Source: Candidatus Poribacteria bacterium | Lineage (GTDB): Bacteria; Poribacteria; WGA-4E; UBA9662 | Assembly: GCA_002709695.1 (NCBI GenBank) | Contig: PAQF01000034.1 | Location: forward strand, 1 to 64,000 | Direction: 5' to 3' | DNA length: 64,000 nt | Shown: in pieces, positions 1-64,000 of the stretch | Numbering within the stretch: position 1 is the first letter of the stretch | Layout of the letters: the number at the start of each line of letters is the position of its first letter | Notes under the pieces: model-generated | Database searches by the model: none | The model's input: only the letters and a program-made list of their open reading frames with translations | What the model was told of the DNA's origin: nothing | Translations under genes and position numbers: made by a program

Positions 1-1230
1 GCAATCTCATTGCTGATTTCTTCTCGTCTATAGCGGATAAAGCTACCGATTCCCCTTTTGCTTTGCCTTCCAAGGTTTTAACCTTGAGTAAGCATTTTCT
101 AATGCGAAATTATGTAGGGTTGGAGCAAGGCTTCCAGCTGTTCGATTTGAGCTAGTATTTCATTTTCCTTCCAATGTTTGGCTAGTATTTCTCTCAAAGT
201 TCTCTCATAACGTTGGCGACAGGATTCGATTTGGTAGAGTCGATATGCAATTAAGCCTTGTATTTTAACAGACATGGGTGGAAGTTTGTCATATTGACGT
301 TTCCCGTGGAATTTGCTAAATCCTTGATCCGCCCCCAAGGGATAAAGTGAAATCTATCTGCCTTGGATTGAGATAAATGAAGAAGTTATTTTCGTTACCA
401 GTGTATCCGTCCCAAAGACCCAGCAAGCTCTCCATAACCCAAAAGGTATAAAAAGAATCCAGATCAACCAATTGGCCAATAGCTGTTTCTATATTTTTAT
501 TTTCTAAAACTTCTATTAGTTGCTGAATCTTCTGGCGACCAACTTGATCTGAACCCAGTTTGTGTTCGAAACTGCTAACCCAACCTAGTCGAAAGTCAAT
601 CAATGAGCCTTCATATAAGATGCCGTTATGGTTGCCGAATGATCGCTTCAAGAACGGCTTGTGTATTCTTTCCACGTGAGAGTATATACCTAAGCTTTGG
701 CCGTTAACTGTTAAGTGAGCATAGGCACAACGAGGGGCTGGAGAACCTGCTCGATTAAACAGGTCATAGCTCATAAGCTGGTTCATTAAACTGTTATCTT
801 GCTGGTTGTTATTGAAGGTTAAATTAGTTATGCTATCGATTTTACTTTTTTTGTTGAGGTAGTTGAGTTTGACTTTCAGTGGAGGCCGGGTGCTACTTAA
901 TGAACCCAACAAACCTTTTTTGCGAATACCAACCCGAGGGAAAGTAACACCATCAATTGTGACCTCAGCCTCTACATAGGTAAAAGGATTTTCTGGGGGG
1001 CCGTCTTTTCGCTTTAGGGTCAAAACTGTATTGAAATCCCGCACTTGAGAGCAAATGGTTGCCCAATCGTTTGGATCGACCGTAATCTGTACATTCAACA
1101 CACGGTCAACGGGGAAGATATCATTTGCATTGAAGATCTTAGCAGAAACTATATTTAGGTCCATTAAAAGAGAGAGTAATGCTACTAATCCGATATTTAT
1201 TTTCAAGTGATTAACTCCATTTCCATACAT
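1..1230 (-). pseudogene. CotH-family protein, frameshifted, runs off window start
   Basis: The gene reads leftward from 1230. Its first ~285 codons give a signal-peptide-like start (hydrophobic stretch ending NIVSA) and a CotH-type body: an imperfect-motif N-terminal segment, then PRVGIRKKG, LTFNNNQQDNSLMNQ and the kinase-like NNFFIYLNP region. CotH proteins are spore-coat or exported kinase-like proteins. At 361-366 and again in the C-run at 332-336 one base is missing. Restoring both gives a continuous family-like segment (FHFIPWGADQGFSKF) that joins the upstream frame to the frame of 99-338. Past codon 'PYIISH' (99) a stop follows, yet another frame at 1-50 encodes FIRYRREEISNEI, a typical CotH C-terminus, so more indels exist. 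The gene is therefore a decayed pseudogene or carries homopolymer errors. The family call is firm and function is presumably lost. Confidence 0.8.
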
Positions 1231-1463
1231 CCGTTGTTAGTTCGATACCACTAACTTCAATTCAGCTTTGGCATTGGTGTTACGCTACCAATTGGCAATT
1301 CTCAAGCCAGTGCCGTATCGAAGAACGTCTTTGGATTTCTTTCATAGGCTAATACAATGTTCTCAGGGAAGTGTTTCAATAGATCAACAGATTTAATTAT
1401 ATTTTTACTAGAATCATAGGACTAATTGTTATGGAGAAAACCGATTTGTATCAATTCCAAAAG

Positions 1464-1661
1464 TTATTTCCTACAAGTGGTCAACTCAAGTCTCAGCTGG
1501 TATAGACCGTTCGTTGGGAAGAAATCTTCTCCCTGAATCAGGATTTTTTTAACACTCCTTTCCTCCAAATCAATAGGCCCCAATTTCTGGTGTCCCTCTT
1601 GCTCCAAAGTTCCGTATGCCCGAAACGGTATAAGAATGGTTATCTCAAGGCAGTTAACCAA
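1464..1661 (-). pseudogene. short coding remnant, unrecognised
   Basis: A 65-codon open frame with protein-like composition (KLGPIDLEERSVKKILIQGE, then FFPTNGLYQLRLEL). It begins only at a TTG, has no ribosome binding site, and is closed by a stop a few codons upstream. The text looks like the interior of a longer beta-rich domain, so it may be what is left of a gene between the CotH pseudogene and the PhyH gene. I cannot name the family. Confidence 0.25.
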
Positions 1662-1692
1662 CCAAACGAATATTTAGAAACTTGGGTGCTAA

Positions 1693-2565
1693 TTACCAAG
1701 TTCTATTTTCCTGCGAATATTGATGGTTCCCGGAAGGTCCTCCACCAATAGCCCAAGTCCCACGAAAAAGTGATTGGCGTTTCAACGGCATGGTTTTGAT
1801 CTTTTCATGACTAAGGTTCAGCTTATGCCATTGAGCCCATACGGAATTGTAACAGTTAAATACTGCACATCGAGGATTTTTGGGATTGGTCCAGTCGTTG
1901 GCTGCATGGATCAAACTTTCAGTGAAAATAACCACGGACCCTGCGGGGCAACTATATTCGGACATAGCCTCTCGCATACTACTTTCCCAAGGAGATTCGC
2001 TAATATTTGGCCGAAACGGGTCTGGCCCACCATAGTTAAAAAAAGACTTGTGAGAACCACTAAGAAACGAAGTTCCACCTTGCCCCGCTTTTACTTCTTC
2101 AAGTTCCCATACAACCCGGGTTAAGCCAGAGAATATCTTTTCTCCGGCTACTTGGTATCGCATGGGATTAGCCTGCTGTGGAGGACGTACAACGTGTGGT
2201 AGCCCCATGTCTCCTCGTTCCAATTTACTCCATCCAGGAGGCCGAATAGTGGTGAAGGAGCCTTCACATCGGAAACTGTAGCAGTCATCTCGTACGAAAG
2301 GCTCTTCAGAAAGAATTTCGGATAGGATTCCCACGATTGCAGGATGATCCAGAAGCCTTTGCAAAGCTCCATCATAACTCTGCTTGGCACCAGCATAAAC
2401 TTCAGATCTCATTTCTTTAGTCTCTGTTGTTGATAGTACAGAGGGTAGCAAAATCCATCCGTGAAGGTCGAAAAAAAACTTTTGTTCATCGGTCATTGGA
2501 ATTGCTTTATCAGCAGTTTGCATACTTTTGGTTTCAATCGGTGTTTTTGATTCTGACTTTGCCAT
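1693..2565 (-). CDS. phytanoyl-CoA dioxygenase (PhyH)-like protein
   Basis: A 290-residue member of the PhyH superfamily of Fe(II)/2-oxoglutarate oxygenases. The start at 2565 is chosen because AGGAAGG lies 4 bases upstream; the open frame extends further but has no such site. The N-terminal EQKFFFDLHGWILLPSVLS is the usual 'D-G-x-x-x-x-x-x-L' opening. The core GGTSFLSGSHKSFF (about 163-176) and the distal IHAAND (His220) match the family. The usual proximal H-x-D/E iron motif is not evident: around His124 the text is PHVVRPP. It may use different ligands or be non-catalytic. It is unlike the two PhyH genes at 5.4-7.9 kb and belongs to another subgroup. Substrate unknown. Confidence 0.85.
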   Translation of the reverse strand: MAKSESKTPIETKSMQTADKAIPMTDEQKFFFDLHGWILLPSVLSTTETKEMRSEVYAGAKQSYDGALQRLLDHPAIVGILSEILSEEPFVRDDCYSFRCEGSFTTIRPPGWSKLERGDMGLPHVVRPPQQANPMRYQVAGEKIFSGLTRVVWELEEVKAGQGGTSFLSGSHKSFFNYGGPDPFRPNISESPWESSMREAMSEYSCPAGSVVIFTESLIHAANDWTNPKNPRCAVFNCYNSVWAQWHKLNLSHEKIKTMPLKRQSLFRGTWAIGGGPSGNHQYSQENRTW

Positions 2566-2964
2566 TTTCCTTCCTAAAGTGGTCTGCTGAATAAGCACTG
2601 GCATAATCACACTCATCTCGTCAGTGTTTAGTAAGACAGCCCAACTCATAAAATTGATTTGAGATCAATTCTATCATAACATGATTTTGAAATTATTAGC
2701 GCGAAAACAAAGACAGAATTAAAAAGCCCTTGTACAGATAAGTCCAATTCCCATTGACTAAAGTATACTCATAGTTCCTTTCACAAATTACTTTACTAAA
2801 GACCTGTTTAAGCAAAAGCTAGATGTTATCGTTAAGAGATGATTTTTTTGTGCTGCGGTTACAATTACTGATTAGTTCAAGAACAGGTTTTAGCCTGTAA
2901 TTATCAGAGGAGCTTGGAAATCGGGTTAGGCATTTATCTGTAAGGGATTTTGAAATTTGGGTAT
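2566..2964. other. intergenic, no gene seen
   Basis: About 400 AT-rich bases between two leftward genes. It should hold the promoter of the PhyH gene and the 3' end of nothing obvious. I found no convincing hairpin, RNA gene or coding frame. Confidence 0.5.
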
Positions 2965-4959
2965 CTAATGGGGGGTACCTATGACAGACGTGGAACCTAT
3001 TAATCTTATGGTCCCGCCCTGAGGAACTATGAATACGCGAGCAACGTCTGATTCCTCACTTGGATGTTGCGTGTCAGATGTGATCGAAGGAATGTAGGGC
3101 AAACCTTCCATTCTCCATGTTTTAAAGGATTTTTCATAGACCATATCCACATAATTTTCATCGCTCCAGTATTGATAGTACCATTGGTTTTGTCCTTGTG
3201 TACTACTGAAACCTTTTGAGGCTTGGTAGGTTGTGCCATCCTCATATTTTATTGTTGGGTTCCAAAAGGTTGTATCGAAACTAAATCCTTTGTTCATGTT
3301 AACTTGGAAATAGAGTCTGTCACCCAAGCTAACGTCGACCGTGAAATCATGTGGTCGCTTATCCTCACTGTCCCTACTAAATTCCCAACCGTCTTTTGGC
3401 CAAATTTGTTGGTCGTTTTTTAAAATCTTCAGTTGGACACCATCCCCAACTTTTTTCCTCCCGCTATATAAAACATGACGCTCATTAGTGGAAGCAAATA
3501 TGTACTTGATAAGAGGCGATGACTTTTGAGTTACACGTTTTAATCGTATTTCTTTGTCGAGTTTAAGGTTCAAATCGTGTTGTTCCTTCAAGTGTCCAGT
3601 CCAGGTGAGAAGCTTTGTTTTTTCCACACTTAAACTGTTCGCCATGCATATTAGGAAAACGGCGTATACTGCGTAATTTTCGAATAATTTGGATTGGTTC
3701 CAATACCTGAGAAGTGAGAGGATAAGCACGAAGCTAATAGCTAGAATGAGTGCTACACTTTGATAATAATATCCGCCTCTCCAAATATCGGGCCAAGCAA
3801 GCGGATTGTGACGCAAAAACAAAAGCATAGTCATTAGTACGCAGAAGGTTAAGCTGGTTACAAGTATTGTCGCCAACGAACTTATATCCATTAAACTTTG
3901 TTTGGAATTTTTGCTAATGTTAGCAGAATCATCCGTAGTTCCCTTGCGGCATAACAGAACTAGTAAAATGTACGAAACTACTGCGGCTAGCCATGAAACC
4001 GGGTTTCCATCCAAGATATTCCCAAAGACCATCTGAATTTGCAACATTACCAATTTAAAACCAGTCCAAAGACCTATAACATAGGATAATGGATCTATTT
4101 TCATAAAAAAGCTTAAGGACGACCAACCGTGATCTGGATAACTTCCTCTCATACTCTTAATGATATAAGGACATAAACTATAATCCCAATAAAGATAAAA
4201 ACAGAAAGCTGATACCAAAGCTGAGGCAAACAATAGAAAATCCGATCTAGGGGATTTGTAAAATAGGCGAATAAATGCTATTACAAGGCTTAAACCAGTT
4301 AACCATAATCCGATAAGAACGCCCTGCTTATCCGTGATATACGACAAGAAGATACCTAGAAACAATAAAACATATAGAGCTATATTTTTCTGCTTAATGG
4401 ACCGTTTGAGATTTCTGATTAAAAATAGTATCCAAAGGGAAGTCCAAAACGCTATGACGGTCTTACCACATCTGAAGTATACTTTTTGCATAACAAGCAT
4501 CTGCGTTGAAAAAGGAAAGAGCATTGCCAATACTAAACAAGATTTTCGTGAAAATCCACTCAGTAATTCTCTTGTGATGAAGTAGAGCACAATTCCAGTT
4601 AGAATAACAAATATTATTTGCGTGATACTGCGGAAACCGTATGAAAAGATGGGAATTTTATTTGCTAGTAAAACCATTTGAGCATCAATATATTCGAATA
4701 CATAACCTAATTCTCTCGCTTGGTAGTTATTCCAATCAGTTTGTGCTGGTTCGAAGAACTTTTTAATCTCCCCTCTAACCCCTTCGCTAGAAGGTTTCCC
4801 GTAAAACATTAGAAAGGATTCAGTTTCATTATGTATCATAGGACGTGTATAGATTATATGAATTCCCCAATTTATTACTAAAATGATTAAGATCAGCTCA
4901 GTTAAGAATTGAGACCTTCGGGTGAATCTTTGTTTTAAATTTTGTATAGTCGTATTCAT
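2965..4959 (-). CDS. polytopic membrane protein, GT-C-like architecture
   Basis: A 664-residue protein with about eleven or twelve predicted membrane helices (first near 18-36, last near 430-445) followed by a soluble C-terminal part of about 210 residues. The N-terminal loop after helix 1 is long and acidic/aromatic (NNYQARELGYVFEYIDAQ), as in GT-C glycosyltransferases and related lipid-linked sugar enzymes, where the first loop carries catalytic acidic residues. No specific family motif is recognised, so glycosyltransfer is only a possibility. It is monocistronic between intergenic stretches on both sides. The length and intact frame argue that it is expressed. Confidence 0.75.
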   Translation of the reverse strand: MNTTIQNLKQRFTRRSQFLTELILIILVINWGIHIIYTRPMIHNETESFLMFYGKPSSEGVRGEIKKFFEPAQTDWNNYQARELGYVFEYIDAQMVLLANKIPIFSYGFRSITQIIFVILTGIVLYFITRELLSGFSRKSCLVLAMLFPFSTQMLVMQKVYFRCGKTVIAFWTSLWILFLIRNLKRSIKQKNIALYVLLFLGIFLSYITDKQGVLIGLWLTGLSLVIAFIRLFYKSPRSDFLLFASALVSAFCFYLYWDYSLCPYIIKSMRGSYPDHGWSSLSFFMKIDPLSYVIGLWTGFKLVMLQIQMVFGNILDGNPVSWLAAVVSYILLVLLCRKGTTDDSANISKNSKQSLMDISSLATILVTSLTFCVLMTMLLFLRHNPLAWPDIWRGGYYYQSVALILAISFVLILSLLRYWNQSKLFENYAVYAVFLICMANSLSVEKTKLLTWTGHLKEQHDLNLKLDKEIRLKRVTQKSSPLIKYIFASTNERHVLYSGRKKVGDGVQLKILKNDQQIWPKDGWEFSRDSEDKRPHDFTVDVSLGDRLYFQVNMNKGFSFDTTFWNPTIKYEDGTTYQASKGFSSTQGQNQWYYQYWSDENYVDMVYEKSFKTWRMEGLPYIPSITSDTQHPSEESDVARVFIVPQGGTIRLIGSTSVIGTPH

Positions 4960-5456
4960 CTAAATCATTTAATCTTAGTAACAGAGCATTGATATTTGCT
5001 TGCTGATGTCTTCTCACAATGAGTAACGATTCTTAGCAAGCTTGGTCAGATTAATAAATACTTACTAGAATGTTCACCCATTTGTTAGTTGAGAAGGCTA
5101 TATAATCAAGCTTATATTTCCACCTTGCTTAGTAGTGCTTAGTTTAGTTTCTTTGCCAAGGTGAACTGGGAATTTAGGTAATGAAACTTTACTTTTGTTT
5201 AATTTGAACAACAGCAGACACATAAATAATTTTATTTGTCGCAAGCTAAGATTTATTTGAATTCACATTGAACACCTATGTATAATGCCTTAAATTATAT
5301 ACCGAAACAGTCAGAAAACAAACCACTAATACGCTTAAATCTGAATTTAGAGAGGCTTGGGAAAAATAATGCAAGGTCTCTAAAGAAGCAGTTCATTTCC
5401 TAGATTACATAATCTATGTATATTATTAGTAAATTCCTTGTATTGTGGAGAACGTT
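4960..5456. other. divergent intergenic region
   Basis: About 500 bases separate the leftward membrane-protein gene and the rightward PhyH gene. A sigma-70-like promoter (5257-5286) faces right. No RNA gene or extra reading frame is supported. Confidence 0.5.
5257..5286 (+). promoter_or_regulatory. candidate sigma-70 promoter for PhyH gene
   Basis: TTGAAT (5257-5262), an 18-base spacer and TATAAT (5281-5286). It would give a leader of roughly 165 bases before the ATG at 5457. Confidence 0.45.
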
Positions 5457-6398
5457 ATGCTTTTAACCGAAAACCAATTAGACGAATTTCATCGAGATGG
5501 TTTTATTCTAGTCGAAGATTTGTTCGATGCTGAAGAAATGACAACAGCCTTAAATGACATGGAACAGATATTTTATGGCAAACCTTACGCGGCGTATTTG
5601 AAAAAGCTAGATGAAACTGGTGAGGTCGATGCTGTAGAACCAACCGTTACCAACGTTGTAGCACATTATGGTGACACAGAATATGGACGTGCGCAATTTC
5701 CAACGGGATTTGACGCTTTAGATCGCTTGATTGAAAACGAAGCATATCTTAATGTTTTTGCCCAATGTCTTGGAACAGATGATGTCAGTTATTGTAATGC
5801 ACATTTGTTTATGCGCTCTGGACCAACTGACGAACGGTGCCCGGAGCACCCTTGGCAAGGTTACCATGCTGATCATGGTACTAACACATTTTTACCATTA
5901 AGTCATGCTGTAGGCTCGTTTGATTATGTCAACAGTGGCGTTTATCTTCATGATGTGCCAGATGATTGTGCTCCTATGCATGTTATCCCTGGATCGCATC
6001 GTCAGGCAGCAGATGTTCTATTGCGTGGAGGACTCGATGACATTCGGAAAGTTCCAGAGTTTGCCGAACCTATACCAACATCAGCGAAAGCTGGCTCTGC
6101 TTTGTTTTATTCCTCATATTTGATACATGCTGCTGTGCCCTTTAAAAATAAACGCAAACAGCGTGCCTTTTGGACATTGTCTATGGCTAGAGGTGACACC
6201 AGTCGTTGGACTAAACTCGCTAATCCCTGGAGTGGCCCAGAACAGCAATTTTTCCAGCCTTTTTGGGAAAAAACGACCCCACGAGTACGTACGCTCTTCG
6301 GATGGCCAAAGGTGGGACATGAATTTTATACAGAGACAACGTTAAAAGGAATATCACATCGTTTCCCAAATATGGATCTTTCACCTTATCAAGTTTAA
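5457..6398 (+). CDS. phytanoyl-CoA dioxygenase family protein
   Basis: A 313-residue Fe(II)/2-oxoglutarate-dependent oxygenase. The ATG at 5457 is preceded by GGAG at 6 bases; an in-frame GTG at 5445 overlaps that site and is disfavoured. The N-terminus TENQLDEFHRDGFILVEDLF is the classic PhyH opening. The metal motif is H137-A-D139 in WQGYHADHGTN, the distal histidine is H224 (IHAAVPF), and the 2-oxoglutarate-anchoring arginine lies in NKRKQRAFW. HVIPGSHRQ is the family 'PGSH' loop. It is followed 471 bases later by a close paralogue. Substrate cannot be read from sequence; these families hydroxylate small molecules or acyl chains. Confidence 0.93.
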   Translation: MLLTENQLDEFHRDGFILVEDLFDAEEMTTALNDMEQIFYGKPYAAYLKKLDETGEVDAVEPTVTNVVAHYGDTEYGRAQFPTGFDALDRLIENEAYLNVFAQCLGTDDVSYCNAHLFMRSGPTDERCPEHPWQGYHADHGTNTFLPLSHAVGSFDYVNSGVYLHDVPDDCAPMHVIPGSHRQAADVLLRGGLDDIRKVPEFAEPIPTSAKAGSALFYSSYLIHAAVPFKNKRKQRAFWTLSMARGDTSRWTKLANPWSGPEQQFFQPFWEKTTPRVRTLFGWPKVGHEFYTETTLKGISHRFPNMDLSPYQV

Positions 6399-6869
6399 TG
6401 TCATACTTTACTTCTTTAATTTGTTCTCAAAATTGTTTCCAATGGCTCTTCTGACCGCAAACTCCATGGATGACACAACCAAGAAGCTTGCGGTGAATTG
6501 TTGATGCTTATTTGTTTCTTTGGAATGAAATTATCTAGCTGGCGGCTACTTGGTACTAGATGCAATGTACTTGTATTGCGTGTCAGTGGAGCTTGGTAAA
6601 AGGCAGTCTTGGCAGTAAAAACTGTGCTAGACTTCCATCCGGGTGTCAACGAGTATCTCCAGTGTAATCATGAACACCACCTTCACAATAATCAACAACT
6701 TCAAGTTTTAGGTTCAGTGGTTTGTTATCTATTGAATAGTTAAACTGAGTTTTTCCCTATGGTTTTAATGTAGATTCCAAATTGGAACCCTGTTAGAATT
6801 TGTTAGTCTTTAAGTTGATTTTTAAAATGTCGAAGTCCTACAGCCATAGTCAAATGGAGCGTCATTGTT
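6399..6869. other. intergenic between PhyH paralogues
   Basis: 471 bases with no supported gene. On the minus strand at 6416-6649 an open frame of 77 codons has protein-like stretches (LTRNTSTLHLVPSSRQLDNF) but no ribosome binding site or recognisable family; it could be a coding remnant. I see no terminator with a clear U-tract. Confidence 0.4.
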
Positions 6870-7871
6870 ATGCCTCTAACTAAAGAGCAAATCGATCAGT
6901 TTCACCAAGATGGATTTATCATTGTAGATGATGTTTTTGACAAGAAGGATGCCGAATCAGCTTTCGTAGAAATGGAAAAAATCTTTTATGGAAAAAGTTT
7001 TGATGAGTATCTGGCCGAATTTGACAAAACTGGAGTAGCAGAACCTGTTGAGCCGAAAACGACTGGTACTGTCTCCCATTATGGAGAGACACAATATGGC
7101 CGTCCTCAGTTTCCAACGGGAATTGAGGCTTTGGATAGGCTGATTGAGAATGATGATTGGCTTGATATGTATGAACAATGTTTAGGAACACAAGACTTGA
7201 GTTACTGTAACGGACATTTATTCCTGCGATCTGGGCCAACCGATAAGAGACATGCCGATCATTCGTGGCAAGGATATCATATTGACAACGCCACAAATAA
7301 TTTTTTGCCCCCACATAGAGAAACAGGTCTCTACCATTACGTAAACTCTAGTATTTATCTTCATGATGTGCCAGATGATTGTGCCCCGATGCAAATTATT
7401 CCTGGTAGTCATCGCCAAATTATGGATTTGTTGCCCAAACTCATTCGTGATGGAAATTGGATTGGTCGTGGAGGCATTAAGGATATTCGGAAAGTTCCTG
7501 AATTCGCTGACCCTGTACCAGCTACGGGCAAGGCTGGAAGTGTTCGTTTCAATAGTTCTTTTGGGGTACATGCTGCGATCCCTTTTGAAAATAAACGAAG
7601 GCAGAGAGGATATTCGACGTTCTCATTTTCTCGAGCGGATACCAGTCCATGGATAAAACTCTCAAACTTATGGCGCGAACAAGAATACTCTGTGCCTTTT
7701 TGGAAAAACACTACTCCGAGAGTTCGGTCTTTATTCGGATGGCCCAAGCCGGGGCATCCGTATTACACGTTTGAAACACTTGATTTGTTGAGTGAATGGT
7801 ATCCAGGAATAGATTTAACTTCGTATCAGGATAAGTTGCAGACAGAAGTGGCAAACAGCATAGATTTGTAG
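6870..7871 (+). CDS. phytanoyl-CoA dioxygenase family protein (paralogue)
   Basis: A 333-residue paralogue of the gene at 5457. Shared features are the opening TKEQIDQFHQDGFIIVDDVF, H137-I-D139 in WQGYHIDNATN (identical spacing), IPGSHRQ, distal H234 (GVHAAIPF) and the arginine in NKRRQRGYS. A 31-base identical stretch encoding IYLHDVPDDCAP is shared with the first copy. The extra length comes from an insertion after PGSHRQ (LLPKLIRDGNWIGRGG) and a longer C-terminal tail. GGAG precedes the ATG by 11 bases, rather far. The pair likely arose by tandem duplication, with different substrates possible because residues lining the pocket differ. Confidence 0.93.
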   Translation: MPLTKEQIDQFHQDGFIIVDDVFDKKDAESAFVEMEKIFYGKSFDEYLAEFDKTGVAEPVEPKTTGTVSHYGETQYGRPQFPTGIEALDRLIENDDWLDMYEQCLGTQDLSYCNGHLFLRSGPTDKRHADHSWQGYHIDNATNNFLPPHRETGLYHYVNSSIYLHDVPDDCAPMQIIPGSHRQIMDLLPKLIRDGNWIGRGGIKDIRKVPEFADPVPATGKAGSVRFNSSFGVHAAIPFENKRRQRGYSTFSFSRADTSPWIKLSNLWREQEYSVPFWKNTTPRVRSLFGWPKPGHPYYTFETLDLLSEWYPGIDLTSYQDKLQTEVANSIDL

Positions 7872-8009
7872 GCAATGTTACTGTACTGCGGATTTTTTTG
7901 ATTCTGATCGTCTCATAGTCTATTTGGAAACATGCTTCCGTGGTTTACTTGGTAATGATTTGTTAATTCTCAAGTATCTTGAGTCAAGAATTTAGAAAGG
8001 AGAACCTGT

Positions 8010-10214
8010 ATGGTTAGAGAACAGTCTGATCTAGAAAAGGAGGAGTTGGCTTCTGAAAAGAGCCTGAATAGCTCACCTTTGGAGTCAGTAAATTCGGGTG
8101 TTGACATGTCTCAAGCTGCGTGTTGGGACGATATACAACAGTGGATAGAAACAAACCTATCCAAACTTGGAACAGCACCATTTTCGTTCGTTTACGATGG
8201 CAAAATTTCAGAGGTGTTTCTATCTGATTGGGATTTTACTGTAACCGAGGTCCCATTAGATGAAAAAAGAACTCAAAGGATCTTGACATACACTGACCCT
8301 CAGACTGGCCTTGAAGTTCGCTGTGAAACTACGATTTTTAAGGATCACCCTGCTGTAGAGTGGGTTTTGAAATTCAAGAATTCTGGGGAATGTGAAACTC
8401 CCATCATTTCAGATATTCAAGCACTAGATACTACAATAACGAATGAGCATAACGAATTTACGCTTCACTATGGATCAGGTGTACAGGAAGGGGTAGCTGC
8501 TGGAGCCGATGATTTTGGGCCGAGAACTCGACCGTTACCACCTAATTCCAACTTTGGTTTCTCTCCACTTCATGGTAGGTCGTCTTGGGGAGAAAGCCTT
8601 CCTTTCTTTAACATTGAGACATCGAAGAAAGGAATTATGGTTGGAATAGGTTGGACAGGTCAATGGTTTGCAAATTTCTCTCGGGACTCACAGTCACTAG
8701 GTGTTTGTGCAGGAATGGAGTTAACACACCTTAAGCTATATCCAGGAGAGGAAATCCGCACTCCAAGAATTCTACTTCTTTTCTGGCAAGGTCACCGAAT
8801 CTTTGGGCAAAATTTGTTGCGACGAATGATACTAGCTCATTACCATCCACAAAGAGAAGGAAAACCATTGACGGTTCCTTTACTGGCGAGCTCTGCTGGA
8901 TTGTATAATGAAGCATTCGAAGCAACTGAACAAAATCAAGTCGAATACGCATCCAAGTTTGCACCACTTGAAGTGGAGTACTTGTGGATGGACGTTGGGT
9001 GGCACGTTACAGTACCTTCTACACACATTGGGCCTGCGGATCCTGAGCGTTTCCCTGATGGGCTTCGACCACTTTCCGATGCACTCAAAAAAATGAATAT
9101 GGGACTTCTGGTCTGGATGGCCCCAGAATACCAAGGTGGTGGTACATGGATGGAACGCGATCATCCTGAGTTATTCCTGACTCTAAAGGATGAAGAAGTT
9201 GCGGATTTACCACCCTTTAAAATACTGAACTTTGGAGATAAGCGAGCACTCGAGATGATTACTGACTACATCTCAGATTTAATCCAAAAAGAAGGCATTG
9301 GCATCTATCGCCAAGATGGTCCCATCGGTGCGAATTTGCGTTACCCCGATCAACGGCCTTATCCACATGGGCAACCCTTGCAATGGTGGCGAGATGCAGA
9401 TGCTCCAGATAGACAGGGTATTATGGAGATTCGCTACATTGAAGGACTATACTGGTTCTGGGATGAACTCCTAAAAAGAAATCCTGGCCTGATTATTGAT
9501 ATGTGTGGAGGTGGAGCAACACGCATTGATTTGGAGGCCATGTCTCGTTGTGTTTACCTCTGGCGTTCGGATCATAATCATCCTGGGTTTGAGCCAAACG
9601 ATTACCAATCACATACCTATGGAATTAGCCAATGGGTACCCTCGACTTCGATTGCCAGCGGGTACCCCGATACTTATTCTTTTCGTAGTTCAATGAACAA
9701 TGGTATATCAGTTGCTTGGAACCCATATCAACCAGAGGTAACGCAACGTTGGCCCTTGGCTTTCCCCGTCAATCAAAAAGAGCCCTATGAACTGGAAATT
9801 GTAGCACGTAATACTGTCGACGATAAGGAAAGAGTAGGTTATGTAGTCAATGAGCCATTTCCTTGGGAAATCGCTGAAAATCTGATTCAGGAATTTAGAC
9901 GTATCAGACATTTGTTCCAGGGAGACTTTTACCCCCTCACGCCATATAGCTTAGATAATGATGTATGGCTGGCCTATCAGTTGCATAAGGAGGATCTCTG
10001 TCAAGGAATGATTCTGGCTTTTCGTCGACCTGAGTGTTCTACTCAGAATTGCAATTTGAAACTATGGGGTGTTTCATCAGATGCTAGTTATGAAATTCAC
10101 TTTGAGGATTGTGGACGTAAACAGGTACTATCAGGCAAAGAAATGATAGACGGGCTTGACATTGTTATAGAATCCCAACCGGGATCTGTGTTGATTACTT
10201 ATCATCAGTGTTAA
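8010..10214 (+). CDS. alpha-galactosidase-like glycoside hydrolase (GH36 type)
   Basis: A 734-residue protein with an N-terminal beta-sandwich, a TIM barrel and a C-terminal beta domain, as in GH36. The barrel carries the expected signatures: VEYLWMDVGWH, GLLVWMAPEYQGGG, the nucleophile strand GIGIYRQDGP (Asp436) and the acid/base strand MCGGGATRIDLEAM followed by LWRSDHNHPG (Asp521). The C-terminal LSGKEMIDGLDIVIE is the GH36 end domain. There is no signal peptide, so it probably acts on imported oligosaccharides in the cytoplasm. AAAGGAGAA sits 7 bases before the ATG. The subfamily differs from classic melibiases (RQD in place of KWD), so the exact sugar is uncertain. A decayed homologue lies at 11.5-12.2 kb. 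Confidence 0.85.
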   Translation: MVREQSDLEKEELASEKSLNSSPLESVNSGVDMSQAACWDDIQQWIETNLSKLGTAPFSFVYDGKISEVFLSDWDFTVTEVPLDEKRTQRILTYTDPQTGLEVRCETTIFKDHPAVEWVLKFKNSGECETPIISDIQALDTTITNEHNEFTLHYGSGVQEGVAAGADDFGPRTRPLPPNSNFGFSPLHGRSSWGESLPFFNIETSKKGIMVGIGWTGQWFANFSRDSQSLGVCAGMELTHLKLYPGEEIRTPRILLLFWQGHRIFGQNLLRRMILAHYHPQREGKPLTVPLLASSAGLYNEAFEATEQNQVEYASKFAPLEVEYLWMDVGWHVTVPSTHIGPADPERFPDGLRPLSDALKKMNMGLLVWMAPEYQGGGTWMERDHPELFLTLKDEEVADLPPFKILNFGDKRALEMITDYISDLIQKEGIGIYRQDGPIGANLRYPDQRPYPHGQPLQWWRDADAPDRQGIMEIRYIEGLYWFWDELLKRNPGLIIDMCGGGATRIDLEAMSRCVYLWRSDHNHPGFEPNDYQSHTYGISQWVPSTSIASGYPDTYSFRSSMNNGISVAWNPYQPEVTQRWPLAFPVNQKEPYELEIVARNTVDDKERVGYVVNEPFPWEIAENLIQEFRRIRHLFQGDFYPLTPYSLDNDVWLAYQLHKEDLCQGMILAFRRPECSTQNCNLKLWGVSSDASYEIHFEDCGRKQVLSGKEMIDGLDIVIESQPGSVLITYHQC

Positions 10215-10667
10215 TAGTTTTTGTGCGAAAGTGCTGTTTTTTTTGTACCTCTTCAAGTTCTTCAAGTCTTAGACATCAGAGAAACCTGATCTTACTCCTC
10301 AGTGTTCATTTCAGTTGTCCAAGTGTGTAACATGGATGTGTCTCCTAGCTGCATTGAGTTTAGTCCAACAAGTTTATGGTTTCTCTCCAACACTTGTAGG
10401 GATGAAAGCAACTGAACCTTTGGGTAACAGGTAACTTCTATGTTTAGTAGAGGATCTTGGGTGAACAACGAGTACAACGTGTTCTATTTGTGCATTTCCT
10501 TCGATAGGGCTTGAGGTGCACTTTGTAGTTACTATCTACAACGACTATTCAGTGACGGAATGAATAGTCTGCTTTCAAAGTAATGACCAGCACAGCACAC
10601 CGATTTTGGGGGAACGTGCGAGCGTTGGGTTTCTCGATTCTTAATGTTCAATAGGAGGACAACAGAT
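10215..10667. other. intergenic, possible coding remnant
   Basis: About 450 bases. On the minus strand at 10292-10477 a frame of 61 codons contains protein-like text (KVQLLSSLQVLERNHKLVGL) without a start signal; it could be a gene fragment of unknown family. Nothing else is supported apart from the ribosome binding site of the following gene. Confidence 0.35.
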
Positions 10668-11468
10668 ATGATAGTAACACGGGTAGTCATATTGTACATT
10701 CGTTTAATTGTTATTAATCTAGTGTTAATAGGAATTAGTGAGGCTAAACTGGATATGGCGGGTGTTGTTGGTGTATGGCTTCTTAATGAAGGAGAAGGTG
10801 TTATCGTACGGGATTCATCCGAGAATGGCAACCATGGAGAATTTATGGGGAATCCAAAGTGGGTTGATGGTAAGATTGCAACAGCGTTGGAATTTGATGG
10901 TGACGACCGCGTGGATTGTGGAGATATAGAGGCTATTGATGGATTCACAGGCCTGACGGTGATGGCTTGGTGTAGGTGGGATGGGAAAGTTAATGGTTTG
11001 ACGTCTGCGGCAAGAGTCATTAGTAAACAAGATCCCAATAAGGGAGATAAGGGGCCTTTTTCACTTGGTTCAGGATGGCGCGCTCACAAGTTGACTTTAT
11101 GGATAAATTCTGGGGCATGGGCTGGAGTACATAGCATAACAAGCATTGATGATGGCAGATGGCATCATGTAACAGGGGTTTATGATGGCAACCATCTCAA
11201 GGTATATGTCGACGGCCTTGAGGAAGGTAAAAACAAAATTGGAAAAGTGATTGGAGGGTCTACTCCCGAACATGTAGCTATAGGGTCTGATGGATTTGGT
11301 CGGGAGTTTTGGCAGGGAGTTATCGATGAAGTTGCTCTTTTTAATGTTGCTCTTACAGGCAAAGACGTTAAACAGTTTATGAATGAAGGACTTAGTTCGT
11401 TGGTCATGGCGGTTTCTGCCTCGGGGAAGCTCGTCGACACTTGGAGTAACTTGAAAACATGTCAGTGA
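10668..11468 (+). CDS. exported LamG-domain protein
   Basis: A 266-residue protein starting at the ATG at 10668, with AGGAGG 9 bases upstream (the earlier in-frame ATG at 10644 has none). An N-terminal hydrophobic segment ending near ISEA suggests a signal peptide. A concanavalin-A-like/LamG fold follows: GVWLLNEGEG, ENGNHGEF, ALEFDGDDRVDCG, WHHVTGVYDGNHLKVYVDG, IDEVALFNVALTG. Such domains bind glycans or proteins outside the cytoplasm. The C-terminal tail MAVSASGKLVDTWSNLK matches the tail of the LamG protein at 55425-56246, suggesting a shared sorting or anchoring element. It lies between an alpha-galactosidase and the remains of another, so a polysaccharide-related role is plausible. Confidence 0.88.
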   Translation: MIVTRVVILYIRLIVINLVLIGISEAKLDMAGVVGVWLLNEGEGVIVRDSSENGNHGEFMGNPKWVDGKIATALEFDGDDRVDCGDIEAIDGFTGLTVMAWCRWDGKVNGLTSAARVISKQDPNKGDKGPFSLGSGWRAHKLTLWINSGAWAGVHSITSIDDGRWHHVTGVYDGNHLKVYVDGLEEGKNKIGKVIGGSTPEHVAIGSDGFGREFWQGVIDEVALFNVALTGKDVKQFMNEGLSSLVMAVSASGKLVDTWSNLKTCQ

Positions 11469-11493
11469 ATATATTCAATATAAGGGGCTGAAA

Positions 11494-12183
11494 ATGACAG
11501 GAGTGTCTGCCCATGAAGGATTGACAGCGTCAGTTTCAGCTACTAAGCTGGCTACAGCCCACCGCTGGATACGAGCCAAATTTGAAGGGCTTCAGGAGAC
11601 GAAACCTGCTGAAGGTTGCCTAATGGGGGGCTGGAGTCTAGTCAGATTCAAAAGAATGAGGTCACAACACAGGGGTATGGACTCTATGCAATTGCTAATC
11701 GACCTCTGCGTGCCGCAGATCAGGATTATCCACGAGGTTTGCACTTTCTGAAGGCGAAGTTGTGGTTCATCTTCCAGAACCAGCAGATGTCTTTGAAGCC
11801 ATTGTTCGGGTAGATAGTAATCGGGTGACGGCTTTCTATTCAAATGCAGGTCGTGGAAGTGTGATTGCTACAGTTGAAATTTGGGGGTAAGAGGTCTTTC
11901 GCTCAAATACAATGTGTGAGGGCATGGTAGGGGTACCCTTGACAGTTCAGCTGGGTGGTGCCACTGAGTTTGTGCTTGGATTGAGTAAAGCCCGGAGAGC
12001 TCAACCACCCAGATGAACTTTAAACTTCGCGGGCTGGATCCCTCTTCCTATTACTCTATAATAAATATGGGTATAGCAGCGATGGCGGAAATGGCAGGGC
12101 AGGATTTGAGGGAGAAAGGACTGCTAGTTTCTATTACGGAAGAACCAAGTGCAGTTTTGATTGTTTATGAACGTCTCCGATGA
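11494..12183 (+). pseudogene. decayed GH36/NPCBM-type glycoside hydrolase
   Basis: Fragments in several frames read as one degraded gene. 11494-11640 and 11616-11750 carry AKFEGLQ and TTQGYGLYAIANRPL in different frames. 11750-11890 gives EGEVVVHLPEPADVFEAIVR and VIATVEIWG, then a TAA (11888-11890). The same frame continues with EVFRSNTMCEGMVGVPLTVQ and LGGATEFVLGL to a TGA at 12014. This is the NPCBM carbohydrate-binding pattern. Finally 12013-12183 encodes FKLRGLDPSSYY, EMAGQDLREKGL and PSAVLIVYERLR, matching the C-terminal domain of GH36 and aligning with the end of the intact gene at 8010-10214. At least three frame changes, one in-frame stop and probable deletions make function very unlikely. 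Confidence 0.75.
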
Positions 12184-12237
12184 ATTCAACGAGATATAAT
12201 CAGCTTCCAACGTAGCATCGATTTGGTTACATATAGG

Positions 12238-13416
12238 CTAGGCTCTTAGGTCATTTGTCTCTATTTTTAATCCCGAAAAATTGTTTTTTTCAAGAGTAAG
12301 TTCGGTAACCTTTTGGCCAATTTGAAGTCCAATATGTGAAGCAGTTTTTCGCGTTTCAATGATCTGATTCCTTCGCAAGGTTATGGAACGCGTTTCACCT
12401 TGGATGTCAATACCTATTTCCCCGCTGTTAATAATCTGATTGTCTTCTAGCAGGTTGTAGTGGGGACAGCGTCCTTCATTCGGTTCGTCACGAAAAATGA
12501 TTCCTACTTGGCCGCTCTCCTCAATCCGATTTTGACGAATAATGTTGTTGGTGTCCCTATGGCCAATAGAAACACCAAACTGGCGGTTGTTGGAGATCCA
12601 ATTTTTTTCGGCTATACCATGCTTGACCCCCCAGCAAAAAAAAAGTCCAATCCCATTACCTTCTAAGCGGTTTTGGCAAATGATTGGTCGTAACGAACCT
12701 GAACCAGGGTGCAATCCCAAGTCAGCATTGTTTACACTAAGACAATTGGTTACAGTTACATCATGACAAATTTGCCAAGAGATACCGTCACCATTATAAT
12801 TTCGTGTTTCGATATTTTCGATATGGATTCCTTCGCAATTTTGTAGAAAAATACAGCCAGCATAGTTTCCATCCAAATGTTGGTTTTGAAATCTATTGCC
12901 ATCAAGAACAAGGTCACGAATTTCCAGATTGCAAATATGTTCTCCAGTCAGAAGAGGAAACAGCGTGGCGATTTGCGCTTGGTGATCGGCCCAGAAATTC
13001 TTATTCAATGGCTCATCAAGCCAAAACCTATTTTCTCGCTTGGCAACCAGTGTACGTTTGATAACATTGAATCCTCCATGATTAGGTTCCTTCGCTTTCA
13101 AGCAGACACCATATCCCACTTCAAAACCCTTCCCGTTGGTCAACGTTATATTATCTTCATACCAATCTGAATCAGTAACCAGAGTCGTCTGAACAGAAGG
13201 ATTCTTAGTCAGTATTGTTTTATCACCACTACCCTGAATACAAATATTGTTTCTCAAATAGATGGCATTGTTAAGTTGATATCGACCTGGCAGGATCCTC
13301 AGCGTTCCTCCACCTAGTTTGGCCAAGTAATCGACCCCAGCCTGAATTGCACAATTGTCTTGGCCATTGATCTCAGCACCGCTGATACCTACTGTAACAG
13401 AAAGGGAATGTTTCAT
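12238..13416 (-). CDS. right-handed parallel beta-helix protein
   Basis: A 392-residue protein of the pectate-lyase-like fold. The N-terminal part (AIQAGVDYLAKLGGGTLRIL then PGRYQLNNAIYLRNNICIQG) is the standard entry of these helices. From about residue 170 there are repeated N-rich rungs: NCEGIHIENIETRNYNGDGI, CHDVTVTNCLSVNNADLG, QNRLEGNGIGL, NWISNNRQFGVSI and DNQIINSGEIGIDI. Proteins of this fold depolymerise or epimerise polysaccharides; the active site cannot be assigned. No signal peptide is obvious. GAGG lies upstream of the ATG. It converges with the glycosidase remnant, fitting a former polysaccharide-use locus. Confidence 0.85.
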   Translation of the reverse strand: MKHSLSVTVGISGAEINGQDNCAIQAGVDYLAKLGGGTLRILPGRYQLNNAIYLRNNICIQGSGDKTILTKNPSVQTTLVTDSDWYEDNITLTNGKGFEVGYGVCLKAKEPNHGGFNVIKRTLVAKRENRFWLDEPLNKNFWADHQAQIATLFPLLTGEHICNLEIRDLVLDGNRFQNQHLDGNYAGCIFLQNCEGIHIENIETRNYNGDGISWQICHDVTVTNCLSVNNADLGLHPGSGSLRPIICQNRLEGNGIGLFFCWGVKHGIAEKNWISNNRQFGVSIGHRDTNNIIRQNRIEESGQVGIIFRDEPNEGRCPHYNLLEDNQIINSGEIGIDIQGETRSITLRRNQIIETRKTASHIGLQIGQKVTELTLEKNNFSGLKIETNDLRA

Positions 13417-14001
13417 ACCGAATCCTCATTTTTCGCGTACATTTTATCTTGACCAATGAGTAGTGCCTGAAGATATAATGAGCTAAAAAATTGTTGTACA
13501 TTTAGTATCACCAGAAACTATTTTGGTTTATATGTCTTTCAAATCTTTGATATTGTAATACAGATTTAGTAATAACCCCTGCTGAAATGTATTTGCATGT
13601 GCTCCTCAAATTGGAGTTTTTACCTGTTTATGTTCCCAAAAAGTCCATGAATAATGCTAGTTCTACTGGTAAACCAACTATTATTAATCCCCATCCTTTT
13701 CATTTTGCAATTAGGTGTAAAGATAAAATTGGTAAATCCTAACAAAGGTATTTAACTATAAGCTTAGATATGTATAGTTATTTAGTAACTAGCGCTAATT
13801 GACTGGCTTTTTAATAAGGTTAGTCTATAATTTATGTAGTAATTGACAATTGAGTTAATTTTAGGCTTCCAGAGGTCGAAGAAATCAGAATTGAAATGGT
13901 TGCGTATAAAGTGTAAGTTTGGTCTTGGCTTGATCAGGAACAAATTGGGTATAATATAAGGATGGTAAAGATTTGCTTTTTAAGATTGGTGCTATTTTAA
14001 G
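13417..14001. other. divergent intergenic region, 585 bases
   Basis: Strongly AT-rich. It contains a TATAAT at 13950-13955 facing the CRTAC1-like gene, with only weak -35 matches (TTGGCT at 19 bases, TTGATC at 14). No reading frame or RNA gene is supported. Confidence 0.45.
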
Positions 14002-15645
14002 ATGAATCTAAATATTAACCAGTTTCTTGTTTTGATATTCATTTTTTTGTTAACCATAGTATTTTCTCCTGTTTCTATATCTGATTATATCAACATTACG
14101 GAGGAATCGGGGATAGACTTTAAGCACAACAGTGGTGCCTTCGGTAAAAAATATTTGCCTGAAACAATGGGGGCAGGTTCTGCGTTCATCGATTATAACA
14201 GGGATGGATGGCAAGATATAATTTTTGTTAATGGCAAGGATTGGTCTGGACACCCAACTGGAAAAAGACAGGAGATGGCACTCTATCGAAACGATGGTGG
14301 TGGGAACTTTACAGATCAAACGAAATCAGCTAAATTAGATATAAAACTTTATGGAATGGGAATTGCCGTTGGGGATTATAACAACGACGGAAATCAAGAT
14401 TTTTATTTAACTTGTCTTGGTATGGATCGTCTTTTCCTGAATCAGGGAGATGGTACATTTGTTGATGTGACCGAAAAAGCGAATATCATTAACCCCTATT
14501 TTGGTACTAGTTGTGCTTGGTTTGATTACGATAAAGATGGTTATTTAGATCTCTATGTGGCTAATTATGTCGAATGGTCAATTGAAACCGATTTGTTTTG
14601 TACACTTGATGGAACCAGTAAATCCTATTGTACACCTGAATCTTACATGGGACAGCCTAGCAAGTTGTTTAGAAACAAGGGTAACGGAACGTTTAGTGAT
14701 GTGTCTAAAATTGCCCGAATTGCTGATCCAACAAGCAAATCACTTGGTGTTTGTACTTTTGATTACGATTTAGATGGATTAGTTGATGTCTTTGAAGCCA
14801 ATGATACACAACCAAATAAACTCTATAAGAACAATGGTGATGGAACTTTCATTGAACAAGGGATGCTTGCTGGTATTGCTTATAACGAAGATGGTAAAGC
14901 CACAGGTGCAATGGGAGTTGATGCTGGTGACTACGATGGAAGTGGTACCGAGAGTTTGGTCATTGGGAATTTTTCGAACGAAATGATTAACCTTTATCAC
15001 AATGAAGGAGGTTTTTTTATCGATGATGCGCCAATTGCCAATATTGGTATTGTTAGTCTTTTAACACTAACTTTTGGTTGCTTTTTTTTCGATTTCGATC
15101 TTGATGGTAAGCTGGATATCTTCACCGCTAATGGTCATCTTGAAAACGAAATTAATCTTGTTCAAAGTGAAGTTACTTATAAACAGTCTCCCCATCTTTT
15201 TCGTAACATTGGCAAGTCTAAATTCGTTGACGTTGCGAACCAAAGCGCGGATTTGATGGAACCAATTGTTGGACGAGGGGCAGCTTATGGTGACATTGAT
15301 AATGATGGTGATTGGGATTTGTTGGTTACCAACTGTAATGGTATCCCACGACTCTTTCGAAATGAAAACAAAACTGCACATAACTGGATCAAAATTCGGT
15401 TGATCGGGGAAAAATCGAATCGCGATGGAATTGGCTCAAGAGTCAAAATTACAACTGAGTCAGGCACGCAAGAACGCACATTGAGAAGCGGATCAAGTTA
15501 CTGTTCGCAAAGCGAATTATCAATAATCTTTGGTCTTGGTAATGACAAGAAAATTTCTCAACTCGATGTCAGTTGGCCAAGTGGACAGGTCACAACGCTA
15601 ACAGAGCTTGCATTGAATAAATCGATTACCATCAAAGAAAATTAA
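14002..15645 (+). CDS. exported CRTAC1-like FG-GAP/ASPIC-UnbV protein
   Basis: A 547-residue exported protein. A signal peptide (VLIFIFLLTIVFSPVSIS) is followed by multiple FG-GAP/VCBS repeats with calcium-binding D-x-D-x-D-G loops (DYNRDGWQDI, DYNNDGNQDFYL, DYDKDGYLDLYV, DYDLDGLVDVFE, DFDLDGKLDIF, DIDNDGDWDLLV), i.e. a seven-bladed propeller. The C-terminus has the ASPIC/UnbV domain (RDGIGSRVKI, SGSSYCSQSELSIIFGLG, VSWPSGQV). CRTAC1-like proteins are extracellular, often adhesive or part of matrix and enzyme complexes. The start ATG has only a weak upstream AAG. Confident family call; biological role unknown. Confidence 0.93.
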   Translation: MNLNINQFLVLIFIFLLTIVFSPVSISDYINITEESGIDFKHNSGAFGKKYLPETMGAGSAFIDYNRDGWQDIIFVNGKDWSGHPTGKRQEMALYRNDGGGNFTDQTKSAKLDIKLYGMGIAVGDYNNDGNQDFYLTCLGMDRLFLNQGDGTFVDVTEKANIINPYFGTSCAWFDYDKDGYLDLYVANYVEWSIETDLFCTLDGTSKSYCTPESYMGQPSKLFRNKGNGTFSDVSKIARIADPTSKSLGVCTFDYDLDGLVDVFEANDTQPNKLYKNNGDGTFIEQGMLAGIAYNEDGKATGAMGVDAGDYDGSGTESLVIGNFSNEMINLYHNEGGFFIDDAPIANIGIVSLLTLTFGCFFFDFDLDGKLDIFTANGHLENEINLVQSEVTYKQSPHLFRNIGKSKFVDVANQSADLMEPIVGRGAAYGDIDNDGDWDLLVTNCNGIPRLFRNENKTAHNWIKIRLIGEKSNRDGIGSRVKITTESGTQERTLRSGSSYCSQSELSIIFGLGNDKKISQLDVSWPSGQVTTLTELALNKSITIKEN

Positions 15646-15716
15646 GACGGCGAAAATGATAAGCCAAGGTATTATACTGCTAATTTTAGCGAGTACTCAA
15701 AATTTTCGGTGAGTAA

Positions 15717-16676
15717 ATGGAATCTCCAAAAAAGACAACTGGATTTGTTTATCACGAAGATTATCTTGAACATGATACTGGTCATGAGCATGTTGAGCGG
15801 CCTGACCGACTTAGAGCTTGTTTACAAGCTCTAAGTCGGTCAGATTTCTGGGATCAACTTCATCATATTGAAGCAACACCCGCAACGCTGGATCAAATTT
15901 ATTATGTGCATGATCGCGCTCACGTCGATCGAGTAAAGTTGCACTGTCAACGAGCAATACCCCTTGATTATGATACGCCAGTATCACGCGAATCTTTTGA
16001 CGTTGCTCTTTTAGCTGCTGGTGGCGTTTTACGAGCTATTGACCAGGTTATCGTGGGAAATGTCGATAACGCCTTTGCTCTTATACGCCCACCTGGACAC
16101 CATGCTACACCGAATCGAGCAATGGGATTCTGTTTGTTTAACAATGTGGCTATTGCCGCTCGTTACCTTCAATCAGAACATGGTTTGGATAGGATTGGAA
16201 TAGTTGACTGGGATGTCCATCATGGAAACGGTACTCAAGATACATTTTATGCAGACCCGTCTGTTTTTTTCTTTTCTATTCACCAGCACCCGCTCTATCC
16301 TGGATCTGGTCTCGCTAATGAAACTGGGAACAAAACTGCTCTCGGTACAACATTAAATTGTCCAGTACCAGCTCATTCCAGCATTAATGACTATATACGT
16401 GTTTTTGAAGAGATATTAGCTCCCAAATTGGTTGAATTCAATCCTGATTTCATCTTAATCTCATCAGGGTTTGATGCACATCGACTTGACCCATTATCAA
16501 CTATTGATATTACTGCAGAGGGCTTTGGGGATTTAACTGATATTCTTTTGTCAATTTCCGATCAAATTTGCGGAGGAAATGTCATCTCCATTTTAGAAGG
16601 TGGGTATGATCTTTTCGGGCTATCTGAGTCTGTTGCAGAACACGTAAAACGTTTGATTAGTCATAATGCATTGTAG
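15717..16676 (+). CDS. histone deacetylase-family (AcuC/acetylpolyamine type) hydrolase
   Basis: A 319-residue arginase/deacetylase-fold enzyme that removes acetyl groups from amines or protein lysines using one zinc. All key residues are visible: RPPGHH (charge-relay H128, H129), the zinc ligands D166 and H168 in DWDVHHGNG, D253 in SSGFDAHRLDPL, and the transition-state tyrosine Y297 in EGGYD. Length is standard. The gene follows the CRTAC1-like gene by 71 bases with a GGTGAG upstream of the ATG. Codons 29-43, in the conserved ERPDRL region, consist of a perfect inverted repeat (see 15802-15843), which is very unusual. Bacterial members act on acetylpolyamines, acetoin-related proteins or acetyl-lysine; the substrate here is not determined. 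Confidence 0.95.
   Translation: MESPKKTTGFVYHEDYLEHDTGHEHVERPDRLRACLQALSRSDFWDQLHHIEATPATLDQIYYVHDRAHVDRVKLHCQRAIPLDYDTPVSRESFDVALLAAGGVLRAIDQVIVGNVDNAFALIRPPGHHATPNRAMGFCLFNNVAIAARYLQSEHGLDRIGIVDWDVHHGNGTQDTFYADPSVFFFSIHQHPLYPGSGLANETGNKTALGTTLNCPVPAHSSINDYIRVFEEILAPKLVEFNPDFILISSGFDAHRLDPLSTIDITAEGFGDLTDILLSISDQICGGNVISILEGGYDLFGLSESVAEHVKRLISHNAL
15802..15843. repeat. perfect 19-bp inverted repeat with 4-base loop inside coding sequence
   Basis: The left arm (15802-15820) and right arm (15825-15843) are exact reverse complements over 19 bases, separated by TTTA. The flanks (C and A) do not pair. It lies in codons 29-43 of the deacetylase gene and adds no residues relative to the family pattern (ERPDRLRACLQAL). 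As RNA it would form a stem of 19 pairs. There is no following U-tract. Confidence 0.95.
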
Positions 16677-16732
16677 TACAATATTAATTGTGAACAATAG
16701 TGTTTATTAAAAATTAGAAAGGACAATTAACT

Positions 16733-17572
16733 ATGGATCAAATCAGAATTGGGCATAGTCCAGATTCTGATGACGCGTTCATGTTTTACGCGTTGGCGAA
16801 AAACCTTATTCCTACTGAAGGAGTTGAGGTCGTACATGTCATCGAAGATATTGAATCATTGAACAGACGTGCGTTAAATGCAGAGCTCGAAGTAACGGCT
16901 ATTTCCATACATGCATATGCTTATGTGTCTCAGGATTATACCTTGATGCCCTGTGGGGCCAGCATTGGGGATCGATATGGCCCAATCGTAGTATCGACGG
17001 TTCCAACGGATCCATATAAGTTAGCCGGCAAAAAAATAGCTATCCCTGGTGAAATGACAACTGCTTATTTAACACTTCAGTTATTTGAACCAGATTTTAC
17101 TCCTGAGGTTGTTCCTTTCGATCAGATTCTTGATCATGTAAAGCAAGGGAAAGCAGATGCGGGGTTAATTATTCATGAAGGTCAGCTTACATATCAAAGT
17201 CAAGGGTTTCACAAAATTATAGATCTAGGAGAATGGTGGCATCAGGAAACTGGTTTGCCTTTACCTTTGGGAGCAAACGTCATTCGCCGAGACCTTGGAT
17301 CGGAGAAAATCAAAAAAATTACATTATTGTTGAAAAAGAGCATTCAGTATTCTCTCTCTCATCGTCAAGAAGGACTGGAATACGCAATGGTTTATGCTCG
17401 TGACATGGAATCTGATGTTACTTTGGCAGATCGTTTCGTAGGAATGTACGTCAACGATTACACGTTAGATTATGGACCAAAAGGTCGAGCTGGTGTACAA
17501 GAGTTGTTGGAACGCGGTTATCAGTCTGGCATCATCACATCGTCGGTTGATGTTGATTTCGTAGAACTTTAA
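16733..17572 (+). CDS. MqnA/MqnD-family periplasmic-binding-fold protein
   Basis: A 279-residue protein of the VitK2-biosynthesis family, closest in pattern to MqnD (1,4-dihydroxy-6-naphthoate synthase of the futalosine menaquinone route). The N-terminal IGHSPDSDDAFMFYALAKN matches the MqnD 'SPCPNDTFxF' motif with changes, and NRRALNAELEVTAISIHAYA and PCGASIGDRYGPIV fit the fold. The conserved loop H-E-G-Q (IIHEGQLTYQ) aligns with the catalytic histidine region of MqnD. AAAGGA lies 9 bases before the ATG. Members of this clade are often annotated as ABC substrate-binding proteins; here no signal peptide is present, so the protein is cytoplasmic. Assignment to menaquinone synthesis is likely but not certain, as no other mqn gene is in view. 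Confidence 0.8.
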   Translation: MDQIRIGHSPDSDDAFMFYALAKNLIPTEGVEVVHVIEDIESLNRRALNAELEVTAISIHAYAYVSQDYTLMPCGASIGDRYGPIVVSTVPTDPYKLAGKKIAIPGEMTTAYLTLQLFEPDFTPEVVPFDQILDHVKQGKADAGLIIHEGQLTYQSQGFHKIIDLGEWWHQETGLPLPLGANVIRRDLGSEKIKKITLLLKKSIQYSLSHRQEGLEYAMVYARDMESDVTLADRFVGMYVNDYTLDYGPKGRAGVQELLERGYQSGIITSSVDVDFVEL

Positions 17573-17587
17573 AATTTTTAGATTAAA

Positions 17588-17785
17588 ATGCAACAGAAAG
17601 ACAAAGAGAAAAAGCGGGCTAAGGCTTTTATTGGAGTAACTTTTAGTTGTTGTAAAGTCTATACGCGGATTCATATCAATAAACAAAGAGATGCTTATGT
17701 TGGTTGGTGTCCCAAGTGTTGTAAAAAGGCTATTGTAAAAATTTCGCCCCATGGAACTAAATCAAGATTTTTCAGCGCTAATTAG
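17588..17785 (+). CDS. small conserved cysteine-rich protein
   Basis: A 65-residue basic protein beginning 16 bases after the MqnD-like gene. It has five cysteines in two groups, FSCCKV near residue 20 and WCPKCCKK near 41-47, resembling a compact zinc ribbon. The C-terminal SPHGTKSRFF is strongly patterned. I recall similar small proteins in several environmental phyla, but no characterised function. The position between MqnD-like and MBL genes, on the same strand with short gaps (16 and 30 bases), suggests co-transcription. Confidence 0.65.
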   Translation: MQQKDKEKKRAKAFIGVTFSCCKVYTRIHINKQRDAYVGWCPKCCKKAIVKISPHGTKSRFFSAN

Positions 17786-17815
17786 CTTTGCTTTTGTCAG
17801 TTTAGGAGAGTGTTT

Positions 17816-18736
17816 TTGAAGGTACGTTTTTGGGGAGTGCGTGGTTCTATTCCTTCGCCAGGAGCAGAAACGATTCGCTATGGTGGTGATACCACGTGTA
17901 TAGAACTAAGAGTAGGTAACGAAATCATCGTATTTGATGCGGGTTCCGGTATTCGGCCTTTAGGACTGAAACTAATGGGTGAGGCTCAAGGGGCTCCTAT
18001 CAAAGTCCATCTTTTCATAACACACACACACTGGGATCATATCCAAGGTTTCCCATTTTTTGTACCTGCCTTTATTCCAAATAATCATATCATCGTTTAT
18101 GGGGCTGATCATGAAACAATGCCCCTCTCAGAACTGTTCTCTGGACAGATGGAAAGAGAGTATTTTCCTATTCCAATTGTAGCCATGGGAGCTAAAGTCG
18201 AATTTACTTCGATATCTGAAGAGACACTTAAAATCGGAGATATTGAAATTTCGTCTATGTTTGTGAATCATCCAAGCATGGCATTTGCGTACCGTATAGA
18301 CTACAATGGCCATTCTGTTGTGTTTGGTGGTGATCATGAACCATATAACAACATGCTATCATATAGCAAGCTAGCATATCAGGTCAATGGAAAACAATTG
18401 GATATTGAAGTAAATGGGCAAGAAGAGTTCTCTCAGCTATTGGACAAAAAGTTAGCGCTCTTTTGCCAAGATGCTGATTTGCTTATTTTTGACACTGCTT
18501 ATACTTTGGACTTATATCCGCAACGAGAAGGATGGGGGCATTCTTACCCGGAATACGCAGTTCACATTGCTAATATGGCAGGCGTGAAACGACTTGCCCT
18601 CACCCATCACGATCCGACTGACACCGATGAAAAAGTAGATGCAAAAGTGAAACATACGCGTCAGTTTATTAAATCTTCTAAGTTGAGCATCGAATGTTTC
18701 GCAGCGCAATTTGGGCTTGAATTAGATATTGAATAA
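17816..18736 (+). CDS. MBL-fold metallo-hydrolase
   Basis: A 306-residue metallo-beta-lactamase-fold hydrolase. I chose the TTG at 17816 because AGGAG (17804-17808) is 7 bases upstream; the GTG at 17810 is too close. The protein then begins MKVRFWGVRGSIPSPG, the usual start of this clade. The metal site is THTHWDH (H70, H72, D74, H75), followed by VNHPSMAFAYRI, VFGGDHEPY, IFDTAYT and LTHHDP. This type is often fused to or associated with signalling proteins; the substrate is unknown (phosphodiesterase-like activity is common in the group). It probably forms an operon with the upstream small protein and the MqnD-like gene. Confidence 0.9.
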   Translation: MKVRFWGVRGSIPSPGAETIRYGGDTTCIELRVGNEIIVFDAGSGIRPLGLKLMGEAQGAPIKVHLFITHTHWDHIQGFPFFVPAFIPNNHIIVYGADHETMPLSELFSGQMEREYFPIPIVAMGAKVEFTSISEETLKIGDIEISSMFVNHPSMAFAYRIDYNGHSVVFGGDHEPYNNMLSYSKLAYQVNGKQLDIEVNGQEEFSQLLDKKLALFCQDADLLIFDTAYTLDLYPQREGWGHSYPEYAVHIANMAGVKRLALTHHDPTDTDEKVDAKVKHTRQFIKSSKLSIECFAAQFGLELDIE

Positions 18737-18762
18737 CCTGCCTGAGTGAAAACACATTTTCG

Positions 18763-20295
18763 TTATAGTATATATTTGCTCAAGTCCTGATTTCGGACGA
18801 TATCTGATAATTCCCGATTTACGTACTCAGATGAAATTCTAATCTCTTTCTTTTCAAGATCTGGAGCCTCAAAAGAGACGTTTTCAAAGAGCTTTTCCAT
18901 AATTGTATGTAATCGGCGTGCGCCAATGTCTTCGATAGATTCATTGACCTGAAAAGCCAGCTCGGAGATACTTTCAATAGAATCATCCGTCATTTCAATC
19001 TCAATTCCCTCGGTTTTCATCATCGCAATATATTGTTTTGTCAATGCATTTTTAGGCTCAGTTAGAATGCGCTTCAGATCGGATTGATCTAAGCTTTGTA
19101 GTTCAACACGGATTGGAAAGCGTCCTTGCAATTCGGGAATCATATCAGCAGGTTTAGCAGTATGAAATGCTCCCGCTGCAATAAAAAGGATATGATCTGT
19201 TTTTACCATTCCATGCTTGGTCATTACATTACAACCTTCAACAATGGGCAATATGTCACGTTGAACCCCTTCACGAGAAACATCTGGGCCGGATGTAGAG
19301 GACGATTCCCGGCCAGCAATCTTATCGATTTCGTCTAGAAAAACAATACCCGAGTTTTCAACTCTACTAATGGCTTCATTGACAACTTTGTCCATATCAA
19401 TTAGTTTTTCAGCTTCTTCTTGAACCAAAATTTCTCGAGCTTCAGCAACAGTAACAAGTCGTTTTTTTGTTTGCTTCGGCATCATGCTTCCAAAGACATC
19501 CTTGAAGTTAATATCCATTTCTTCGATACCACTGGGAGAAAAAATCTCAATAAATGGCATAGTTCGATTTTTTACGTCTATTTCAATAGGTTTGTCTTCA
19601 AACTTTCCATCCTTCAACATCTGGCGGAATTTCTCCCGTGTTCGAGAATATCTTTCGCGCTCTGGATCAACTTTCGTTTCAAGTTGTCCTGTCTCCTGTA
19701 TAATATCTTCGGCTTGACTCTCTTCTTCCATTAAGAAATCGCTAATCTGAATTTCAAATTGGATTTCGTTCTCACCCTGATCCTCATCTACAGATTGACC
19801 CTCCGGTTCTTCTACAACTTGTTCTTTCTTCTCTGGACGTGTAGGTGGCGGTGGTATCAGGAAATCCAGTATGCGTTCTTCAACCAATTCAATTGCCTTT
19901 TCTCTTACGGATTCAGTTTGCTCGGACTTCACCATGTTAATTGATAGGTCACTGAGATCACGGATCATTGATTCAACATCACGGCCAACATAACCAACTT
20001 CTGTGTACTTTGAGGCTTCGACCTTAATAAACGGAGCATCAACTAGCCGAGCCAACCGACGAGCGATCTCTGTTTTTCCAACTCCCGTTGACCCTATCAT
20101 AATAATATTTTTAGGGGCAACTTCATCTTGCATATCAGCTTCCAACATTTGACGGCGCATTCGGTTGCGAAGTGCAATTGCTACTGAGCGTTTAGCTTCG
20201 CTTTGCCCAATAATATATTTGTCCAATTCTTCGACAATTTGCTTGGGTGTAAGTGTTTCTTGTAACTTGTTCTGGAAAGGTGAAGGCTTACTCAT
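18763..20295 (-). CDS. hslU: ATP-dependent protease ATPase subunit HslU
   Basis: A 510-residue AAA+ unfoldase of the HslVU (ClpYQ) protease. Domains: N-domain with [17 protein letters not shown], Walker A GSTGVGKT (68-75), [13 protein letters not shown] pore loop (GYVG), an acidic I-domain rich in E and Q (about residues 130-230), Walker [34 protein letters not shown], and sensor regions. The C-terminus ends LSKYIL, the tail that inserts into HslV pockets. The length is above the usual 440-470 because of an enlarged I-domain. It lies 36 bases downstream of hslV, in the standard order. Both the family and the pair are unambiguous. Confidence 0.98.
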
Positions 20296-20331
20296 AACCT
20301 ACACGGACCTCCAATTCACCTATTATTTGTT

Positions 20332-20883
20332 TTATTTTGTTAATTCTTCAACCTCAATTTGGTTGTTAGTATAGACGCAAATTTCGCTCGCAATCTTGAG
20401 CGATTCAGAGACAATTTCCACTGCACTCAACTTTGAATATTGTATCAAGGCCCTTGCTGAGGCTAGAGCAATATTCCCTCCAGACCCAATTGCCAAAACT
20501 CCGTCATCTGGTACTATTAGGTCTCCATTACCAGAAATCAAATAGGAGCTGTCAGCATCTGCAGCAATCATTAAAGCCTCCATACGTCTGAGGATGCGAT
20601 CTTGCCGCCATTCCTTGGCAAGTTCATGAACAGCTCTTTGTAAGTGCCTGTGCTGTTCTAATTTACTTTCTAGCATTTCGTATAGTGTCAGCCCATCTGA
20701 AGCTGATCCCGCAAAACCTATCAGCACTCGATCATCGTAGATTTTCCGTATCTTCTTAGCTCCGTGCTTAACGATGGTATCGCCAAGTGTTACCTGACCA
20801 TCACCGCCAATAGCGACACGACCATTCCTTCTAACTGTAATGATCGTTGTTGATTTAATTATCTTGTTCTTTTTATTATCCAA
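20332..20883 (-). CDS. hslV: ATP-dependent protease peptidase subunit HslV
   Basis: A 183-residue N-terminal-nucleophile peptidase. The TTG start at 20883 has AAGGGA 6 bases upstream. A predicted 11-residue propeptide ([11 protein letters not shown]) precedes the mature [10 protein letters not shown], so Thr12 is the expected nucleophile after self-processing. Further signatures are [54 protein letters not shown] and AIGSGGN. It forms the proteolytic dodecamer capped by HslU. It lies between the metallophosphatase gene (13 bases upstream) and hslU. Confidence 0.97.
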
Positions 20884-20896
20884 TTAGTTCCCTTTT

Positions 20897-21631
20897 CTAT
20901 TGTCCAATACCCAATCGGTTAGCATGCCAGCTTGGAAGTCCTTCTTCGCGGATTTTGTCCTGAGCACTACGAATGTCGTACTCAATTCGTTTCCAATAAA
21001 TCATTTTTTCATTGGTATCCAGAATTGCAATACTTGCCCGTGAATCGAGATCACGGGGTTGGCCCACTGCACCTGGATTAATCAGGTAACGCTTTTTCCT
21101 TGAAAGGGGATAGTAAAAATCGTTTTCTGGATATAGCGTCGAAACCTTGTTATCAATTGAATGCATTGCCGCAATATGTGTGTGTGCAAACAAGGTAATC
21201 CAATTCTGGGATTTCTGGAAGGCCTTTTTAATATCTCTGCGGTTTAAAATATAAACATTTCTCCTATATGGACTACAGTGTACGATTCCAATATTACCTT
21301 CAATCTTTACTAATCCATCATTGAATGCGGCTAAGTATCTTTTGTTGTCGGTCGTAACTTGCTGTTTCGTCCATAAAATGCTGTAGCGTGCTAGCGTCTG
21401 AAAATCGATTACTTGCGTGTTACGAACAACTACCCGATCATGGTTTCCACATACTGCAGTGTGTAAATTGATTGTTCTGAATAATTCAATAGTTTCGTTT
21501 GGTTGCGCTCCATACCCTACAAGATCTCCCAAGAAAATAGATCGATCAACTTTTTCCTGTTTGAGTACCAACAAGATAGCTTTTAAAGCCTCAAGATTTG
21601 CGTGAACATCAGCAAAAACACAGTAACGCAT
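20897..21631 (-). CDS. metallophosphoesterase (diadenosine-tetraphosphatase-like)
   Basis: A 244-residue calcineurin-like phosphoesterase with complete metal motifs: FADVHANLEAL (D8, H10), GDLVGYG (D36), CGNHD (N63, H64, D65), then VHCSP and LFAHTHIA. The 'GYG' after the second motif and the C-terminal NPGAVGQPRD are typical of the group annotated as diadenosine tetraphosphatase or general phosphodiesterases. Its stop is 13 bases from the hslV start, so it is the first gene of a three-gene operon with hslV and hslU. The reason for this pairing is unclear; a stress link is plausible. Confidence 0.9.
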   Translation of the reverse strand: MRYCVFADVHANLEALKAILLVLKQEKVDRSIFLGDLVGYGAQPNETIELFRTINLHTAVCGNHDRVVVRNTQVIDFQTLARYSILWTKQQVTTDNKRYLAAFNDGLVKIEGNIGIVHCSPYRRNVYILNRRDIKKAFQKSQNWITLFAHTHIAAMHSIDNKVSTLYPENDFYYPLSRKKRYLINPGAVGQPRDLDSRASIAILDTNEKMIYWKRIEYDIRSAQDKIREEGLPSWHANRLGIGQ

Positions 21632-22389
21632 GAAAATCCCAACTTTATATGCAATTTATTTTCCTTTTTCTCAAATCAATTTCAATACCATCGGCTCTGC
21701 ATAAATGGAAAATTTATTCAAATATGGAACTTGGTTTAAATATGGTATAAAGACGAAGAATAATAATTTTCGGTAGTTAGAACAAATTAATATGCTGGTG
21801 TGTATCGAACGAACTTTATTTTTATTGCTAGAAAAACAACTGTAGATCAAATAGCTCCAAAATATTAACAGGTTTGATTATAGCAGAACGTTTCAAGAGG
21901 TAGCAAGCCAAAGTAACTAGAAACCTAAATGTAAATTTGTAATTATTCTATCGTCAGTTAGACTTTAAAATATATTGATCAATTGCATTTACGTTGATAG
22001 AAGCGTATTTCAGAGTCATCGCCTGGTGGATAATACTCTTACCATTTGATTCAATAGGAGTAGGGTTGGCTGTGCCTGCATGATTTTGTAATTCATAGTT
22101 TTTGTATTCCTTAGCATAACATTCATAGTTTTTTTTACACAGCTCGGCCAGAAAACCCAAAGCGATTGTAAAACTTTCGAAAAAGTATCATTATAATTTT
22201 CACTTTTATTCTGTCTGATGAGGTTGTCTATCGTTGTGTCGAAGATTATGTTCTAGATATTGTGAGAATTCCGATTCAAAATTGAAATGAAGAACTAATT
22301 CGCTATTATCGTTTTCAAACCCAAAGGATCTATGCTACAATTTCTTAGTTTATAATAATATTCACTTATCAAACTTGCCGATTTTTCAG
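21632..22389. other. divergent intergenic region, 758 bases
   Basis: AT-rich space between the leftward metallophosphatase operon and rightward mraY. A minus-strand frame at 21954-22160 lacks a ribosome binding site and any family pattern, so I do not call it. TATAAT sequences occur near 22351 ahead of mraY, without a good -35. No structured RNA is recognised. Confidence 0.45.
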
Positions 22390-23490
22390 ATGGTTTATTA
22401 CTTTTTCTTTGAAGTCCTAAGAGAATATTTTCCTCCACTCAATGTCTTCCGTTATATTAGTTTCAGAGCAATTTACGCGACTATTACAGCTCTTGGCATA
22501 TCACTTGTTTTTGGCCCATTCGTCATTCGTAAATTAAAACAGTTTAAGATTAAGCAATTTATACGCGACGATGGTCCTAAAACGCATCAAGGAAAAGCTG
22601 GAACGCCTACAATGGGAGGGATCTTAATTCTTATGTCGATCCTAATCTCGGTGTTATTGTGGTCACGGTTGAACCAACCTTCGACACTTCTGTTACTCCT
22701 CAGCACCTTATGGTTTGGATTGCTCGGTTTCATAGATGATTACCAAAAGGTTGCCCGAAAACAGTCATTGGGACTAAGTGTAAAGCAGAAGATTTTTTTG
22801 CAGTTATTTGGAGCATTATTAATAGCTACTTATCTTTATTTTACAGATAGCTTATCAAGTAAAGATACTCCTAATACTGCCTTGGTTTTCCCCTTTTTCA
22901 AGAACTTTCGGCCGGATATTGGAATTTTATATATACCTTTCGCATCTGTTGTGATCGTTGGAGCTTCTAACGCTGTTAACTTAACAGATGGGTTGGACGG
23001 TTTAGCTATTGGATGCGTCATCTTTGTAGCAACTACGTTTGGAGTACTTAGCTACCTGACAAGTCATCAAAAGTTAGCAGATTATTTAGATATTGTCCAT
23101 CTCTCGGGGAATGGAGAAGCTTCAACTATCTTTTGTGCAGCACTCATTGGTTCTGGACTTGGGTTTTTATGGTACAATTGCCATCCTGCACAGATTTTTA
23201 TGGGAGATACTGGGTCACTGGCACTTGGCGGTGTAATTGGTACTATTGCACTGTTAATAAAGCAAGAGATTTTGCTTGTTATTGTTGGGGGAATATTTGT
23301 CGCTGAAGCACTTTCAGTTATTCTACAAGTTGGCTCATTTAAAATTCGCGGCAAGAGAATTTTTAAGATGGCTCCATTACACCACCACTTTGAGCAAATT
23401 GGCTGGAAAGAAACACAAGTTGTTAACAGATTTTGGATTATTGCATTGATTTTGATGTTAATTGCACTCAGCACCCTGAAAACCAGGTAA
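22390..23490 (+). CDS. mraY: phospho-N-acetylmuramoyl-pentapeptide-transferase
   Basis: A 366-residue integral membrane enzyme that makes lipid I from UDP-MurNAc-pentapeptide and undecaprenyl phosphate. I place the start at the ATG at 22390, because VYYFFFEVLREYFPPLNVFR aligns with known MraY N-termini, rather than the TTG at 22375. Motifs: DDGPKTHQGKAGTPTMGG, FIDDYQKV (aspartates), NAVNLTDGLDGLAIG, FMGDTGSLALGG and PLHHHFE, all intact; about ten membrane helices. It is not within a dcw/mur cluster: the next genes are maf and a PpiD-like gene. The next gene starts 106 bases later on the same strand. Confidence 0.97.
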   Translation: MVYYFFFEVLREYFPPLNVFRYISFRAIYATITALGISLVFGPFVIRKLKQFKIKQFIRDDGPKTHQGKAGTPTMGGILILMSILISVLLWSRLNQPSTLLLLLSTLWFGLLGFIDDYQKVARKQSLGLSVKQKIFLQLFGALLIATYLYFTDSLSSKDTPNTALVFPFFKNFRPDIGILYIPFASVVIVGASNAVNLTDGLDGLAIGCVIFVATTFGVLSYLTSHQKLADYLDIVHLSGNGEASTIFCAALIGSGLGFLWYNCHPAQIFMGDTGSLALGGVIGTIALLIKQEILLVIVGGIFVAEALSVILQVGSFKIRGKRIFKMAPLHHHFEQIGWKETQVVNRFWIIALILMLIALSTLKTR

Positions 23491-23596
23491 GAGGTTCAAG
23501 ATCCATTGCGATGGAAGTGTGGAAAGAAACGTTTAGGTTGAGAATCTGTGTGATTCAATTTGTATACACTTCAGCCGAGCCTAGGAACAAAAACTA

Positions 23597-24190
23597 ATGA
23601 TAAATGATGTGTTGAAAGGCAAGATTCCAAATATTGTTCTTGCATCTGCTTCACCTCGCAGAGCAGAATTGTTGCGCCAGATTGGACTTGAATTCCGGGT
23701 TTTACCAAGCCAAATTAACGAACCGGATATTAAGAATCATCCTATTGAGGCTGTTAAACACATTGCTTACCAAAAAGCAGAGGTTGTTGCTGATCAATTG
23801 GAATCAGGGTTGGTCATTGGTGCTGACACCACGGTGGTCGCAAATCAAGCAATAATTGGAAAGCCTGCCAGCTACCAGCAAGCAGTTGATTCGTTGCAGA
23901 AATTGAGCGGATGTCGTCATCAAGTAATGACTGGAGTTGCTTTGATCGATGTTAGTCAGAAAACTGAAATGGTATGGTCAGAGACAACTTCAGTTTTTTT
24001 TCGCCAACTACACAATGAAGAAATAGAAGCGTATGTGGCAAACGGTGAAGCAAATGACAAAGCTGGTGCCTATGGGATTCAGGGGGAAGCTGCTACTTTT
24101 GTTAACAGAATCGAAGGTTGCTACTTCAACGTAGTTGGATTACCACTAGCCAGTTTAACTGAGAATTTATACCAGATTTATTGGTCATAA
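23597..24190 (+). CDS. maf: Maf-type nucleotide pyrophosphatase (YhdE-like)
   Basis: A 197-residue house-cleaning nucleotide pyrophosphatase that hydrolyses non-canonical or excess NTPs (dTTP/UTP in the YhdE group). Signatures: LASASPRRAELL (15-26), VIGADTTVV with catalytic Asp, GKPASYQQAVDSL, SGCRHQVMTGVAL, NDKAGAYGIQGEAATFV, EGCYFNVVGLPL. The length is typical. Its stop lies 2 bases from the end of the convergent PpiD-like gene. Confidence 0.95.
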   Translation: MINDVLKGKIPNIVLASASPRRAELLRQIGLEFRVLPSQINEPDIKNHPIEAVKHIAYQKAEVVADQLESGLVIGADTTVVANQAIIGKPASYQQAVDSLQKLSGCRHQVMTGVALIDVSQKTEMVWSETTSVFFRQLHNEEIEAYVANGEANDKAGAYGIQGEAATFVNRIEGCYFNVVGLPLASLTENLYQIYWS

Positions 24191-24192
24191 TT

Positions 24193-26142
24193 TTACAATC
24201 TCTCATCTTTTACCTCGATTTGTTGACGCATAGCACTATACCAATTATTATAGGTACTGTTTTTCTTAGATTGGAGTAAGGACTTTCGTACTTTTAGTTG
24301 CTCTCTGATTTCATTTTTTAGTTTCCCGATGTCCGGTTCATCAATCTCTGTCAGTTGAATGATAAAGCAATCACTGCTTCCCTGTATTGGCCCACGAATT
24401 TCGTTTGATTTCATTTGAAAAGCGCTAAACATAGCTTCCTTTGACGACCCCATGTTTGAGATGTAATCGCTGGTAGCAGAAAGGGAGAATAGTCCGCTTT
24501 CTTTAACTTCTAAATTTTGTCGTGATAAACCTTCTGGAGCTATGTATCTACTTACTAAATCATCAAGGGATTCACTTTCAGTCAATTGGTTGAACAATTT
24601 ATTGGCATCTTTCAGTGCTAGCTCTTTTGCCTTCTCACTTTTTAAATCGTCGACAACTTTATCCTTAACGTTTTCAAAAGAAGGGATACCTTCAATTTTC
24701 TTATCAATCACTGTAGCAATGAAATAGGCTTCAAGTTCCCTTGACCCAGAACTTTTTTTTACTTCTATCAAATCGACACTTCCAACTTCTACATCGAAGA
24801 CTTTTTCCAATAGATCTCCGTAGGTCCATTTTGACCCCACATTTGGGATTGTACTATCATCTTGGGAAAAAAAACCAGTTTCTTCTACCGTTAGCTTTAA
24901 CTTCGCATATAACTCATTTTCGATCGCTCCATCATAACCATCCATATCAACATCAAATTCCAGTTCTTCCGCAATTTGCTTCGCTTCTGAACTTCCTGTG
25001 ATTTTGACCAATTTATCCTTGATATCCTTTTTTACTTCAATGAAAGTTTGCGGTTCGCTTTTTTTATCTTCAAGTTTTATGATATGATAACCAAATTCTG
25101 ATTCCACTAAGTCACTAACTTCTCCAACTTCAAGCTCATCAAAGCATGCGCGTTCAAACGAAGGCACCATTTTCCCACGTTCAAAATAACCAAGTGAGCC
25201 TCCATTTGTTTTTGAAGGACCTTCAGAGTACTCTTTGGCGAGATCCGCGAACTGTTTATTTTCGTCAATTGCTTTTCTTATAGTAGCTAATAGCTCTACT
25301 GCCTCTGTTTTAATTTCCAATTTCTTTTTTTCATTAGCGCCCTCGGGAATTTTTTTGAGGATATGGCTAGCTTTAACTGAGGTTACTTCTGAATACCGAT
25401 TTCTATTATCATCATAATATGTTCTAACATCATCATCTGACACAAAATCCTGTGGAGATATCTTAACGAATTTCAGATTAATTTGATCTTTTTTTGCGTA
25501 TTTTTCCTTATTTTGTTCGAAATGTGCTTTGGCTTCTTCATCAGCAACTTCCACCGTGTTATTATAATCAGAATTTCGGAACTGAATGAATTTCAATTTC
25601 GCCTTATGATTTTGACGACGGTACTCATTTTCGATTTCTAAATCTGTAACCAACTCCAGTGCCTGAATTTTGTCTCTTAACATCGATTCACTCAACTGGC
25701 CACGGATTTGATCACGATATATAGTGGCATTACCCGAGTTCGCATAAAGATTGTACGTTGATAGCCAGTTCGAATCACTTTGGATGTGGCGATCTACTTC
25801 TGAGTCATCAAGCGTGGCATTTTGGCGTAATACTTCCATTCTTACAAGCTGATCCTTGACTTGATTTTCTACTGTTTCTCTATCAGGCAAAGTTCCACTT
25901 TGGTTTTGTTGCTCATAATAACGGGTGACGTTTGAAACGTAGTCTTCGAAAGCCCGCCGCGTAATCTTTGTCTCACCAATAGTCAGCACGGTTTCTTCCC
26001 CTAGGTTGCCTGTGCGCCCAAATAATCCATCAAGAACGTTGAAGCTACTGTCGAGAAGTAAAACCGACCCTCCTAGGAAGAGAACGGTCACTGCTACTAA
26101 GAAAAATTGGGCAATACCTTTTTGCCTTAGAAAAAGAATCAT
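24193..26142 (-). CDS. SurA/PpiD-like peptidylprolyl isomerase foldase
   Basis: A 649-residue inner-membrane-anchored periplasmic chaperone. One N-terminal membrane helix (IAQFFLVAVTVLFLGGSVLL) is followed by a SurA-N-like helical region (about 50-200), and a parvulin domain at roughly 250-370 (VKASHILKKI, GGSLGYFERGKMVPSFERAC, VESEFGYHIIKLEDK). A second, poorly conserved parvulin-like region follows near 440-620, as in PpiD. It would assist outer-membrane or secreted proteins leaving the Sec translocon, implying a diderm cell. GGGAG precedes the ATG. Confidence 0.9.
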   Translation of the reverse strand: MILFLRQKGIAQFFLVAVTVLFLGGSVLLLDSSFNVLDGLFGRTGNLGEETVLTIGETKITRRAFEDYVSNVTRYYEQQNQSGTLPDRETVENQVKDQLVRMEVLRQNATLDDSEVDRHIQSDSNWLSTYNLYANSGNATIYRDQIRGQLSESMLRDKIQALELVTDLEIENEYRRQNHKAKLKFIQFRNSDYNNTVEVADEEAKAHFEQNKEKYAKKDQINLKFVKISPQDFVSDDDVRTYYDDNRNRYSEVTSVKASHILKKIPEGANEKKKLEIKTEAVELLATIRKAIDENKQFADLAKEYSEGPSKTNGGSLGYFERGKMVPSFERACFDELEVGEVSDLVESEFGYHIIKLEDKKSEPQTFIEVKKDIKDKLVKITGSSEAKQIAEELEFDVDMDGYDGAIENELYAKLKLTVEETGFFSQDDSTIPNVGSKWTYGDLLEKVFDVEVGSVDLIEVKKSSGSRELEAYFIATVIDKKIEGIPSFENVKDKVVDDLKSEKAKELALKDANKLFNQLTESESLDDLVSRYIAPEGLSRQNLEVKESGLFSLSATSDYISNMGSSKEAMFSAFQMKSNEIRGPIQGSSDCFIIQLTEIDEPDIGKLKNEIREQLKVRKSLLQSKKNSTYNNWYSAMRQQIEVKDERL

Positions 26143-26466
26143 TTAAATTTCGCTCCCAATTGGTATTGTCTTGAAACTTGATTTTAAATTACTTCATATA
26201 TTTTGGGTTGAGCTAAGGGTAATTTCGAATAGTTAGTTGAATCCAAAGAAAAATAAATATAGTATGTAAATCCAGTAGATTGATTTACTCTATGACTTCA
26301 AACAAGCTATGATAGCATTAAGGAATTGAGCTTTTCAACTCAAAACATCATCCTGAACATAATCAGATCTGATAGTGAATGAGTAAATAGTAATGTTCTT
26401 GAACAGTGTTAACACTAAGCGTATAATCACTAAAAGTAAGTTTTAAGAATTGTGAAAGGTGTTGGA
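26143..26466. other. divergent intergenic region
   Basis: 324 AT-rich bases between the leftward PpiD-like gene and the rightward dehydrogenase. It holds the well-formed promoter at 26399-26427; nothing else is supported. Confidence 0.5.
26399..26427 (+). promoter_or_regulatory. sigma-70 type promoter for D-2-hydroxyacid dehydrogenase
   Basis: TTGAAC (26399-26404), a 17-base spacer and a consensus TATAAT (26422-26427). The predicted start, near 26434, gives a leader of about 33 bases before the ATG at 26467. This is one of the best promoter matches in the window. Confidence 0.7.
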
Positions 26467-27411
26467 ATGAAAATCGTAGTTTACGATCGGTTGGAAGATG
26501 ATCTACAGCAGATGATCCAAAAAGCCGCAGATGGTTATACCGTGGTCTTTCCAGAATCTGAAGAAGCCTTGAGGGAAACTGGGTTTGATGCAGAAATTTT
26601 CTATGGATTTTGCCACGAAAGGATCTTCCAATTTCTACCCAGTCTTAAATGGATCCAGTCCTCTAGTGCAGGGATGGATAATCATTTGTATCCTGCACTC
26701 CGAGATAGTAAGGTTCTATTAACTAATGCCGCAGGGTTGTACGGTTCTCACGTCGCTGATCAGGGTTTTGCCCTGCTACTTGGCTTAACTCGAGGTATAC
26801 AACATTTTGTCCGTAACCAAGACCAAAAAGTATGGGGAGGGAGTAAATCCCCAATGGTTGAAATTGGTGGTTTAACCATCGGAATCGTTGGTATGGGTGG
26901 AATAGGACAATATATGGCTAGTCGTGCCAAAGGCTTTGATATGTATGTCATTTCCGTAGATGCTTATAGGGATGATAGACCGAATTTGGTTGATGAACTG
27001 ATGTCGATAGAACAACTTCCGGATTTGATGTGCAGATCTGATGTAGTGATGATAGCATGTCCTTTGACGGATGAAACACGCGGCTTGATTAATGCTGAAA
27101 ATCTGGATCAAATGAAACCAACAGCTTATTTGATCAACGTTGCGCGTGGTCCAATAGTAGATGAGGTAGCACTGGTTGATGTTTTGCAACAAAGGAAAAT
27201 CGCTGGAGCAGGGCTTGATGTTACCGAAATGGAACCACTTTCTGAAGAAAGCCCATTGTGGGAATTGGATAATGTGATTCTTACTCCACATGCCGCTGGA
27301 GGTTCGCAACATCGGCCTCGCCGGACGGTTGAGTTCTTTTGTCAGAATTTAAAGAAGTATTTTAATAAAAAACCGTTGGAAAACTTAGTTGACAAACGGT
27401 TGGGATTCTAA
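26467..27411 (+). CDS. D-2-hydroxyacid dehydrogenase (NAD-binding)
   Basis: A 314-residue enzyme of the D-isomer 2-hydroxyacid dehydrogenase family. The ATG at 26467 follows AAAGGTG; the GTG at 26452 is the alternative. The Rossmann motif is GIVGMGGIGQYMASRAKGFD. Catalytic residues: Arg in NVARGPIVDE, Glu in VTEMEPLSEESPLW and His in TPHAAGGSQ. The short N-terminal substrate domain (FCHERIFQFLPSLKWIQSSS) fits the glyoxylate/hydroxypyruvate reductase-like group. The exact substrate is unknown. It has its own promoter. Confidence 0.93.
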   Translation: MKIVVYDRLEDDLQQMIQKAADGYTVVFPESEEALRETGFDAEIFYGFCHERIFQFLPSLKWIQSSSAGMDNHLYPALRDSKVLLTNAAGLYGSHVADQGFALLLGLTRGIQHFVRNQDQKVWGGSKSPMVEIGGLTIGIVGMGGIGQYMASRAKGFDMYVISVDAYRDDRPNLVDELMSIEQLPDLMCRSDVVMIACPLTDETRGLINAENLDQMKPTAYLINVARGPIVDEVALVDVLQQRKIAGAGLDVTEMEPLSEESPLWELDNVILTPHAAGGSQHRPRRTVEFFCQNLKKYFNKKPLENLVDKRLGF

Positions 27412-27584
27412 AATGTATTATAATCCCTCAAATTTGGTTTGCTACATTTATATTGCATAATGAAAATTGGTAATTTTTCCTAATTTAACCAATCTTTCTT
27501 GCAAGAATTGTTTAGTTGCTAGTCCTTAAATTATCCTTTCATTGCGGCCTTCAAGATGTTCTACTTTATTCACCCAAGTTTAAA

Positions 27585-27902
27585 CTAGCTTTTCATTTTT
27601 TTAGCTGCTGCTTGAGCCATTGCCTCCTCCGCTTCGGTGATCATTCCCTTTCGTTGGTAGAACATAGACAGACTACTGTAAGCTAAGCTATCATCGGGAT
27701 TAAGATCTATAGCGTTTTTGACCGCTTCAATGGCACCATCATAATTTTGTATTCGTTCATATGAATGTGCCAAACCCATATGTCCTTCGATGTAATCTGG
27801 ATGTTCTTGGGTTATATCAAGAAAAACTTTAATTGCCTCTTCCAGTTTATTTTGTGCAAACAGGGTCAAAGCTTGATCATACAGTTCTTCTTTAGATTCC
27901 AT
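27585..27902 (-). CDS. small tetratricopeptide-repeat protein
   Basis: A 105-residue protein made of about three TPR motifs: KEELYDQALTLFAQNKLEEA, HPDYIEGHMGLAHSYERIQN, and PDDSLAYSSLSMFYQRKGM. It has no signal peptide and no other domain, so it is probably a cytoplasmic protein-interaction adaptor. AGGGGG lies 5 bases upstream of the ATG. It is monocistronic; its partner is unknown. Confidence 0.85.
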   Translation of the reverse strand: MESKEELYDQALTLFAQNKLEEAIKVFLDITQEHPDYIEGHMGLAHSYERIQNYDGAIEAVKNAIDLNPDDSLAYSSLSMFYQRKGMITEAEEAMAQAAAKKMKS

Positions 27903-28132
27903 TTGGTCCCCCTATTAGTTATCATTAAATTTTGGTGCTAAACGTATCACAGAACATAATTGCTGGTAAAGAAATGGAGTAGTTTCCTGCCAATTTATGC
28001 TTTTTGTTTCCAGTCTTTAAAGGTAACCTTCGTGTAGTTGAGTTAGGAGAATTCAACATAGCAATTCGAGTTAGATTTCCTTCACTAAGTCTCTAAATAC
28101 TACCTCTTTCTGTTACAATTAAAATTCAAAGT

Positions 28133-28861
28133 TTAGTTAGATGTTTTTTGCCACCACTGACTGAGAGCATCTTTTGGTGAGAAACCCAGAAGACGTTTGG
28201 CTTTCTCATTAGAGAATTTTTGGTGTGGCAAATTAGTAAAAATGTTAAAAATTTCACATTTGGATGGTAAATTGGATAGGCTTGTTTCTAACCCCAACCG
28301 GAAAGCCTCAGCTGCATCGTTCCAAGAAATGGAAAAAGGCGTTAAATCAGCTCCTACTAATGGTTGATTTGGATCACGGAAACTATAAAACAGGTAACAA
28401 AGTACATATATATCATTACCTTCTGTGAATACCTTACAGATTTCCTGACCTAGTGATTTGGTCAAAGCGTAAAGATTTGTCCCAGGTTGTGGTGGAATAT
28501 CAGGATTGAGTTCGTAATCAAAAGTTTCGTATGTTCGGCCTGCTAAAACGAAATGAGGTCCTGTATTTATGACTCGATTGATACTGTGAGTAACAGCAGC
28601 CTGCATCATATTATAGCTGCCTCGTGTGCTGACATCAAAGGCTAGTCTTCGGTCTTCGCGCAAAACAGAGAGATTGATAATTGCGTCCATTCCTTCTGCA
28701 GCTCGAACGACCTGTTCTTGTACAGATACGTCCACCAACATAAATTCGTGTTTTGTTTTCATCGGTGATACATCAGTCAAGCGCAAATGGTAACTAGATT
28801 CTAAGGTTTTTACAACGTGAGGTCCCAAATTGCCTTTTGCTCCTAGAATTAAGACTTTCAT
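28133..28861 (-). CDS. NAD(P)-dependent epimerase/dehydratase (extended SDR)
   Basis: A 242-residue short extended-SDR protein. The dinucleotide motif is GAKGNLG (7-13) and the catalytic pair appears in LYALTKSLGQEI (Tyr-x-x-x-Lys). It is clearly paralogous to the protein at 59383-60108: AEGMDAIIN, KLAFDVST-like, and TKSLGQEICK are shared. The C-terminus (KFSNEKAKRLLGFSPKDAL) fits sugar epimerases. The substrate is unknown; these proteins often act on nucleotide sugars or uronic acids. Confidence 0.85.
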   Translation of the reverse strand: MKVLILGAKGNLGPHVVKTLESSYHLRLTDVSPMKTKHEFMLVDVSVQEQVVRAAEGMDAIINLSVLREDRRLAFDVSTRGSYNMMQAAVTHSINRVINTGPHFVLAGRTYETFDYELNPDIPPQPGTNLYALTKSLGQEICKVFTEGNDIYVLCYLFYSFRDPNQPLVGADLTPFSISWNDAAEAFRLGLETSLSNLPSKCEIFNIFTNLPHQKFSNEKAKRLLGFSPKDALSQWWQKTSN

Positions 28862-28951
28862 AATTTAAATTTCCGTGACATTGAAGATCTGATTTTTTCT
28901 AAATCTAATATTCTAATTGTATTTGCTCCTGCTTCTCTCTAGGTGAAGCAT

Positions 28952-29929
28952 CTAAATTCTCAAGATGATTTTACCAAAATTGCCGTTGGATTCCATATGC
29001 TGATGCGCTTCATGAGCCTCTTCAAGAGGCATGATTGTATCAATAACGGGATTGATTACACCTGTTTTTAGCAGTGGTAGCCATCGGTCGACAAAACGTT
29101 GCGTTATACTGATTTTCTCTTTTAGAGGCAATGGTCTCATAATTGATCCGAAAATCTGTAGCCGTTTTCTAAGGATCAGTCCTAAATCTATTTCCGCTTC
29201 CGTGCCTCCCATGAGTCCGACGATGAGCAACCTGCCATTAGGTTTAAGGATAGAACAGTTTTTTTCAAAGTATGGCTGACCAATAAAGTCCTGTACAACG
29301 TCGACCCCTTTTCCCTCAGTTAGATTTTTGATCGATTCAGCAAAATCATGGGTTTTATAATTAATTCCTTCTGTACAACCAAGCATCTTAGCTTTTTCAA
29401 TTTTCTGGTTCGAGCCAGTAGTAATAAAAACTTTTGCACCTGCATTATTTGCCATTTGGATACCTGCTGTTCCTACACCACTTCCACCTGCATGAATTAG
29501 TACACTTTCGTCACAAGACAGAGAGCCTAGTTTAAAAAGTGTCTCGTTGGCAGTAAAAAAAACCTCTGGTACTGCAGCTGCTTTTTCAAAACTCCAATCC
29601 TCGGGGATATGCATCGCCATCCGGTAGTCAATAATCGCATATTCGGCGTATGCACCACCACTAACTAAACCAAAGACGCGGTCGCCAAGCTCAAAACCTT
29701 TCACCGCAGCACCTTTTTCCTCAACTACGCCAGAAAGTTCTAACCCAAGTATTTCAGATTCTCCCATTGGAGGTGGGTATAAACCTTTTCTTTGGAGAGT
29801 ATCAGCTCGGTTAAGTGCTGTTGATTTGACATTAATCAACAATTGGTTTGATTTTGGTTTTGGTGTTTCTACTTCGCTGAGCTTTAAGACTTCTGGTCCA
29901 CCATCGCTTGTTTTGACAATTGCCTTCAT
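28952..29929 (-). CDS. NAD(P)H-quinone oxidoreductase-like (MDR, zeta-crystallin type)
   Basis: A 325-residue medium-chain dehydrogenase/reductase without the catalytic zinc cysteines. The ATG at 29929 has AGGTG 6 bases upstream. Motifs: ALNRADTLQRKGLYPPP, GLELSGVV, the nucleotide-binding IHAGGSGVGTAGIQMA, and INYKTHDFAESI. The PPP/GLE pattern is that of PIG3/QOR quinone reductases, which reduce quinones with NADPH. It is not in an operon with the next gene (91 bases between the two, same strand, with a separate ribosome binding site). Confidence 0.92.
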   Translation of the reverse strand: MKAIVKTSDGGPEVLKLSEVETPKPKSNQLLINVKSTALNRADTLQRKGLYPPPMGESEILGLELSGVVEEKGAAVKGFELGDRVFGLVSGGAYAEYAIIDYRMAMHIPEDWSFEKAAAVPEVFFTANETLFKLGSLSCDESVLIHAGGSGVGTAGIQMANNAGAKVFITTGSNQKIEKAKMLGCTEGINYKTHDFAESIKNLTEGKGVDVVQDFIGQPYFEKNCSILKPNGRLLIVGLMGGTEAEIDLGLILRKRLQIFGSIMRPLPLKEKISITQRFVDRWLPLLKTGVINPVIDTIMPLEEAHEAHQHMESNGNFGKIILRI

Positions 29930-30140
29930 TTTGCACACCTAAGATTAAAATAATATCGGTTGTTAGCAGATAAACAAAATTGACCTTAAACCACCAACAT
30001 CAAAATTCTATACTTTTATTTCGCCAAAAGGAGACAATTAGTGGAGCAGGAAAACTTTGCATTTAGTGTTAAGGTTGTGATATATTTATACCTTTGTATT
30101 TCTAGGTTAAGTAATTAAGAGCTAAAAAGGAAGTGGAACA

Positions 30141-30362
30141 ATGGCGCGTGTCTGCCACTCTTGTGGAAAAAAAGTAATGTTTGGTAACAAAATCAGCAAA
30201 TCAAGAAGACATACTAAACGTAAATGGTTGCCGAATCTACAAAAAGTTCGGATTCAAACCTCCGAAGGCAATAAACGTGTTAGGGTTTGTACGCGGTGCA
30301 TTAGATCCGGAAAAATCACCAAAGCAATTTCAGGTGGGCAGCGCGTTGCATACGGAGCATAA
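30141..30362 (+). CDS. rpmB: 50S ribosomal protein bL28
   Basis: A 73-residue ribosomal protein: ARVCHSCGKKVMFGNKISKS, RRHTKRKWLPNLQKVRI, VRVCTRCIRSGKI. The two cysteine pairs (CHSC and CTRC) make this the zinc-binding 'C+' form. AAGGAAG lies 8-9 bases before the ATG. It stands alone rather than beside rpmG. Confidence 0.97.
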   Translation: MARVCHSCGKKVMFGNKISKSRRHTKRKWLPNLQKVRIQTSEGNKRVRVCTRCIRSGKITKAISGGQRVAYGA

Positions 30363-30392
30363 ATTATTATAGACGTTAAGAATAATGCTCAG

Positions 30393-32543
30393 TTACCTTC
30401 GCGAGACACGGATAACTTCTTTTAATTGACGAATTGCTCGCATTGCCTCTTCTAATTGTTCTAAACCTGTAACTTCTAGTATCATTTTGTTGTATCCTAC
30501 CCCTTCTTTTGCTGGATTTAGATTTGTCTTCCCGTTTAGATTAGCTGGTCCAAAGTTCCCTGCACGAATATTAATTTTCTGTTCAGCAATTGCGGTTGAG
30601 ACCTTACCAAGTATACCTGATCGATCTTGAACTTCGAAAGTAATCTCGGTTGGATAAGACAATTCATCAATTGGTTTCCAGTTAACTTGGATTAATCTAT
30701 CTGCATCCTCTCTAGGAATGCGACGGCAATCATGCTTATGTATTGACAACCCCTTTCCTTTTGTCACATAAGCTACGACTTCGTCTCCCGGAATTGGATG
30801 ACAACATTTCATGATTCGGATAGAATCTGGTTCCAGAGTATTCAGATCAATTGTTGGAGTTGAATGAAAGATAACACCGTTGGTTGATTCTATGTCTTTG
30901 GGGAAATTATCAATTGAAACTAATGCTATTATATCAGCGGGCAGTTGTTGTCCTGTGCCAATATGCTGCAGCAAATCTTCAGATGATTTCAAATTTAATA
31001 TTTGGAGAATCTCTGCGACTCTTTCCGATTTTAGCCATATATTTATATCAGTTCGAGGCCGTTTCATTTCGATTTCGAGGAAACGCTTTCCAAGCTCAAT
31101 AGCTTGTACTCGATCCTGCTCCCGAAACCATTGTCTAATTCTGTTTTGAGCTTTGGCTGTTCGCACCCACCTAAGCCATTCTCTGGCTGGATGTGCGTTA
31201 ACATCAGTAATGATCTTCACTCGATCGCCATTGCGTAATTGATAGCGTAACGGCATAATCATTCCATTAACTTCCGTACCTTTACATGTATCACCAACTT
31301 GGGTATGGATTTTATAAGCAAAGTCGACGGACGTTGATCCAGCCGGTAGTTCTATGACTTCACCTCGTGGTGTAAAAACATATACTTGATCTGCAAGAAG
31401 CTCATGCTTCATTGACCTTATAAACTGATTAGGATTTTTCAATTCGCGAATATCTTCCAGCATACCGCGTAACCATTTGAATATTGTTTCGCTTTCGTTC
31501 GTTGAGGGAACTCCTTCTTTATAGCTCCAATGGGCTGCTATGCCATCTTGAGCAACTTCATGCATAGGATGTGTCCGAATTTGGATTTCAATCCGACGCC
31601 CTTCGTCCATAATCGTTGTATGTATAGAGCGGTATCCGTTTGCTTTTGGGAGACCAATAAAGTCTTTGAATCGTGCAGGAACATGATGCCAATTATTGTG
31701 AATCACCCCTATACATCGATAACAATCAGGATTATTCTTAACTAAAATACGTAATCCCATTAAATCGAAGATTTCTTCGAATGCAGTCCCTTTTTCTTTC
31801 ATTTTCTGATGAATACTGTAAATGTTTTTGGGTCTGCCATAGACTTCTGCTTCTACCTCTGCTTTTCTTAGTGTATTTTCGATTTCCTCCGCCATTTGAT
31901 TAGCATAATCTTCCCTTTTAACTAACTTTTGATTTAGTAGTTTAGCAATCAATTGATATTCTTCAGGGTTTGTATGTTTGAAGGCGAGATCCTCCAGCCG
32001 GCTTTTAAGCCTCGAAATTCCAAGACGCTGTGCCATTGGGGCGTATACTTCGAATGTTTCTTTGGCTATTTCCCGCTGCCTCGATTCTGGTTGAAAGGAG
32101 AGCGTTTCCATATTATGCAAGCGATCTGCTAACTTGATGAGGATAACCCGAATATCCTGAGCCGTGGCCAGAAGTAATTTCAAATAGCTTTCTGCTTGTC
32201 TTTGTCGTACTCCTCCTTTAAAGTGATATCGGCTAATTTTTGAAACCCCTTCAACTAAGTCTGCAACTGTTTCACCAAATTGCCAAGCAAGTCTATCGCG
32301 TGTCACTTCTTTATTATCTTCAATCGTATCGTGCAATATCGCAGCACATATTGTGTAAATATCTAGTTTAAGATCGATAAGGATTTTGGCAGTTCCAATG
32401 CAGTGCGAAAAATATGGAGCTCCTGATTTTCTTTTTTGTCCGGCGTGACATTCCTCCCCAAATTTGTATGCATATTCAAGTAAATCAAAATCTGCCTCGG
32501 GGTTATAATTTTTAATCGATTGAATTAAGCTTCCCAAACTCAT
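30393..32543 (-). CDS. rsh: bifunctional (p)ppGpp synthetase/hydrolase (Rel/RSH)
   Basis: A 716-residue long RSH protein controlling the stringent response. Domains in order: HD hydrolase (HCIGTAKILIDL, HDTIEDN, KLADRLHNMETL), RelA/SpoT synthetase (DLMGLRILV, ARFKDFIGLPKANGYRSIHT, EIQIRTHPMHEVAQDGIAAH), TGS (VYVFTPRGEVIELPAGSTSV), helical and zinc-finger region (MKCCHPIPGDEV), and C-terminal ACT (FEVQDRSGILGKVSTAIAE). An intact HD motif and the RFKD form of the synthetase signature point to a bifunctional enzyme. The start overlaps the 3' end of recJ by 32 bases, so translation is probably coupled. Confidence 0.97.
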   Translation of the reverse strand: MSLGSLIQSIKNYNPEADFDLLEYAYKFGEECHAGQKRKSGAPYFSHCIGTAKILIDLKLDIYTICAAILHDTIEDNKEVTRDRLAWQFGETVADLVEGVSKISRYHFKGGVRQRQAESYLKLLLATAQDIRVILIKLADRLHNMETLSFQPESRQREIAKETFEVYAPMAQRLGISRLKSRLEDLAFKHTNPEEYQLIAKLLNQKLVKREDYANQMAEEIENTLRKAEVEAEVYGRPKNIYSIHQKMKEKGTAFEEIFDLMGLRILVKNNPDCYRCIGVIHNNWHHVPARFKDFIGLPKANGYRSIHTTIMDEGRRIEIQIRTHPMHEVAQDGIAAHWSYKEGVPSTNESETIFKWLRGMLEDIRELKNPNQFIRSMKHELLADQVYVFTPRGEVIELPAGSTSVDFAYKIHTQVGDTCKGTEVNGMIMPLRYQLRNGDRVKIITDVNAHPAREWLRWVRTAKAQNRIRQWFREQDRVQAIELGKRFLEIEMKRPRTDINIWLKSERVAEILQILNLKSSEDLLQHIGTGQQLPADIIALVSIDNFPKDIESTNGVIFHSTPTIDLNTLEPDSIRIMKCCHPIPGDEVVAYVTKGKGLSIHKHDCRRIPREDADRLIQVNWKPIDELSYPTEITFEVQDRSGILGKVSTAIAEQKINIRAGNFGPANLNGKTNLNPAKEGVGYNKMILEVTGLEQLEEAMRAIRQLKEVIRVSRR

Positions 32544-35058
32544 AATTTATTCTTTCCCATATATCTTCGCTGTTTTTTCTAAGTATTCCTGTGAAGTCTT
32601 CACTCATCATTTTAATTTCTTCACCATATTGATAAATTTTTGAAGCGTTGAGTTGACATTTTTTAGAAGACAAAACCTCGATCTTATTGGAATTCATATG
32701 ATTAGTTACCAATTTGAGTTCAGCTAAAACGGTAAGCGCATTTAAAATAGTATCTTCGGATATGCTTTTGGATTGTACAGTGGAGCAGATAAACATCTCT
32801 AGTTCAACAGGCTCTTTGTGTTTTGTCAGCACCCGTAAATTTTGGTACACTACCCCTAAAGTTTCTCGGTCAGGATATTGTTGCATTAACAATCTGCGTT
32901 CAAATTCGAAATCCCTATCGTGATAAATTAAATGCAAGTCGGTAGTATATTCATGATTAAATGCAGATTTACACCGTTCAAAAAATAAGTCCGGTATGGA
33001 GAATGGATGGCAAATAATAACATGCTGAACTTTTGGCAAGAAATTAATCGTTGCAGCTGAGATAATCGCCCTGATTTTATCTTCTGCCAACATTTCAGCC
33101 AAAATCTGTTTTTTATCATTTGGTGTTTCGGCTTCGCATTTACCAACCAATTGTTTGCCTGATGACTGTATTAGACCTAAAAGTTGGTCTATTGCTTTAT
33201 CATTTCGCACATAGATCAGAGTGGGCTCATCTTGAGCCAAAATTTGAGAGATGTACTTTGGTTTATCATCTACACCACGTTGATCTATAATTCTAGCTGG
33301 GCTTTCAACATTGAGCGGAGGATAAACCCGGCGATTAGAGCTACGGTCCACGGATCTTATTTGGATATCCTTGATCATTAGTTGAGGTGATGTTCTTCCT
33401 TGCCACTCATTAATCTCAGGTGAAAAAGCAAGATTCATAAGGCTGTTTTTATTGCTAATCGCAGTTTTATGATCAGCCATATTGAAAGCTATTGCTTCAA
33501 TTGTGTAGTGTCCATCTGTTACAACAAATTTGAGATGTTTTTTTTCGTGACCAATAATTCGTGGTTCGCCATGAGGTCTCAGGTTTTTCATTATTAACAT
33601 GGGAGCATCATTACCTGCGCCACGCGGTTCGAGATCACTTAATTCCTTGATTGTTTCTAATGTTAAGTTTGGTATATGAACTTCAAAATCGTAGTGTAAT
33701 TTTGGTGCTAAGTCATCAGGAGAAAGCCTTTCTCGCGCATATTGATTGAAATGATCTTCAAATAATGGAATATTTTCGGTTTTTATAGAGAACCCTGCGG
33801 CAGCTTTATGACCTCCATGTTTAATTAGTAAATCACTGCAAGCATCTAGGCTTTCAGCAAGGTTGATCCCGTCAATACCACGCCCGGATGCATGCCCTTC
33901 TCCGTCCTCAATAGCGATAAAGAAAACAGGGCGATGGTACCGATCTTTGATGTTAGAAGCTACGATGCCGGTAATTCCACGATGCCATCCCCGTTTGGCA
34001 ACGACTAATCCGGAAACTTGACTCAAGTCCTTCTGTTCAATTTGACTAATTGCTTCTCGTTCAATTTTTGCTTGAATTTCGCGACGATCATGGTTGAGCT
34101 CATTTAATTCATTAGCAAGCTGAAGTGCTTCTTCTTCTAAATCTGTGGTAAGGAGCTTAATCACTGTTTTAGCATGATCCATTCTACCTGCGGCATTCAA
34201 GCGAGGGCCTAACGTAAAACCTAGCGTTTGGCCGGTTATTTTTGTGTTAGAGGCAATATCTGCCACTTCACACAATGCACGTATACCTAGTCGTTGACGC
34301 TTGTTAATCACTTCCAATCCCAATTTTGAAAGTGCACGGTTTTCGTTTACTAAAGGCACCATATCAACGACTGTACCAAGAGCCACAAGATCAAGTTGAG
34401 ATACTAAAAATGGATTCAAATTACCGTCCATCAACCCATGAGCTAGCTTAAAAGCCAATCCGATTCCAGCTAAGCTATCAAAAGGGTATTGGCTCCCTTC
34501 CAACTTAGGATTTATAATTGTGTATGCAGGAGGAAGCCCTTTAGGGGATGGAAGATGATGATCAGTAATAATCGTGTCGATACCAAGTGAATTCCCAAAC
34601 GCAACTTCAGGAATAGATGTAATTCCACAATCAACTGTAATCAGGAGATTACATCCTGCGTTTGCTATCGACTGAATAGCTTCTTTGTTTAAGCCATAGC
34701 CCTCAACAAAACGGTCTGGAATGTGGCATTCAACAGAACAACCAAGGTAATGGAACGTGTTTATTAGAAGTGATGCAGCTGTAGTACCATCAACATCATA
34801 GTCACCAAAAATCCAGATCTTTTCATTTGCGTTGATAGCTAATTTGATGCGATCAACCGCATCTGACATACCAGGTAACAGAGAGGGAGAATGGAGATCA
34901 TTTTGAGTTGGATACAGGTAGGACTGAGCAACTTCAGGGGCTTCGATTCCTCGACTCACAAGCAATTTTCCCATCAATTGTGAAACGCCAAGTTGCGATG
35001 CTAGACGAAAGCTTGTTGCACTATCAAACTCTTTACTCTTCCATGTTTTTCGTATCAT
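32512..35058 (-). CDS. recJ: single-stranded-DNA-specific exonuclease RecJ, long form
   Basis: An 848-residue DHH/DHHA1-family 5'-3' exonuclease for recombination and repair. Motifs: IWIFGDYDVDGTTAASL, LLITVDCGI, TIITDHHLP, LAGIGLAFKLAHGL, NAAGRMDHAKT, ASGRGIDGIN, HGGHKAAAGFS, followed by the oligonucleotide-binding domain (APMLIMKNLRPHGEPRIIG). About 280 residues beyond the usual RecJ core form a C-terminal extension like the RecJ_C type of Firmicutes and others. It overlaps the rsh gene, which follows it on the same strand. Confidence 0.95.
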   Translation of the reverse strand: MIRKTWKSKEFDSATSFRLASQLGVSQLMGKLLVSRGIEAPEVAQSYLYPTQNDLHSPSLLPGMSDAVDRIKLAINANEKIWIFGDYDVDGTTAASLLINTFHYLGCSVECHIPDRFVEGYGLNKEAIQSIANAGCNLLITVDCGITSIPEVAFGNSLGIDTIITDHHLPSPKGLPPAYTIINPKLEGSQYPFDSLAGIGLAFKLAHGLMDGNLNPFLVSQLDLVALGTVVDMVPLVNENRALSKLGLEVINKRQRLGIRALCEVADIASNTKITGQTLGFTLGPRLNAAGRMDHAKTVIKLLTTDLEEEALQLANELNELNHDRREIQAKIEREAISQIEQKDLSQVSGLVVAKRGWHRGITGIVASNIKDRYHRPVFFIAIEDGEGHASGRGIDGINLAESLDACSDLLIKHGGHKAAAGFSIKTENIPLFEDHFNQYARERLSPDDLAPKLHYDFEVHIPNLTLETIKELSDLEPRGAGNDAPMLIMKNLRPHGEPRIIGHEKKHLKFVVTDGHYTIEAIAFNMADHKTAISNKNSLMNLAFSPEINEWQGRTSPQLMIKDIQIRSVDRSSNRRVYPPLNVESPARIIDQRGVDDKPKYISQILAQDEPTLIYVRNDKAIDQLLGLIQSSGKQLVGKCEAETPNDKKQILAEMLAEDKIRAIISAATINFLPKVQHVIICHPFSIPDLFFERCKSAFNHEYTTDLHLIYHDRDFEFERRLLMQQYPDRETLGVVYQNLRVLTKHKEPVELEMFICSTVQSKSISEDTILNALTVLAELKLVTNHMNSNKIEVLSSKKCQLNASKIYQYGEEIKMMSEDFTGILRKNSEDIWERINYEFGKLNSID

Positions 35059-35084
35059 GTGATGGAACGTGGGACTAAATTGCC

Positions 35085-35297
35085 TTAGGAACGACGATTG
35101 ATTAAAATACCACTTCCAATTAAATTCCCACCTGCATCCCTTCCAAGCCGAATTCGTGATGGGGAGGTTGTGAACGAACGTTTTCCAATTGCGGTTTCTG
35201 CTTGGGAACTTCGAGAAGCTTGGGTGGCAACAACACGAGACCTCTGGAAATCAATCATTTCCAGTTTGTTCATTTCGCCAAGTTTCTGAGTTTCCAC
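35085..35297 (-). CDS. small hypothetical protein upstream of recJ
   Basis: A 70-residue frame starting at GTG (35297) or ATG (MNKLEMID, 35273). It is rich in Ser and Arg and ends GGNLIGSGILINRRS. It would precede recJ by 26 bases on the same strand. There is no strong ribosome binding site and the opposite strand is also open, so coding status is uncertain. No family is recognised. Confidence 0.35.
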   Translation of the reverse strand: METQKLGEMNKLEMIDFQRSRVVATQASRSSQAETAIGKRSFTTSPSRIRLGRDAGGNLIGSGILINRRS

Positions 35298-35325
35298 GAA
35301 TTAGACTCGCAATTGATTAAATGAT

Positions 35326-36618
35326 TTAGGTTAGTGAATGAATATTAGTTCTAGTGTTGTGAAGGTCAAAGCATTCATACTGATTATCATACATGATTTT
35401 TGTCGCTATTGTCATTGCTTGCTTCTCACTCATATAACCGTCGGCAATTTCATCTTCAAGTGCTTTTTGAATTTCTCGTCGAGCCTGAAAAGCATAGGCG
35501 ACACTGCTGGTTGGCCAACCAGTATCACCACCGAAAGTAAAAATTTTATTGATCGGTACAGCATGAATAAAGCGCCGTAGAAAATCACGCGAGCTGTAAG
35601 GATCTATACTCCATGCCCAACACATGTCTACCCAAACGTTGCTGTAATGCTTAGCTATAGCAACAAGCTCATCACTATATGGATAAGCTATGTGCATTAA
35701 CACAAATTTAGCCTCTAAATATTTGGCCAGTAAACTACACATATTTCCAGCAGGAATACGGCTAACTGGCATCCGGTCACTTCCTGCATAATAACCCGTG
35801 TGGATCTTGAACGGCAGGTTATGTTCAATCGACAAGGCAACTCCTTGAGCCCAAGCCCAGTCACCAAGACAAAGCCGCATTTCCATGTTAATTTTTTCTT
35901 CTGGTTCTTTCAGAATATGATCCAAAGCTTTTCCTGCATCTTCGTCGCTACGCTCAACCCAATTCAGTGTGCGGTTGTAGGCATGTTGGGATTTGACTGC
36001 AATGGCAATTGGCCCATACTTAGCAAAAATCGCTTCCATTCCCTGTCTCAATGTTGCTAAATTGGTTACTTCAATGCCGACTTCTTTGTGAATCGACTGA
36101 GGGTCAACTTGCCCATTACAAAAACCTGCCCAAGATAGGTCATACAGGAAGAATTCAGGTCCAGAATCATCTGGATAACATTGCCAGCAAAAATCGTCTG
36201 TTTGTACATGATCTAGGTTTGCAACATCGTGCAAAAGGCGATAACGTTCACCCGGCTGTTGAAGATCTTTATTCTTGTCTTGTGCTGCAGCCAGACTTTT
36301 GCCTGTAATTTCGTCTATGCCATAGATCTCAGAAGCGATAATCCTGACCGCTTCACCATAACCGGTAAATTGTGTGGCTTCCCAAGCCTCTCTGATACCG
36401 TCAAAGCGGTCAATAATATCTGGGTTAGAACTATCCATTAAATTTTTCATAGCTTGGTCTGAAGCACCAGCTGTATGCAAATCCGCGGGAACATAATTAC
36501 CAAAAAGATCCTGGAGAATATCAGGACCATCGTCCAACCACTCGGATTCTTTACGTAGGTGTTCATGTGTATCAACCAATTTTACTGATTGAACATGATT
36601 TGAAAGGTCTGTCGCCAT
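35326..36618 (-). CDS. amidohydrolase-superfamily protein
   Basis: A 430-residue TIM-barrel metal-dependent hydrolase. The first metal motif is VDTHEHLRKES (15-25); later candidates are PFKIHTGYYAGSDRM, VLMHIAYPYSDE, and the terminal FGGDTGWPTSS aspartate. This D-x-H-E-H and 'GGDTGW' pattern belongs to the glucuronate-isomerase-like/amidohydrolase_2 branch. Substrate is unknown. It has AGGCG before its ATG and a well-placed promoter upstream (36696-36724). Confidence 0.85.
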   Translation of the reverse strand: MATDLSNHVQSVKLVDTHEHLRKESEWLDDGPDILQDLFGNYVPADLHTAGASDQAMKNLMDSSNPDIIDRFDGIREAWEATQFTGYGEAVRIIASEIYGIDEITGKSLAAAQDKNKDLQQPGERYRLLHDVANLDHVQTDDFCWQCYPDDSGPEFFLYDLSWAGFCNGQVDPQSIHKEVGIEVTNLATLRQGMEAIFAKYGPIAIAVKSQHAYNRTLNWVERSDEDAGKALDHILKEPEEKINMEMRLCLGDWAWAQGVALSIEHNLPFKIHTGYYAGSDRMPVSRIPAGNMCSLLAKYLEAKFVLMHIAYPYSDELVAIAKHYSNVWVDMCWAWSIDPYSSRDFLRRFIHAVPINKIFTFGGDTGWPTSSVAYAFQARREIQKALEDEIADGYMSEKQAMTIATKIMYDNQYECFDLHNTRTNIHSLT

Positions 36619-36968
36619 GTTACGCCTATTACCATCATTTTGATCATTTATTCATTGGTGACACCTGCCACCAACGCACTCATACACAAGGTTACATTAT
36701 ACTTGAAACCAAACAGAAAGTCAACCGTGTTACAAGCGTTAGTAATTGTGCCAAAGCAGTTTTTGAAAACTAGGATAGAAGATTGCCTTTTATACTATAC
36801 GCATACTGTATTATTATTTGTTTGTCTTTTAATTTGTTAGTTGAGTCATCTGTGATTTTGGTGTTCAAGCGTACTTTGTGGGAAGGTGTTGACCCTGATT
36901 TTTTTAACGATTATTGTGATTGATGAATATTCTAGTTTAATTTGATTGTAAAGGAATAAGGTAGATTT
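36619..36968. other. divergent intergenic region
   Basis: 350 bases between the amidohydrolase and the flhA remnant. It contains the minus-strand promoter at 36696-36724. The rest is AT-rich with no further feature. Confidence 0.5.
36696..36724 (-). promoter_or_regulatory. sigma-70 type promoter for amidohydrolase gene
   Basis: On the minus strand, TTGACT (36719-36724), a 17-base spacer and TATAAT (36696-36701). The predicted start near 36689 leaves a leader of about 70 bases before the ATG at 36618. Confidence 0.65.
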
Positions 36969-37733
36969 GTGTTTGTTGTGATACTTGCTGTCTCAGTGGT
37001 CCTGTCAATACTACTTCCGATCCCAGCAGTTGTTGTCGATTTTCTGATTATCTTCAATTTTGCATTCTCGATTCTGATCCTGATGTTAACAATTCTGATT
37101 TCGAAACCAACTGATTTCTACGTTTTCCCGCCGCTCTTACTGCTAGCAACAATTTATCGATTGTCGTTAAATATAGCATCTACACGTCTGATTTTGACCA
37201 GTGCTTCACAGGCATTTGGGGCAGGACTGGTAATTTTCACTTTTGGTACCATGTTGACTAACCAAAATTTAATTGTTGGATCCATTCTTTTTTTGATCCT
37301 GATTACAGTTCAGCATCTAGTTGTGACTAGTGGTGCTGAACGGATAGCCGAAGTTCGCGCGCGATTCGCGCTAGACGCGATCCCTGGCAGGCAATTGTCC
37401 ATCGATGCGGACCTGAGTTCTGGGCTTATTACTATCAACGAAGCTTACGAAAAACGAAAAGCTGCGGCAGTCGAACAAGAATTTTATGGAACTATGGACG
37501 GTGCCACCAAGTTTATTAGAGGCGATGCGACTGTGGCTGTTATCAGCGTGATCGTCAATAGCCTTGTAGGTTTGCTAATTGGAATTGGCCAAGATAAACT
37601 TCCAATTGGTCAAGCACTGGAAACCTACACAATTCTGACCATCGGCGACGGACTAGCTTCGCGAACCCCTGCACTTTTACTCTCTGTGGCTACTGGGTTC
37701 CTTATCACCCGAAGCCGAGTGAAAACAAGATGA
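36969..37733 (+). pseudogene. flhA: truncated FlhA/FHIPEP-family flagellar export protein
   Basis: The 254-codon frame matches the N-terminal membrane part of FlhA, which normally has about 690 residues. Conserved text is FPPLLLLATIYRLSLNIAST, GAERIAEVRARFALDAIPG, DADLSSGLITINEA, and GTMDGATKFIRGD. The frame stops (TGA) after LITRSRVKTR, within the membrane domain, and the convergent DUF3500 gene ends only 12 bases beyond. The cytoplasmic two thirds are absent. Start is a GTG without a clear ribosome binding site. No other flagellar or type III secretion gene lies in the window. It is most likely a relic left by a deletion, although the retained part shows no internal stop. Confidence 0.85.
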
Positions 37734-37745
37734 ATAGGACTGCTA

Positions 37746-38768
37746 CTAATGCCCATTTTGGTGGTGGTGTCTAAGCAAATCGAAGCCAAAATCGTCATCC
37801 AAATGCCGCCATATGGAGTGGACATGATTGGCATCATTTTGAACATTATCATATTCAACAAAAAACGAATGTCCATGCAGACGATAATAATGTGGTTGGC
37901 CACGTTCTTCACCACCTGCCCAAGCAAAATGAATGGAGTTAAGATCTGCATGTTTTAGTTTCTTTCTCTCGATTCCTGCCAGTTGATCTGGCATACGATC
38001 AATGTATTCATAGATCAGATCCATGGTCATTTGGCGTTGCTCGGTGGATAAAGATTCGATGGCAATTCCTTCCGCGTATTGGATTTCAACCCTAGGGTTA
38101 TCCCGAGTTAAAATATCAGGTGGAGCATCTGCATTAACGATTGTTTTTGAACGTTGGTCAGGAGTTAAGGATTTGAGTAATGAACGGGCTAAATCCTCTT
38201 CTACGGACAAAATCCGAAGGCCTTTATGCTCTCCTTGTTTGACTTCGCCAGGGTTAGCCCCAAAGAATGAGGGATTGGGTGAAATAAGTTTGCGATTGAC
38301 AATCGTAAAATGAAGAGAAACATGATGACCTTCTACCCGCCAACCCCAAGGTTGACTCCCGTCTGGATCACCGAAAACAGTGAAGAAATATAGCTCTGGC
38401 CCACGTGGGTGATTATAGGTTCCCTGTTTCCGTTCAATGTCACCTAGGATTGTTTCTAAACTTATGATTGCTGTTGCTTTTTGATACCCTTTCTTGCTTA
38501 GGCCAGTTTCTAGAAGCCTGAATGCGGCATTCTGCTGCTTCTGGCTCATTTCTTGAATCAACACACCTTTCCGTTCAAACATATCGATTGGGATAAAATG
38601 CCATCGGAGTCTTTCTCCTTGATCAAATGGGATTTCTGCTTTTCGACGGAGGACAGGATTCAGAGTTTCAAGGAATTCTACACAAGCTTTGGACATCTCC
38701 TCAGCTGTTTCCAAAGCTGGGATAATTAGTGAGGGGGCTTCGTGTTGGTGGTGAGTATGTTCTGCCAT
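37746..38768 (-). CDS. DUF3500-domain protein
   Basis: A 340-residue protein of the uncharacterised DUF3500 family. Patterns: RLRWHFIPIDMFERKGVLIQ, GWRVEGHHVSLHFTI, and the histidine-rich end YRLHGHSFFVEYDN, DANHVHSIWRHLDDDFG, HHHQNGH. The clustered histidines suggest metal binding. AGGAG stands 10 bases before the ATG. It is followed by nothing in the same direction before the flhA relic, and the NamZ-type gene lies upstream with a 22-base gap, so the two may be co-transcribed. Confidence 0.88.
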   Translation of the reverse strand: MAEHTHHQHEAPSLIIPALETAEEMSKACVEFLETLNPVLRRKAEIPFDQGERLRWHFIPIDMFERKGVLIQEMSQKQQNAAFRLLETGLSKKGYQKATAIISLETILGDIERKQGTYNHPRGPELYFFTVFGDPDGSQPWGWRVEGHHVSLHFTIVNRKLISPNPSFFGANPGEVKQGEHKGLRILSVEEDLARSLLKSLTPDQRSKTIVNADAPPDILTRDNPRVEIQYAEGIAIESLSTEQRQMTMDLIYEYIDRMPDQLAGIERKKLKHADLNSIHFAWAGGEERGQPHYYRLHGHSFFVEYDNVQNDANHVHSIWRHLDDDFGFDLLRHHHQNGH

Positions 38769-38790
38769 TTGTAAAAGTCTCCTGATTTTT

Positions 38791-39921
38791 TTAATAGATG
38801 AGATAAGCTTGTCGTTTTTTTTGAAATTGTTCGCTTTTATGTTGCCAGCTTTGGCTGATTTTAGCTACGGGTGTGTTGTTTAACAATGCCTCCTGAATTT
38901 TATCTGTACCTGTTAACAGGTTAAAAAAACGGGACCGGAATTGAAATTGATCTGGATAAGATTCTATTATTGCCGAAATGAGATGCAATAAGATTTCGGT
39001 TGGTTTGGCGGACACCCGATCTGTGATGTGGATTTGTACTCCATCACACATCTCTTTAGCATACTTTGAAAACTCTGGTTTAAAGTGAATTTGACGAAAT
39101 AATACACCCTCTAAATCCAATTGGTTCAGCCTTTTAACCAAGTTATAGCCGTTGATCCAAGGTGCTCCAATCCATTCGAAAGGCTTTGTAGTCCCACGAC
39201 CTTCGGAAAGGTTAGTACCTTCAATCAAGCACATTCCTAAATAGGTCACCGCTGTGTCAACTGTGGGCATGTTGGGTGATGGTGGTACCCACTGCAGACC
39301 TGTTTGGTCAAACCACATCGATCTATTCCAACCTTCCATGGCAACAACAATTAATGAAAGATCCAGTTCCGTTTCTGCCTTAAAGAGTTGAGCTAATTCT
39401 CCTACAGTCATACCATGTCTAACGGGTATTGGGTGTGCTCCTATAAAAGACTGAAATTCTGGTTCGAGTATATTCCCTTCAACTAGAATTCCGCTAATCG
39501 GGTTTGGCCGATCCAGCACCATGAAATCAATCCCACACTCACTAGCAATTTCCATTGATAAAAACAAAGTCGAAATATATGTGTAGAAACGCGATCCAAT
39601 GTCCTGAATATCATAAATTAGCATATCCAACCCGTCAACCATTTCCTGTGTTGGTTTTCGTATGTCACCATAAAGGCTATGGATAGGAATTAAATGCCTC
39701 TTGTCAATCGAAGAATTAATTTTTTGACCATCTTGAGCACTGCCAAAGAAACCATGTTCTGGCGAAAAGAGAGCGGAGATATTACAAAAATCAGAAAGTA
39801 GATCCGTATTGCGTTCCAGATTCTCGTTCACACCTGTTTGGTTGGTGATGAGACCTACGCGTCGCTGTTTGATAATATCCCGCTTTTCATTCAATAAAAG
39901 ATTTAAACCAAGTTGAATCAT
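38791..39921 (-). CDS. exo-beta-N-acetylmuramidase NamZ-like (DUF1343)
   Basis: A 376-residue protein of the DUF1343 family, whose characterised member NamZ removes terminal MurNAc from peptidoglycan fragments. Motifs: RVGLITNQTGVN, LFSPEHGFFGSAQDG, IPIHSLYGDIRKPTQEM, YDIQDIGSRFYTYISTL, FMVLDRPNPI, EGRGTTKPFEWIGAPWI. There is no signal peptide, so it may act on imported muropeptides, or be exported in a way not evident here. It fits peptidoglycan recycling or feeding on cell-wall debris. It precedes DUF3500 by 22 bases. Confidence 0.9.
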   Translation of the reverse strand: MIQLGLNLLLNEKRDIIKQRRVGLITNQTGVNENLERNTDLLSDFCNISALFSPEHGFFGSAQDGQKINSSIDKRHLIPIHSLYGDIRKPTQEMVDGLDMLIYDIQDIGSRFYTYISTLFLSMEIASECGIDFMVLDRPNPISGILVEGNILEPEFQSFIGAHPIPVRHGMTVGELAQLFKAETELDLSLIVVAMEGWNRSMWFDQTGLQWVPPSPNMPTVDTAVTYLGMCLIEGTNLSEGRGTTKPFEWIGAPWINGYNLVKRLNQLDLEGVLFRQIHFKPEFSKYAKEMCDGVQIHITDRVSAKPTEILLHLISAIIESYPDQFQFRSRFFNLLTGTDKIQEALLNNTPVAKISQSWQHKSEQFQKKRQAYLIY

Positions 39922-40059
39922 AGCCGTTTGAAATTTATCTGTAGATCTCCTAAGGACACCACAATATAAATACTAAATACGTATTTATTTGGAACATTGA
40001 TTTTCATTGTTCCGAGGATTCATGGTTTTGGTTTGTCAATTTAAATTTTGTCAGGGCTA

Positions 40060-41223
40060 TTATGAGACAATTTCGATCACGATACCCATACCAATCAACT
40101 GCTTCGTTTTTTTTATTTCGAATTTTGTACCAACCTGCATTGCCATTGGAATTTCTAATTCGACCAAAACTATGGCATGTTCACCAGGGTTAACAATGGC
40201 AGTACTTGAAGGAAGTGTGATGTGTCCATTAACATCGGTTGTCCATAGATAAATCTCAGGTTTATCGTTTCCAACAATTGGAATGTGAATTCCCGATTCC
40301 TCGACTGGCGTTAGATAAATAGCTGCTCTGAACTGATGGTAAGACCTAATTTGCTTGGGAGACGAAACAATTTGTCCAACTGTAATCCAGCCTGGTTCTG
40401 CATCAATCTGGATTCTGGTTTGATCATATCCAACACACCGTGTTCGTATTCTATCTCCTTTTCCAACAATATCAACATTTTGTCCAATTGCTAGTTGTCC
40501 TTGCAATTTTTTACCTTGGATTGTCGTTACACCTTTTTCTTCTTCTAAGACCCTAGAAATTGGTGCTATTAGTGGCAATTTACTGGAGAGAATCGGGATT
40601 GGTGTGTGCTGAGCAAGGGAAAAGATAAGATCAACAATTGGCTGCCAATCTGTTGCACCAAGGTCCTTCCCTTTGTATTTTAAGGCACTAGCAATATTTC
40701 CAATGATCGTTAATGGTTTTTTTTCGCCAGTATACCCGTATTTTGTAAGGAGTTCCTCTGTTTCATCTTGACACATCCCAATAAGTTCCGGATCTGCTAT
40801 ATCAACTTCATTCAGGAAGGGGAAAATCGTTCGAATTCCGATTTTATTGGCCAATTGAATCTGCTCGGTAATTTCCTTTGTGATTCCTTCGTTTATACTG
40901 ACAACTAGAATGGCTGCTTGGATTTCTGGCAAACCGCCAATAATAGCCTTAATTAAATCGACATGGGATTCTCCATCGATCAATTTATAGTGTTTTCCGC
41001 TGGTTTCAAACTTCGCAACTCGAAAAAAGGTTGAAAGTTGTTCCGTTATTCGAAAATTAACTGGATCCATTTGCTGAAATTGGGTGTGTGTGATCTCAGT
41101 AGCACCTATATATTGGACCACTTCCAATATTACGGTAGCTAGGGCTGTTTTGCCGTGTTTGACACCCCCGAATATACAAATTGTAGGATAAGGTTGATGT
41201 TTACCTTGCATTGGATTATCCAC
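40060..41223 (-). CDS. divergent EF-Tu paralogue with eroded GTPase motifs
   Basis: A 387-residue protein collinear with all three domains of EF-Tu. The GTG start has AAGGAG 4 bases upstream. G1 is kept: GGVKHGKT (19-26). The switch I 'RGITI' is absent. The DCPGH motif is DGESH (83-87): the glycine is lost, the histidine kept. NKxD is NEVD (138-141), losing the base-binding lysine. SALK (179-182) is kept. Domain 2 retains DIVGKGDRIR-like strands, and domain 3 retains TTDVNGHITLP, NPGEHAIVLVELEIPMAM and KQLIGMGIV. The frame is complete with no stops, so it looks selected for. GTP hydrolysis and aminoacyl-tRNA binding appear doubtful; the role is unknown. Confidence 0.88.
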   Translation of the reverse strand: MDNPMQGKHQPYPTICIFGGVKHGKTALATVILEVVQYIGATEITHTQFQQMDPVNFRITEQLSTFFRVAKFETSGKHYKLIDGESHVDLIKAIIGGLPEIQAAILVVSINEGITKEITEQIQLANKIGIRTIFPFLNEVDIADPELIGMCQDETEELLTKYGYTGEKKPLTIIGNIASALKYKGKDLGATDWQPIVDLIFSLAQHTPIPILSSKLPLIAPISRVLEEEKGVTTIQGKKLQGQLAIGQNVDIVGKGDRIRTRCVGYDQTRIQIDAEPGWITVGQIVSSPKQIRSYHQFRAAIYLTPVEESGIHIPIVGNDKPEIYLWTTDVNGHITLPSSTAIVNPGEHAIVLVELEIPMAMQVGTKFEIKKTKQLIGMGIVIEIVS

Positions 41224-41823
41224 TAATCTCCTTAACTAGTTTAGCAAATATGCTTGGCTTAATCAATTCGAAAAAGGTAAGTTTATATCTCAAAAATTGA
41301 GACCTAACGCCAAAGAATTTTACTGAGTTTGTCCATCATAATTGGAGATCCCCATAGTACAACAATGAAAAAATCATCCAATAACCTGTAGCTCATCAAA
41401 TAGAGTATTCCCTTTCCAAAACCAAAGGTTAGGCATTCGAATTTTCATAGTTACATTCTAATTATTATCCTTTGTACCCAGAACACATCAAAATCCACTG
41501 GATTTTTTCTTCTTGCAAAATAGACAATTAGTTTAATAAGAAAATAACCGTTAAAATAGTCAGTCTGTCTAGATTAGAAAAAGACAAGGTTTTTGACTGT
41601 TTTGTTAGTGTGTTGAAGGGGTTAGTTTTCCAAACTTGAGCTTGAAGGGTTACTAAATTGCAATTAGGAGGGTCATAACATCGAAATAGATACTTGAGGA
41701 TTGTACAGGAATGTAACTTCCCAGTTTTACAATCGTGTTTTAGTCTTTGTTCTGTTAGATGATAATACCACATAATCCAGCTAGATACATAATTTCCCAA
41801 TGTCAAACTAATTTAAAGATCGT
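41224..41823. other. intergenic, 600 bases, no supported gene
   Basis: AT-rich, between the EF-Tu paralogue and the broken epimerase. A minus-strand frame at 41528-41806 has no ribosome binding site or family pattern and I do not call it. No RNA gene or terminator is clear. Confidence 0.4.
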
Positions 41824-42832
41824 TTAGTGGAATTCTTTCTTACCATTTTTAGTTATCATAGGTACTTTCCTCATCCATAACGATTTTCTCCACCATTTTG
41901 GATTGTGCCTATACCATTCTATTGTTTTGTCTCTTCTATCTGTGAAGTTCGTTTTAGCTGCCCATCCCAAGATGCTTTTTGCCTTATCAGTGGAGGATGT
42001 ATGCCTAAAAACTTGACCAGGCCTATCACCAATGTATGTAATGAGCGAGCGTGGCTGGCTCATCTTATCCACGATAATTTTAGCTATTGTTTTATATCAA
42101 TGTCACATCCAGTTCCAATATTTATCACTTGGCCGTTTACTTCGCTTCCTGCGTGTACAGTAGCGTCCAATGCTCGACAGAGATCTTCTACAAATAACCA
42201 ATCTCGACGTGCTAATCCGTCTCCATGAACAGTAAGTGGTTCCATCTAGAAGACAGGAAGTAAAATCTCGGGACAACCTTTTCAAGGTGTTGTCGTGGTC
42301 CATAGTTATTAAAGGGACAAGTAATAACAGCCGGAATATCATAGGTAATCCCATAAGAATAAATTAACCTGTCTGCACCAACTTTAGCACTCGCATATGG
42401 ACTCATTGGCATCAACGGATGTTCTTCATCCATAACGTCTTTTGTTGCTGTGCCATAAACTTCTGAAGTAGATATATGGATTAACCGTTCAACCGAACCG
42501 CTTTTTAAAACAGCATTAGCAATGCTGTGGGTTCCTAGCACATCTGTTTCAAAAAAGATAAGATTATCAAAATAGAGCGAATAACATGAGTTTCTGCTGC
42601 AAAGTGGATAACTACATCAGATTGGTCAATTAGCGTGCCAAACTAATTCAGCATTTCGAACGTTACCATACCAAAACTCGAGGCGAGTTTCATCAGGAAT
42701 ATTATCCATGTTTGCAGCATAAGTCAAAACATCCAGGACTAATACATGATAATCTTGATATTTGTTTAAAATATACCGCACAAAATTGCTGGCCATAAAA
42801 CCATCTCCACCTGTTACAAGTATTGTCTTCAT
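41824..42832 (-). pseudogene. dTDP-glucose 4,6-dehydratase-like (RmlB) gene, multiply frameshifted
   Basis: Reading left from 42832 the fragments assemble into one extended-SDR sugar dehydratase of standard size (about 336 codons). Pieces: LVTGGDGFMASNFVRYILNK (N-terminus), VVIHFAAETH, LIHISTSEVYGTA, MSPYASAKVGADRLIYSYG, FNNYGPRQHLEKVVPRF, PLTVHGDGLARRDWLFVEDL, VINIGTGCDIDI and YIGDRPGQVFRHTSS up to LWMRKVP. Frame breaks fall near 42640 (extra base), 42570 (missing T), 42250 and 42092 (missing A). Each is a single small indel, mostly in homopolymers, and repairing them restores the protein. It was part of a surface-polysaccharide locus and is now inactive unless these are sequence errors. Confidence 0.88.
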
Positions 42833-43191
42833 AAAATTTCCTTTCTACCCAAAAGAACAAAACTTATACTAAATACTAATTGAAAGTCTAAGCTTGCCGA
42901 ATTTTGACTAATACTTCAGAAGTGAGTGTGTTGTTCTTTTGAGTTATCAATTAATGGGAAAACTAATTGAGGAAACTCAATCATAGCAAATAATTGAATC
43001 GTAGAACGCAAATCTTCAACCTACACGAACTGCTTAGTTCTTCAACTCCAAATATTCGAATCTTAGCTAGATCAGTCATGTAATGCGAACGAAATTATTC
43101 TTGTTGATTTATCAAGTCAGTACCATAGTTCTTATCAAGCTTTCATAATTTAAAGGTTATCGGAATTTTGTCTGTCAAAAATAATTCTTTG
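42833..43191. other. intergenic, no gene seen
   Basis: 359 AT-rich bases between the broken epimerase and the methyltransferase, both leftward. I see no frame, RNA gene or terminator that can be supported. Confidence 0.4.
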
Positions 43192-43911
43192 TTATTGTGG
43201 AGTCAGTCGAAAAATTTTGGGAGGGACTAGTAATGCCGTCATCGATCTACCTCCATAAGAGTTTAAAAAACCAAACAATCCTTTAGGACATGGGTAAACC
43301 AAAAAGTAAGATCTAAAAGGAGGCAAGTTGTTTAACAGTGCACAGTTAATAACCCCCTTTTCAATTCCTTCAAAATCATCTACTACGATAATTGTATCTT
43401 CGCCTAAAAGTTGTGCAATATACTGTAGATCGCTATCTTGCAGTCGTCCATCAAAATAGAATAGGTCTATACTGTTTTCTTTCTCACACACTTTCTGTAG
43501 TGCTTCTGTACTTAATGTTTTTCCCATTCCTTCGATTCTACACCCAAGTTTAAGTTCATCTAGATAAAAATCGTTATCTTTATCACACGTATAAATGACT
43601 CCATTGTCGCAATGTTGGGAGATTCCTAATGCCATTGAAACTGTTGATCTGCCGATGAAAGTGCCGATTTCAAAAACCTTTCTTGGTTGGAAATATCTTG
43701 TTAACATATAAAGTGTTATGCCGGACAGAACAGATATAGACCCCGTTTGAAAATCCATTTTGCTAACATAGCTATCCAGATTTTTATAATGCTCTAATAA
43801 CTCATCAATAGTCTGGGGAAATTCAAAACTGGTGTTGTCAATAATACACTTCCAAATAATTGGTGAAAGCTCAGGTGAAGAAAGATTAATTGAATTCATC
43901 GAATTGTCCAT
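43192..43911 (-). CDS. class I SAM-dependent methyltransferase
   Basis: A 239-residue protein with the Rossmann-like SAM site VFEIGTFIGRSTVSMALGI and later acidic motifs IDLFYFDG and TIIVVDDFEGIEKG. It resembles Methyltransf_24/O-methyltransferase-like proteins common in polysaccharide or natural-product loci. It lies between two broken sugar-pathway genes but is itself intact. The substrate is unknown. Confidence 0.8.
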   Translation of the reverse strand: MDNSMNSINLSSPELSPIIWKCIIDNTSFEFPQTIDELLEHYKNLDSYVSKMDFQTGSISVLSGITLYMLTRYFQPRKVFEIGTFIGRSTVSMALGISQHCDNGVIYTCDKDNDFYLDELKLGCRIEGMGKTLSTEALQKVCEKENSIDLFYFDGRLQDSDLQYIAQLLGEDTIIVVDDFEGIEKGVINCALLNNLPPFRSYFLVYPCPKGLFGFLNSYGGRSMTALLVPPKIFRLTPQ

Positions 43912-43922
43912 ATGAAATCTAT

Positions 43923-44730
43923 TTACAGCTTACTTTTTCGAAATTGTTTAATAATATCAAGAATGTGGTTGGTACATGTTTCTGTCATTAGTTTGGTGCC
44001 CATTATCAAACGGTTGACAAACATGCATGAAAGCTCCCCAATACAATGCCTGAAATCTCCATCTACAACCAACTGAACAGCTGTGTTGACATACCTATCG
44101 AAATCTTCCACGATAGGCAACAATATGTTACCATACTCATCCAACCATGTGTGTCTGATGTCTTTCTCTATATTTTTGGGGCTCGACTGCTTCGAAAAGC
44201 TCGAAGTATGTGGGTTAAGCTTCCGGATTCTAAACTTTCGGGTGTATTCCTAACAATAACCGGGTATCCCGTTGCCATTGATTCAAAGGCTGTATGCCCA
44301 GAGGTAAATGGAAAAGAATCTAAAAAAACATCTAAGACTTGTGCGTATAGTGCTGTATTAACCCAACTGATAAATCGACAACGATCCAAAATTCCTAGTT
44401 TCCTAGATCTTGATGATATTTCCGGGTGATTAATACGTTCCATCCAAATCTAAATTGAATTAGGTGCTTGGGTTAAGATTTGGGCAACGACTTCGGCATA
44501 TTCGTCATTATTCATTTTTGCCTCTTGTTCTAAACAACCGAAGATGACGCAATCCTTGTCATTTGTCAATTCTCTTCTTTAAATCTCGGAATGACCTTTG
44601 AATTCCGATTTATATAAAGGACCAAATGCAGCATGAACTACACACCATTTCTTTCCATTTGCTATTAAGTGTTTAATTTTGATTCCACACTTGAATCTGA
44701 CTAGAATGTTTTTAGTGTTTTAACGTCATA
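43923..44730 (-). pseudogene. GT-B glycosyltransferase remnant
   Basis: Leftward coding debris. In one frame: NGKKWCVVHAAFGPLYKSEF, a TAA (44579-44581), then CVIFGCLEQEAKMNNDEYAE, a TAG (44450-44452) and MERINHPEISSRSRKLGILD, SWVNTALYAQVLDVFLDSFP and TSGHTAFESMATGYPVIVRN. The last parts match the sugar-nucleotide-binding half of GT-B enzymes (O-GlcNAc-transferase/SPINDLY-like). The final 73 codons (43923-44144) are in another frame. With two stops, one frameshift and a missing N-terminal half, it is a pseudogene. Confidence 0.72.
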
Positions 44731-44782
44731 CTGCAATAATACTATAAACATCAATTTGTGAATTTCAACATCATTCCCATAA

Positions 44783-45757
44783 TTACTCCAATATGATCCG
44801 TCGTCCTTCAGTTTGTGAGGTGATTGCTCCTTCAGCTATAGTCACTATGCGGCGCGCAGATTCTAAGGAAACTAACATGGGGGATTTTTCCAACACAGCA
44901 TTGACAAAGCCATCTATTTCTAGTTGCCAGGTATCTGTAGCAGGGATAGGTATATCCACTTCGCCAGTAGATGATATCTTAAGCACGTTTGAATCATTAT
45001 CTTGGAATTCGAGTGAACCTCGACTTCCAACAAAACGACGTCTGCTTTTACCAGGTTGGGATAAACCACGTGCATAGATCACTTGCCCAATATTACCTTG
45101 TGCAAAGCCAATTTGCATTGTTGTAACACAACTATCGAATTTTCCAGTTGTATCAAGATTTCGAAACGAAGAATTTGCTTCAACCCAAATGGCTTTATGA
45201 CATAAATCAAAAAGTGGAAAAGCCAAAGTTGTTCCCATAAAAAATGGATGGCCAGTCGTCTCCATTTGAAGTGCCGGATTTTTTTTGTCACTGTCTTCAC
45301 TCCAATGGATATGCATTATCGCAAACATCATGTCCCCGATTTTATCTACTTCTTGCTTCATTACCATGTGTACGCTTTGTAAAATACTGGTATGTCCAAC
45401 ACACAAAATTCGCTGTGTCTCTCTAACACATTGGATAAGCGTATCTGCATCGTTTGAGGAAAGTGCCATGGGGGATTCAGTAAAAACATGTTTTCCTACT
45501 TGAAGGGCATTCAAACACATCAGCGCATGTGTATTTTGATGTGTTGCGACAAGGACCGCATCTACATGATCATGTAAAATGAGTGAGCGCCAATCTAATA
45601 GGAACGGTACTCCATAGGCATCGGCCAATTCTTGGCCAGTTGAATGGTTCCGGGAAGCAATACACGTTAATTGAGCACGAGGGTTTTTTATAATTCTTTC
45701 GGCACGGACATGCGCCATCTTACCGGAACCAACAATTCCGAAGCGCAGAAGATTCAT
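44783..45757 (-). CDS. Gfo/Idh/MocA-family oxidoreductase
   Basis: A 324-residue NAD(P)-binding oxidoreductase with GIVGSGKMAHVRAERI at the N-terminus, VDAVLVATHQNTHALMCLNA, and the C-terminal Gfo/Idh/MocA alpha/beta domain (GFAQGNIGQVIYARG, GSRGSLEFQD). The usual E-K-P motif, which supplies the catalytic lysine, reads TESPMALSS, so the lysine is missing. It may be non-catalytic or use another residue. AGGAATAGGT precedes the ATG. Substrate unknown. Confidence 0.88.
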   Translation of the reverse strand: MNLLRFGIVGSGKMAHVRAERIIKNPRAQLTCIASRNHSTGQELADAYGVPFLLDWRSLILHDHVDAVLVATHQNTHALMCLNALQVGKHVFTESPMALSSNDADTLIQCVRETQRILCVGHTSILQSVHMVMKQEVDKIGDMMFAIMHIHWSEDSDKKNPALQMETTGHPFFMGTTLAFPLFDLCHKAIWVEANSSFRNLDTTGKFDSCVTTMQIGFAQGNIGQVIYARGLSQPGKSRRRFVGSRGSLEFQDNDSNVLKISSTGEVDIPIPATDTWQLEIDGFVNAVLEKSPMLVSLESARRIVTIAEGAITSQTEGRRIILE

Positions 45758-45802
45758 TACCTATTCCTTAATTTAACCTAAGCCTCGACGTGCAAAATAG
45801 TT

Positions 45803-45831
45803 TTCCCTACGGGTGTATCTTTTATAGGGAA
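45803..45831. terminator. stem-loop with flanking T-run, possible terminator
   Basis: Arms TTCCCTA (45803-45809) and TAGGGAA (45825-45831), with a 15-base loop and then a run of seven T within 45836-45843. Weaker pairing extends the stem outward (AAAATA/TATTTT). It sits in the 205-base space between two leftward genes; read leftward the U-tract is poor, so it may be a leader structure instead. Confidence 0.3.
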
Positions 45832-45962
45832 TGTTATTTTTTTGCCACAACAGCAGATGACCATAGGGATGTTGAAGACAATTAAAACTGAATTCGACAT
45901 CCAATTCAGGGTGAGTTAGAATTCCTCAAGTTTTTTGATTCGTGATTTTCCAGATTCCAATT

Positions 45963-47000
45963 TCATTTTATGATGACCTGTTTCCCTGTTTTTGCACTGT
46001 CATAAAGCCCATCCAGAATCTTCATAAATATGTAGGCATCCGTTGATGAGACGTCTGGTTCTGCCTCCCCGGCAATTGCCATGGCAAAGTGCTCAATCTC
46101 ATGGAAGAATATTGGTACATCCCTTTGTAATTCAGTATGGGGAATATCTGACAATACATCAATTTCTGCATGCTTGAATTCACCTTTATGGAATCGGGAG
46201 ATTTCACCATTAATGATAGCCCCTGTGCGTCCGTAAAGTTCAACCACCGTTGGCGAATCAGAATGACTCATTCGGGAACAATCAATCTGAATTGTCTGTT
46301 CATTTTCGAAGCCAACAATACCAGTAAAATAATCTTCAGCGGGCCCTTCAGGGCCACTGTAGATTGGATAAAGTGTATGTTTCGCACCAAAAGTCCATAT
46401 AGGATTGGGACATCCCATCCACCACCATGCTAAATCTAGTTCATGTGAATAGTGTTGTCCAAGAGAACCCCCTTTATAGCCATAAGCATGTAGCCAGTGA
46501 TTATTTTGGTTTAGTGGTGGAATGTAGTTATATTTTCCGAAAATCCGAGAGTGATAGGGATTTCCAATTTGACCATTAAGCACTGCCATCCGAATCTTCC
46601 TGTTATGAGGAACGTGACGCATAAAATAACAGAACTGTAATATTTTACCAACGTCCTCAGCTACAGATTCCATCTCTAGTATCTCTGGCGCACGGATAGC
46701 ATGTGGCTTCTGTACAAGAACGTGTTTGCCAGCTTTCAATGCGTCAAGTACCATCTGTAAGCGCCCAATAGGTGACGTTGCAAGGTATACAGCATCAATT
46801 TGTGAATTTGCCAATAAATCATGGTAATCTTCGTACATTTCAGGAACCGAGAATTCTTTTACTACCGACTGTCGTCTATCCAAACAGATATCAGCAACAG
46901 CATGAACTTTTGTTCGTGAAACAATTTTGGCAGCCTGTACTGCTTGACTACCGGCCCATCCGCAACCAATAATACCCAATTGAATTGTTGAGTCTGCCAT
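45963..47000 (-). CDS. Gfo/Idh/MocA-family oxidoreductase
   Basis: A 345-residue member: GIIGCGWAGSQAVQAAKIV, IDAVYLATSPIGRLQMVLDA, GKHVLVQKPHAIRAPEIL (the catalytic lysine is present as Q-K-P), and the C-terminal half GGSLGQHYSHELDLAWWWMG. The mid-protein H-x-x-E-x-D fits the second conserved motif of the family. GGGGAAA is upstream of the ATG. Such enzymes oxidise or reduce sugars and inositols; here substrate is unknown. Confidence 0.9.
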   Translation of the reverse strand: MADSTIQLGIIGCGWAGSQAVQAAKIVSRTKVHAVADICLDRRQSVVKEFSVPEMYEDYHDLLANSQIDAVYLATSPIGRLQMVLDALKAGKHVLVQKPHAIRAPEILEMESVAEDVGKILQFCYFMRHVPHNRKIRMAVLNGQIGNPYHSRIFGKYNYIPPLNQNNHWLHAYGYKGGSLGQHYSHELDLAWWWMGCPNPIWTFGAKHTLYPIYSGPEGPAEDYFTGIVGFENEQTIQIDCSRMSHSDSPTVVELYGRTGAIINGEISRFHKGEFKHAEIDVLSDIPHTELQRDVPIFFHEIEHFAMAIAGEAEPDVSSTDAYIFMKILDGLYDSAKTGKQVIIK

Positions 47001-47267
47001 ATGATTTCCCCATCTGGTTCTGTTTTTGTTCTCGCCTGTCTAAGTGCTATTGTTTGCCCTTTTCTTGCTTAAAAGTTTCATTATCAGCAACTAAACAATT
47101 AGGATATTTATTAGTGAAACACAAGCAGTTGCATTGTTGAAATTATAGCACTATTTTGTCCAAGTTAGTACCGTTTTCCGTAGACCAAGTTAAGGGCTTA
47201 AGCTACAATACTAAGCTGTTAGCTGTAACCAAATGATATAGAAATAAACATTGATTCAAGGATAAAA

Positions 47268-48362
47268 ATGAACTCAGTTCGATTTGGTATTCTCGGGGCT
47301 GGACGCGGTTCGGATTTAGCTCAGGCTATGCATCATGTGCCAACGGCCGAACTCGTCGCGATCTGTGACGAAAACAAGGAGCGGTTAGTTACTGTAGCTG
47401 ATAAGCTTCCGACTTTGAAAACTTATAACTCGTGGGCAGCAATGTTGGATAGCGATATTGACGCCGTGATTGTGGCATCGCCGATGCCGCTTCATGTCCA
47501 ACATAGTATAGACGCATTGAAAGCTGGTAAGCACGTTCTTTCTGAAGTCACTGCCGCGACGAGTATTGAGCAATGTTGGCAACTGCTTGAAGCGGTTTTA
47601 TCATCTAACCGAAAGTACATGCTGGCTTCTAACTATTGTTATATGCGGTCATGGAGCATTGTCATGGGACTAGTTAAGGCAGGCAAATTTGGTCAGATTT
47701 ACTATGGTGAAGCTGACCAAATCCAAGATTTCAAAGCAGGCTTTCCTCATCCTAAACAAGGATACAATTGGCGAACAGAGGAGCTCGCACTTCGACGTGG
47801 TCATCATTACATTACCCATGATCTAGGACCATTATACCAAGCTTTTGGCGAACGTATTACACAAGTAGTTTGTCTAGGGTCTGGTCAGCATCATTTATCA
47901 TGGGCAAAAGCAGATGATACCTGTATTGTGCTATGTCATACAGAACAGGGGAAACTGATTCGTATTCGTCTCGATTTCTTTTCTAGTCGTCCAACAAACT
48001 TCGTTTACTATGGGCTTCAAGGTACCGATGCTTGTTACGAAGCACCCAGAGGACCACAAGATCAACATAAAATTTACATTGATGGTCAAACACCCCAAGG
48101 AACATGGCAAGATCTTTGGGAGTTTAAGGATTATCTTCCTGATGCATGGAAGCAAGTATCGGAAGAGTCAGTAGATGATAGCTACAATGGAGGCACACCA
48201 TTGATGATCGAAGATTTTTCGTGCTGTATTATTGAAGATCGTCGACCACCAATAGATATCGTTGATGCTCTAAATATGACTGCTCCCGGCTTGGTTTCAG
48301 AAATTTCGCGTGAGCGAGGAGGGATCCCGGTAGATGTTCCTGATTTCTCAAAGAGTACCTGA
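47268..48362 (+). CDS. Gfo/Idh/MocA-family oxidoreductase
   Basis: A 364-residue member with GILGAGRGSDLAQAMHHVP, IDAVIVASPMPLHVQHSIDA, GKHVLSEVTAATSIEQCWQL and C-terminal RRGHHYITHDLGPLYQAFGE. The E-K-P lysine is replaced (SEVTAA), as in a common subgroup of environmental members. AAGGAT is 5 bases upstream of the ATG. It is 54 bases from the next gene, a sugar isomerase-like protein, so they likely form one operon for a sugar or polyol. Confidence 0.88.
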   Translation: MNSVRFGILGAGRGSDLAQAMHHVPTAELVAICDENKERLVTVADKLPTLKTYNSWAAMLDSDIDAVIVASPMPLHVQHSIDALKAGKHVLSEVTAATSIEQCWQLLEAVLSSNRKYMLASNYCYMRSWSIVMGLVKAGKFGQIYYGEADQIQDFKAGFPHPKQGYNWRTEELALRRGHHYITHDLGPLYQAFGERITQVVCLGSGQHHLSWAKADDTCIVLCHTEQGKLIRIRLDFFSSRPTNFVYYGLQGTDACYEAPRGPQDQHKIYIDGQTPQGTWQDLWEFKDYLPDAWKQVSEESVDDSYNGGTPLMIEDFSCCIIEDRRPPIDIVDALNMTAPGLVSEISRERGGIPVDVPDFSKST

Positions 48363-48416
48363 AGTGATAATTTAGACAATTAAATATATTTTTTCAGTTT
48401 AGGAAGGAGGAGCCTA

Positions 48417-49172
48417 ATGGCATTCTCGCTTGCTTACAGCACTCTTTATTGGCAAAGCCCTGATTTAGAGAAGGAACTTACACTACTTAAGAAATCTGGA
48501 TGGCACGGTTGGGAAACTCGACAGTCACTTGATTGCTTGGGATCCGCTTATCGAGTTCGCCGAATCTGCCAATCAATTGGCATAGAAGTGGCTGCAGTTT
48601 GTGGACCAAACGTTACTCTGAGTACAATTGATGAGGTCCATGAAATTAATAAACGCCGGATTGAGTTTGCTTCGGACCTCGAAGTTTCAATCTTCATGAC
48701 TAAAGGACCTGGACGATTCGATAGATCGACAACTAATCAAGACTTAGATCAAATGGCTGTTGTTTACGAAGATCTCGCTGTTTATGCCAAGCCTCTTGGT
48801 GTTACTGTTGCTTTTCATCCACATGTTAACGATCTTGTCGATAGTGCTAGTGAATGGCAGAGTTTTATGAGACGTCTTGATCAGTGTCAACTTTGCTTTG
48901 ACATGTCTCATGCTATTCATTGGGGGTATAATCTGACACAAGCTGTTTACGATTTTTGCGACCGGATTTCTTATGTTCATTTGCACGATTACAAAGATAA
49001 CAATAGTGTACAATTAGGTGAAGGTATGATGTGTGGCTATCCAGCATTCCTGTCAACCTTGAAACACATTGGTTATACAGGTTGGATTACTGTGTGCTCT
49101 GGACAAACAAATACACCAGTAAGGGAGAAAATCCGTATTAATCGGACCTGCCTAAAGAGTATTGGATATTGA
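48417..49172 (+). CDS. xylose-isomerase-like TIM-barrel (IolE/sugar phosphate isomerase type)
   Basis: A 251-residue AP_endonuc_2-type TIM barrel. Metal and substrate motifs visible: VAFHPHVNDLVD, LCFDMSHAIHWG, ISYVHLHDYKDN and LGEGMMCGYPAFL. AGGAAGGAGG sits 5-6 bases before the ATG, a strong site. Family members isomerise, epimerise or dehydrate sugars and inositols. With the adjacent Gfo/Idh/MocA gene it forms a standard pair of such catabolic operons. The substrate is unknown. Confidence 0.88.
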   Translation: MAFSLAYSTLYWQSPDLEKELTLLKKSGWHGWETRQSLDCLGSAYRVRRICQSIGIEVAAVCGPNVTLSTIDEVHEINKRRIEFASDLEVSIFMTKGPGRFDRSTTNQDLDQMAVVYEDLAVYAKPLGVTVAFHPHVNDLVDSASEWQSFMRRLDQCQLCFDMSHAIHWGYNLTQAVYDFCDRISYVHLHDYKDNNSVQLGEGMMCGYPAFLSTLKHIGYTGWITVCSGQTNTPVREKIRINRTCLKSIGY

Positions 49173-49205
49173 TTACAGTCTAGAGAGCATAAACCAGTCC
49201 CGTAG

Positions 49206-49247
49206 AATCAGCATGGAGAACAATGTTAGTTGTTTCCATAGCTGATT
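49206..49247. terminator. long stem-loop between convergent genes
   Basis: Left arm 49206-49223 and right arm 49230-49247 pair along 17 positions with one-base bulges, with the loop TGTTAG. It lies in the 84 bases between the convergent ends of the isomerase-like and DHDPS-family genes, where a bidirectional terminator is expected. No U-tract follows on either side, so intrinsic termination is uncertain. Confidence 0.5.
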
Positions 49248-49256
49248 GGGAGGGGC

Positions 49257-50150
49257 TTATGGTCGATTTTTGATGCCACACCGAATAATTTTCAATATGT
49301 TTTCTCGTTCGTTTTCCTTCAATGCTAACCGTGGAGGACGTGTCGTTTCAGTTCCCAAACCGCACTCAGTCATAGCCAATTTGATGTATTGAACCAACTT
49401 GGTGTGTGTATCCAAGTGAAGTAAGGGTGTGAACCAACGATAGATTTCTAAAGCTTCTTGGTATTTTCCATTTATTGCTAGATTCCAAAGTAATATGTTC
49501 TCTACAGGGAAAGCATTAACCAAACCTGCTACCCAGCCGACAGCACCAAGCATAATACTCTCCAAGGCCAAGTCGTCAACACCACTAAAGAGGAGATATC
49601 GATCACCAACAGTGTTGATCAAATCTGTTATTCTCCTCACATTTTCGGACGATTCTTTGATGGCAACAAGTGTTTCTTGGTCGCTCATTTCAGCAAACAT
49701 ATCTGGTGTAATATCTACATGGTAAGCAACTGGGTTGTTATAACACATAATTGGCAAGTCTGTTGCTTTGGCTATTGACCTATAGTGAAACATCGTTTCA
49801 CGTCGGTCAGATTTATACACCATTGCTGGCAAAACCATCAGTCCATCGACGCCTGATTTTAATGCATCAACTGCATAACGACAAGCTAAAGAGGTTGTGT
49901 ACTCAGCCACACCTGTTAGAACTGGGATACGGTTATCGACAACCTCCACTGTGGCTTTAAGCACATCCAGTTTCTCCGAATATTCCAGAGAACTGTTTTC
50001 GCCAACGGTCCCTAGCATAATGACACCATGGATGCCAGCCTCAATCATGACTTCAACATGTTGGGTCGTTGCCAGTAAATCAAGCGAATAGTCATCCTTA
50101 AAATGAGTAGTGGCAGCAGGAAAAACACCTTGCCAATTTATGTTTTTCAA
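49257..50150 (-). CDS. DHDPS-family deaminase/aldolase, probable pyrroline-4-hydroxy-2-carboxylate deaminase
   Basis: A 297-residue class I aldolase-fold enzyme. I chose the TTG at 50150, because AAGGA is 8 bases upstream and this removes the overlap with the previous gene (an in-frame TTG at 50192 also exists). Motifs: LGTVGENSSLE (47 on), the Tyr of CYNNPVAYH (Y137), and the Schiff-base lysine K165 in VAIKESS. The 'TVGEN' and 'YNNP' variants and the terminal TRPPRLALK pattern match enzymes that deaminate delta1-pyrroline-4-hydroxy-2-carboxylate in hydroxyproline degradation. It follows, 28 bases apart, a cis-3-hydroxyproline-dehydratase-like gene. The role is inferred, but the pairing supports it. 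Confidence 0.8.
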   Translation of the reverse strand: MKNINWQGVFPAATTHFKDDYSLDLLATTQHVEVMIEAGIHGVIMLGTVGENSSLEYSEKLDVLKATVEVVDNRIPVLTGVAEYTTSLACRYAVDALKSGVDGLMVLPAMVYKSDRRETMFHYRSIAKATDLPIMCYNNPVAYHVDITPDMFAEMSDQETLVAIKESSENVRRITDLINTVGDRYLLFSGVDDLALESIMLGAVGWVAGLVNAFPVENILLWNLAINGKYQEALEIYRWFTPLLHLDTHTKLVQYIKLAMTECGLGTETTRPPRLALKENERENILKIIRCGIKNRP

Positions 50151-50178
50151 TTTTGAGTCCTTAGTGATGAATTTATAG

Positions 50179-51282
50179 TTAGTTGATTTCAAAAACAGGA
50201 TCGCCTAGAACATCGTTTCGCAGAGTTACACCCAACCCTGGTTTAGGGGAAGCTGACATGCGGCCGTTTTCACGTTGTGGTGCACCTTTTGCAGTACTAA
50301 CTGTAACGTAACTGTTAAAATCAGTAGATGTAAACAAAAAGTCTGGTGGCGTACTGTGTGCCAGATGGGCAATAGATGCAGTCGTTAAATCTCCTCCCCA
50401 ACTATCTTCTATGGTCATAGCAATGCCTAATTCAACGCACAGGTCTCTGGCAAGTTTAGCTTTGGTTAAACCACCAAATTTACTAATCTTGATATTAACG
50501 ACATCCATTGCTTGGTCAGCATGGCCTCGCAATAAAACATCAATATTATCTATTGATTCATCTAGAACAAAAGGATGATCAGTACGTTGTCGTATAGAAA
50601 GGCACTCTTGATAACTTAAACAAGGTTGTTCTATGTATACATCAATATCCTTTACAGCTCGAACGACTCGGATGGCTTCATGCTTCAACCATCCAGTATT
50701 TGCATCAGCGATCAGTTTGTCTCCAGATTCTAACTTTTTGGCCACAGTACGAATACGCTCGATGTCCATTTCTGCGTTATCTCCAACTTTGAGTTGGAAA
50801 CGTCGGTAACCCTCCTGTCGATATCCTGCTACTTTCGCTGCCATTTTATCAGGAGATTGTTGTGATATTGCGCGGTACAGGACAAAATCGTTTTCGTATC
50901 TCCCTCCAAGCAACTCGCATATACTTTGATGGGATGCTTGTCCCAAAATATCCCAGCAGGCAATGTCGATAGGGGACTTAACATAAGGATGACCTTTTAA
51001 TGCCGTATCCATTAATTGATTTACTGGTCCTAATTTGGTTGGATCTTGACCAATTAAGTGTGGTGCCAGTTCACGAATTCCTGCACGAGCCCCACTGGCA
51101 TACGCAGGTAGGTAATATGGACCTAGAGGGCAAACTTCGCCATATCCGACTAACCCTACATCTGTCTCCACCCGAACAATCGTACTATCGAAAACAGAAA
51201 CGGATTTGCCGCCAGACCAATTATAACTACCTTCTTTTAGCGGCAAATTGACCTGGTAAGTCGCAATAGATGTAATTTTCAT
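50179..51282 (-). CDS. enolase-superfamily enzyme, probable cis-3-hydroxy-L-proline dehydratase
   Basis: A 367-residue mandelate-racemase/muconate-lactonizing-type enzyme. The catalytic lysines are K165 (QLKVG) and K265 (NIKISKFGG). Metal ligands are D193 (ADANTG), E219 (YIEQP) and D241 (VLDES). This K165/K265 arrangement and the N-terminal [20 protein letters not shown] pattern fit cis-3-hydroxyproline dehydratases; dipeptide epimerases and other family members are alternatives. AAGGG precedes the ATG. The DHDPS-family gene follows at 28 bases, so the two are co-transcribed. Confidence 0.8.
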
Positions 51283-51847
51283 ATTTTAAGACCCTTCTAA
51301 TATTTAAGAGAATGTAGCATCCCTTGTTGTTTCTGTCAACAACGGGACCTTTTGGTAATGTAGAATCAAGGAACTAAATCCAGTATTGGGCAAGCAGGAA
51401 AACTGTACATGCTGTGTCAGGAAAACCGAACGAAGATAGAAAATTTGACGAAAACTAGGGGAACTAACTACCGTCACCCATTCCAAAATATAACAGAATT
51501 GAAAGTAGTATATCTTTAGGGTGCAACAAGAATATACCTCAAAGTCAATCAAAAAAATACTTCTTACAAATGAAGAAGCAAATGACTAAATCATAGAGCT
51601 GATTGAGGATAGAATTCAACAATAGTAGTCAACATAAAGAATGGTATAATATTTTAAGAGCCCCCGTTTTTTAAACGGAAATAATTCACAGAATGCCAGA
51701 AGTTTTTTTGATGCTGAAATTGAATTTCTTGAAGCTTTTTGGAATTACGTGTTTAGACCTTAGTCTTGACAATTTTAAGTTATCAGGATTTGTCCTTTTG
51801 TTAATAAATTTTATTTTGTTTATTTGGGTTCGCTAATAACTTCTCCC
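51283..51847. other. divergent intergenic region
   Basis: 565 bases. A TATAAT (51645-51650) faces the TPR gene but lacks a -35. A 6-bp palindrome (51664-51669 with 51673-51678) follows, close to where a transcript would begin. Nothing else supported. Confidence 0.4.
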
Positions 51848-53671
51848 ATGGATATAGAAAAAACAGGTAAAAGTCAAACCAATCAAGCTTCCAACGCTTT
51901 TAAGTCAATAGATATTGAAACCGAAGTAAATCAAGCGATAGTCTACCATCGATCAGGTAAACTACAACAAGCCGAGCAAATATGTCAGCAAATACTCGAT
52001 ATAGACCCTCAAAATGCAGAGGTTTTAAATCTTTTTGGATTGATTGCTTGTCAGGCTGGTAAATACGAAATTGCTGTTGATCTCATCAATCATGCCCTAG
52101 ACATATCCTCTAACCAACCACTCTTCTTAAATAATCTTGGTTTTGTACTGAAAGAACAAGGCAAAATTTCAGAAGCTATTGCAGCTTATTCACAAGCCCT
52201 TGATATGACACCTGAGAGTTTTGAAATCTACAATAATCTAGGTGTAGCTTTATACAAACAAAGAAAATATGATAAAGCAATTGAAGCGTATCAAAAAGCT
52301 ATCCAGATTCAACCTGACTTTATAGAAGCTTACAATAATCTAGGTGTGGCATTCAAAAAGAAAGGAGAGTTAAACTCAGCAACTCAGGTCTACTATCAGG
52401 CTTTAAGGATTCAACCTGACTTCGCTGAAGCTCACCGTAATTTGGGAGACATTCTGCAGAAACAAGGAGAATATGATAAAGCAATTGAAGCGTATCAAAA
52501 AGCTATCCAGATTCAACCTGACTATGCCGCTGCCTACAACAACCTCGGAATTGCATGGCAGAAACAAGGCAAATTAGAACAAGCAGTCCAAATCTATAAT
52601 AAAACTCTCGTCATCAGGCCGAATTACCCTCAAGCCTATAACAACTTGGCAAATACACTCAAGGAACAAGGCAAATTACAAGAGGCTGTTCAGGTTTATC
52701 ACAAAGCTATTGAAATTAACCCCAGCTATATTGATGCTCACAAAAACCTTGGTATTGTGTTGTTACTTCAAGGTGATTTCCAACGTGGTTGGCAGGAGTA
52801 TGAATGGCGATTGAAACCTGATGACCTTTGTTCTGGAAATCGCGCTCGGACAAGATGGGATGGTTCCTCACTTAGTGGGAAAACGATACTTCTATATGCT
52901 GAACAAGGGTTTGGTGATACCATTCAGTTTATCCGATATGTACATCTACTGATGGAATATGACACGAAGATTCTGGTTGAATGTCAACCAGAATTGTTGC
53001 AATTGTTCGGAAACATTGGTGCCATACAAAAGACGATTGCTGTTGGCCAATCCCTTCCCAAATTTGATGTGAATGCTTCACTACTCAGCTTACCTAGCAT
53101 ACTTGGAACAGATCTCAGTTCCATCCCAGCTAAAATCCCTTATCTTTATGTTAAGTCACAATCAAATACTGATCTTGAAATGCCCTCTGAATACAAGGTT
53201 GGTGTTGTGTGGGCGGGTAACCTGAAGCATCCAGATGACAATAATCGCTCTGTCGGACTACAGCAGTTCTCGGTTTTATTCGACGTAGTAAACTGTCAAT
53301 TTTTCAGTTTGCAAGTTGGAAACAGAAGAGATGACATCATACGATATAGTTACTCTGATGAGATTACTGATTTAGGTGTTAATTTTTCCGATTTCTTTGA
53401 TACAGCGGTTGCTATTTCAGAATTGGATTTGGTCATTAGTGTCGATACAGCTGTCGCCCATCTCGCAGGGGCTCTAGGTAAACCAGTATGGGTATTGTTA
53501 CCATTTGTGCCAGACTGGCGTTGGTTATTGGAAAGAGAAGACACACCATGGTATCCAACGATGAGGTTATTTCGACAGACAAATACCAGAGATTGGGCTG
53601 AAGTACTAAAAAAAGTTAGATTAGCACTAGAGAAAACGAGTATAGGATCAAAAAAAGCATATAATAATTGA
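51848..53671 (+). CDS. TPR-repeat protein with C-terminal glycosyltransferase domain
   Basis: A 607-residue fusion. From about residue 30 to 310 it has eight or so TPR motifs (for example YNNLGVALYKQRKYDKAIEA). The C-terminal half (from WQEYEWRLKPDD) is a GT-B glycosyltransferase like heptosyltransferases/GT9: LYAEQGFGDTIQFIRYVHLL, VGVVWAGNLKHPDDN, VISVDTAVAHLAGALGKPVW, DWRWLLEREDTPWYP. The start is uncertain: ATG 51848 or TTG 51824, and neither has a ribosome binding site. Such fusions likely glycosylate proteins or envelope glycans. A sister gene is at 57799. Two TPR units share a 54-base exact repeat. Confidence 0.88.
   Translation: MDIEKTGKSQTNQASNAFKSIDIETEVNQAIVYHRSGKLQQAEQICQQILDIDPQNAEVLNLFGLIACQAGKYEIAVDLINHALDISSNQPLFLNNLGFVLKEQGKISEAIAAYSQALDMTPESFEIYNNLGVALYKQRKYDKAIEAYQKAIQIQPDFIEAYNNLGVAFKKKGELNSATQVYYQALRIQPDFAEAHRNLGDILQKQGEYDKAIEAYQKAIQIQPDYAAAYNNLGIAWQKQGKLEQAVQIYNKTLVIRPNYPQAYNNLANTLKEQGKLQEAVQVYHKAIEINPSYIDAHKNLGIVLLLQGDFQRGWQEYEWRLKPDDLCSGNRARTRWDGSSLSGKTILLYAEQGFGDTIQFIRYVHLLMEYDTKILVECQPELLQLFGNIGAIQKTIAVGQSLPKFDVNASLLSLPSILGTDLSSIPAKIPYLYVKSQSNTDLEMPSEYKVGVVWAGNLKHPDDNNRSVGLQQFSVLFDVVNCQFFSLQVGNRRDDIIRYSYSDEITDLGVNFSDFFDTAVAISELDLVISVDTAVAHLAGALGKPVWVLLPFVPDWRWLLEREDTPWYPTMRLFRQTNTRDWAEVLKKVRLALEKTSIGSKKAYNN
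52266..52523 (+). repeat. 54-base exact direct repeat within TPR region
   Basis: 52266-52319 and 52470-52523 are identical and offset by 204 bases, i.e. exactly two 34-residue TPR units. The other units of the gene differ. This points to recent duplication or gene conversion among TPR-coding units. Confidence 0.9.
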
Positions 53672-53844
53672 TATCAAGCATATACTGTGATATACAAATT
53701 TTCAGTACATTAATTTTTCCTATGTACATGTTTCAAATTTAGCCTTCTCAGTTCATGAACTTGTTCCGATAATTTTTGGGCAAAAGCTGTTAAGCACCTG
53801 ACTGGGTTTTGGAGATTTTCTCCCTGTAAATTTTAAATCGATAA

Positions 53845-55173
53845 TTGACTGTGAAAAAGCCAAAAAATCACACTCCTCAATTGCCAAAGTATGGGCTGGC
53901 TGCTGGGGCTGCAGAGACAATTATTACACCTGAAGCCGAAGGCACATTCCTTATTGGGCCAATGCAACCAAGTACAGGTGTTAATGACGCGTTGTGGGCC
54001 AGGGCTCTGGTACTATCAGATGGCATAAATCAAATTGCTATCTTAACTCTCGACTATCTTGGTTTTGATTTTGTTTATAACAATATTCTGATTCAAGCTG
54101 TGTCCGAATCTTCTGATATTCCCGCTGAAAATATAATGATCAATTGCAGCCACACTCATAATGCTCCAATTACCATACCATGGGGACCTTGGGAAAAAGA
54201 AAAAGACAAACCCTTCCACCGTTTCCTGCCAGAAAAGCTTGCTGCGATTACAAAACAAGCGAGTTTATGTCTTGAACCAGTACGTTTACGGTATCGTCGT
54301 GAAGCTACTCAGGTTGGATTTAATCGCCGATTTTTTGATGGACAAAGCATAAGTATGGCTCCCAATCCAAATGGAGTAATATTGCCTTGGGTTGACGTCT
54401 TGTCGATTGAACGAATCAAAGGCAAACCAGTTGCTGTCCTTTTCAGCCATGCAGCTCATCCAGTGATTATTCATGGAGCAAGTACCTTGATTAGTGCTGA
54501 TTACCCAGGGTTTGCTGTCGAGACACTAAAACACGAGCAAGGAGAAGAAACAGTATACATGTTTGCTCAGGGTTGTAGTGCTAACATCAATGGATTTCCA
54601 TTGCGTGGTGGTATAGACGCAGCTAGTGGTGCTGGTCGCGATTTAGGCGTAGCGGTTTGTCGATCGATCAAGGCTATGGAAGAAGAGATTACAGTCGAAA
54701 ACATTCAAATTGAATCCATGGAGCTAGAACTCCCGCTACAGGCCCCACCTTCAGTCGAAGTATGCCAAAAGATGCTAGCACAAGAGACAGATGATAACAG
54801 GCAACGAGCTTTCTCCGAGTTACTTATCAGCAGCCAATCTGACCAATTACCAACGGTTCGGTTTCCAATTACGGCTTTCGGCCTCGGCAATCTGTGCATT
54901 CTTGGTTTAGCACACGAAATATTTGCTGAATACCACCACTATATTAACAAGATCTCACCCTTTCCAGATAATATGGTTTTGGCCTATACCAATGGAGTAG
55001 AATGTTATGTTGGTACTGAAAAAGATTATAATCTTGGTAATCATGGAGGTTATGAGACAGCATCTATGGGAGCAGCCTTTCTCTATCAGCCCCGGTTACC
55101 CCTGTCTCCACAATCCGAGGAGTTAATTCAGTCTAACTTAAAACATTTTCTTGATCAGTTGGTGATTAAATAG
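53845..55173 (+). CDS. neutral/alkaline ceramidase-like hydrolase
   Basis: A 442-residue protein resembling the N-terminal catalytic domain of neutral/alkaline non-lysosomal ceramidases. Motifs: GAAETIITP, NCSHTHNAPIT (metal histidines), FSHAAHPVII, YMFAQGCSANINGFP, and NGVECYVGTEKDY. It lacks the C-terminal domain and a signal peptide, and starts at TTG 53845 or GTG 53851 without a ribosome binding site. The actual substrate could be another amide. If it is active on ceramide it could use host or eukaryotic sphingolipids. Many such genes in environmental phyla are uncharacterised. Confidence 0.8.
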   Translation: MTVKKPKNHTPQLPKYGLAAGAAETIITPEAEGTFLIGPMQPSTGVNDALWARALVLSDGINQIAILTLDYLGFDFVYNNILIQAVSESSDIPAENIMINCSHTHNAPITIPWGPWEKEKDKPFHRFLPEKLAAITKQASLCLEPVRLRYRREATQVGFNRRFFDGQSISMAPNPNGVILPWVDVLSIERIKGKPVAVLFSHAAHPVIIHGASTLISADYPGFAVETLKHEQGEETVYMFAQGCSANINGFPLRGGIDAASGAGRDLGVAVCRSIKAMEEEITVENIQIESMELELPLQAPPSVEVCQKMLAQETDDNRQRAFSELLISSQSDQLPTVRFPITAFGLGNLCILGLAHEIFAEYHHYINKISPFPDNMVLAYTNGVECYVGTEKDYNLGNHGGYETASMGAAFLYQPRLPLSPQSEELIQSNLKHFLDQLVIK

Positions 55174-55366
55174 ATCCTTTGGAATTTCTCCTGTCACTTC
55201 TGCTCTACCTAACAATGGTGAACAAACAAAACAGGTGTTTAATTCAGCCCAGGGATGTCTATGATGGACGAGACAAATGCAAGTTATTAGCGGATACCAA
55301 AAGTCCATTGGAATTGATCCAAATGATGCAAACAAAAATTGCAAGTTTCTGCCAGTTATGATAGGT

Positions 55367-55393
55367 TTGATCCCTGTTTTTTTAAACTATAAT
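55367..55393 (+). promoter_or_regulatory. candidate sigma-70 promoter for LamG gene
   Basis: TTGATC (55367-55372), 15 bases, TATAAT (55388-55393). The start near 55400 would give a leader of about 25 bases containing AAGGAG (55411-55416). The spacer is short. Confidence 0.4.
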
Positions 55394-55424
55394 TGTGGAC
55401 ACATAAATTAAGGAGATATTTAGT

Positions 55425-56246
55425 ATGAAGAAAACAATAATCAAGTTTGGAATTCAGAAGCCAATGGTTTTTCTCATCTGTGTTTCATTATTAGCCCTTG
55501 AAGTGTTGGCTGCGGACGAACCTACAGCTATCTGGCTATTTGATAAAAAAGATAATAATATTGTCAAGGACCTATCTGGCAATGGTCACGATGGAAAAAT
55601 TAATGGAGCGGTCGATTGGACAAAAGAGGGACAGTTTGGTGGCGCGCTCGCCTTCATCGGCAAGGACGGTTGGATTGAAGTGGAAGACCACAAAAATTTC
55701 CATTTTCCCAAAGGGACAGATTTCACTTTGGCCTGCTGGGTAAAAATAACTGGAGATCATGCTCAACCACCAATGCTAATCGCGAAAAGTTATGGGCTGC
55801 AGGGGCAGAAAAAGCCTTGGTATGCACTCTATTATGCCAATCAGGGAAAACAATCAGATGGCGACATTAGCTTTTTCTGCAGAGATACAGCAGGAACAAG
55901 TTTTCATATTGCAGCAGGTCAGAAAATTAATGATGACAAATGGCATCATGTGGTTGGAACCAGAGATAACGGAACCATGTATTTATACCTAGATGGCGAA
56001 GAAAAAAACAAGAAAACAGACGCCGATTTTGATGTTGGGGTTCATGATGGTCATCTTCATATGATGACTCATGCTAACCGATTCATGAACGCTATGTTGG
56101 ATGAAGCCTTAATATATAAAGGCAGAGCCTTGTCAAAAGATGAAATCAACCTACTAATGAAGGACGGAACTGAGTCATTTTTATCTGTTTCGGCCGCGGG
56201 AAAAACAACAACAATTTGGGGTAGAATCAAGTTGATTTACCAGTAA
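55425..56246 (+). CDS. exported LamG-domain protein
   Basis: A 273-residue protein with a signal peptide (FLICVSLLALEVLAA) and one LamG/concanavalin-like domain: AIWLFDKKDNNIVKDLSGNG, GWIEVEDHKNFHF, FTLACWVKITGD, DDKWHHVVGTRDNGTMYLYL, MNAMLDEALIYKGRALSKDE. The C-terminal tail SFLSVSAAGKTTTIWGRIK is shared with the LamG protein at 10668-11468. AAGGAG precedes the ATG by 8 bases. It is probably a surface or periplasmic ligand-binding protein. Confidence 0.9.
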   Translation: MKKTIIKFGIQKPMVFLICVSLLALEVLAADEPTAIWLFDKKDNNIVKDLSGNGHDGKINGAVDWTKEGQFGGALAFIGKDGWIEVEDHKNFHFPKGTDFTLACWVKITGDHAQPPMLIAKSYGLQGQKKPWYALYYANQGKQSDGDISFFCRDTAGTSFHIAAGQKINDDKWHHVVGTRDNGTMYLYLDGEEKNKKTDADFDVGVHDGHLHMMTHANRFMNAMLDEALIYKGRALSKDEINLLMKDGTESFLSVSAAGKTTTIWGRIKLIYQ

Positions 56247-56316
56247 AAATTGTCTGCCCTCATAATCACTGAATTCTAGTTTAAGAAAAACTTTAGGTTT
56301 TTGCTCGTAATTAGTC

Positions 56317-57051
56317 TTATGGTGAGTTCCGACGCATAATACTTAAAATCTGTCCTGTCATCCCGCTGGATGGTAATTGCGCAGCCAGGAAAATAGCCGA
56401 CGAAACCACCTGCTCGGGGGATTTCCACGGGTCACTGCTGGCACGAACCTCGCCACTTCCTTCCCACATTGGACGTGATAATTCAGTTTTGACTGGACCA
56501 GGGATCAACACATTTACAATAATACCATCTTCCCAAACTTCCTCAGCAATGGACTGAGACAAACCGTGCAGCGCGAATTTAGAGGCGCAGTACACACTAA
56601 GGTTACCACGCCCAACTTGCCCCATTCCGGACCCCATGTTAATAATGTTGCCGTGGCCTTGGCTCTGCATAACAGGTAGAACAGCACGGCAGCAATTTAC
56701 CACTCCTACAACATTTATTTGCCACGCTTGCTCCCATTCGTCCGATTTCGAGTCCAAAAATAGCCCTCTGGGGTTAATTCCTGCATTGTTAACTAGAATG
56801 TCGATTTTTCCAAACTGATCTACAGTTTGCTGGGCCAGTTTTTTGGCCTGAGGCAAAGATCGAACATCAGTCGGCACTGAAATGGCTTGTCCTCCCAGAC
56901 TTTGTATTTTTTCAACGACTTGGTCCAGTTGACCTGTATTTCGAGCAGCTACTACTATTTTAGCGCCTTCTTGTGCATATCCAATTGCTAATGCTTCTCC
57001 AATTCCTCGGCCACCGCCTGTAACAATTATCACTTTATTTTTTAGTTGCAT
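56317..57051 (-). CDS. short-chain dehydrogenase/reductase (classical SDR)
   Basis: A 244-residue classical SDR. Motifs: VTGGGRGIGEALA (cofactor), DVR in PTDVRSL, NNAGINPRG, MGSGMG (Ser), and the catalytic SVYCASKFALHG (Y-x-x-x-K). It probably prefers NADP(H) because the second strand reads VAARN. Pattern is like 3-oxoacyl-ACP reductases or sugar/alcohol dehydrogenases. AGAGGA lies 6 bases upstream of the ATG. Substrate unknown. Confidence 0.93.
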   Translation of the reverse strand: MQLKNKVIIVTGGGRGIGEALAIGYAQEGAKIVVAARNTGQLDQVVEKIQSLGGQAISVPTDVRSLPQAKKLAQQTVDQFGKIDILVNNAGINPRGLFLDSKSDEWEQAWQINVVGVVNCCRAVLPVMQSQGHGNIINMGSGMGQVGRGNLSVYCASKFALHGLSQSIAEEVWEDGIIVNVLIPGPVKTELSRPMWEGSGEVRASSDPWKSPEQVVSSAIFLAAQLPSSGMTGQILSIMRRNSP

Positions 57052-57798
57052 TAAATCCTCTTTTTTAAAAGCTTATCGTGTGCGATATTAAGCGTCATTT
57101 TATAGTTTCTTAAACAAGATCAGGTTTTCAAAAATCGGAACCATTTTATGTGTATCATAATTGCGGTGTCAACTTAATAAGGCCTTAATTGGTGGACTAA
57201 ACCTCGGCTGAGATAACCAGATTGTTGTTTACACTTTTCTTTCTCCTTAGTAAAATGCTCCATCATTCCTTTGAATTTTTAGTTTGTTCATACCACTTTC
57301 GTAGCCACAGATGATAAAGAGACATATCAAATCTACATTGACTTTAAGTAATAAAGGAATTATTTGAGCTGCTTCTTTAAGAAAGAAAATCATCAATTAA
57401 TAACTAATCAGAAAGCAAAACAGATAGAAAGTTCGTTGAGCCGATGAACTTTGATTCATGGATGAATATAAACTATTAGTTATCGATCAAACCCGGAAAG
57501 GACAAACTCAGTATGCTGTACGTTGCGAAAAACAACTCGATAAATTAGCAAAAAGGAGATAGCAGGCGGATTGAATGATTTTTCTGCAGAACGACTTCCA
57601 CTTAGTCATTATTTTACAAGCATTATTTGTTTTTTTTGAAAAAAAGCATAGATTGTAACAGAAGAGGTTCGTAAAATAGGAGTTGAGAGGCCTAGATCAA
57701 AAAAAGAAAATTTTATTTAAATTCACAGGAATCAAGATTTCAGAAAAAAAGTTCTCCATGATACTAAAGAAATTTAGGCATAATACCCACTAAAACTG
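57052..57798. other. divergent intergenic region, 747 bases
   Basis: AT-rich. It holds an unconvincing 34-codon frame on the plus strand (starting ATG 57459, MDEYKLLVIDQTR...) with no ribosome binding site, and a T8/A7 run pair near 57630-57650. No RNA gene or known element is recognised. Confidence 0.4.
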
Positions 57799-59364
57799 AT
57801 GAGAAACAAAACAAACGATGAAAAAGAGCAACAAAACTTTTATCGGAAACCTCTTGAAGCAATTAGTAATGTGGAACCCAAATTGCAAAAAGCTTTTTCT
57901 CTTTGTCAAGAAGGTGAAACACAACAGGCAGAAAAAATATGTCAACAGGTCTTAACAGACTATCCATTAAATGTTGAAGCCATCCACATCTTGGGTATTA
58001 TTGCTCATAGTGAGAACAAGCATAATATAGCAGTGAGTTTAATCAAACGAGCTATCGAGCTAGATCCAAGTCAACCCGCGTTTCACAACAATTTTGGAAA
58101 CGTCCTGCGAGAACAAGGGATGTTAGATGAATCTGCTCAAGCCTACAAAAAAGCCATACAACTTCAGCCCAATTCTGCTGAGATTTACAACAATTTGGGA
58201 GTAGTTTTGCAAGAACAAAGAAGACTTAAAGAGGCTATTTGGGCTTATGAGAAAGCGATTGAAATTCGTCCCGACTGCACTGGGGCTCATATTAATTTCG
58301 GGAATGTTTTGCAAGAACAAGGTGAACTGAAAAAATCAATTCAAACCTACCGCAGGGCCATACAGATCCAGCCGGATTCAGCTGAAGCACGCAAGAATTT
58401 GGGTATGAGTTTGTTGTTGACGGGAAGCTTTGAAGAAGGTTGGGAGCAATTTGCCTGGCGGTGGCAATGCAAAGATTTCATGTCGAAAAATCGGCATTTC
58501 CCTCAACCAAACTGGGATGGAACAAATTTGAGAAGTAAAACTATCTTGGTCTGGGCTGAACAAGGAATCGGAGATGAAATCATGTTTGTCAGTATGCTTT
58601 CTGATCTATTGGAAATAGGAGCCAATATAATTGTCGAGTGTGATGCGAGGCTTGTTCAGCTATTTCAACGCTCTTTTCCCCAGATACAATTTCTTCCTCG
58701 GCAGGCTCCTCCAGACCCTCAATTATTTGACATTAATATAGATTATCAAATTCCCATGGGGAATTTGGGCCAATGGCTTAGACCTAATAAAGATAGCTTC
58801 ACTGCAACTCGCTACCTTTTGCCTTGTTCAAAAAGAATCTCACAAATGAAAGAGAAATATAGAAGCCTATCGAATGACAAAATGTTAATTGGTATTTCTT
58901 GGAAAAGTATTAATCGAGATGTTGGAAAAGCCAAGAGTACATTGTTGGAAGATTGGACTTCGATTCTATCACAAGGTGGTTGCTATTTTATTGACTTGCA
59001 ATATGGAAATACAAAATCAGAGGTGGAGAAGTATGTTTCTGATAAAAATCATATTTTAATCTACCAAGATGAAGAGATTGATCCGTTGACTGACTTGGAC
59101 GGATTTGCAGCGCAAGTATCAGCCTTGGATTTGGTTATATCGACATCTAATACTACAGCACATCTTGCTGGTGCCTTAGGGCAGAATGTTTGGACTTTAT
59201 TACGACTTGTTCCAAGTTGGCGATGGATGACACAAAGAACTGACACTCTTTGGTATCCGGAGATGAAATTGTTTCGACAGTTACAACTTGGCAACTGGTC
59301 ACCGGTTTTTAATGAAGTTAAACAGGCATTGGAAAATCATATGGCAAATGATTGGAAGCAGTAG
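57799..59364 (+). CDS. TPR-repeat protein with C-terminal glycosyltransferase domain
   Basis: A 521-residue sister of the gene at 51848, with fewer TPR motifs (about five between residues 30 and 200: YNNLGVVLQEQRRLKEAIWA, HINFGNVLQEQGELKKSIQT). The C-terminal GT-B half has ILVWAEQGIGDEIMFVSMLS, LIGISWKSINRDVGKAKS, VISTSNTTAHLAGALGQNVW and WRWMTQRTDTLWYP. It lacks a clear ribosome binding site. It likely modifies surface glycans or proteins. It converges with the SDR gene at 59383. Confidence 0.88.
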   Translation: MRNKTNDEKEQQNFYRKPLEAISNVEPKLQKAFSLCQEGETQQAEKICQQVLTDYPLNVEAIHILGIIAHSENKHNIAVSLIKRAIELDPSQPAFHNNFGNVLREQGMLDESAQAYKKAIQLQPNSAEIYNNLGVVLQEQRRLKEAIWAYEKAIEIRPDCTGAHINFGNVLQEQGELKKSIQTYRRAIQIQPDSAEARKNLGMSLLLTGSFEEGWEQFAWRWQCKDFMSKNRHFPQPNWDGTNLRSKTILVWAEQGIGDEIMFVSMLSDLLEIGANIIVECDARLVQLFQRSFPQIQFLPRQAPPDPQLFDINIDYQIPMGNLGQWLRPNKDSFTATRYLLPCSKRISQMKEKYRSLSNDKMLIGISWKSINRDVGKAKSTLLEDWTSILSQGGCYFIDLQYGNTKSEVEKYVSDKNHILIYQDEEIDPLTDLDGFAAQVSALDLVISTSNTTAHLAGALGQNVWTLLRLVPSWRWMTQRTDTLWYPEMKLFRQLQLGNWSPVFNEVKQALENHMANDWKQ

Positions 59365-59382
59365 AGTGAGTTAATAACCTTG

Positions 59383-60108
59383 TTAGTTTTTATGCCACAT
59401 TTTTTCAAAGTTGTCTCGAGCGATAAAACCAAGCACTTCCTTAGCTTTATCAAACTTGAATTTTTCATGTGGTAGATCCGCTGATATGTAAAACACTTCA
59501 AACTGCGAGGGTAAATCAGTCAGTTTGATTTCTAAACCTAGCCGAAACAACTCCGCTGTATCCCTCCAACTTAACATAAACGGCGTGAGATCCTCACCTT
59601 CCCTCGGATCATCGTGATCAGTGAAACCGAAGAAGAGATAGGTTTGTATATACAAATTGTGCTGATTTTCTGTGAATATCTTGCAAATCTCTTGGCCAAG
59701 TGATTTGGTTAAACCGTACAAATCGGTTCCAGGATGGGGAGGGGAATCAGGGTTGAGCTCAAAGTCGAAATTATAGGTTGTTTTTCCATGAACCGCAAGA
59801 AAGGGTCCGGTGTGAATCACACGTTGAATTTTATGTGCTAATGCGGCATGCATAGTGTTATAAGCACCAAGTGTGCTGACATCAAAAGCCAGTTTCCTAT
59901 CAGGTCGTAGTACTGAACAATTGATGATAGCATCCATACCTTCTGCTGCTTCCATCACCTGATCAAGATTAGCCACATCAACAATCGCAGTTTGGTGTTC
60001 TGATTCAATAGGTATAATGTCAGTAATTCGGAGCTGATGAAATCCCTGGAGAACTTTGACAAGATGTGGTCCCATATAGCCATTGCCACCCAAAATCAAA
60101 ACTTTCAT
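59383..60108 (-). CDS. NAD(P)-dependent epimerase/dehydratase (extended SDR)
   Basis: A 241-residue paralogue of the protein at 28133-28861. The cofactor motif is GGNGYMG (7-13) and the catalytic pair is in DLYGLTKSLGQEICK. GGGAG precedes the ATG. The upstream gene, 15 bases away on the same strand, encodes a degenerate relative, so the two are an operon and probably a heteromer or divergent duplicate. Substrate unknown. Confidence 0.85.
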   Translation of the reverse strand: MKVLILGGNGYMGPHLVKVLQGFHQLRITDIIPIESEHQTAIVDVANLDQVMEAAEGMDAIINCSVLRPDRKLAFDVSTLGAYNTMHAALAHKIQRVIHTGPFLAVHGKTTYNFDFELNPDSPPHPGTDLYGLTKSLGQEICKIFTENQHNLYIQTYLFFGFTDHDDPREGEDLTPFMLSWRDTAELFRLGLEIKLTDLPSQFEVFYISADLPHEKFKFDKAKEVLGFIARDNFEKMWHKN

Positions 60109-60123
60109 TCATTTACTCCCGCT

Positions 60124-60696
60124 TTAAAGATGTGTAATCTTCCATCTTTCCTCAGAATCAATGGCTTGTCGAAATGCACCAATAGTATCTGCACCTATGT
60201 TGTTCCCAAGTCGAATGATACTGATGTTAATGTTTCCTTCACGTGCGAACTCCCGACACACAAATTCCCCTAAGTGCCGTGATAAAGGAAACAGTTCTGT
60301 GGTCGGGCGCGGACGCCAGTTTGGCCCTATAGTCATATTCTGATCGAGTTTAGCAAAAAGTTGGAGAGTACTAGCAAAAACAAAATTCGAGATGTTCTGT
60401 GCTACTGCAGCGTACAGTAGATTGTATGTGCAACGTGTAAGAAAATCTATCTCCAGATTTTCCAAGTCATCTGAACTCTCAGATAGAGCTAAGGGCAACG
60501 TAGCAGGGTGAATGATTGTATCGATGTCTTTAACGAGTTCATCCGTTTCAGATTCGTGTCCAAGATCAGATTGAACAAAATCAAAGTCAGTTTCAAAATC
60601 AACAAGATCTGTAAGCCGAATCTGGTGATCTGCTGATAGGTCGGTTGTTAACTGTTTTGCAAGGTGCGAATTGGCTGATGTAATTAGTATTCTCAT
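60124..60696 (-). CDS. degenerate SDR-like protein (probable pseudoenzyme)
   Basis: A 190-residue protein related to the extended SDR family but lacking its motifs. The glycine-rich site reads LITSANSHLAKQL with no G-x-x-G-x-x-G. The catalytic tyrosine-lysine position reads LFPLSRHLGEFVCRE, with Phe and Arg instead. It ends about 50 residues short, at SEERWKITHL. The frame is intact and only 15 bases before the active paralogue. It may be a non-catalytic partner or an early pseudogene. Confidence 0.7.
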   Translation of the reverse strand: MRILITSANSHLAKQLTTDLSADHQIRLTDLVDFETDFDFVQSDLGHESETDELVKDIDTIIHPATLPLALSESSDDLENLEIDFLTRCTYNLLYAAVAQNISNFVFASTLQLFAKLDQNMTIGPNWRPRPTTELFPLSRHLGEFVCREFAREGNINISIIRLGNNIGADTIGAFRQAIDSEERWKITHL

Positions 60697-60991
60697 TTTG
60701 TAGGTTACAAAAGTCTAGGATGATATTGTTTGCTAATAATAACTTAACTAGAGATTTGAATCCAGTGTAATATTTCATTTTGAAATAAGATTGAAATTAA
60801 GGAAAGAACTTGTTTAAACGCTAATATATTTTGTTTTGTTGTTCAATTGATTTGATCTATTCATTTCTAGGTTTTACGTCATACGGATTGTTATCAGGTT
60901 TAAGACTTGTATTTTAATACAAAGTAAAATACAATCCCAGTTAGTATATGCCTAATTTATTTAAGTTTAAATAAAGGATAAAGATTCACCT
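60697..60991. other. divergent intergenic region
   Basis: 295 AT-rich bases. A palindromic TTGTATT-TT-AATACAA (60907-60922) lies about 70 bases before the sulfotransferase start and could be a regulator site. Otherwise nothing is supported. Confidence 0.35.
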
Positions 60992-61720
60992 ATGTCTTTA
61001 ATAACAATTATAGGTCGTGGACACTCGGGAACACGTGCAATTTCGCATACTTTGTATGCTAGCGGTGTTTTTATGGGCTCAAAGCTAAACCGATCCGGTG
61101 ATAAATTGCCTCCGGAACCAATGTACGATGCCTGTAGAGTTTTAGCCAAATATGTCAAGTTAAATGGCGATCTCTCATGGGATTTTGAACAATTGCATAA
61201 AATGGAGATCGATCCAGAATTTAAGGAACTGATTAATACCTATTTGGCTGATGTACTAGCTGATAAATCGACCCATCGTGGATGGAAAATACCAGAAACT
61301 ACGCTAGCATATCCTTGGATTATACGAATGTTCCCCGACATAAAATATATTCATTGGATACGAGATCCCAGAGACTGTATCTTGGGGGGGCATAAAACCG
61401 ATGATCTACGCGATTTTGGAATTGACTATCCATTAACAGATGATGTTAGAAAGCGAAGGGCCATTTCTTGGTTGTATCAGTATGAGTTGATGAAATCAAC
61501 TCCAAAACCCAAAAATTACATTGTGGTGCGTTTTGAAGATTTTATTCTTAAACAAGAAGAAACACTTGAACGCCTAGAAGATTTCCTTGGTATGCCATTG
61601 GCACGGATAATTGTGAGACCAGATTCAGTTGGTCGTTGGAAAACTGCTGATGGAAACTACAATTTCGATTTTCTGGAAGAATCACTCGAAGAAAATCAAT
61701 ATCACCAAGACTCTGTTTGA
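60992..61720 (+). CDS. sulfotransferase-family protein
   Basis: A 242-residue P-loop protein with the PAPS 5'-binding loop TIIGRGHSGTRAISHTL (5-21) and the 3'-phosphate motif YIHWIRDPRDCILGGH. It continues with ENYIVVRFEDFI-like (NYIVVRFEDF) typical of sulfotransferases. It would transfer sulfate from PAPS to a small molecule or glycan. The MurE-like ligase begins 24 bases downstream, so both are likely co-transcribed and may act in one pathway. Confidence 0.85.
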   Translation: MSLITIIGRGHSGTRAISHTLYASGVFMGSKLNRSGDKLPPEPMYDACRVLAKYVKLNGDLSWDFEQLHKMEIDPEFKELINTYLADVLADKSTHRGWKIPETTLAYPWIIRMFPDIKYIHWIRDPRDCILGGHKTDDLRDFGIDYPLTDDVRKRRAISWLYQYELMKSTPKPKNYIVVRFEDFILKQEETLERLEDFLGMPLARIIVRPDSVGRWKTADGNYNFDFLEESLEENQYHQDSV

Positions 61721-61743
61721 AAACTGGGTTTTGTCAGGTATAG

Positions 61744-63030
61744 ATGTCAACACATTCGATGCCAGAAAGGATCTATAAAGAGTGGAAACAATATAACAGG
61801 CAAGAAGATATATCTTTCTTCGGCTTTGTTAAGATGGCTCTTAAAAATAATCTTTGGTTCTGTCATCCAGCTAAACAGTTAAACTTTATTGGAATCACTG
61901 GTACAAATGGAAAAACCTCGACGGCACTTTTAATCGAGTCTATTTTTAATTCAGCCCATATAGATGTCGCATTGATCAGCACACTGGCATACCGATTTAA
62001 AGGTATAGACTTAGTTGCAGACCTAACCACACCAGATCCAGTGAAATTGCATCATCTGCTTTCTAGGGTAGTAACTGCTGATATTAAACACGTAGTTATG
62101 GAAACCTCATCTCACGGCCTAGCTCAGAATCGGTTAAAAGGAGTAATATTTAACACTGCAGTATTCACAAATTTGTCACATGACCACTTGGACTATCATA
62201 TATCGATGGAGCGGTACTTTGAAGCAAAATTGCAACTTTTTCAACAACTTGATTCTGCTGGCGGCCGAGCAATTGTTAACATAGATGATAATGCGTCTAA
62301 AAAGATTATACAGAAAACAAATGTTCCTTTTGTAACTTATGGTGTTCACGCAAAAGCTGATTTAACAGTTAAAAACGTGCAAGTACAGGAGACTAACGTT
62401 TCATTTTCAGTTCTCACACCCTATGGCAAACTACCAATACATCTTCAATCTTCTGGCGAATATAACATTTACAATGTCTTAGCAGCTATCGGTGTAGCAC
62501 AACAGTATGGGTGCACAGATGAACAAATTATTAATGGAATCGAGTCAACTAGAACGCCTGGCCGATTCGAATCTATAGATTGCGGCCAGAATTTCACGGT
62601 TATCATTGATTTCGCACACTCACCTGATGCGTTGAAATACTTGCTCTCTTCTGCCAAAAAGACCACTCAAAATCGGCTGATTTGCGTCTTCGGCTGCAAC
62701 GGCGATCGGGATCAGTTAAAACGACCCATCATGGGGCGGATTGGTGTCGAAATAGCTGACTCCCCGATTATTACTACCGGTAACCCTCGCTCGGAATCAA
62801 CAGACCAAATTTTTGACGACATTATTCAGGGAATACCAAATGGTAATAAATATCAATTAATTCCTGACCGAAAAACTGCGATTAAGCGAGCACTTGAAAT
62901 AGCTGATACTGGGGATACTGTTGTCATCGCAGGGAGAGGCTGCCAAAAATATCAGGAAATAGGTGATCATAGAATTCCTTTTGATGATGCTGATATTGTG
63001 AGAGCTCTACTTGACGGATCATTTAAATAG
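61744..63030 (+). CDS. MurE-like Mur ligase without N-terminal domain
   Basis: A 428-residue ATP-dependent ligase with central and C-terminal Mur domains only. Visible sites: ATP loop ITGTNGKTST (51-60), METSSHGLAQNRL (119-131), HDHLDYH, the carbamylated lysine position YFEAKLQLF (K162), and VIIDFAHSPDAL. The usual UDP-sugar-binding N-terminal domain is replaced by about 45 residues. Two motifs that recognise diaminopimelate in MurE are changed: DNPR reads GNPR (346-349) and KGHE reads RGCQ (397-401). It therefore probably ligates a different amino acid or substrate. It is next to a sulfotransferase, not to other mur genes. The start codon has only a weak AGGTA upstream. Confidence 0.88.
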   Translation: MSTHSMPERIYKEWKQYNRQEDISFFGFVKMALKNNLWFCHPAKQLNFIGITGTNGKTSTALLIESIFNSAHIDVALISTLAYRFKGIDLVADLTTPDPVKLHHLLSRVVTADIKHVVMETSSHGLAQNRLKGVIFNTAVFTNLSHDHLDYHISMERYFEAKLQLFQQLDSAGGRAIVNIDDNASKKIIQKTNVPFVTYGVHAKADLTVKNVQVQETNVSFSVLTPYGKLPIHLQSSGEYNIYNVLAAIGVAQQYGCTDEQIINGIESTRTPGRFESIDCGQNFTVIIDFAHSPDALKYLLSSAKKTTQNRLICVFGCNGDRDQLKRPIMGRIGVEIADSPIITTGNPRSESTDQIFDDIIQGIPNGNKYQLIPDRKTAIKRALEIADTGDTVVIAGRGCQKYQEIGDHRIPFDDADIVRALLDGSFK

Positions 63031-63159
63031 AATTACCTTTTTACTTTAGTCAGATCATTTGTTTTTAGAAGATCGGAAGTAGGTAAAATTTGTTTAGAGG
63101 CTTAGTAATAAAAGTTATTTTACAGAAAATCACAAAAAAGTAAGGATGTTCAAAGAGAT

Positions 63160-64000
63160 ATGGCAGGATTAGAAACAAGACGAATGGGACGCACAGAAAT
63201 GCGCCCCAAATCCCTTGCACTGGGGGCTGCTTGGTTGCATAGTGGGCTGGAGCAAGACACTATTGATGCTATTCATAGGGCAATTGAACTCGGTATAAAT
63301 TATATTGACACTTATCCGGGCCATAAAGAAGAAAGATGGGGAAAAGCACTATCTGGAGGGTTAAGAGAAACGATCTATCTACAAGCCAAAGTTGGAACAC
63401 ACCCGGAACGAAGCAAGGATTTTTCTGCTGAAACAACTCGTTGGAGTGTCGAAGGGAGTTTAAAAGCTTTACAAACCGATTACCTCGACGCTGTACTAAT
63501 CCACGATCCTATTCAAATCGAAGATGCAATTTCCAAAGGCAGAGCACTGGATGAATTGCTAAAGATGAAAGAAGAAGGATTAATTAAATATATTGGATTG
63601 GGAGTTCGTTCTCATGTTTTTCATCAACAAGCGATCGAGACGGGCTACATTGATATTGTTTTAACTTTTTTAGACTATACATTACTAAATCAGTCGGTGG
63701 CAAAAACAACATTGCCGCTAGCACGACAAGAAGATATTGGAATTATTCTCGCTAGCCCTTTGGGAATGGGCCTTCTCACTGGTATTGAACCGGATATAGA
63801 AACTGACCGTCGACGTCATCCTGAAGGAAAAACGGTAGCTTATGATATGTGGAAGTGGTGCATGGATCGCGACGTAGATATTCGGTCCCTAGCTATGCAA
63901 TTCTGCTTGGCTGCACCAGTTGATGGTATCGTTATGTTTGGTCCTTCAAACGTTAGTCAAGTTGAAGAAGGTTATGCAGCTGCTACGACGGAGGTACAAT
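63160..64000 (+). CDS. aldo/keto reductase, partial at window end
   Basis: A frame open to the end of the window (280 codons). ATG at 63160, then LETRRMGRTEM, a TIM-barrel reductase pattern: YIDTYPGH (catalytic Asp/Tyr region), YLQAKVGTHP (Lys), DAVLIHDPI (His), KEEGLIKYIGLGVRSH, and ASPLGMGLLTG. It uses NADPH to reduce aldehydes or ketones, or oxidises sugars (L-fucose/galactose dehydrogenase-like members occur). The 3' part is missing. Confidence 0.88.
   Translation, partial: MAGLETRRMGRTEMRPKSLALGAAWLHSGLEQDTIDAIHRAIELGINYIDTYPGHKEERWGKALSGGLRETIYLQAKVGTHPERSKDFSAETTRWSVEGSLKALQTDYLDAVLIHDPIQIEDAISKGRALDELLKMKEEGLIKYIGLGVRSHVFHQQAIETGYIDIVLTFLDYTLLNQSVAKTTLPLARQEDIGIILASPLGMGLLTGIEPDIETDRRRHPEGKTVAYDMWKWCMDRDVDIRSLAMQFCLAAPVDGIVMFGPSNVSQVEEGYAAATTEVQ

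Follow-up and report, generated by a model that had tools for sequence, protein, structure and literature searches.

An EF-Tu paralog subfamily spanning an order of Poribacteria, with altered G motifs and few remaining tRNA contacts

The window analyzed here, a stretch of 64,000 nucleotides from Candidatus Poribacteria bacterium (GCA_002709695.1, contig PAQF01000034.1), encodes a paralog of the elongation factor EF-Tu in an unbroken frame that is preceded by a Shine-Dalgarno sequence and a tentative promoter (Table 1). This promoter would leave a leader of only ~8–12 nt; across the family, 63% of the orthologs have an upstream promoter of the sigma-70 type, in most cases with an extended −10 element, at a score that 1.4% of shuffled sequences reach, and the extended −10 form is present in most members of the f4 family. 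The neighboring genes vary across the four families compared (f1 to f4), so that the paralog stands alone, without a conserved operon, and this comparison linked no operon partner to it; in f4, the gene is mostly oriented opposite to both neighbors. Directly upstream of the paralog in the window lie the remains of a nucleotide-sugar dehydratase-like gene (~41840–42800, minus strand), broken into several frames. Elsewhere in the window, a fragment of a FHIPEP (FlhA-type export) gene (36969–37733, plus strand) matches the first 239 of the 657 profile positions; a similar short frame of 232 aa occupies the same place in the sister genome G002 (L038), and the fragment is either what a truncation left behind or a protein of reduced size.

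Table 1. Features of the EF-Tu paralog gene and its upstream region (coordinates of the window)
Feature	Position	Strand	Basis or occurrence
EF-Tu paralog, 387 aa, GTG start	40060..41223	−	Orthologs in 71/73 genomes of the order
Domain 3, Pfam GTP_EFTU_D3	40069..40350	−	Pfam match
Site of 14-residue deletion in domain 2 (E. coli 268–281, including N273 of the amino-acid pocket)	40398..40399	−	Gap in 69/69
True G5, GNIA (EF-Tu GSAL; GDA in most orthologs)	40690..40701	−	Alignment
G4, NEVD (EF-Tu NKCD): Lys replaced by Glu, N and D retained in the window species	40801..40812	−	Alignment
G3, DGESH (EF-Tu DCPGH): without Pro-Gly but with the Mg2+ Asp and the His	40963..40977	−	Alignment
Divergent switch I, residues 41–66; RGITI absent, LSTF present	41026..41103	−	pLDDT <50, disordered in model
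G1/P-loop, GGVKHGKT, intact; K in place of EF-Tu D21 (in most orthologs, G)	41146..41169	−	Alignment
Shine-Dalgarno AAGGAG, 4 nt before the GTG start	41228..41233	−	Sequence read directly
Promoter-like site TTGATT-17-TAAACT, extended −10 TGC, tentative	41238..41266	−	Identical in sister genome G002

The NCBIfam EF-Tu model TIGR00485 spans residues 10–386 of the paralog (E = 1e-53), scoring 182 bits against a cut-off of 522, and the SelB model reaches 41.6 bits against 242. Pfam recognizes GTP_EFTU and GTP_EFTU_D3 in the window protein, and its domain 2 model, which missed this protein, was undetected in all 22 family members scanned. The structure prediction that an earlier note on this DNA had proposed yielded an EF-Tu fold with a disordered switch I (AlphaFold, pLDDT 82.5, pTM 0.72), the best Foldseek matches of which are all EF-Tu, with TM-scores up to 0.87; the best sequence matches in the PDB are also all EF-Tu. 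The alignment behind this model included 38 EF-Tu sequences from viral contigs (a two-sequence alignment gave a pLDDT of 31), and because these favor an EF-Tu-like model, the predicted fold is to be taken as support rather than as independent proof. The profile models, AlphaFold, and Foldseek agree on three EF-Tu domains at full length, in line with the original description of the gene as a full-length EF-Tu relative in an intact frame.

The search set consisted of 85 genomes of the phylum Poribacteria and 109 genomes from other phyla. Among the 71 orthologs found in the window's order, 70 are full length and one is split across two contig ends (G019), and the frames are intact in all; the two genomes of the order without the paralog are 86% complete in 590 contigs (G050) and 78% complete in 880 contigs (G051). 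Outside this order, both within the class and in the remaining Poribacteria, as well as in the 109 genomes from other phyla, the scores were those of ordinary EF-Tu or lower, with the single exception of G007, a genome from another family of the same class (334 bits, compared to at most 286 for the next best). Other phyla were sampled thinly, so restriction of the paralog to this lineage is likely rather than proven. The nearest named relative, Candidatus Poribacteria UWMA-0119, encodes an ortholog at 74% identity; a scan of genome contigs that was queried with the species' own peptides recovered only the sister genome. A profile search detected no viral copies of the paralog, and, among plasmids, no match exceeded 60% identity, the annotated rows among the matches listed being tuf. 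Large viral contigs in IMG/VR (L157–L198, many of 80–620 kb) encode full-length EF-Tu with ~52–63% identity to poribacterial EF-Tu, and those checked all keep DCPGH, unlike the paralog.

A canonical tuf gene, the search for which had been suggested along with an EF-Tu tree and an estimate of dN/dS, is located elsewhere in the genome, within the str operon, next to fusA and genes for ribosomal proteins, and its product is 30% identical to the paralog. Normal tuf is absent from the G007 assembly and from that of another genome, G001; each is ~80% complete, so that the missing gene is probably a gap. In G006 and G010, normal tuf appears only as short contig-end fragments, with two places per fragment, as expected if tuf is duplicated and breaks the assembly. 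True SelB is encoded separately in the genome; a link of the paralog to SelB and selenocysteine was rejected because SelB is phylum-wide and does not track the paralog. A missing EF-Ts as the driver was rejected as well, given that EF-Ts is present in 72 of the 73 genomes of the order. The EF-Ts of the order is short (~200 aa; G000, contig C13, 73582–74181, and its orthologs) and matches the two ends of the model, with the middle stretch missing.

Comparison of the orthologs gave dN/dS of 0.056–0.233, with a median of 0.097 (576 pairs, which are not independent), indicative of purifying selection; between the window and G002, the values are 0.13–0.18 for the paralog versus 0.03 for tuf. The window lineage carries 30 unique changes compared to 18 in G002 and, with p = 0.11, its faster evolution is only a hint. 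In the EF-Tu tree, the paralogs and the G007 protein form one clade (100/100), with G007 outermost. The grouping of this clade with poribacterial tuf (p-AU 0.446) is subject to the risk of long-branch attraction, and such an origin is neither shown nor rejected. The presence of a normal tuf, the near-complete coverage of the order, the low dN/dS, and the fully supported clade support the proposal that the paralog is kept for a non-canonical role; of the two outcomes that had been set against that proposal, random decay and a normal tuf copy with sequence errors, neither was found. The ribosome-binding competitor and the regulator suggested earlier are inferred roles. We conclude that this is a real subfamily of EF-Tu paralogs, order-wide in Poribacteria and, as far as the literature consulted shows, previously unnamed.

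The G motifs were compared in an alignment of 69 of the 70 full-length orthologs, E. coli EF-Tu, and ten poribacterial EF-Tu. The P-loop, reported earlier to remain, is intact in the window protein, which matches GxxxxGK[ST], and GKT is kept in 68 of the 69 orthologs. More generally, G18, G23, K24, T25, D80, and N135 are kept in 67–69 of the 69, among them the Mg2+ aspartate D80 in all and N135 in 68. The nucleotide-site set, consisting of these six positions and of 173 and 174, varies less than the remainder of domain 1 (median entropy 0.08 versus 1.27, p = 3e-4, a value that is indicative given that the set was picked after the alignment was seen). The early suggestion of a nucleotide-dead protein is thus unsupported for the family, in which the residues for phosphate and Mg2+ binding hardly vary and G001 alone lacks the P-loop. 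This ortholog, from the window's family (L098, 6862–8022), combines a very long branch with an intact frame, and its existence implies that nucleotide binding is not needed everywhere.

The paralog family has neither the G2 motif RGITI nor the G3 motif DCPGH. The switch I threonine, T61, is lost in all 69 orthologs (0% retention). Switch I had been described as gone; RGITI is indeed absent, but the region is divergent rather than deleted, and in most orthologs a G-[I/F]-[T/S]-[Y/F] motif occurs, shifted by two residues toward the next strand relative to the RGIT of EF-Tu. The variants include GITY in most f4 members, YVSY in f3, and STFF or STLF in f1, and the T/S of this motif is possibly a re-registered sensor threonine. 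In G3, the previously reported DGESH with its histidine is confirmed in the window protein; across the family, P82 is lost in 69 of 69 (0% retention) and G83 in 68 (7% retention), with H84 kept in 49 (68% retention).

NKxD is likewise not a feature of the family: the weighted retention is 93% for N, 20% for K, and 26% for D, with K136 lost in 60 of the 69 orthologs, mostly to T, and the guanine-specifying D138 lost in 54, this position varying widely (G, D, N, E, K). In the window species itself, the loss of NKxD claimed before is partial: the motif does read NEVD, but only the lysine is lost, N135 and D138 being kept, and G002 still has NKAD. The statement that SALK remains resulted from a misregistered reading; with the register set against E. 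coli EF-Tu and the 69 orthologs, the true G5 (G172-S173-A174) is GNIA, and SALK lies three residues on, over K176–E179. An acidic residue was gained in G5 (S173 to D) in 67 of the 69 orthologs; G000 and G001 have N173 and keep D138. With NEVD/GNIA, the window species is atypical; the G4/G5 pairs are NKAD/GDVA in G002, NQTD/GDA in f2, NKAE/GDA in f3, and mostly NTxx/GDA in f4. Non-conservative G-motif changes in a retained, constrained protein make the paralog a candidate pseudoGTPase, a class in which GTP is not hydrolyzed.

A larger change, unmentioned in the earlier note, is the deletion in domain 2 along with the loss of nearly all aminoacyl-tRNA contacts. Among the contacts listed after PMC4329189 and general knowledge of EF-Tu, H66, E215, D216, F218, E259, N273, R288, and N90 show 0% retention across the family, and K89 is the sole one kept; the family thus has neither the aminoacyl-tRNA pocket nor the 5′-end contacts of EF-Tu. 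The E. coli 268–281 segment is still present in G007, which also keeps NKID and GSA but carries P in place of T61 and DCVDH in place of DCPGH. Provided that the branching is right, loss of the switch motifs preceded both the G5 change and the deletion in domain 2, which date to the base of the order; D138 disappeared later, on more than one occasion. Domains 2 and 3 have acquired new invariants: KGDRIKTR (247–254), W285, K296, D326, W333, and KKM (377–379). In helix D, E144 and E152 are invariant, and L145 is kept as well.

According to these alignments, purifying selection has maintained the EF-Tu fold together with its hydrophobic cores and the phosphate/Mg2+ site. The losses comprise, in the order judged from G007, the sensors of the gamma-phosphate, then the sites that bind tRNA, and then, in most members, guanine recognition. 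We lean, with moderate confidence, toward an order-wide EF-Tu-derived factor that does not switch, is statically bound to a nucleotide, and acts via the surfaces of domains 2 and 3 rather than as an elongation factor. The nucleotide would be a structural ligand, with a relaxed or changed base preference, perhaps no longer for guanine; the protein would not cycle between open and closed forms and would offer a protein partner the surfaces newly conserved in domains 2 and 3, serving as a standing regulator or adaptor made from its own housekeeping-type promoter. Slow hydrolysis would be possible given the frequent retention of H84 and the possible re-registered T/S. In EF-Tu, the helix D region contacts bL12 and EF-Ts, and because E144, L145, and E152 are kept, the partner most plausibly belongs to the translation apparatus; this link is weak, given that conservation of the helix D stretch overall does not exceed that of the remaining domain 1 positions (p = 0.15). 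We are doubtful of the bolder proposition that this is the first EF-Tu-derived protein to have changed its nucleotide, from guanine to adenine or another base, and to carry no tRNA, that is, an order-specific non-GTP regulator.

Several other explanations have to be weighed. The broken motifs, the divergence of G001, and the perhaps somewhat faster window lineage might be taken for a decaying tuf duplicate or for sequencing or assembly error, but this is highly improbable and, for the family, is ruled out by the intact frames, the dN/dS of ~0.1, the conserved promoter, and the deep clade with a common deletion. Another option is a switch of specificity, whereby EF-Tu became an enzyme that binds and hydrolyzes ATP or another non-guanine nucleotide, similarly to the route of SpoIVA from an Era-like GTPase. 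The retention of N135 along with the loss of D138, the mostly threonine residues at position 136, the nearly universal S173D, and the frequent H84 are compatible with this scenario; a preference for ATP is seen in SpoIVA (NSxR with SxE) and in engineered Era (PMC7952092), and YchF/Ola1, with NxxE, is an ATPase (PMC8779481), the f3 members reading NKAE. Such an enzyme nevertheless appears unlikely: the sensor threonine and the G3 glycine are lost or displaced, the acidic G5 residue is at a different position from that of SpoIVA, G000 and G001 have N173 and keep D138, and the variety at position 138 looks relaxed more than re-specified.

The paralog could also be a specialized ribosomal carrier of a tRNA mimic or of one special tRNA, comparable to Hbs1/eRF3 with Dom34/eRF1, to aSelBL (archaeal SelB-like, "EF-Pyl"), or to EF-Tu-GDP with Balon. 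The Methanosarcina aSelBL, with an altered P-loop and histidine and no detected GTPase activity, binds Cys-tRNA (PMC4329189), and EF-Tu-GDP occurs with Balon on ribosomes, where GTP hydrolysis is not needed (PMC10901736); in the paralog, K89, H22, and helix D E144/E152 are kept. We give this scenario little credence because neither the amino-acid pocket nor most of the contacts to the acceptor stem survive, whereas aSelBL conserves its tRNA contacts; moreover, the phylum-wide SelB does not track the paralog, and a screen of the 85 Poribacteria genomes for one Balon-like family, baeRF_family2, found none, with a model that also misses the B. subtilis control.

The preferred reading, a non-switching factor, is best placed against the known relatives. 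EF-Tu ranks among the best-conserved proteins of bacteria; a clade-wide paralog with an extant intermediate documents, step by step, the redeployment of a translation GTPase and allows one to test whether the EF-Tu fold can serve without GTP cycling. The paralog shares with EF-Tu the three-domain fold, the length, the P-loop, the Mg2+ aspartate, N135, and many core residues, but lacks switch I, the glycine of DxPGH, the tRNA pocket, and the domain 2 segment, and is encoded outside the str operon. Another clade-specific, separate subfamily of bacterial EF-Tu is the actinobacterial stress EF-Tu (actEF-Tu), the sole clearly distinct bacterial EF-Tu-like subfamily named in a 2015 survey (PMC4342817); these proteins are apparent condition-specific translation factors, resistant to EF-Tu antibiotics (PMC4342817), whereas the poribacterial paralog is devoid of aminoacyl-tRNA contacts. 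SpoIVA and YchF/Ola1 are P-loop proteins of the GTPase superclass that bind ATP and have an altered G4 (in SpoIVA, also G5), but belong to other families with other domains and are comparable to the paralog by the G4/G5 pattern alone; in SpoIVA, the NKxD change and the acidic G5 residue go with ATP preference, and matching changes turned Era to ATP (PMC7952092). The nearest precedent is aSelBL, a clade-wide paralog of the EF1 family with disrupted G motifs (PMC3037878, PMC4329189), so that the claim of a combination known from no characterized EF-Tu relative was too strong. MM1309, the aSelBL of Methanosarcina mazei, binds GTP, with no detected hydrolysis and no switching (PMC3037878, PMC4329189). 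However, aSelBL derives from archaeal SelB, and many of its members have a damaged P-loop and keep the tRNA contacts, the reverse of the poribacterial paralog.
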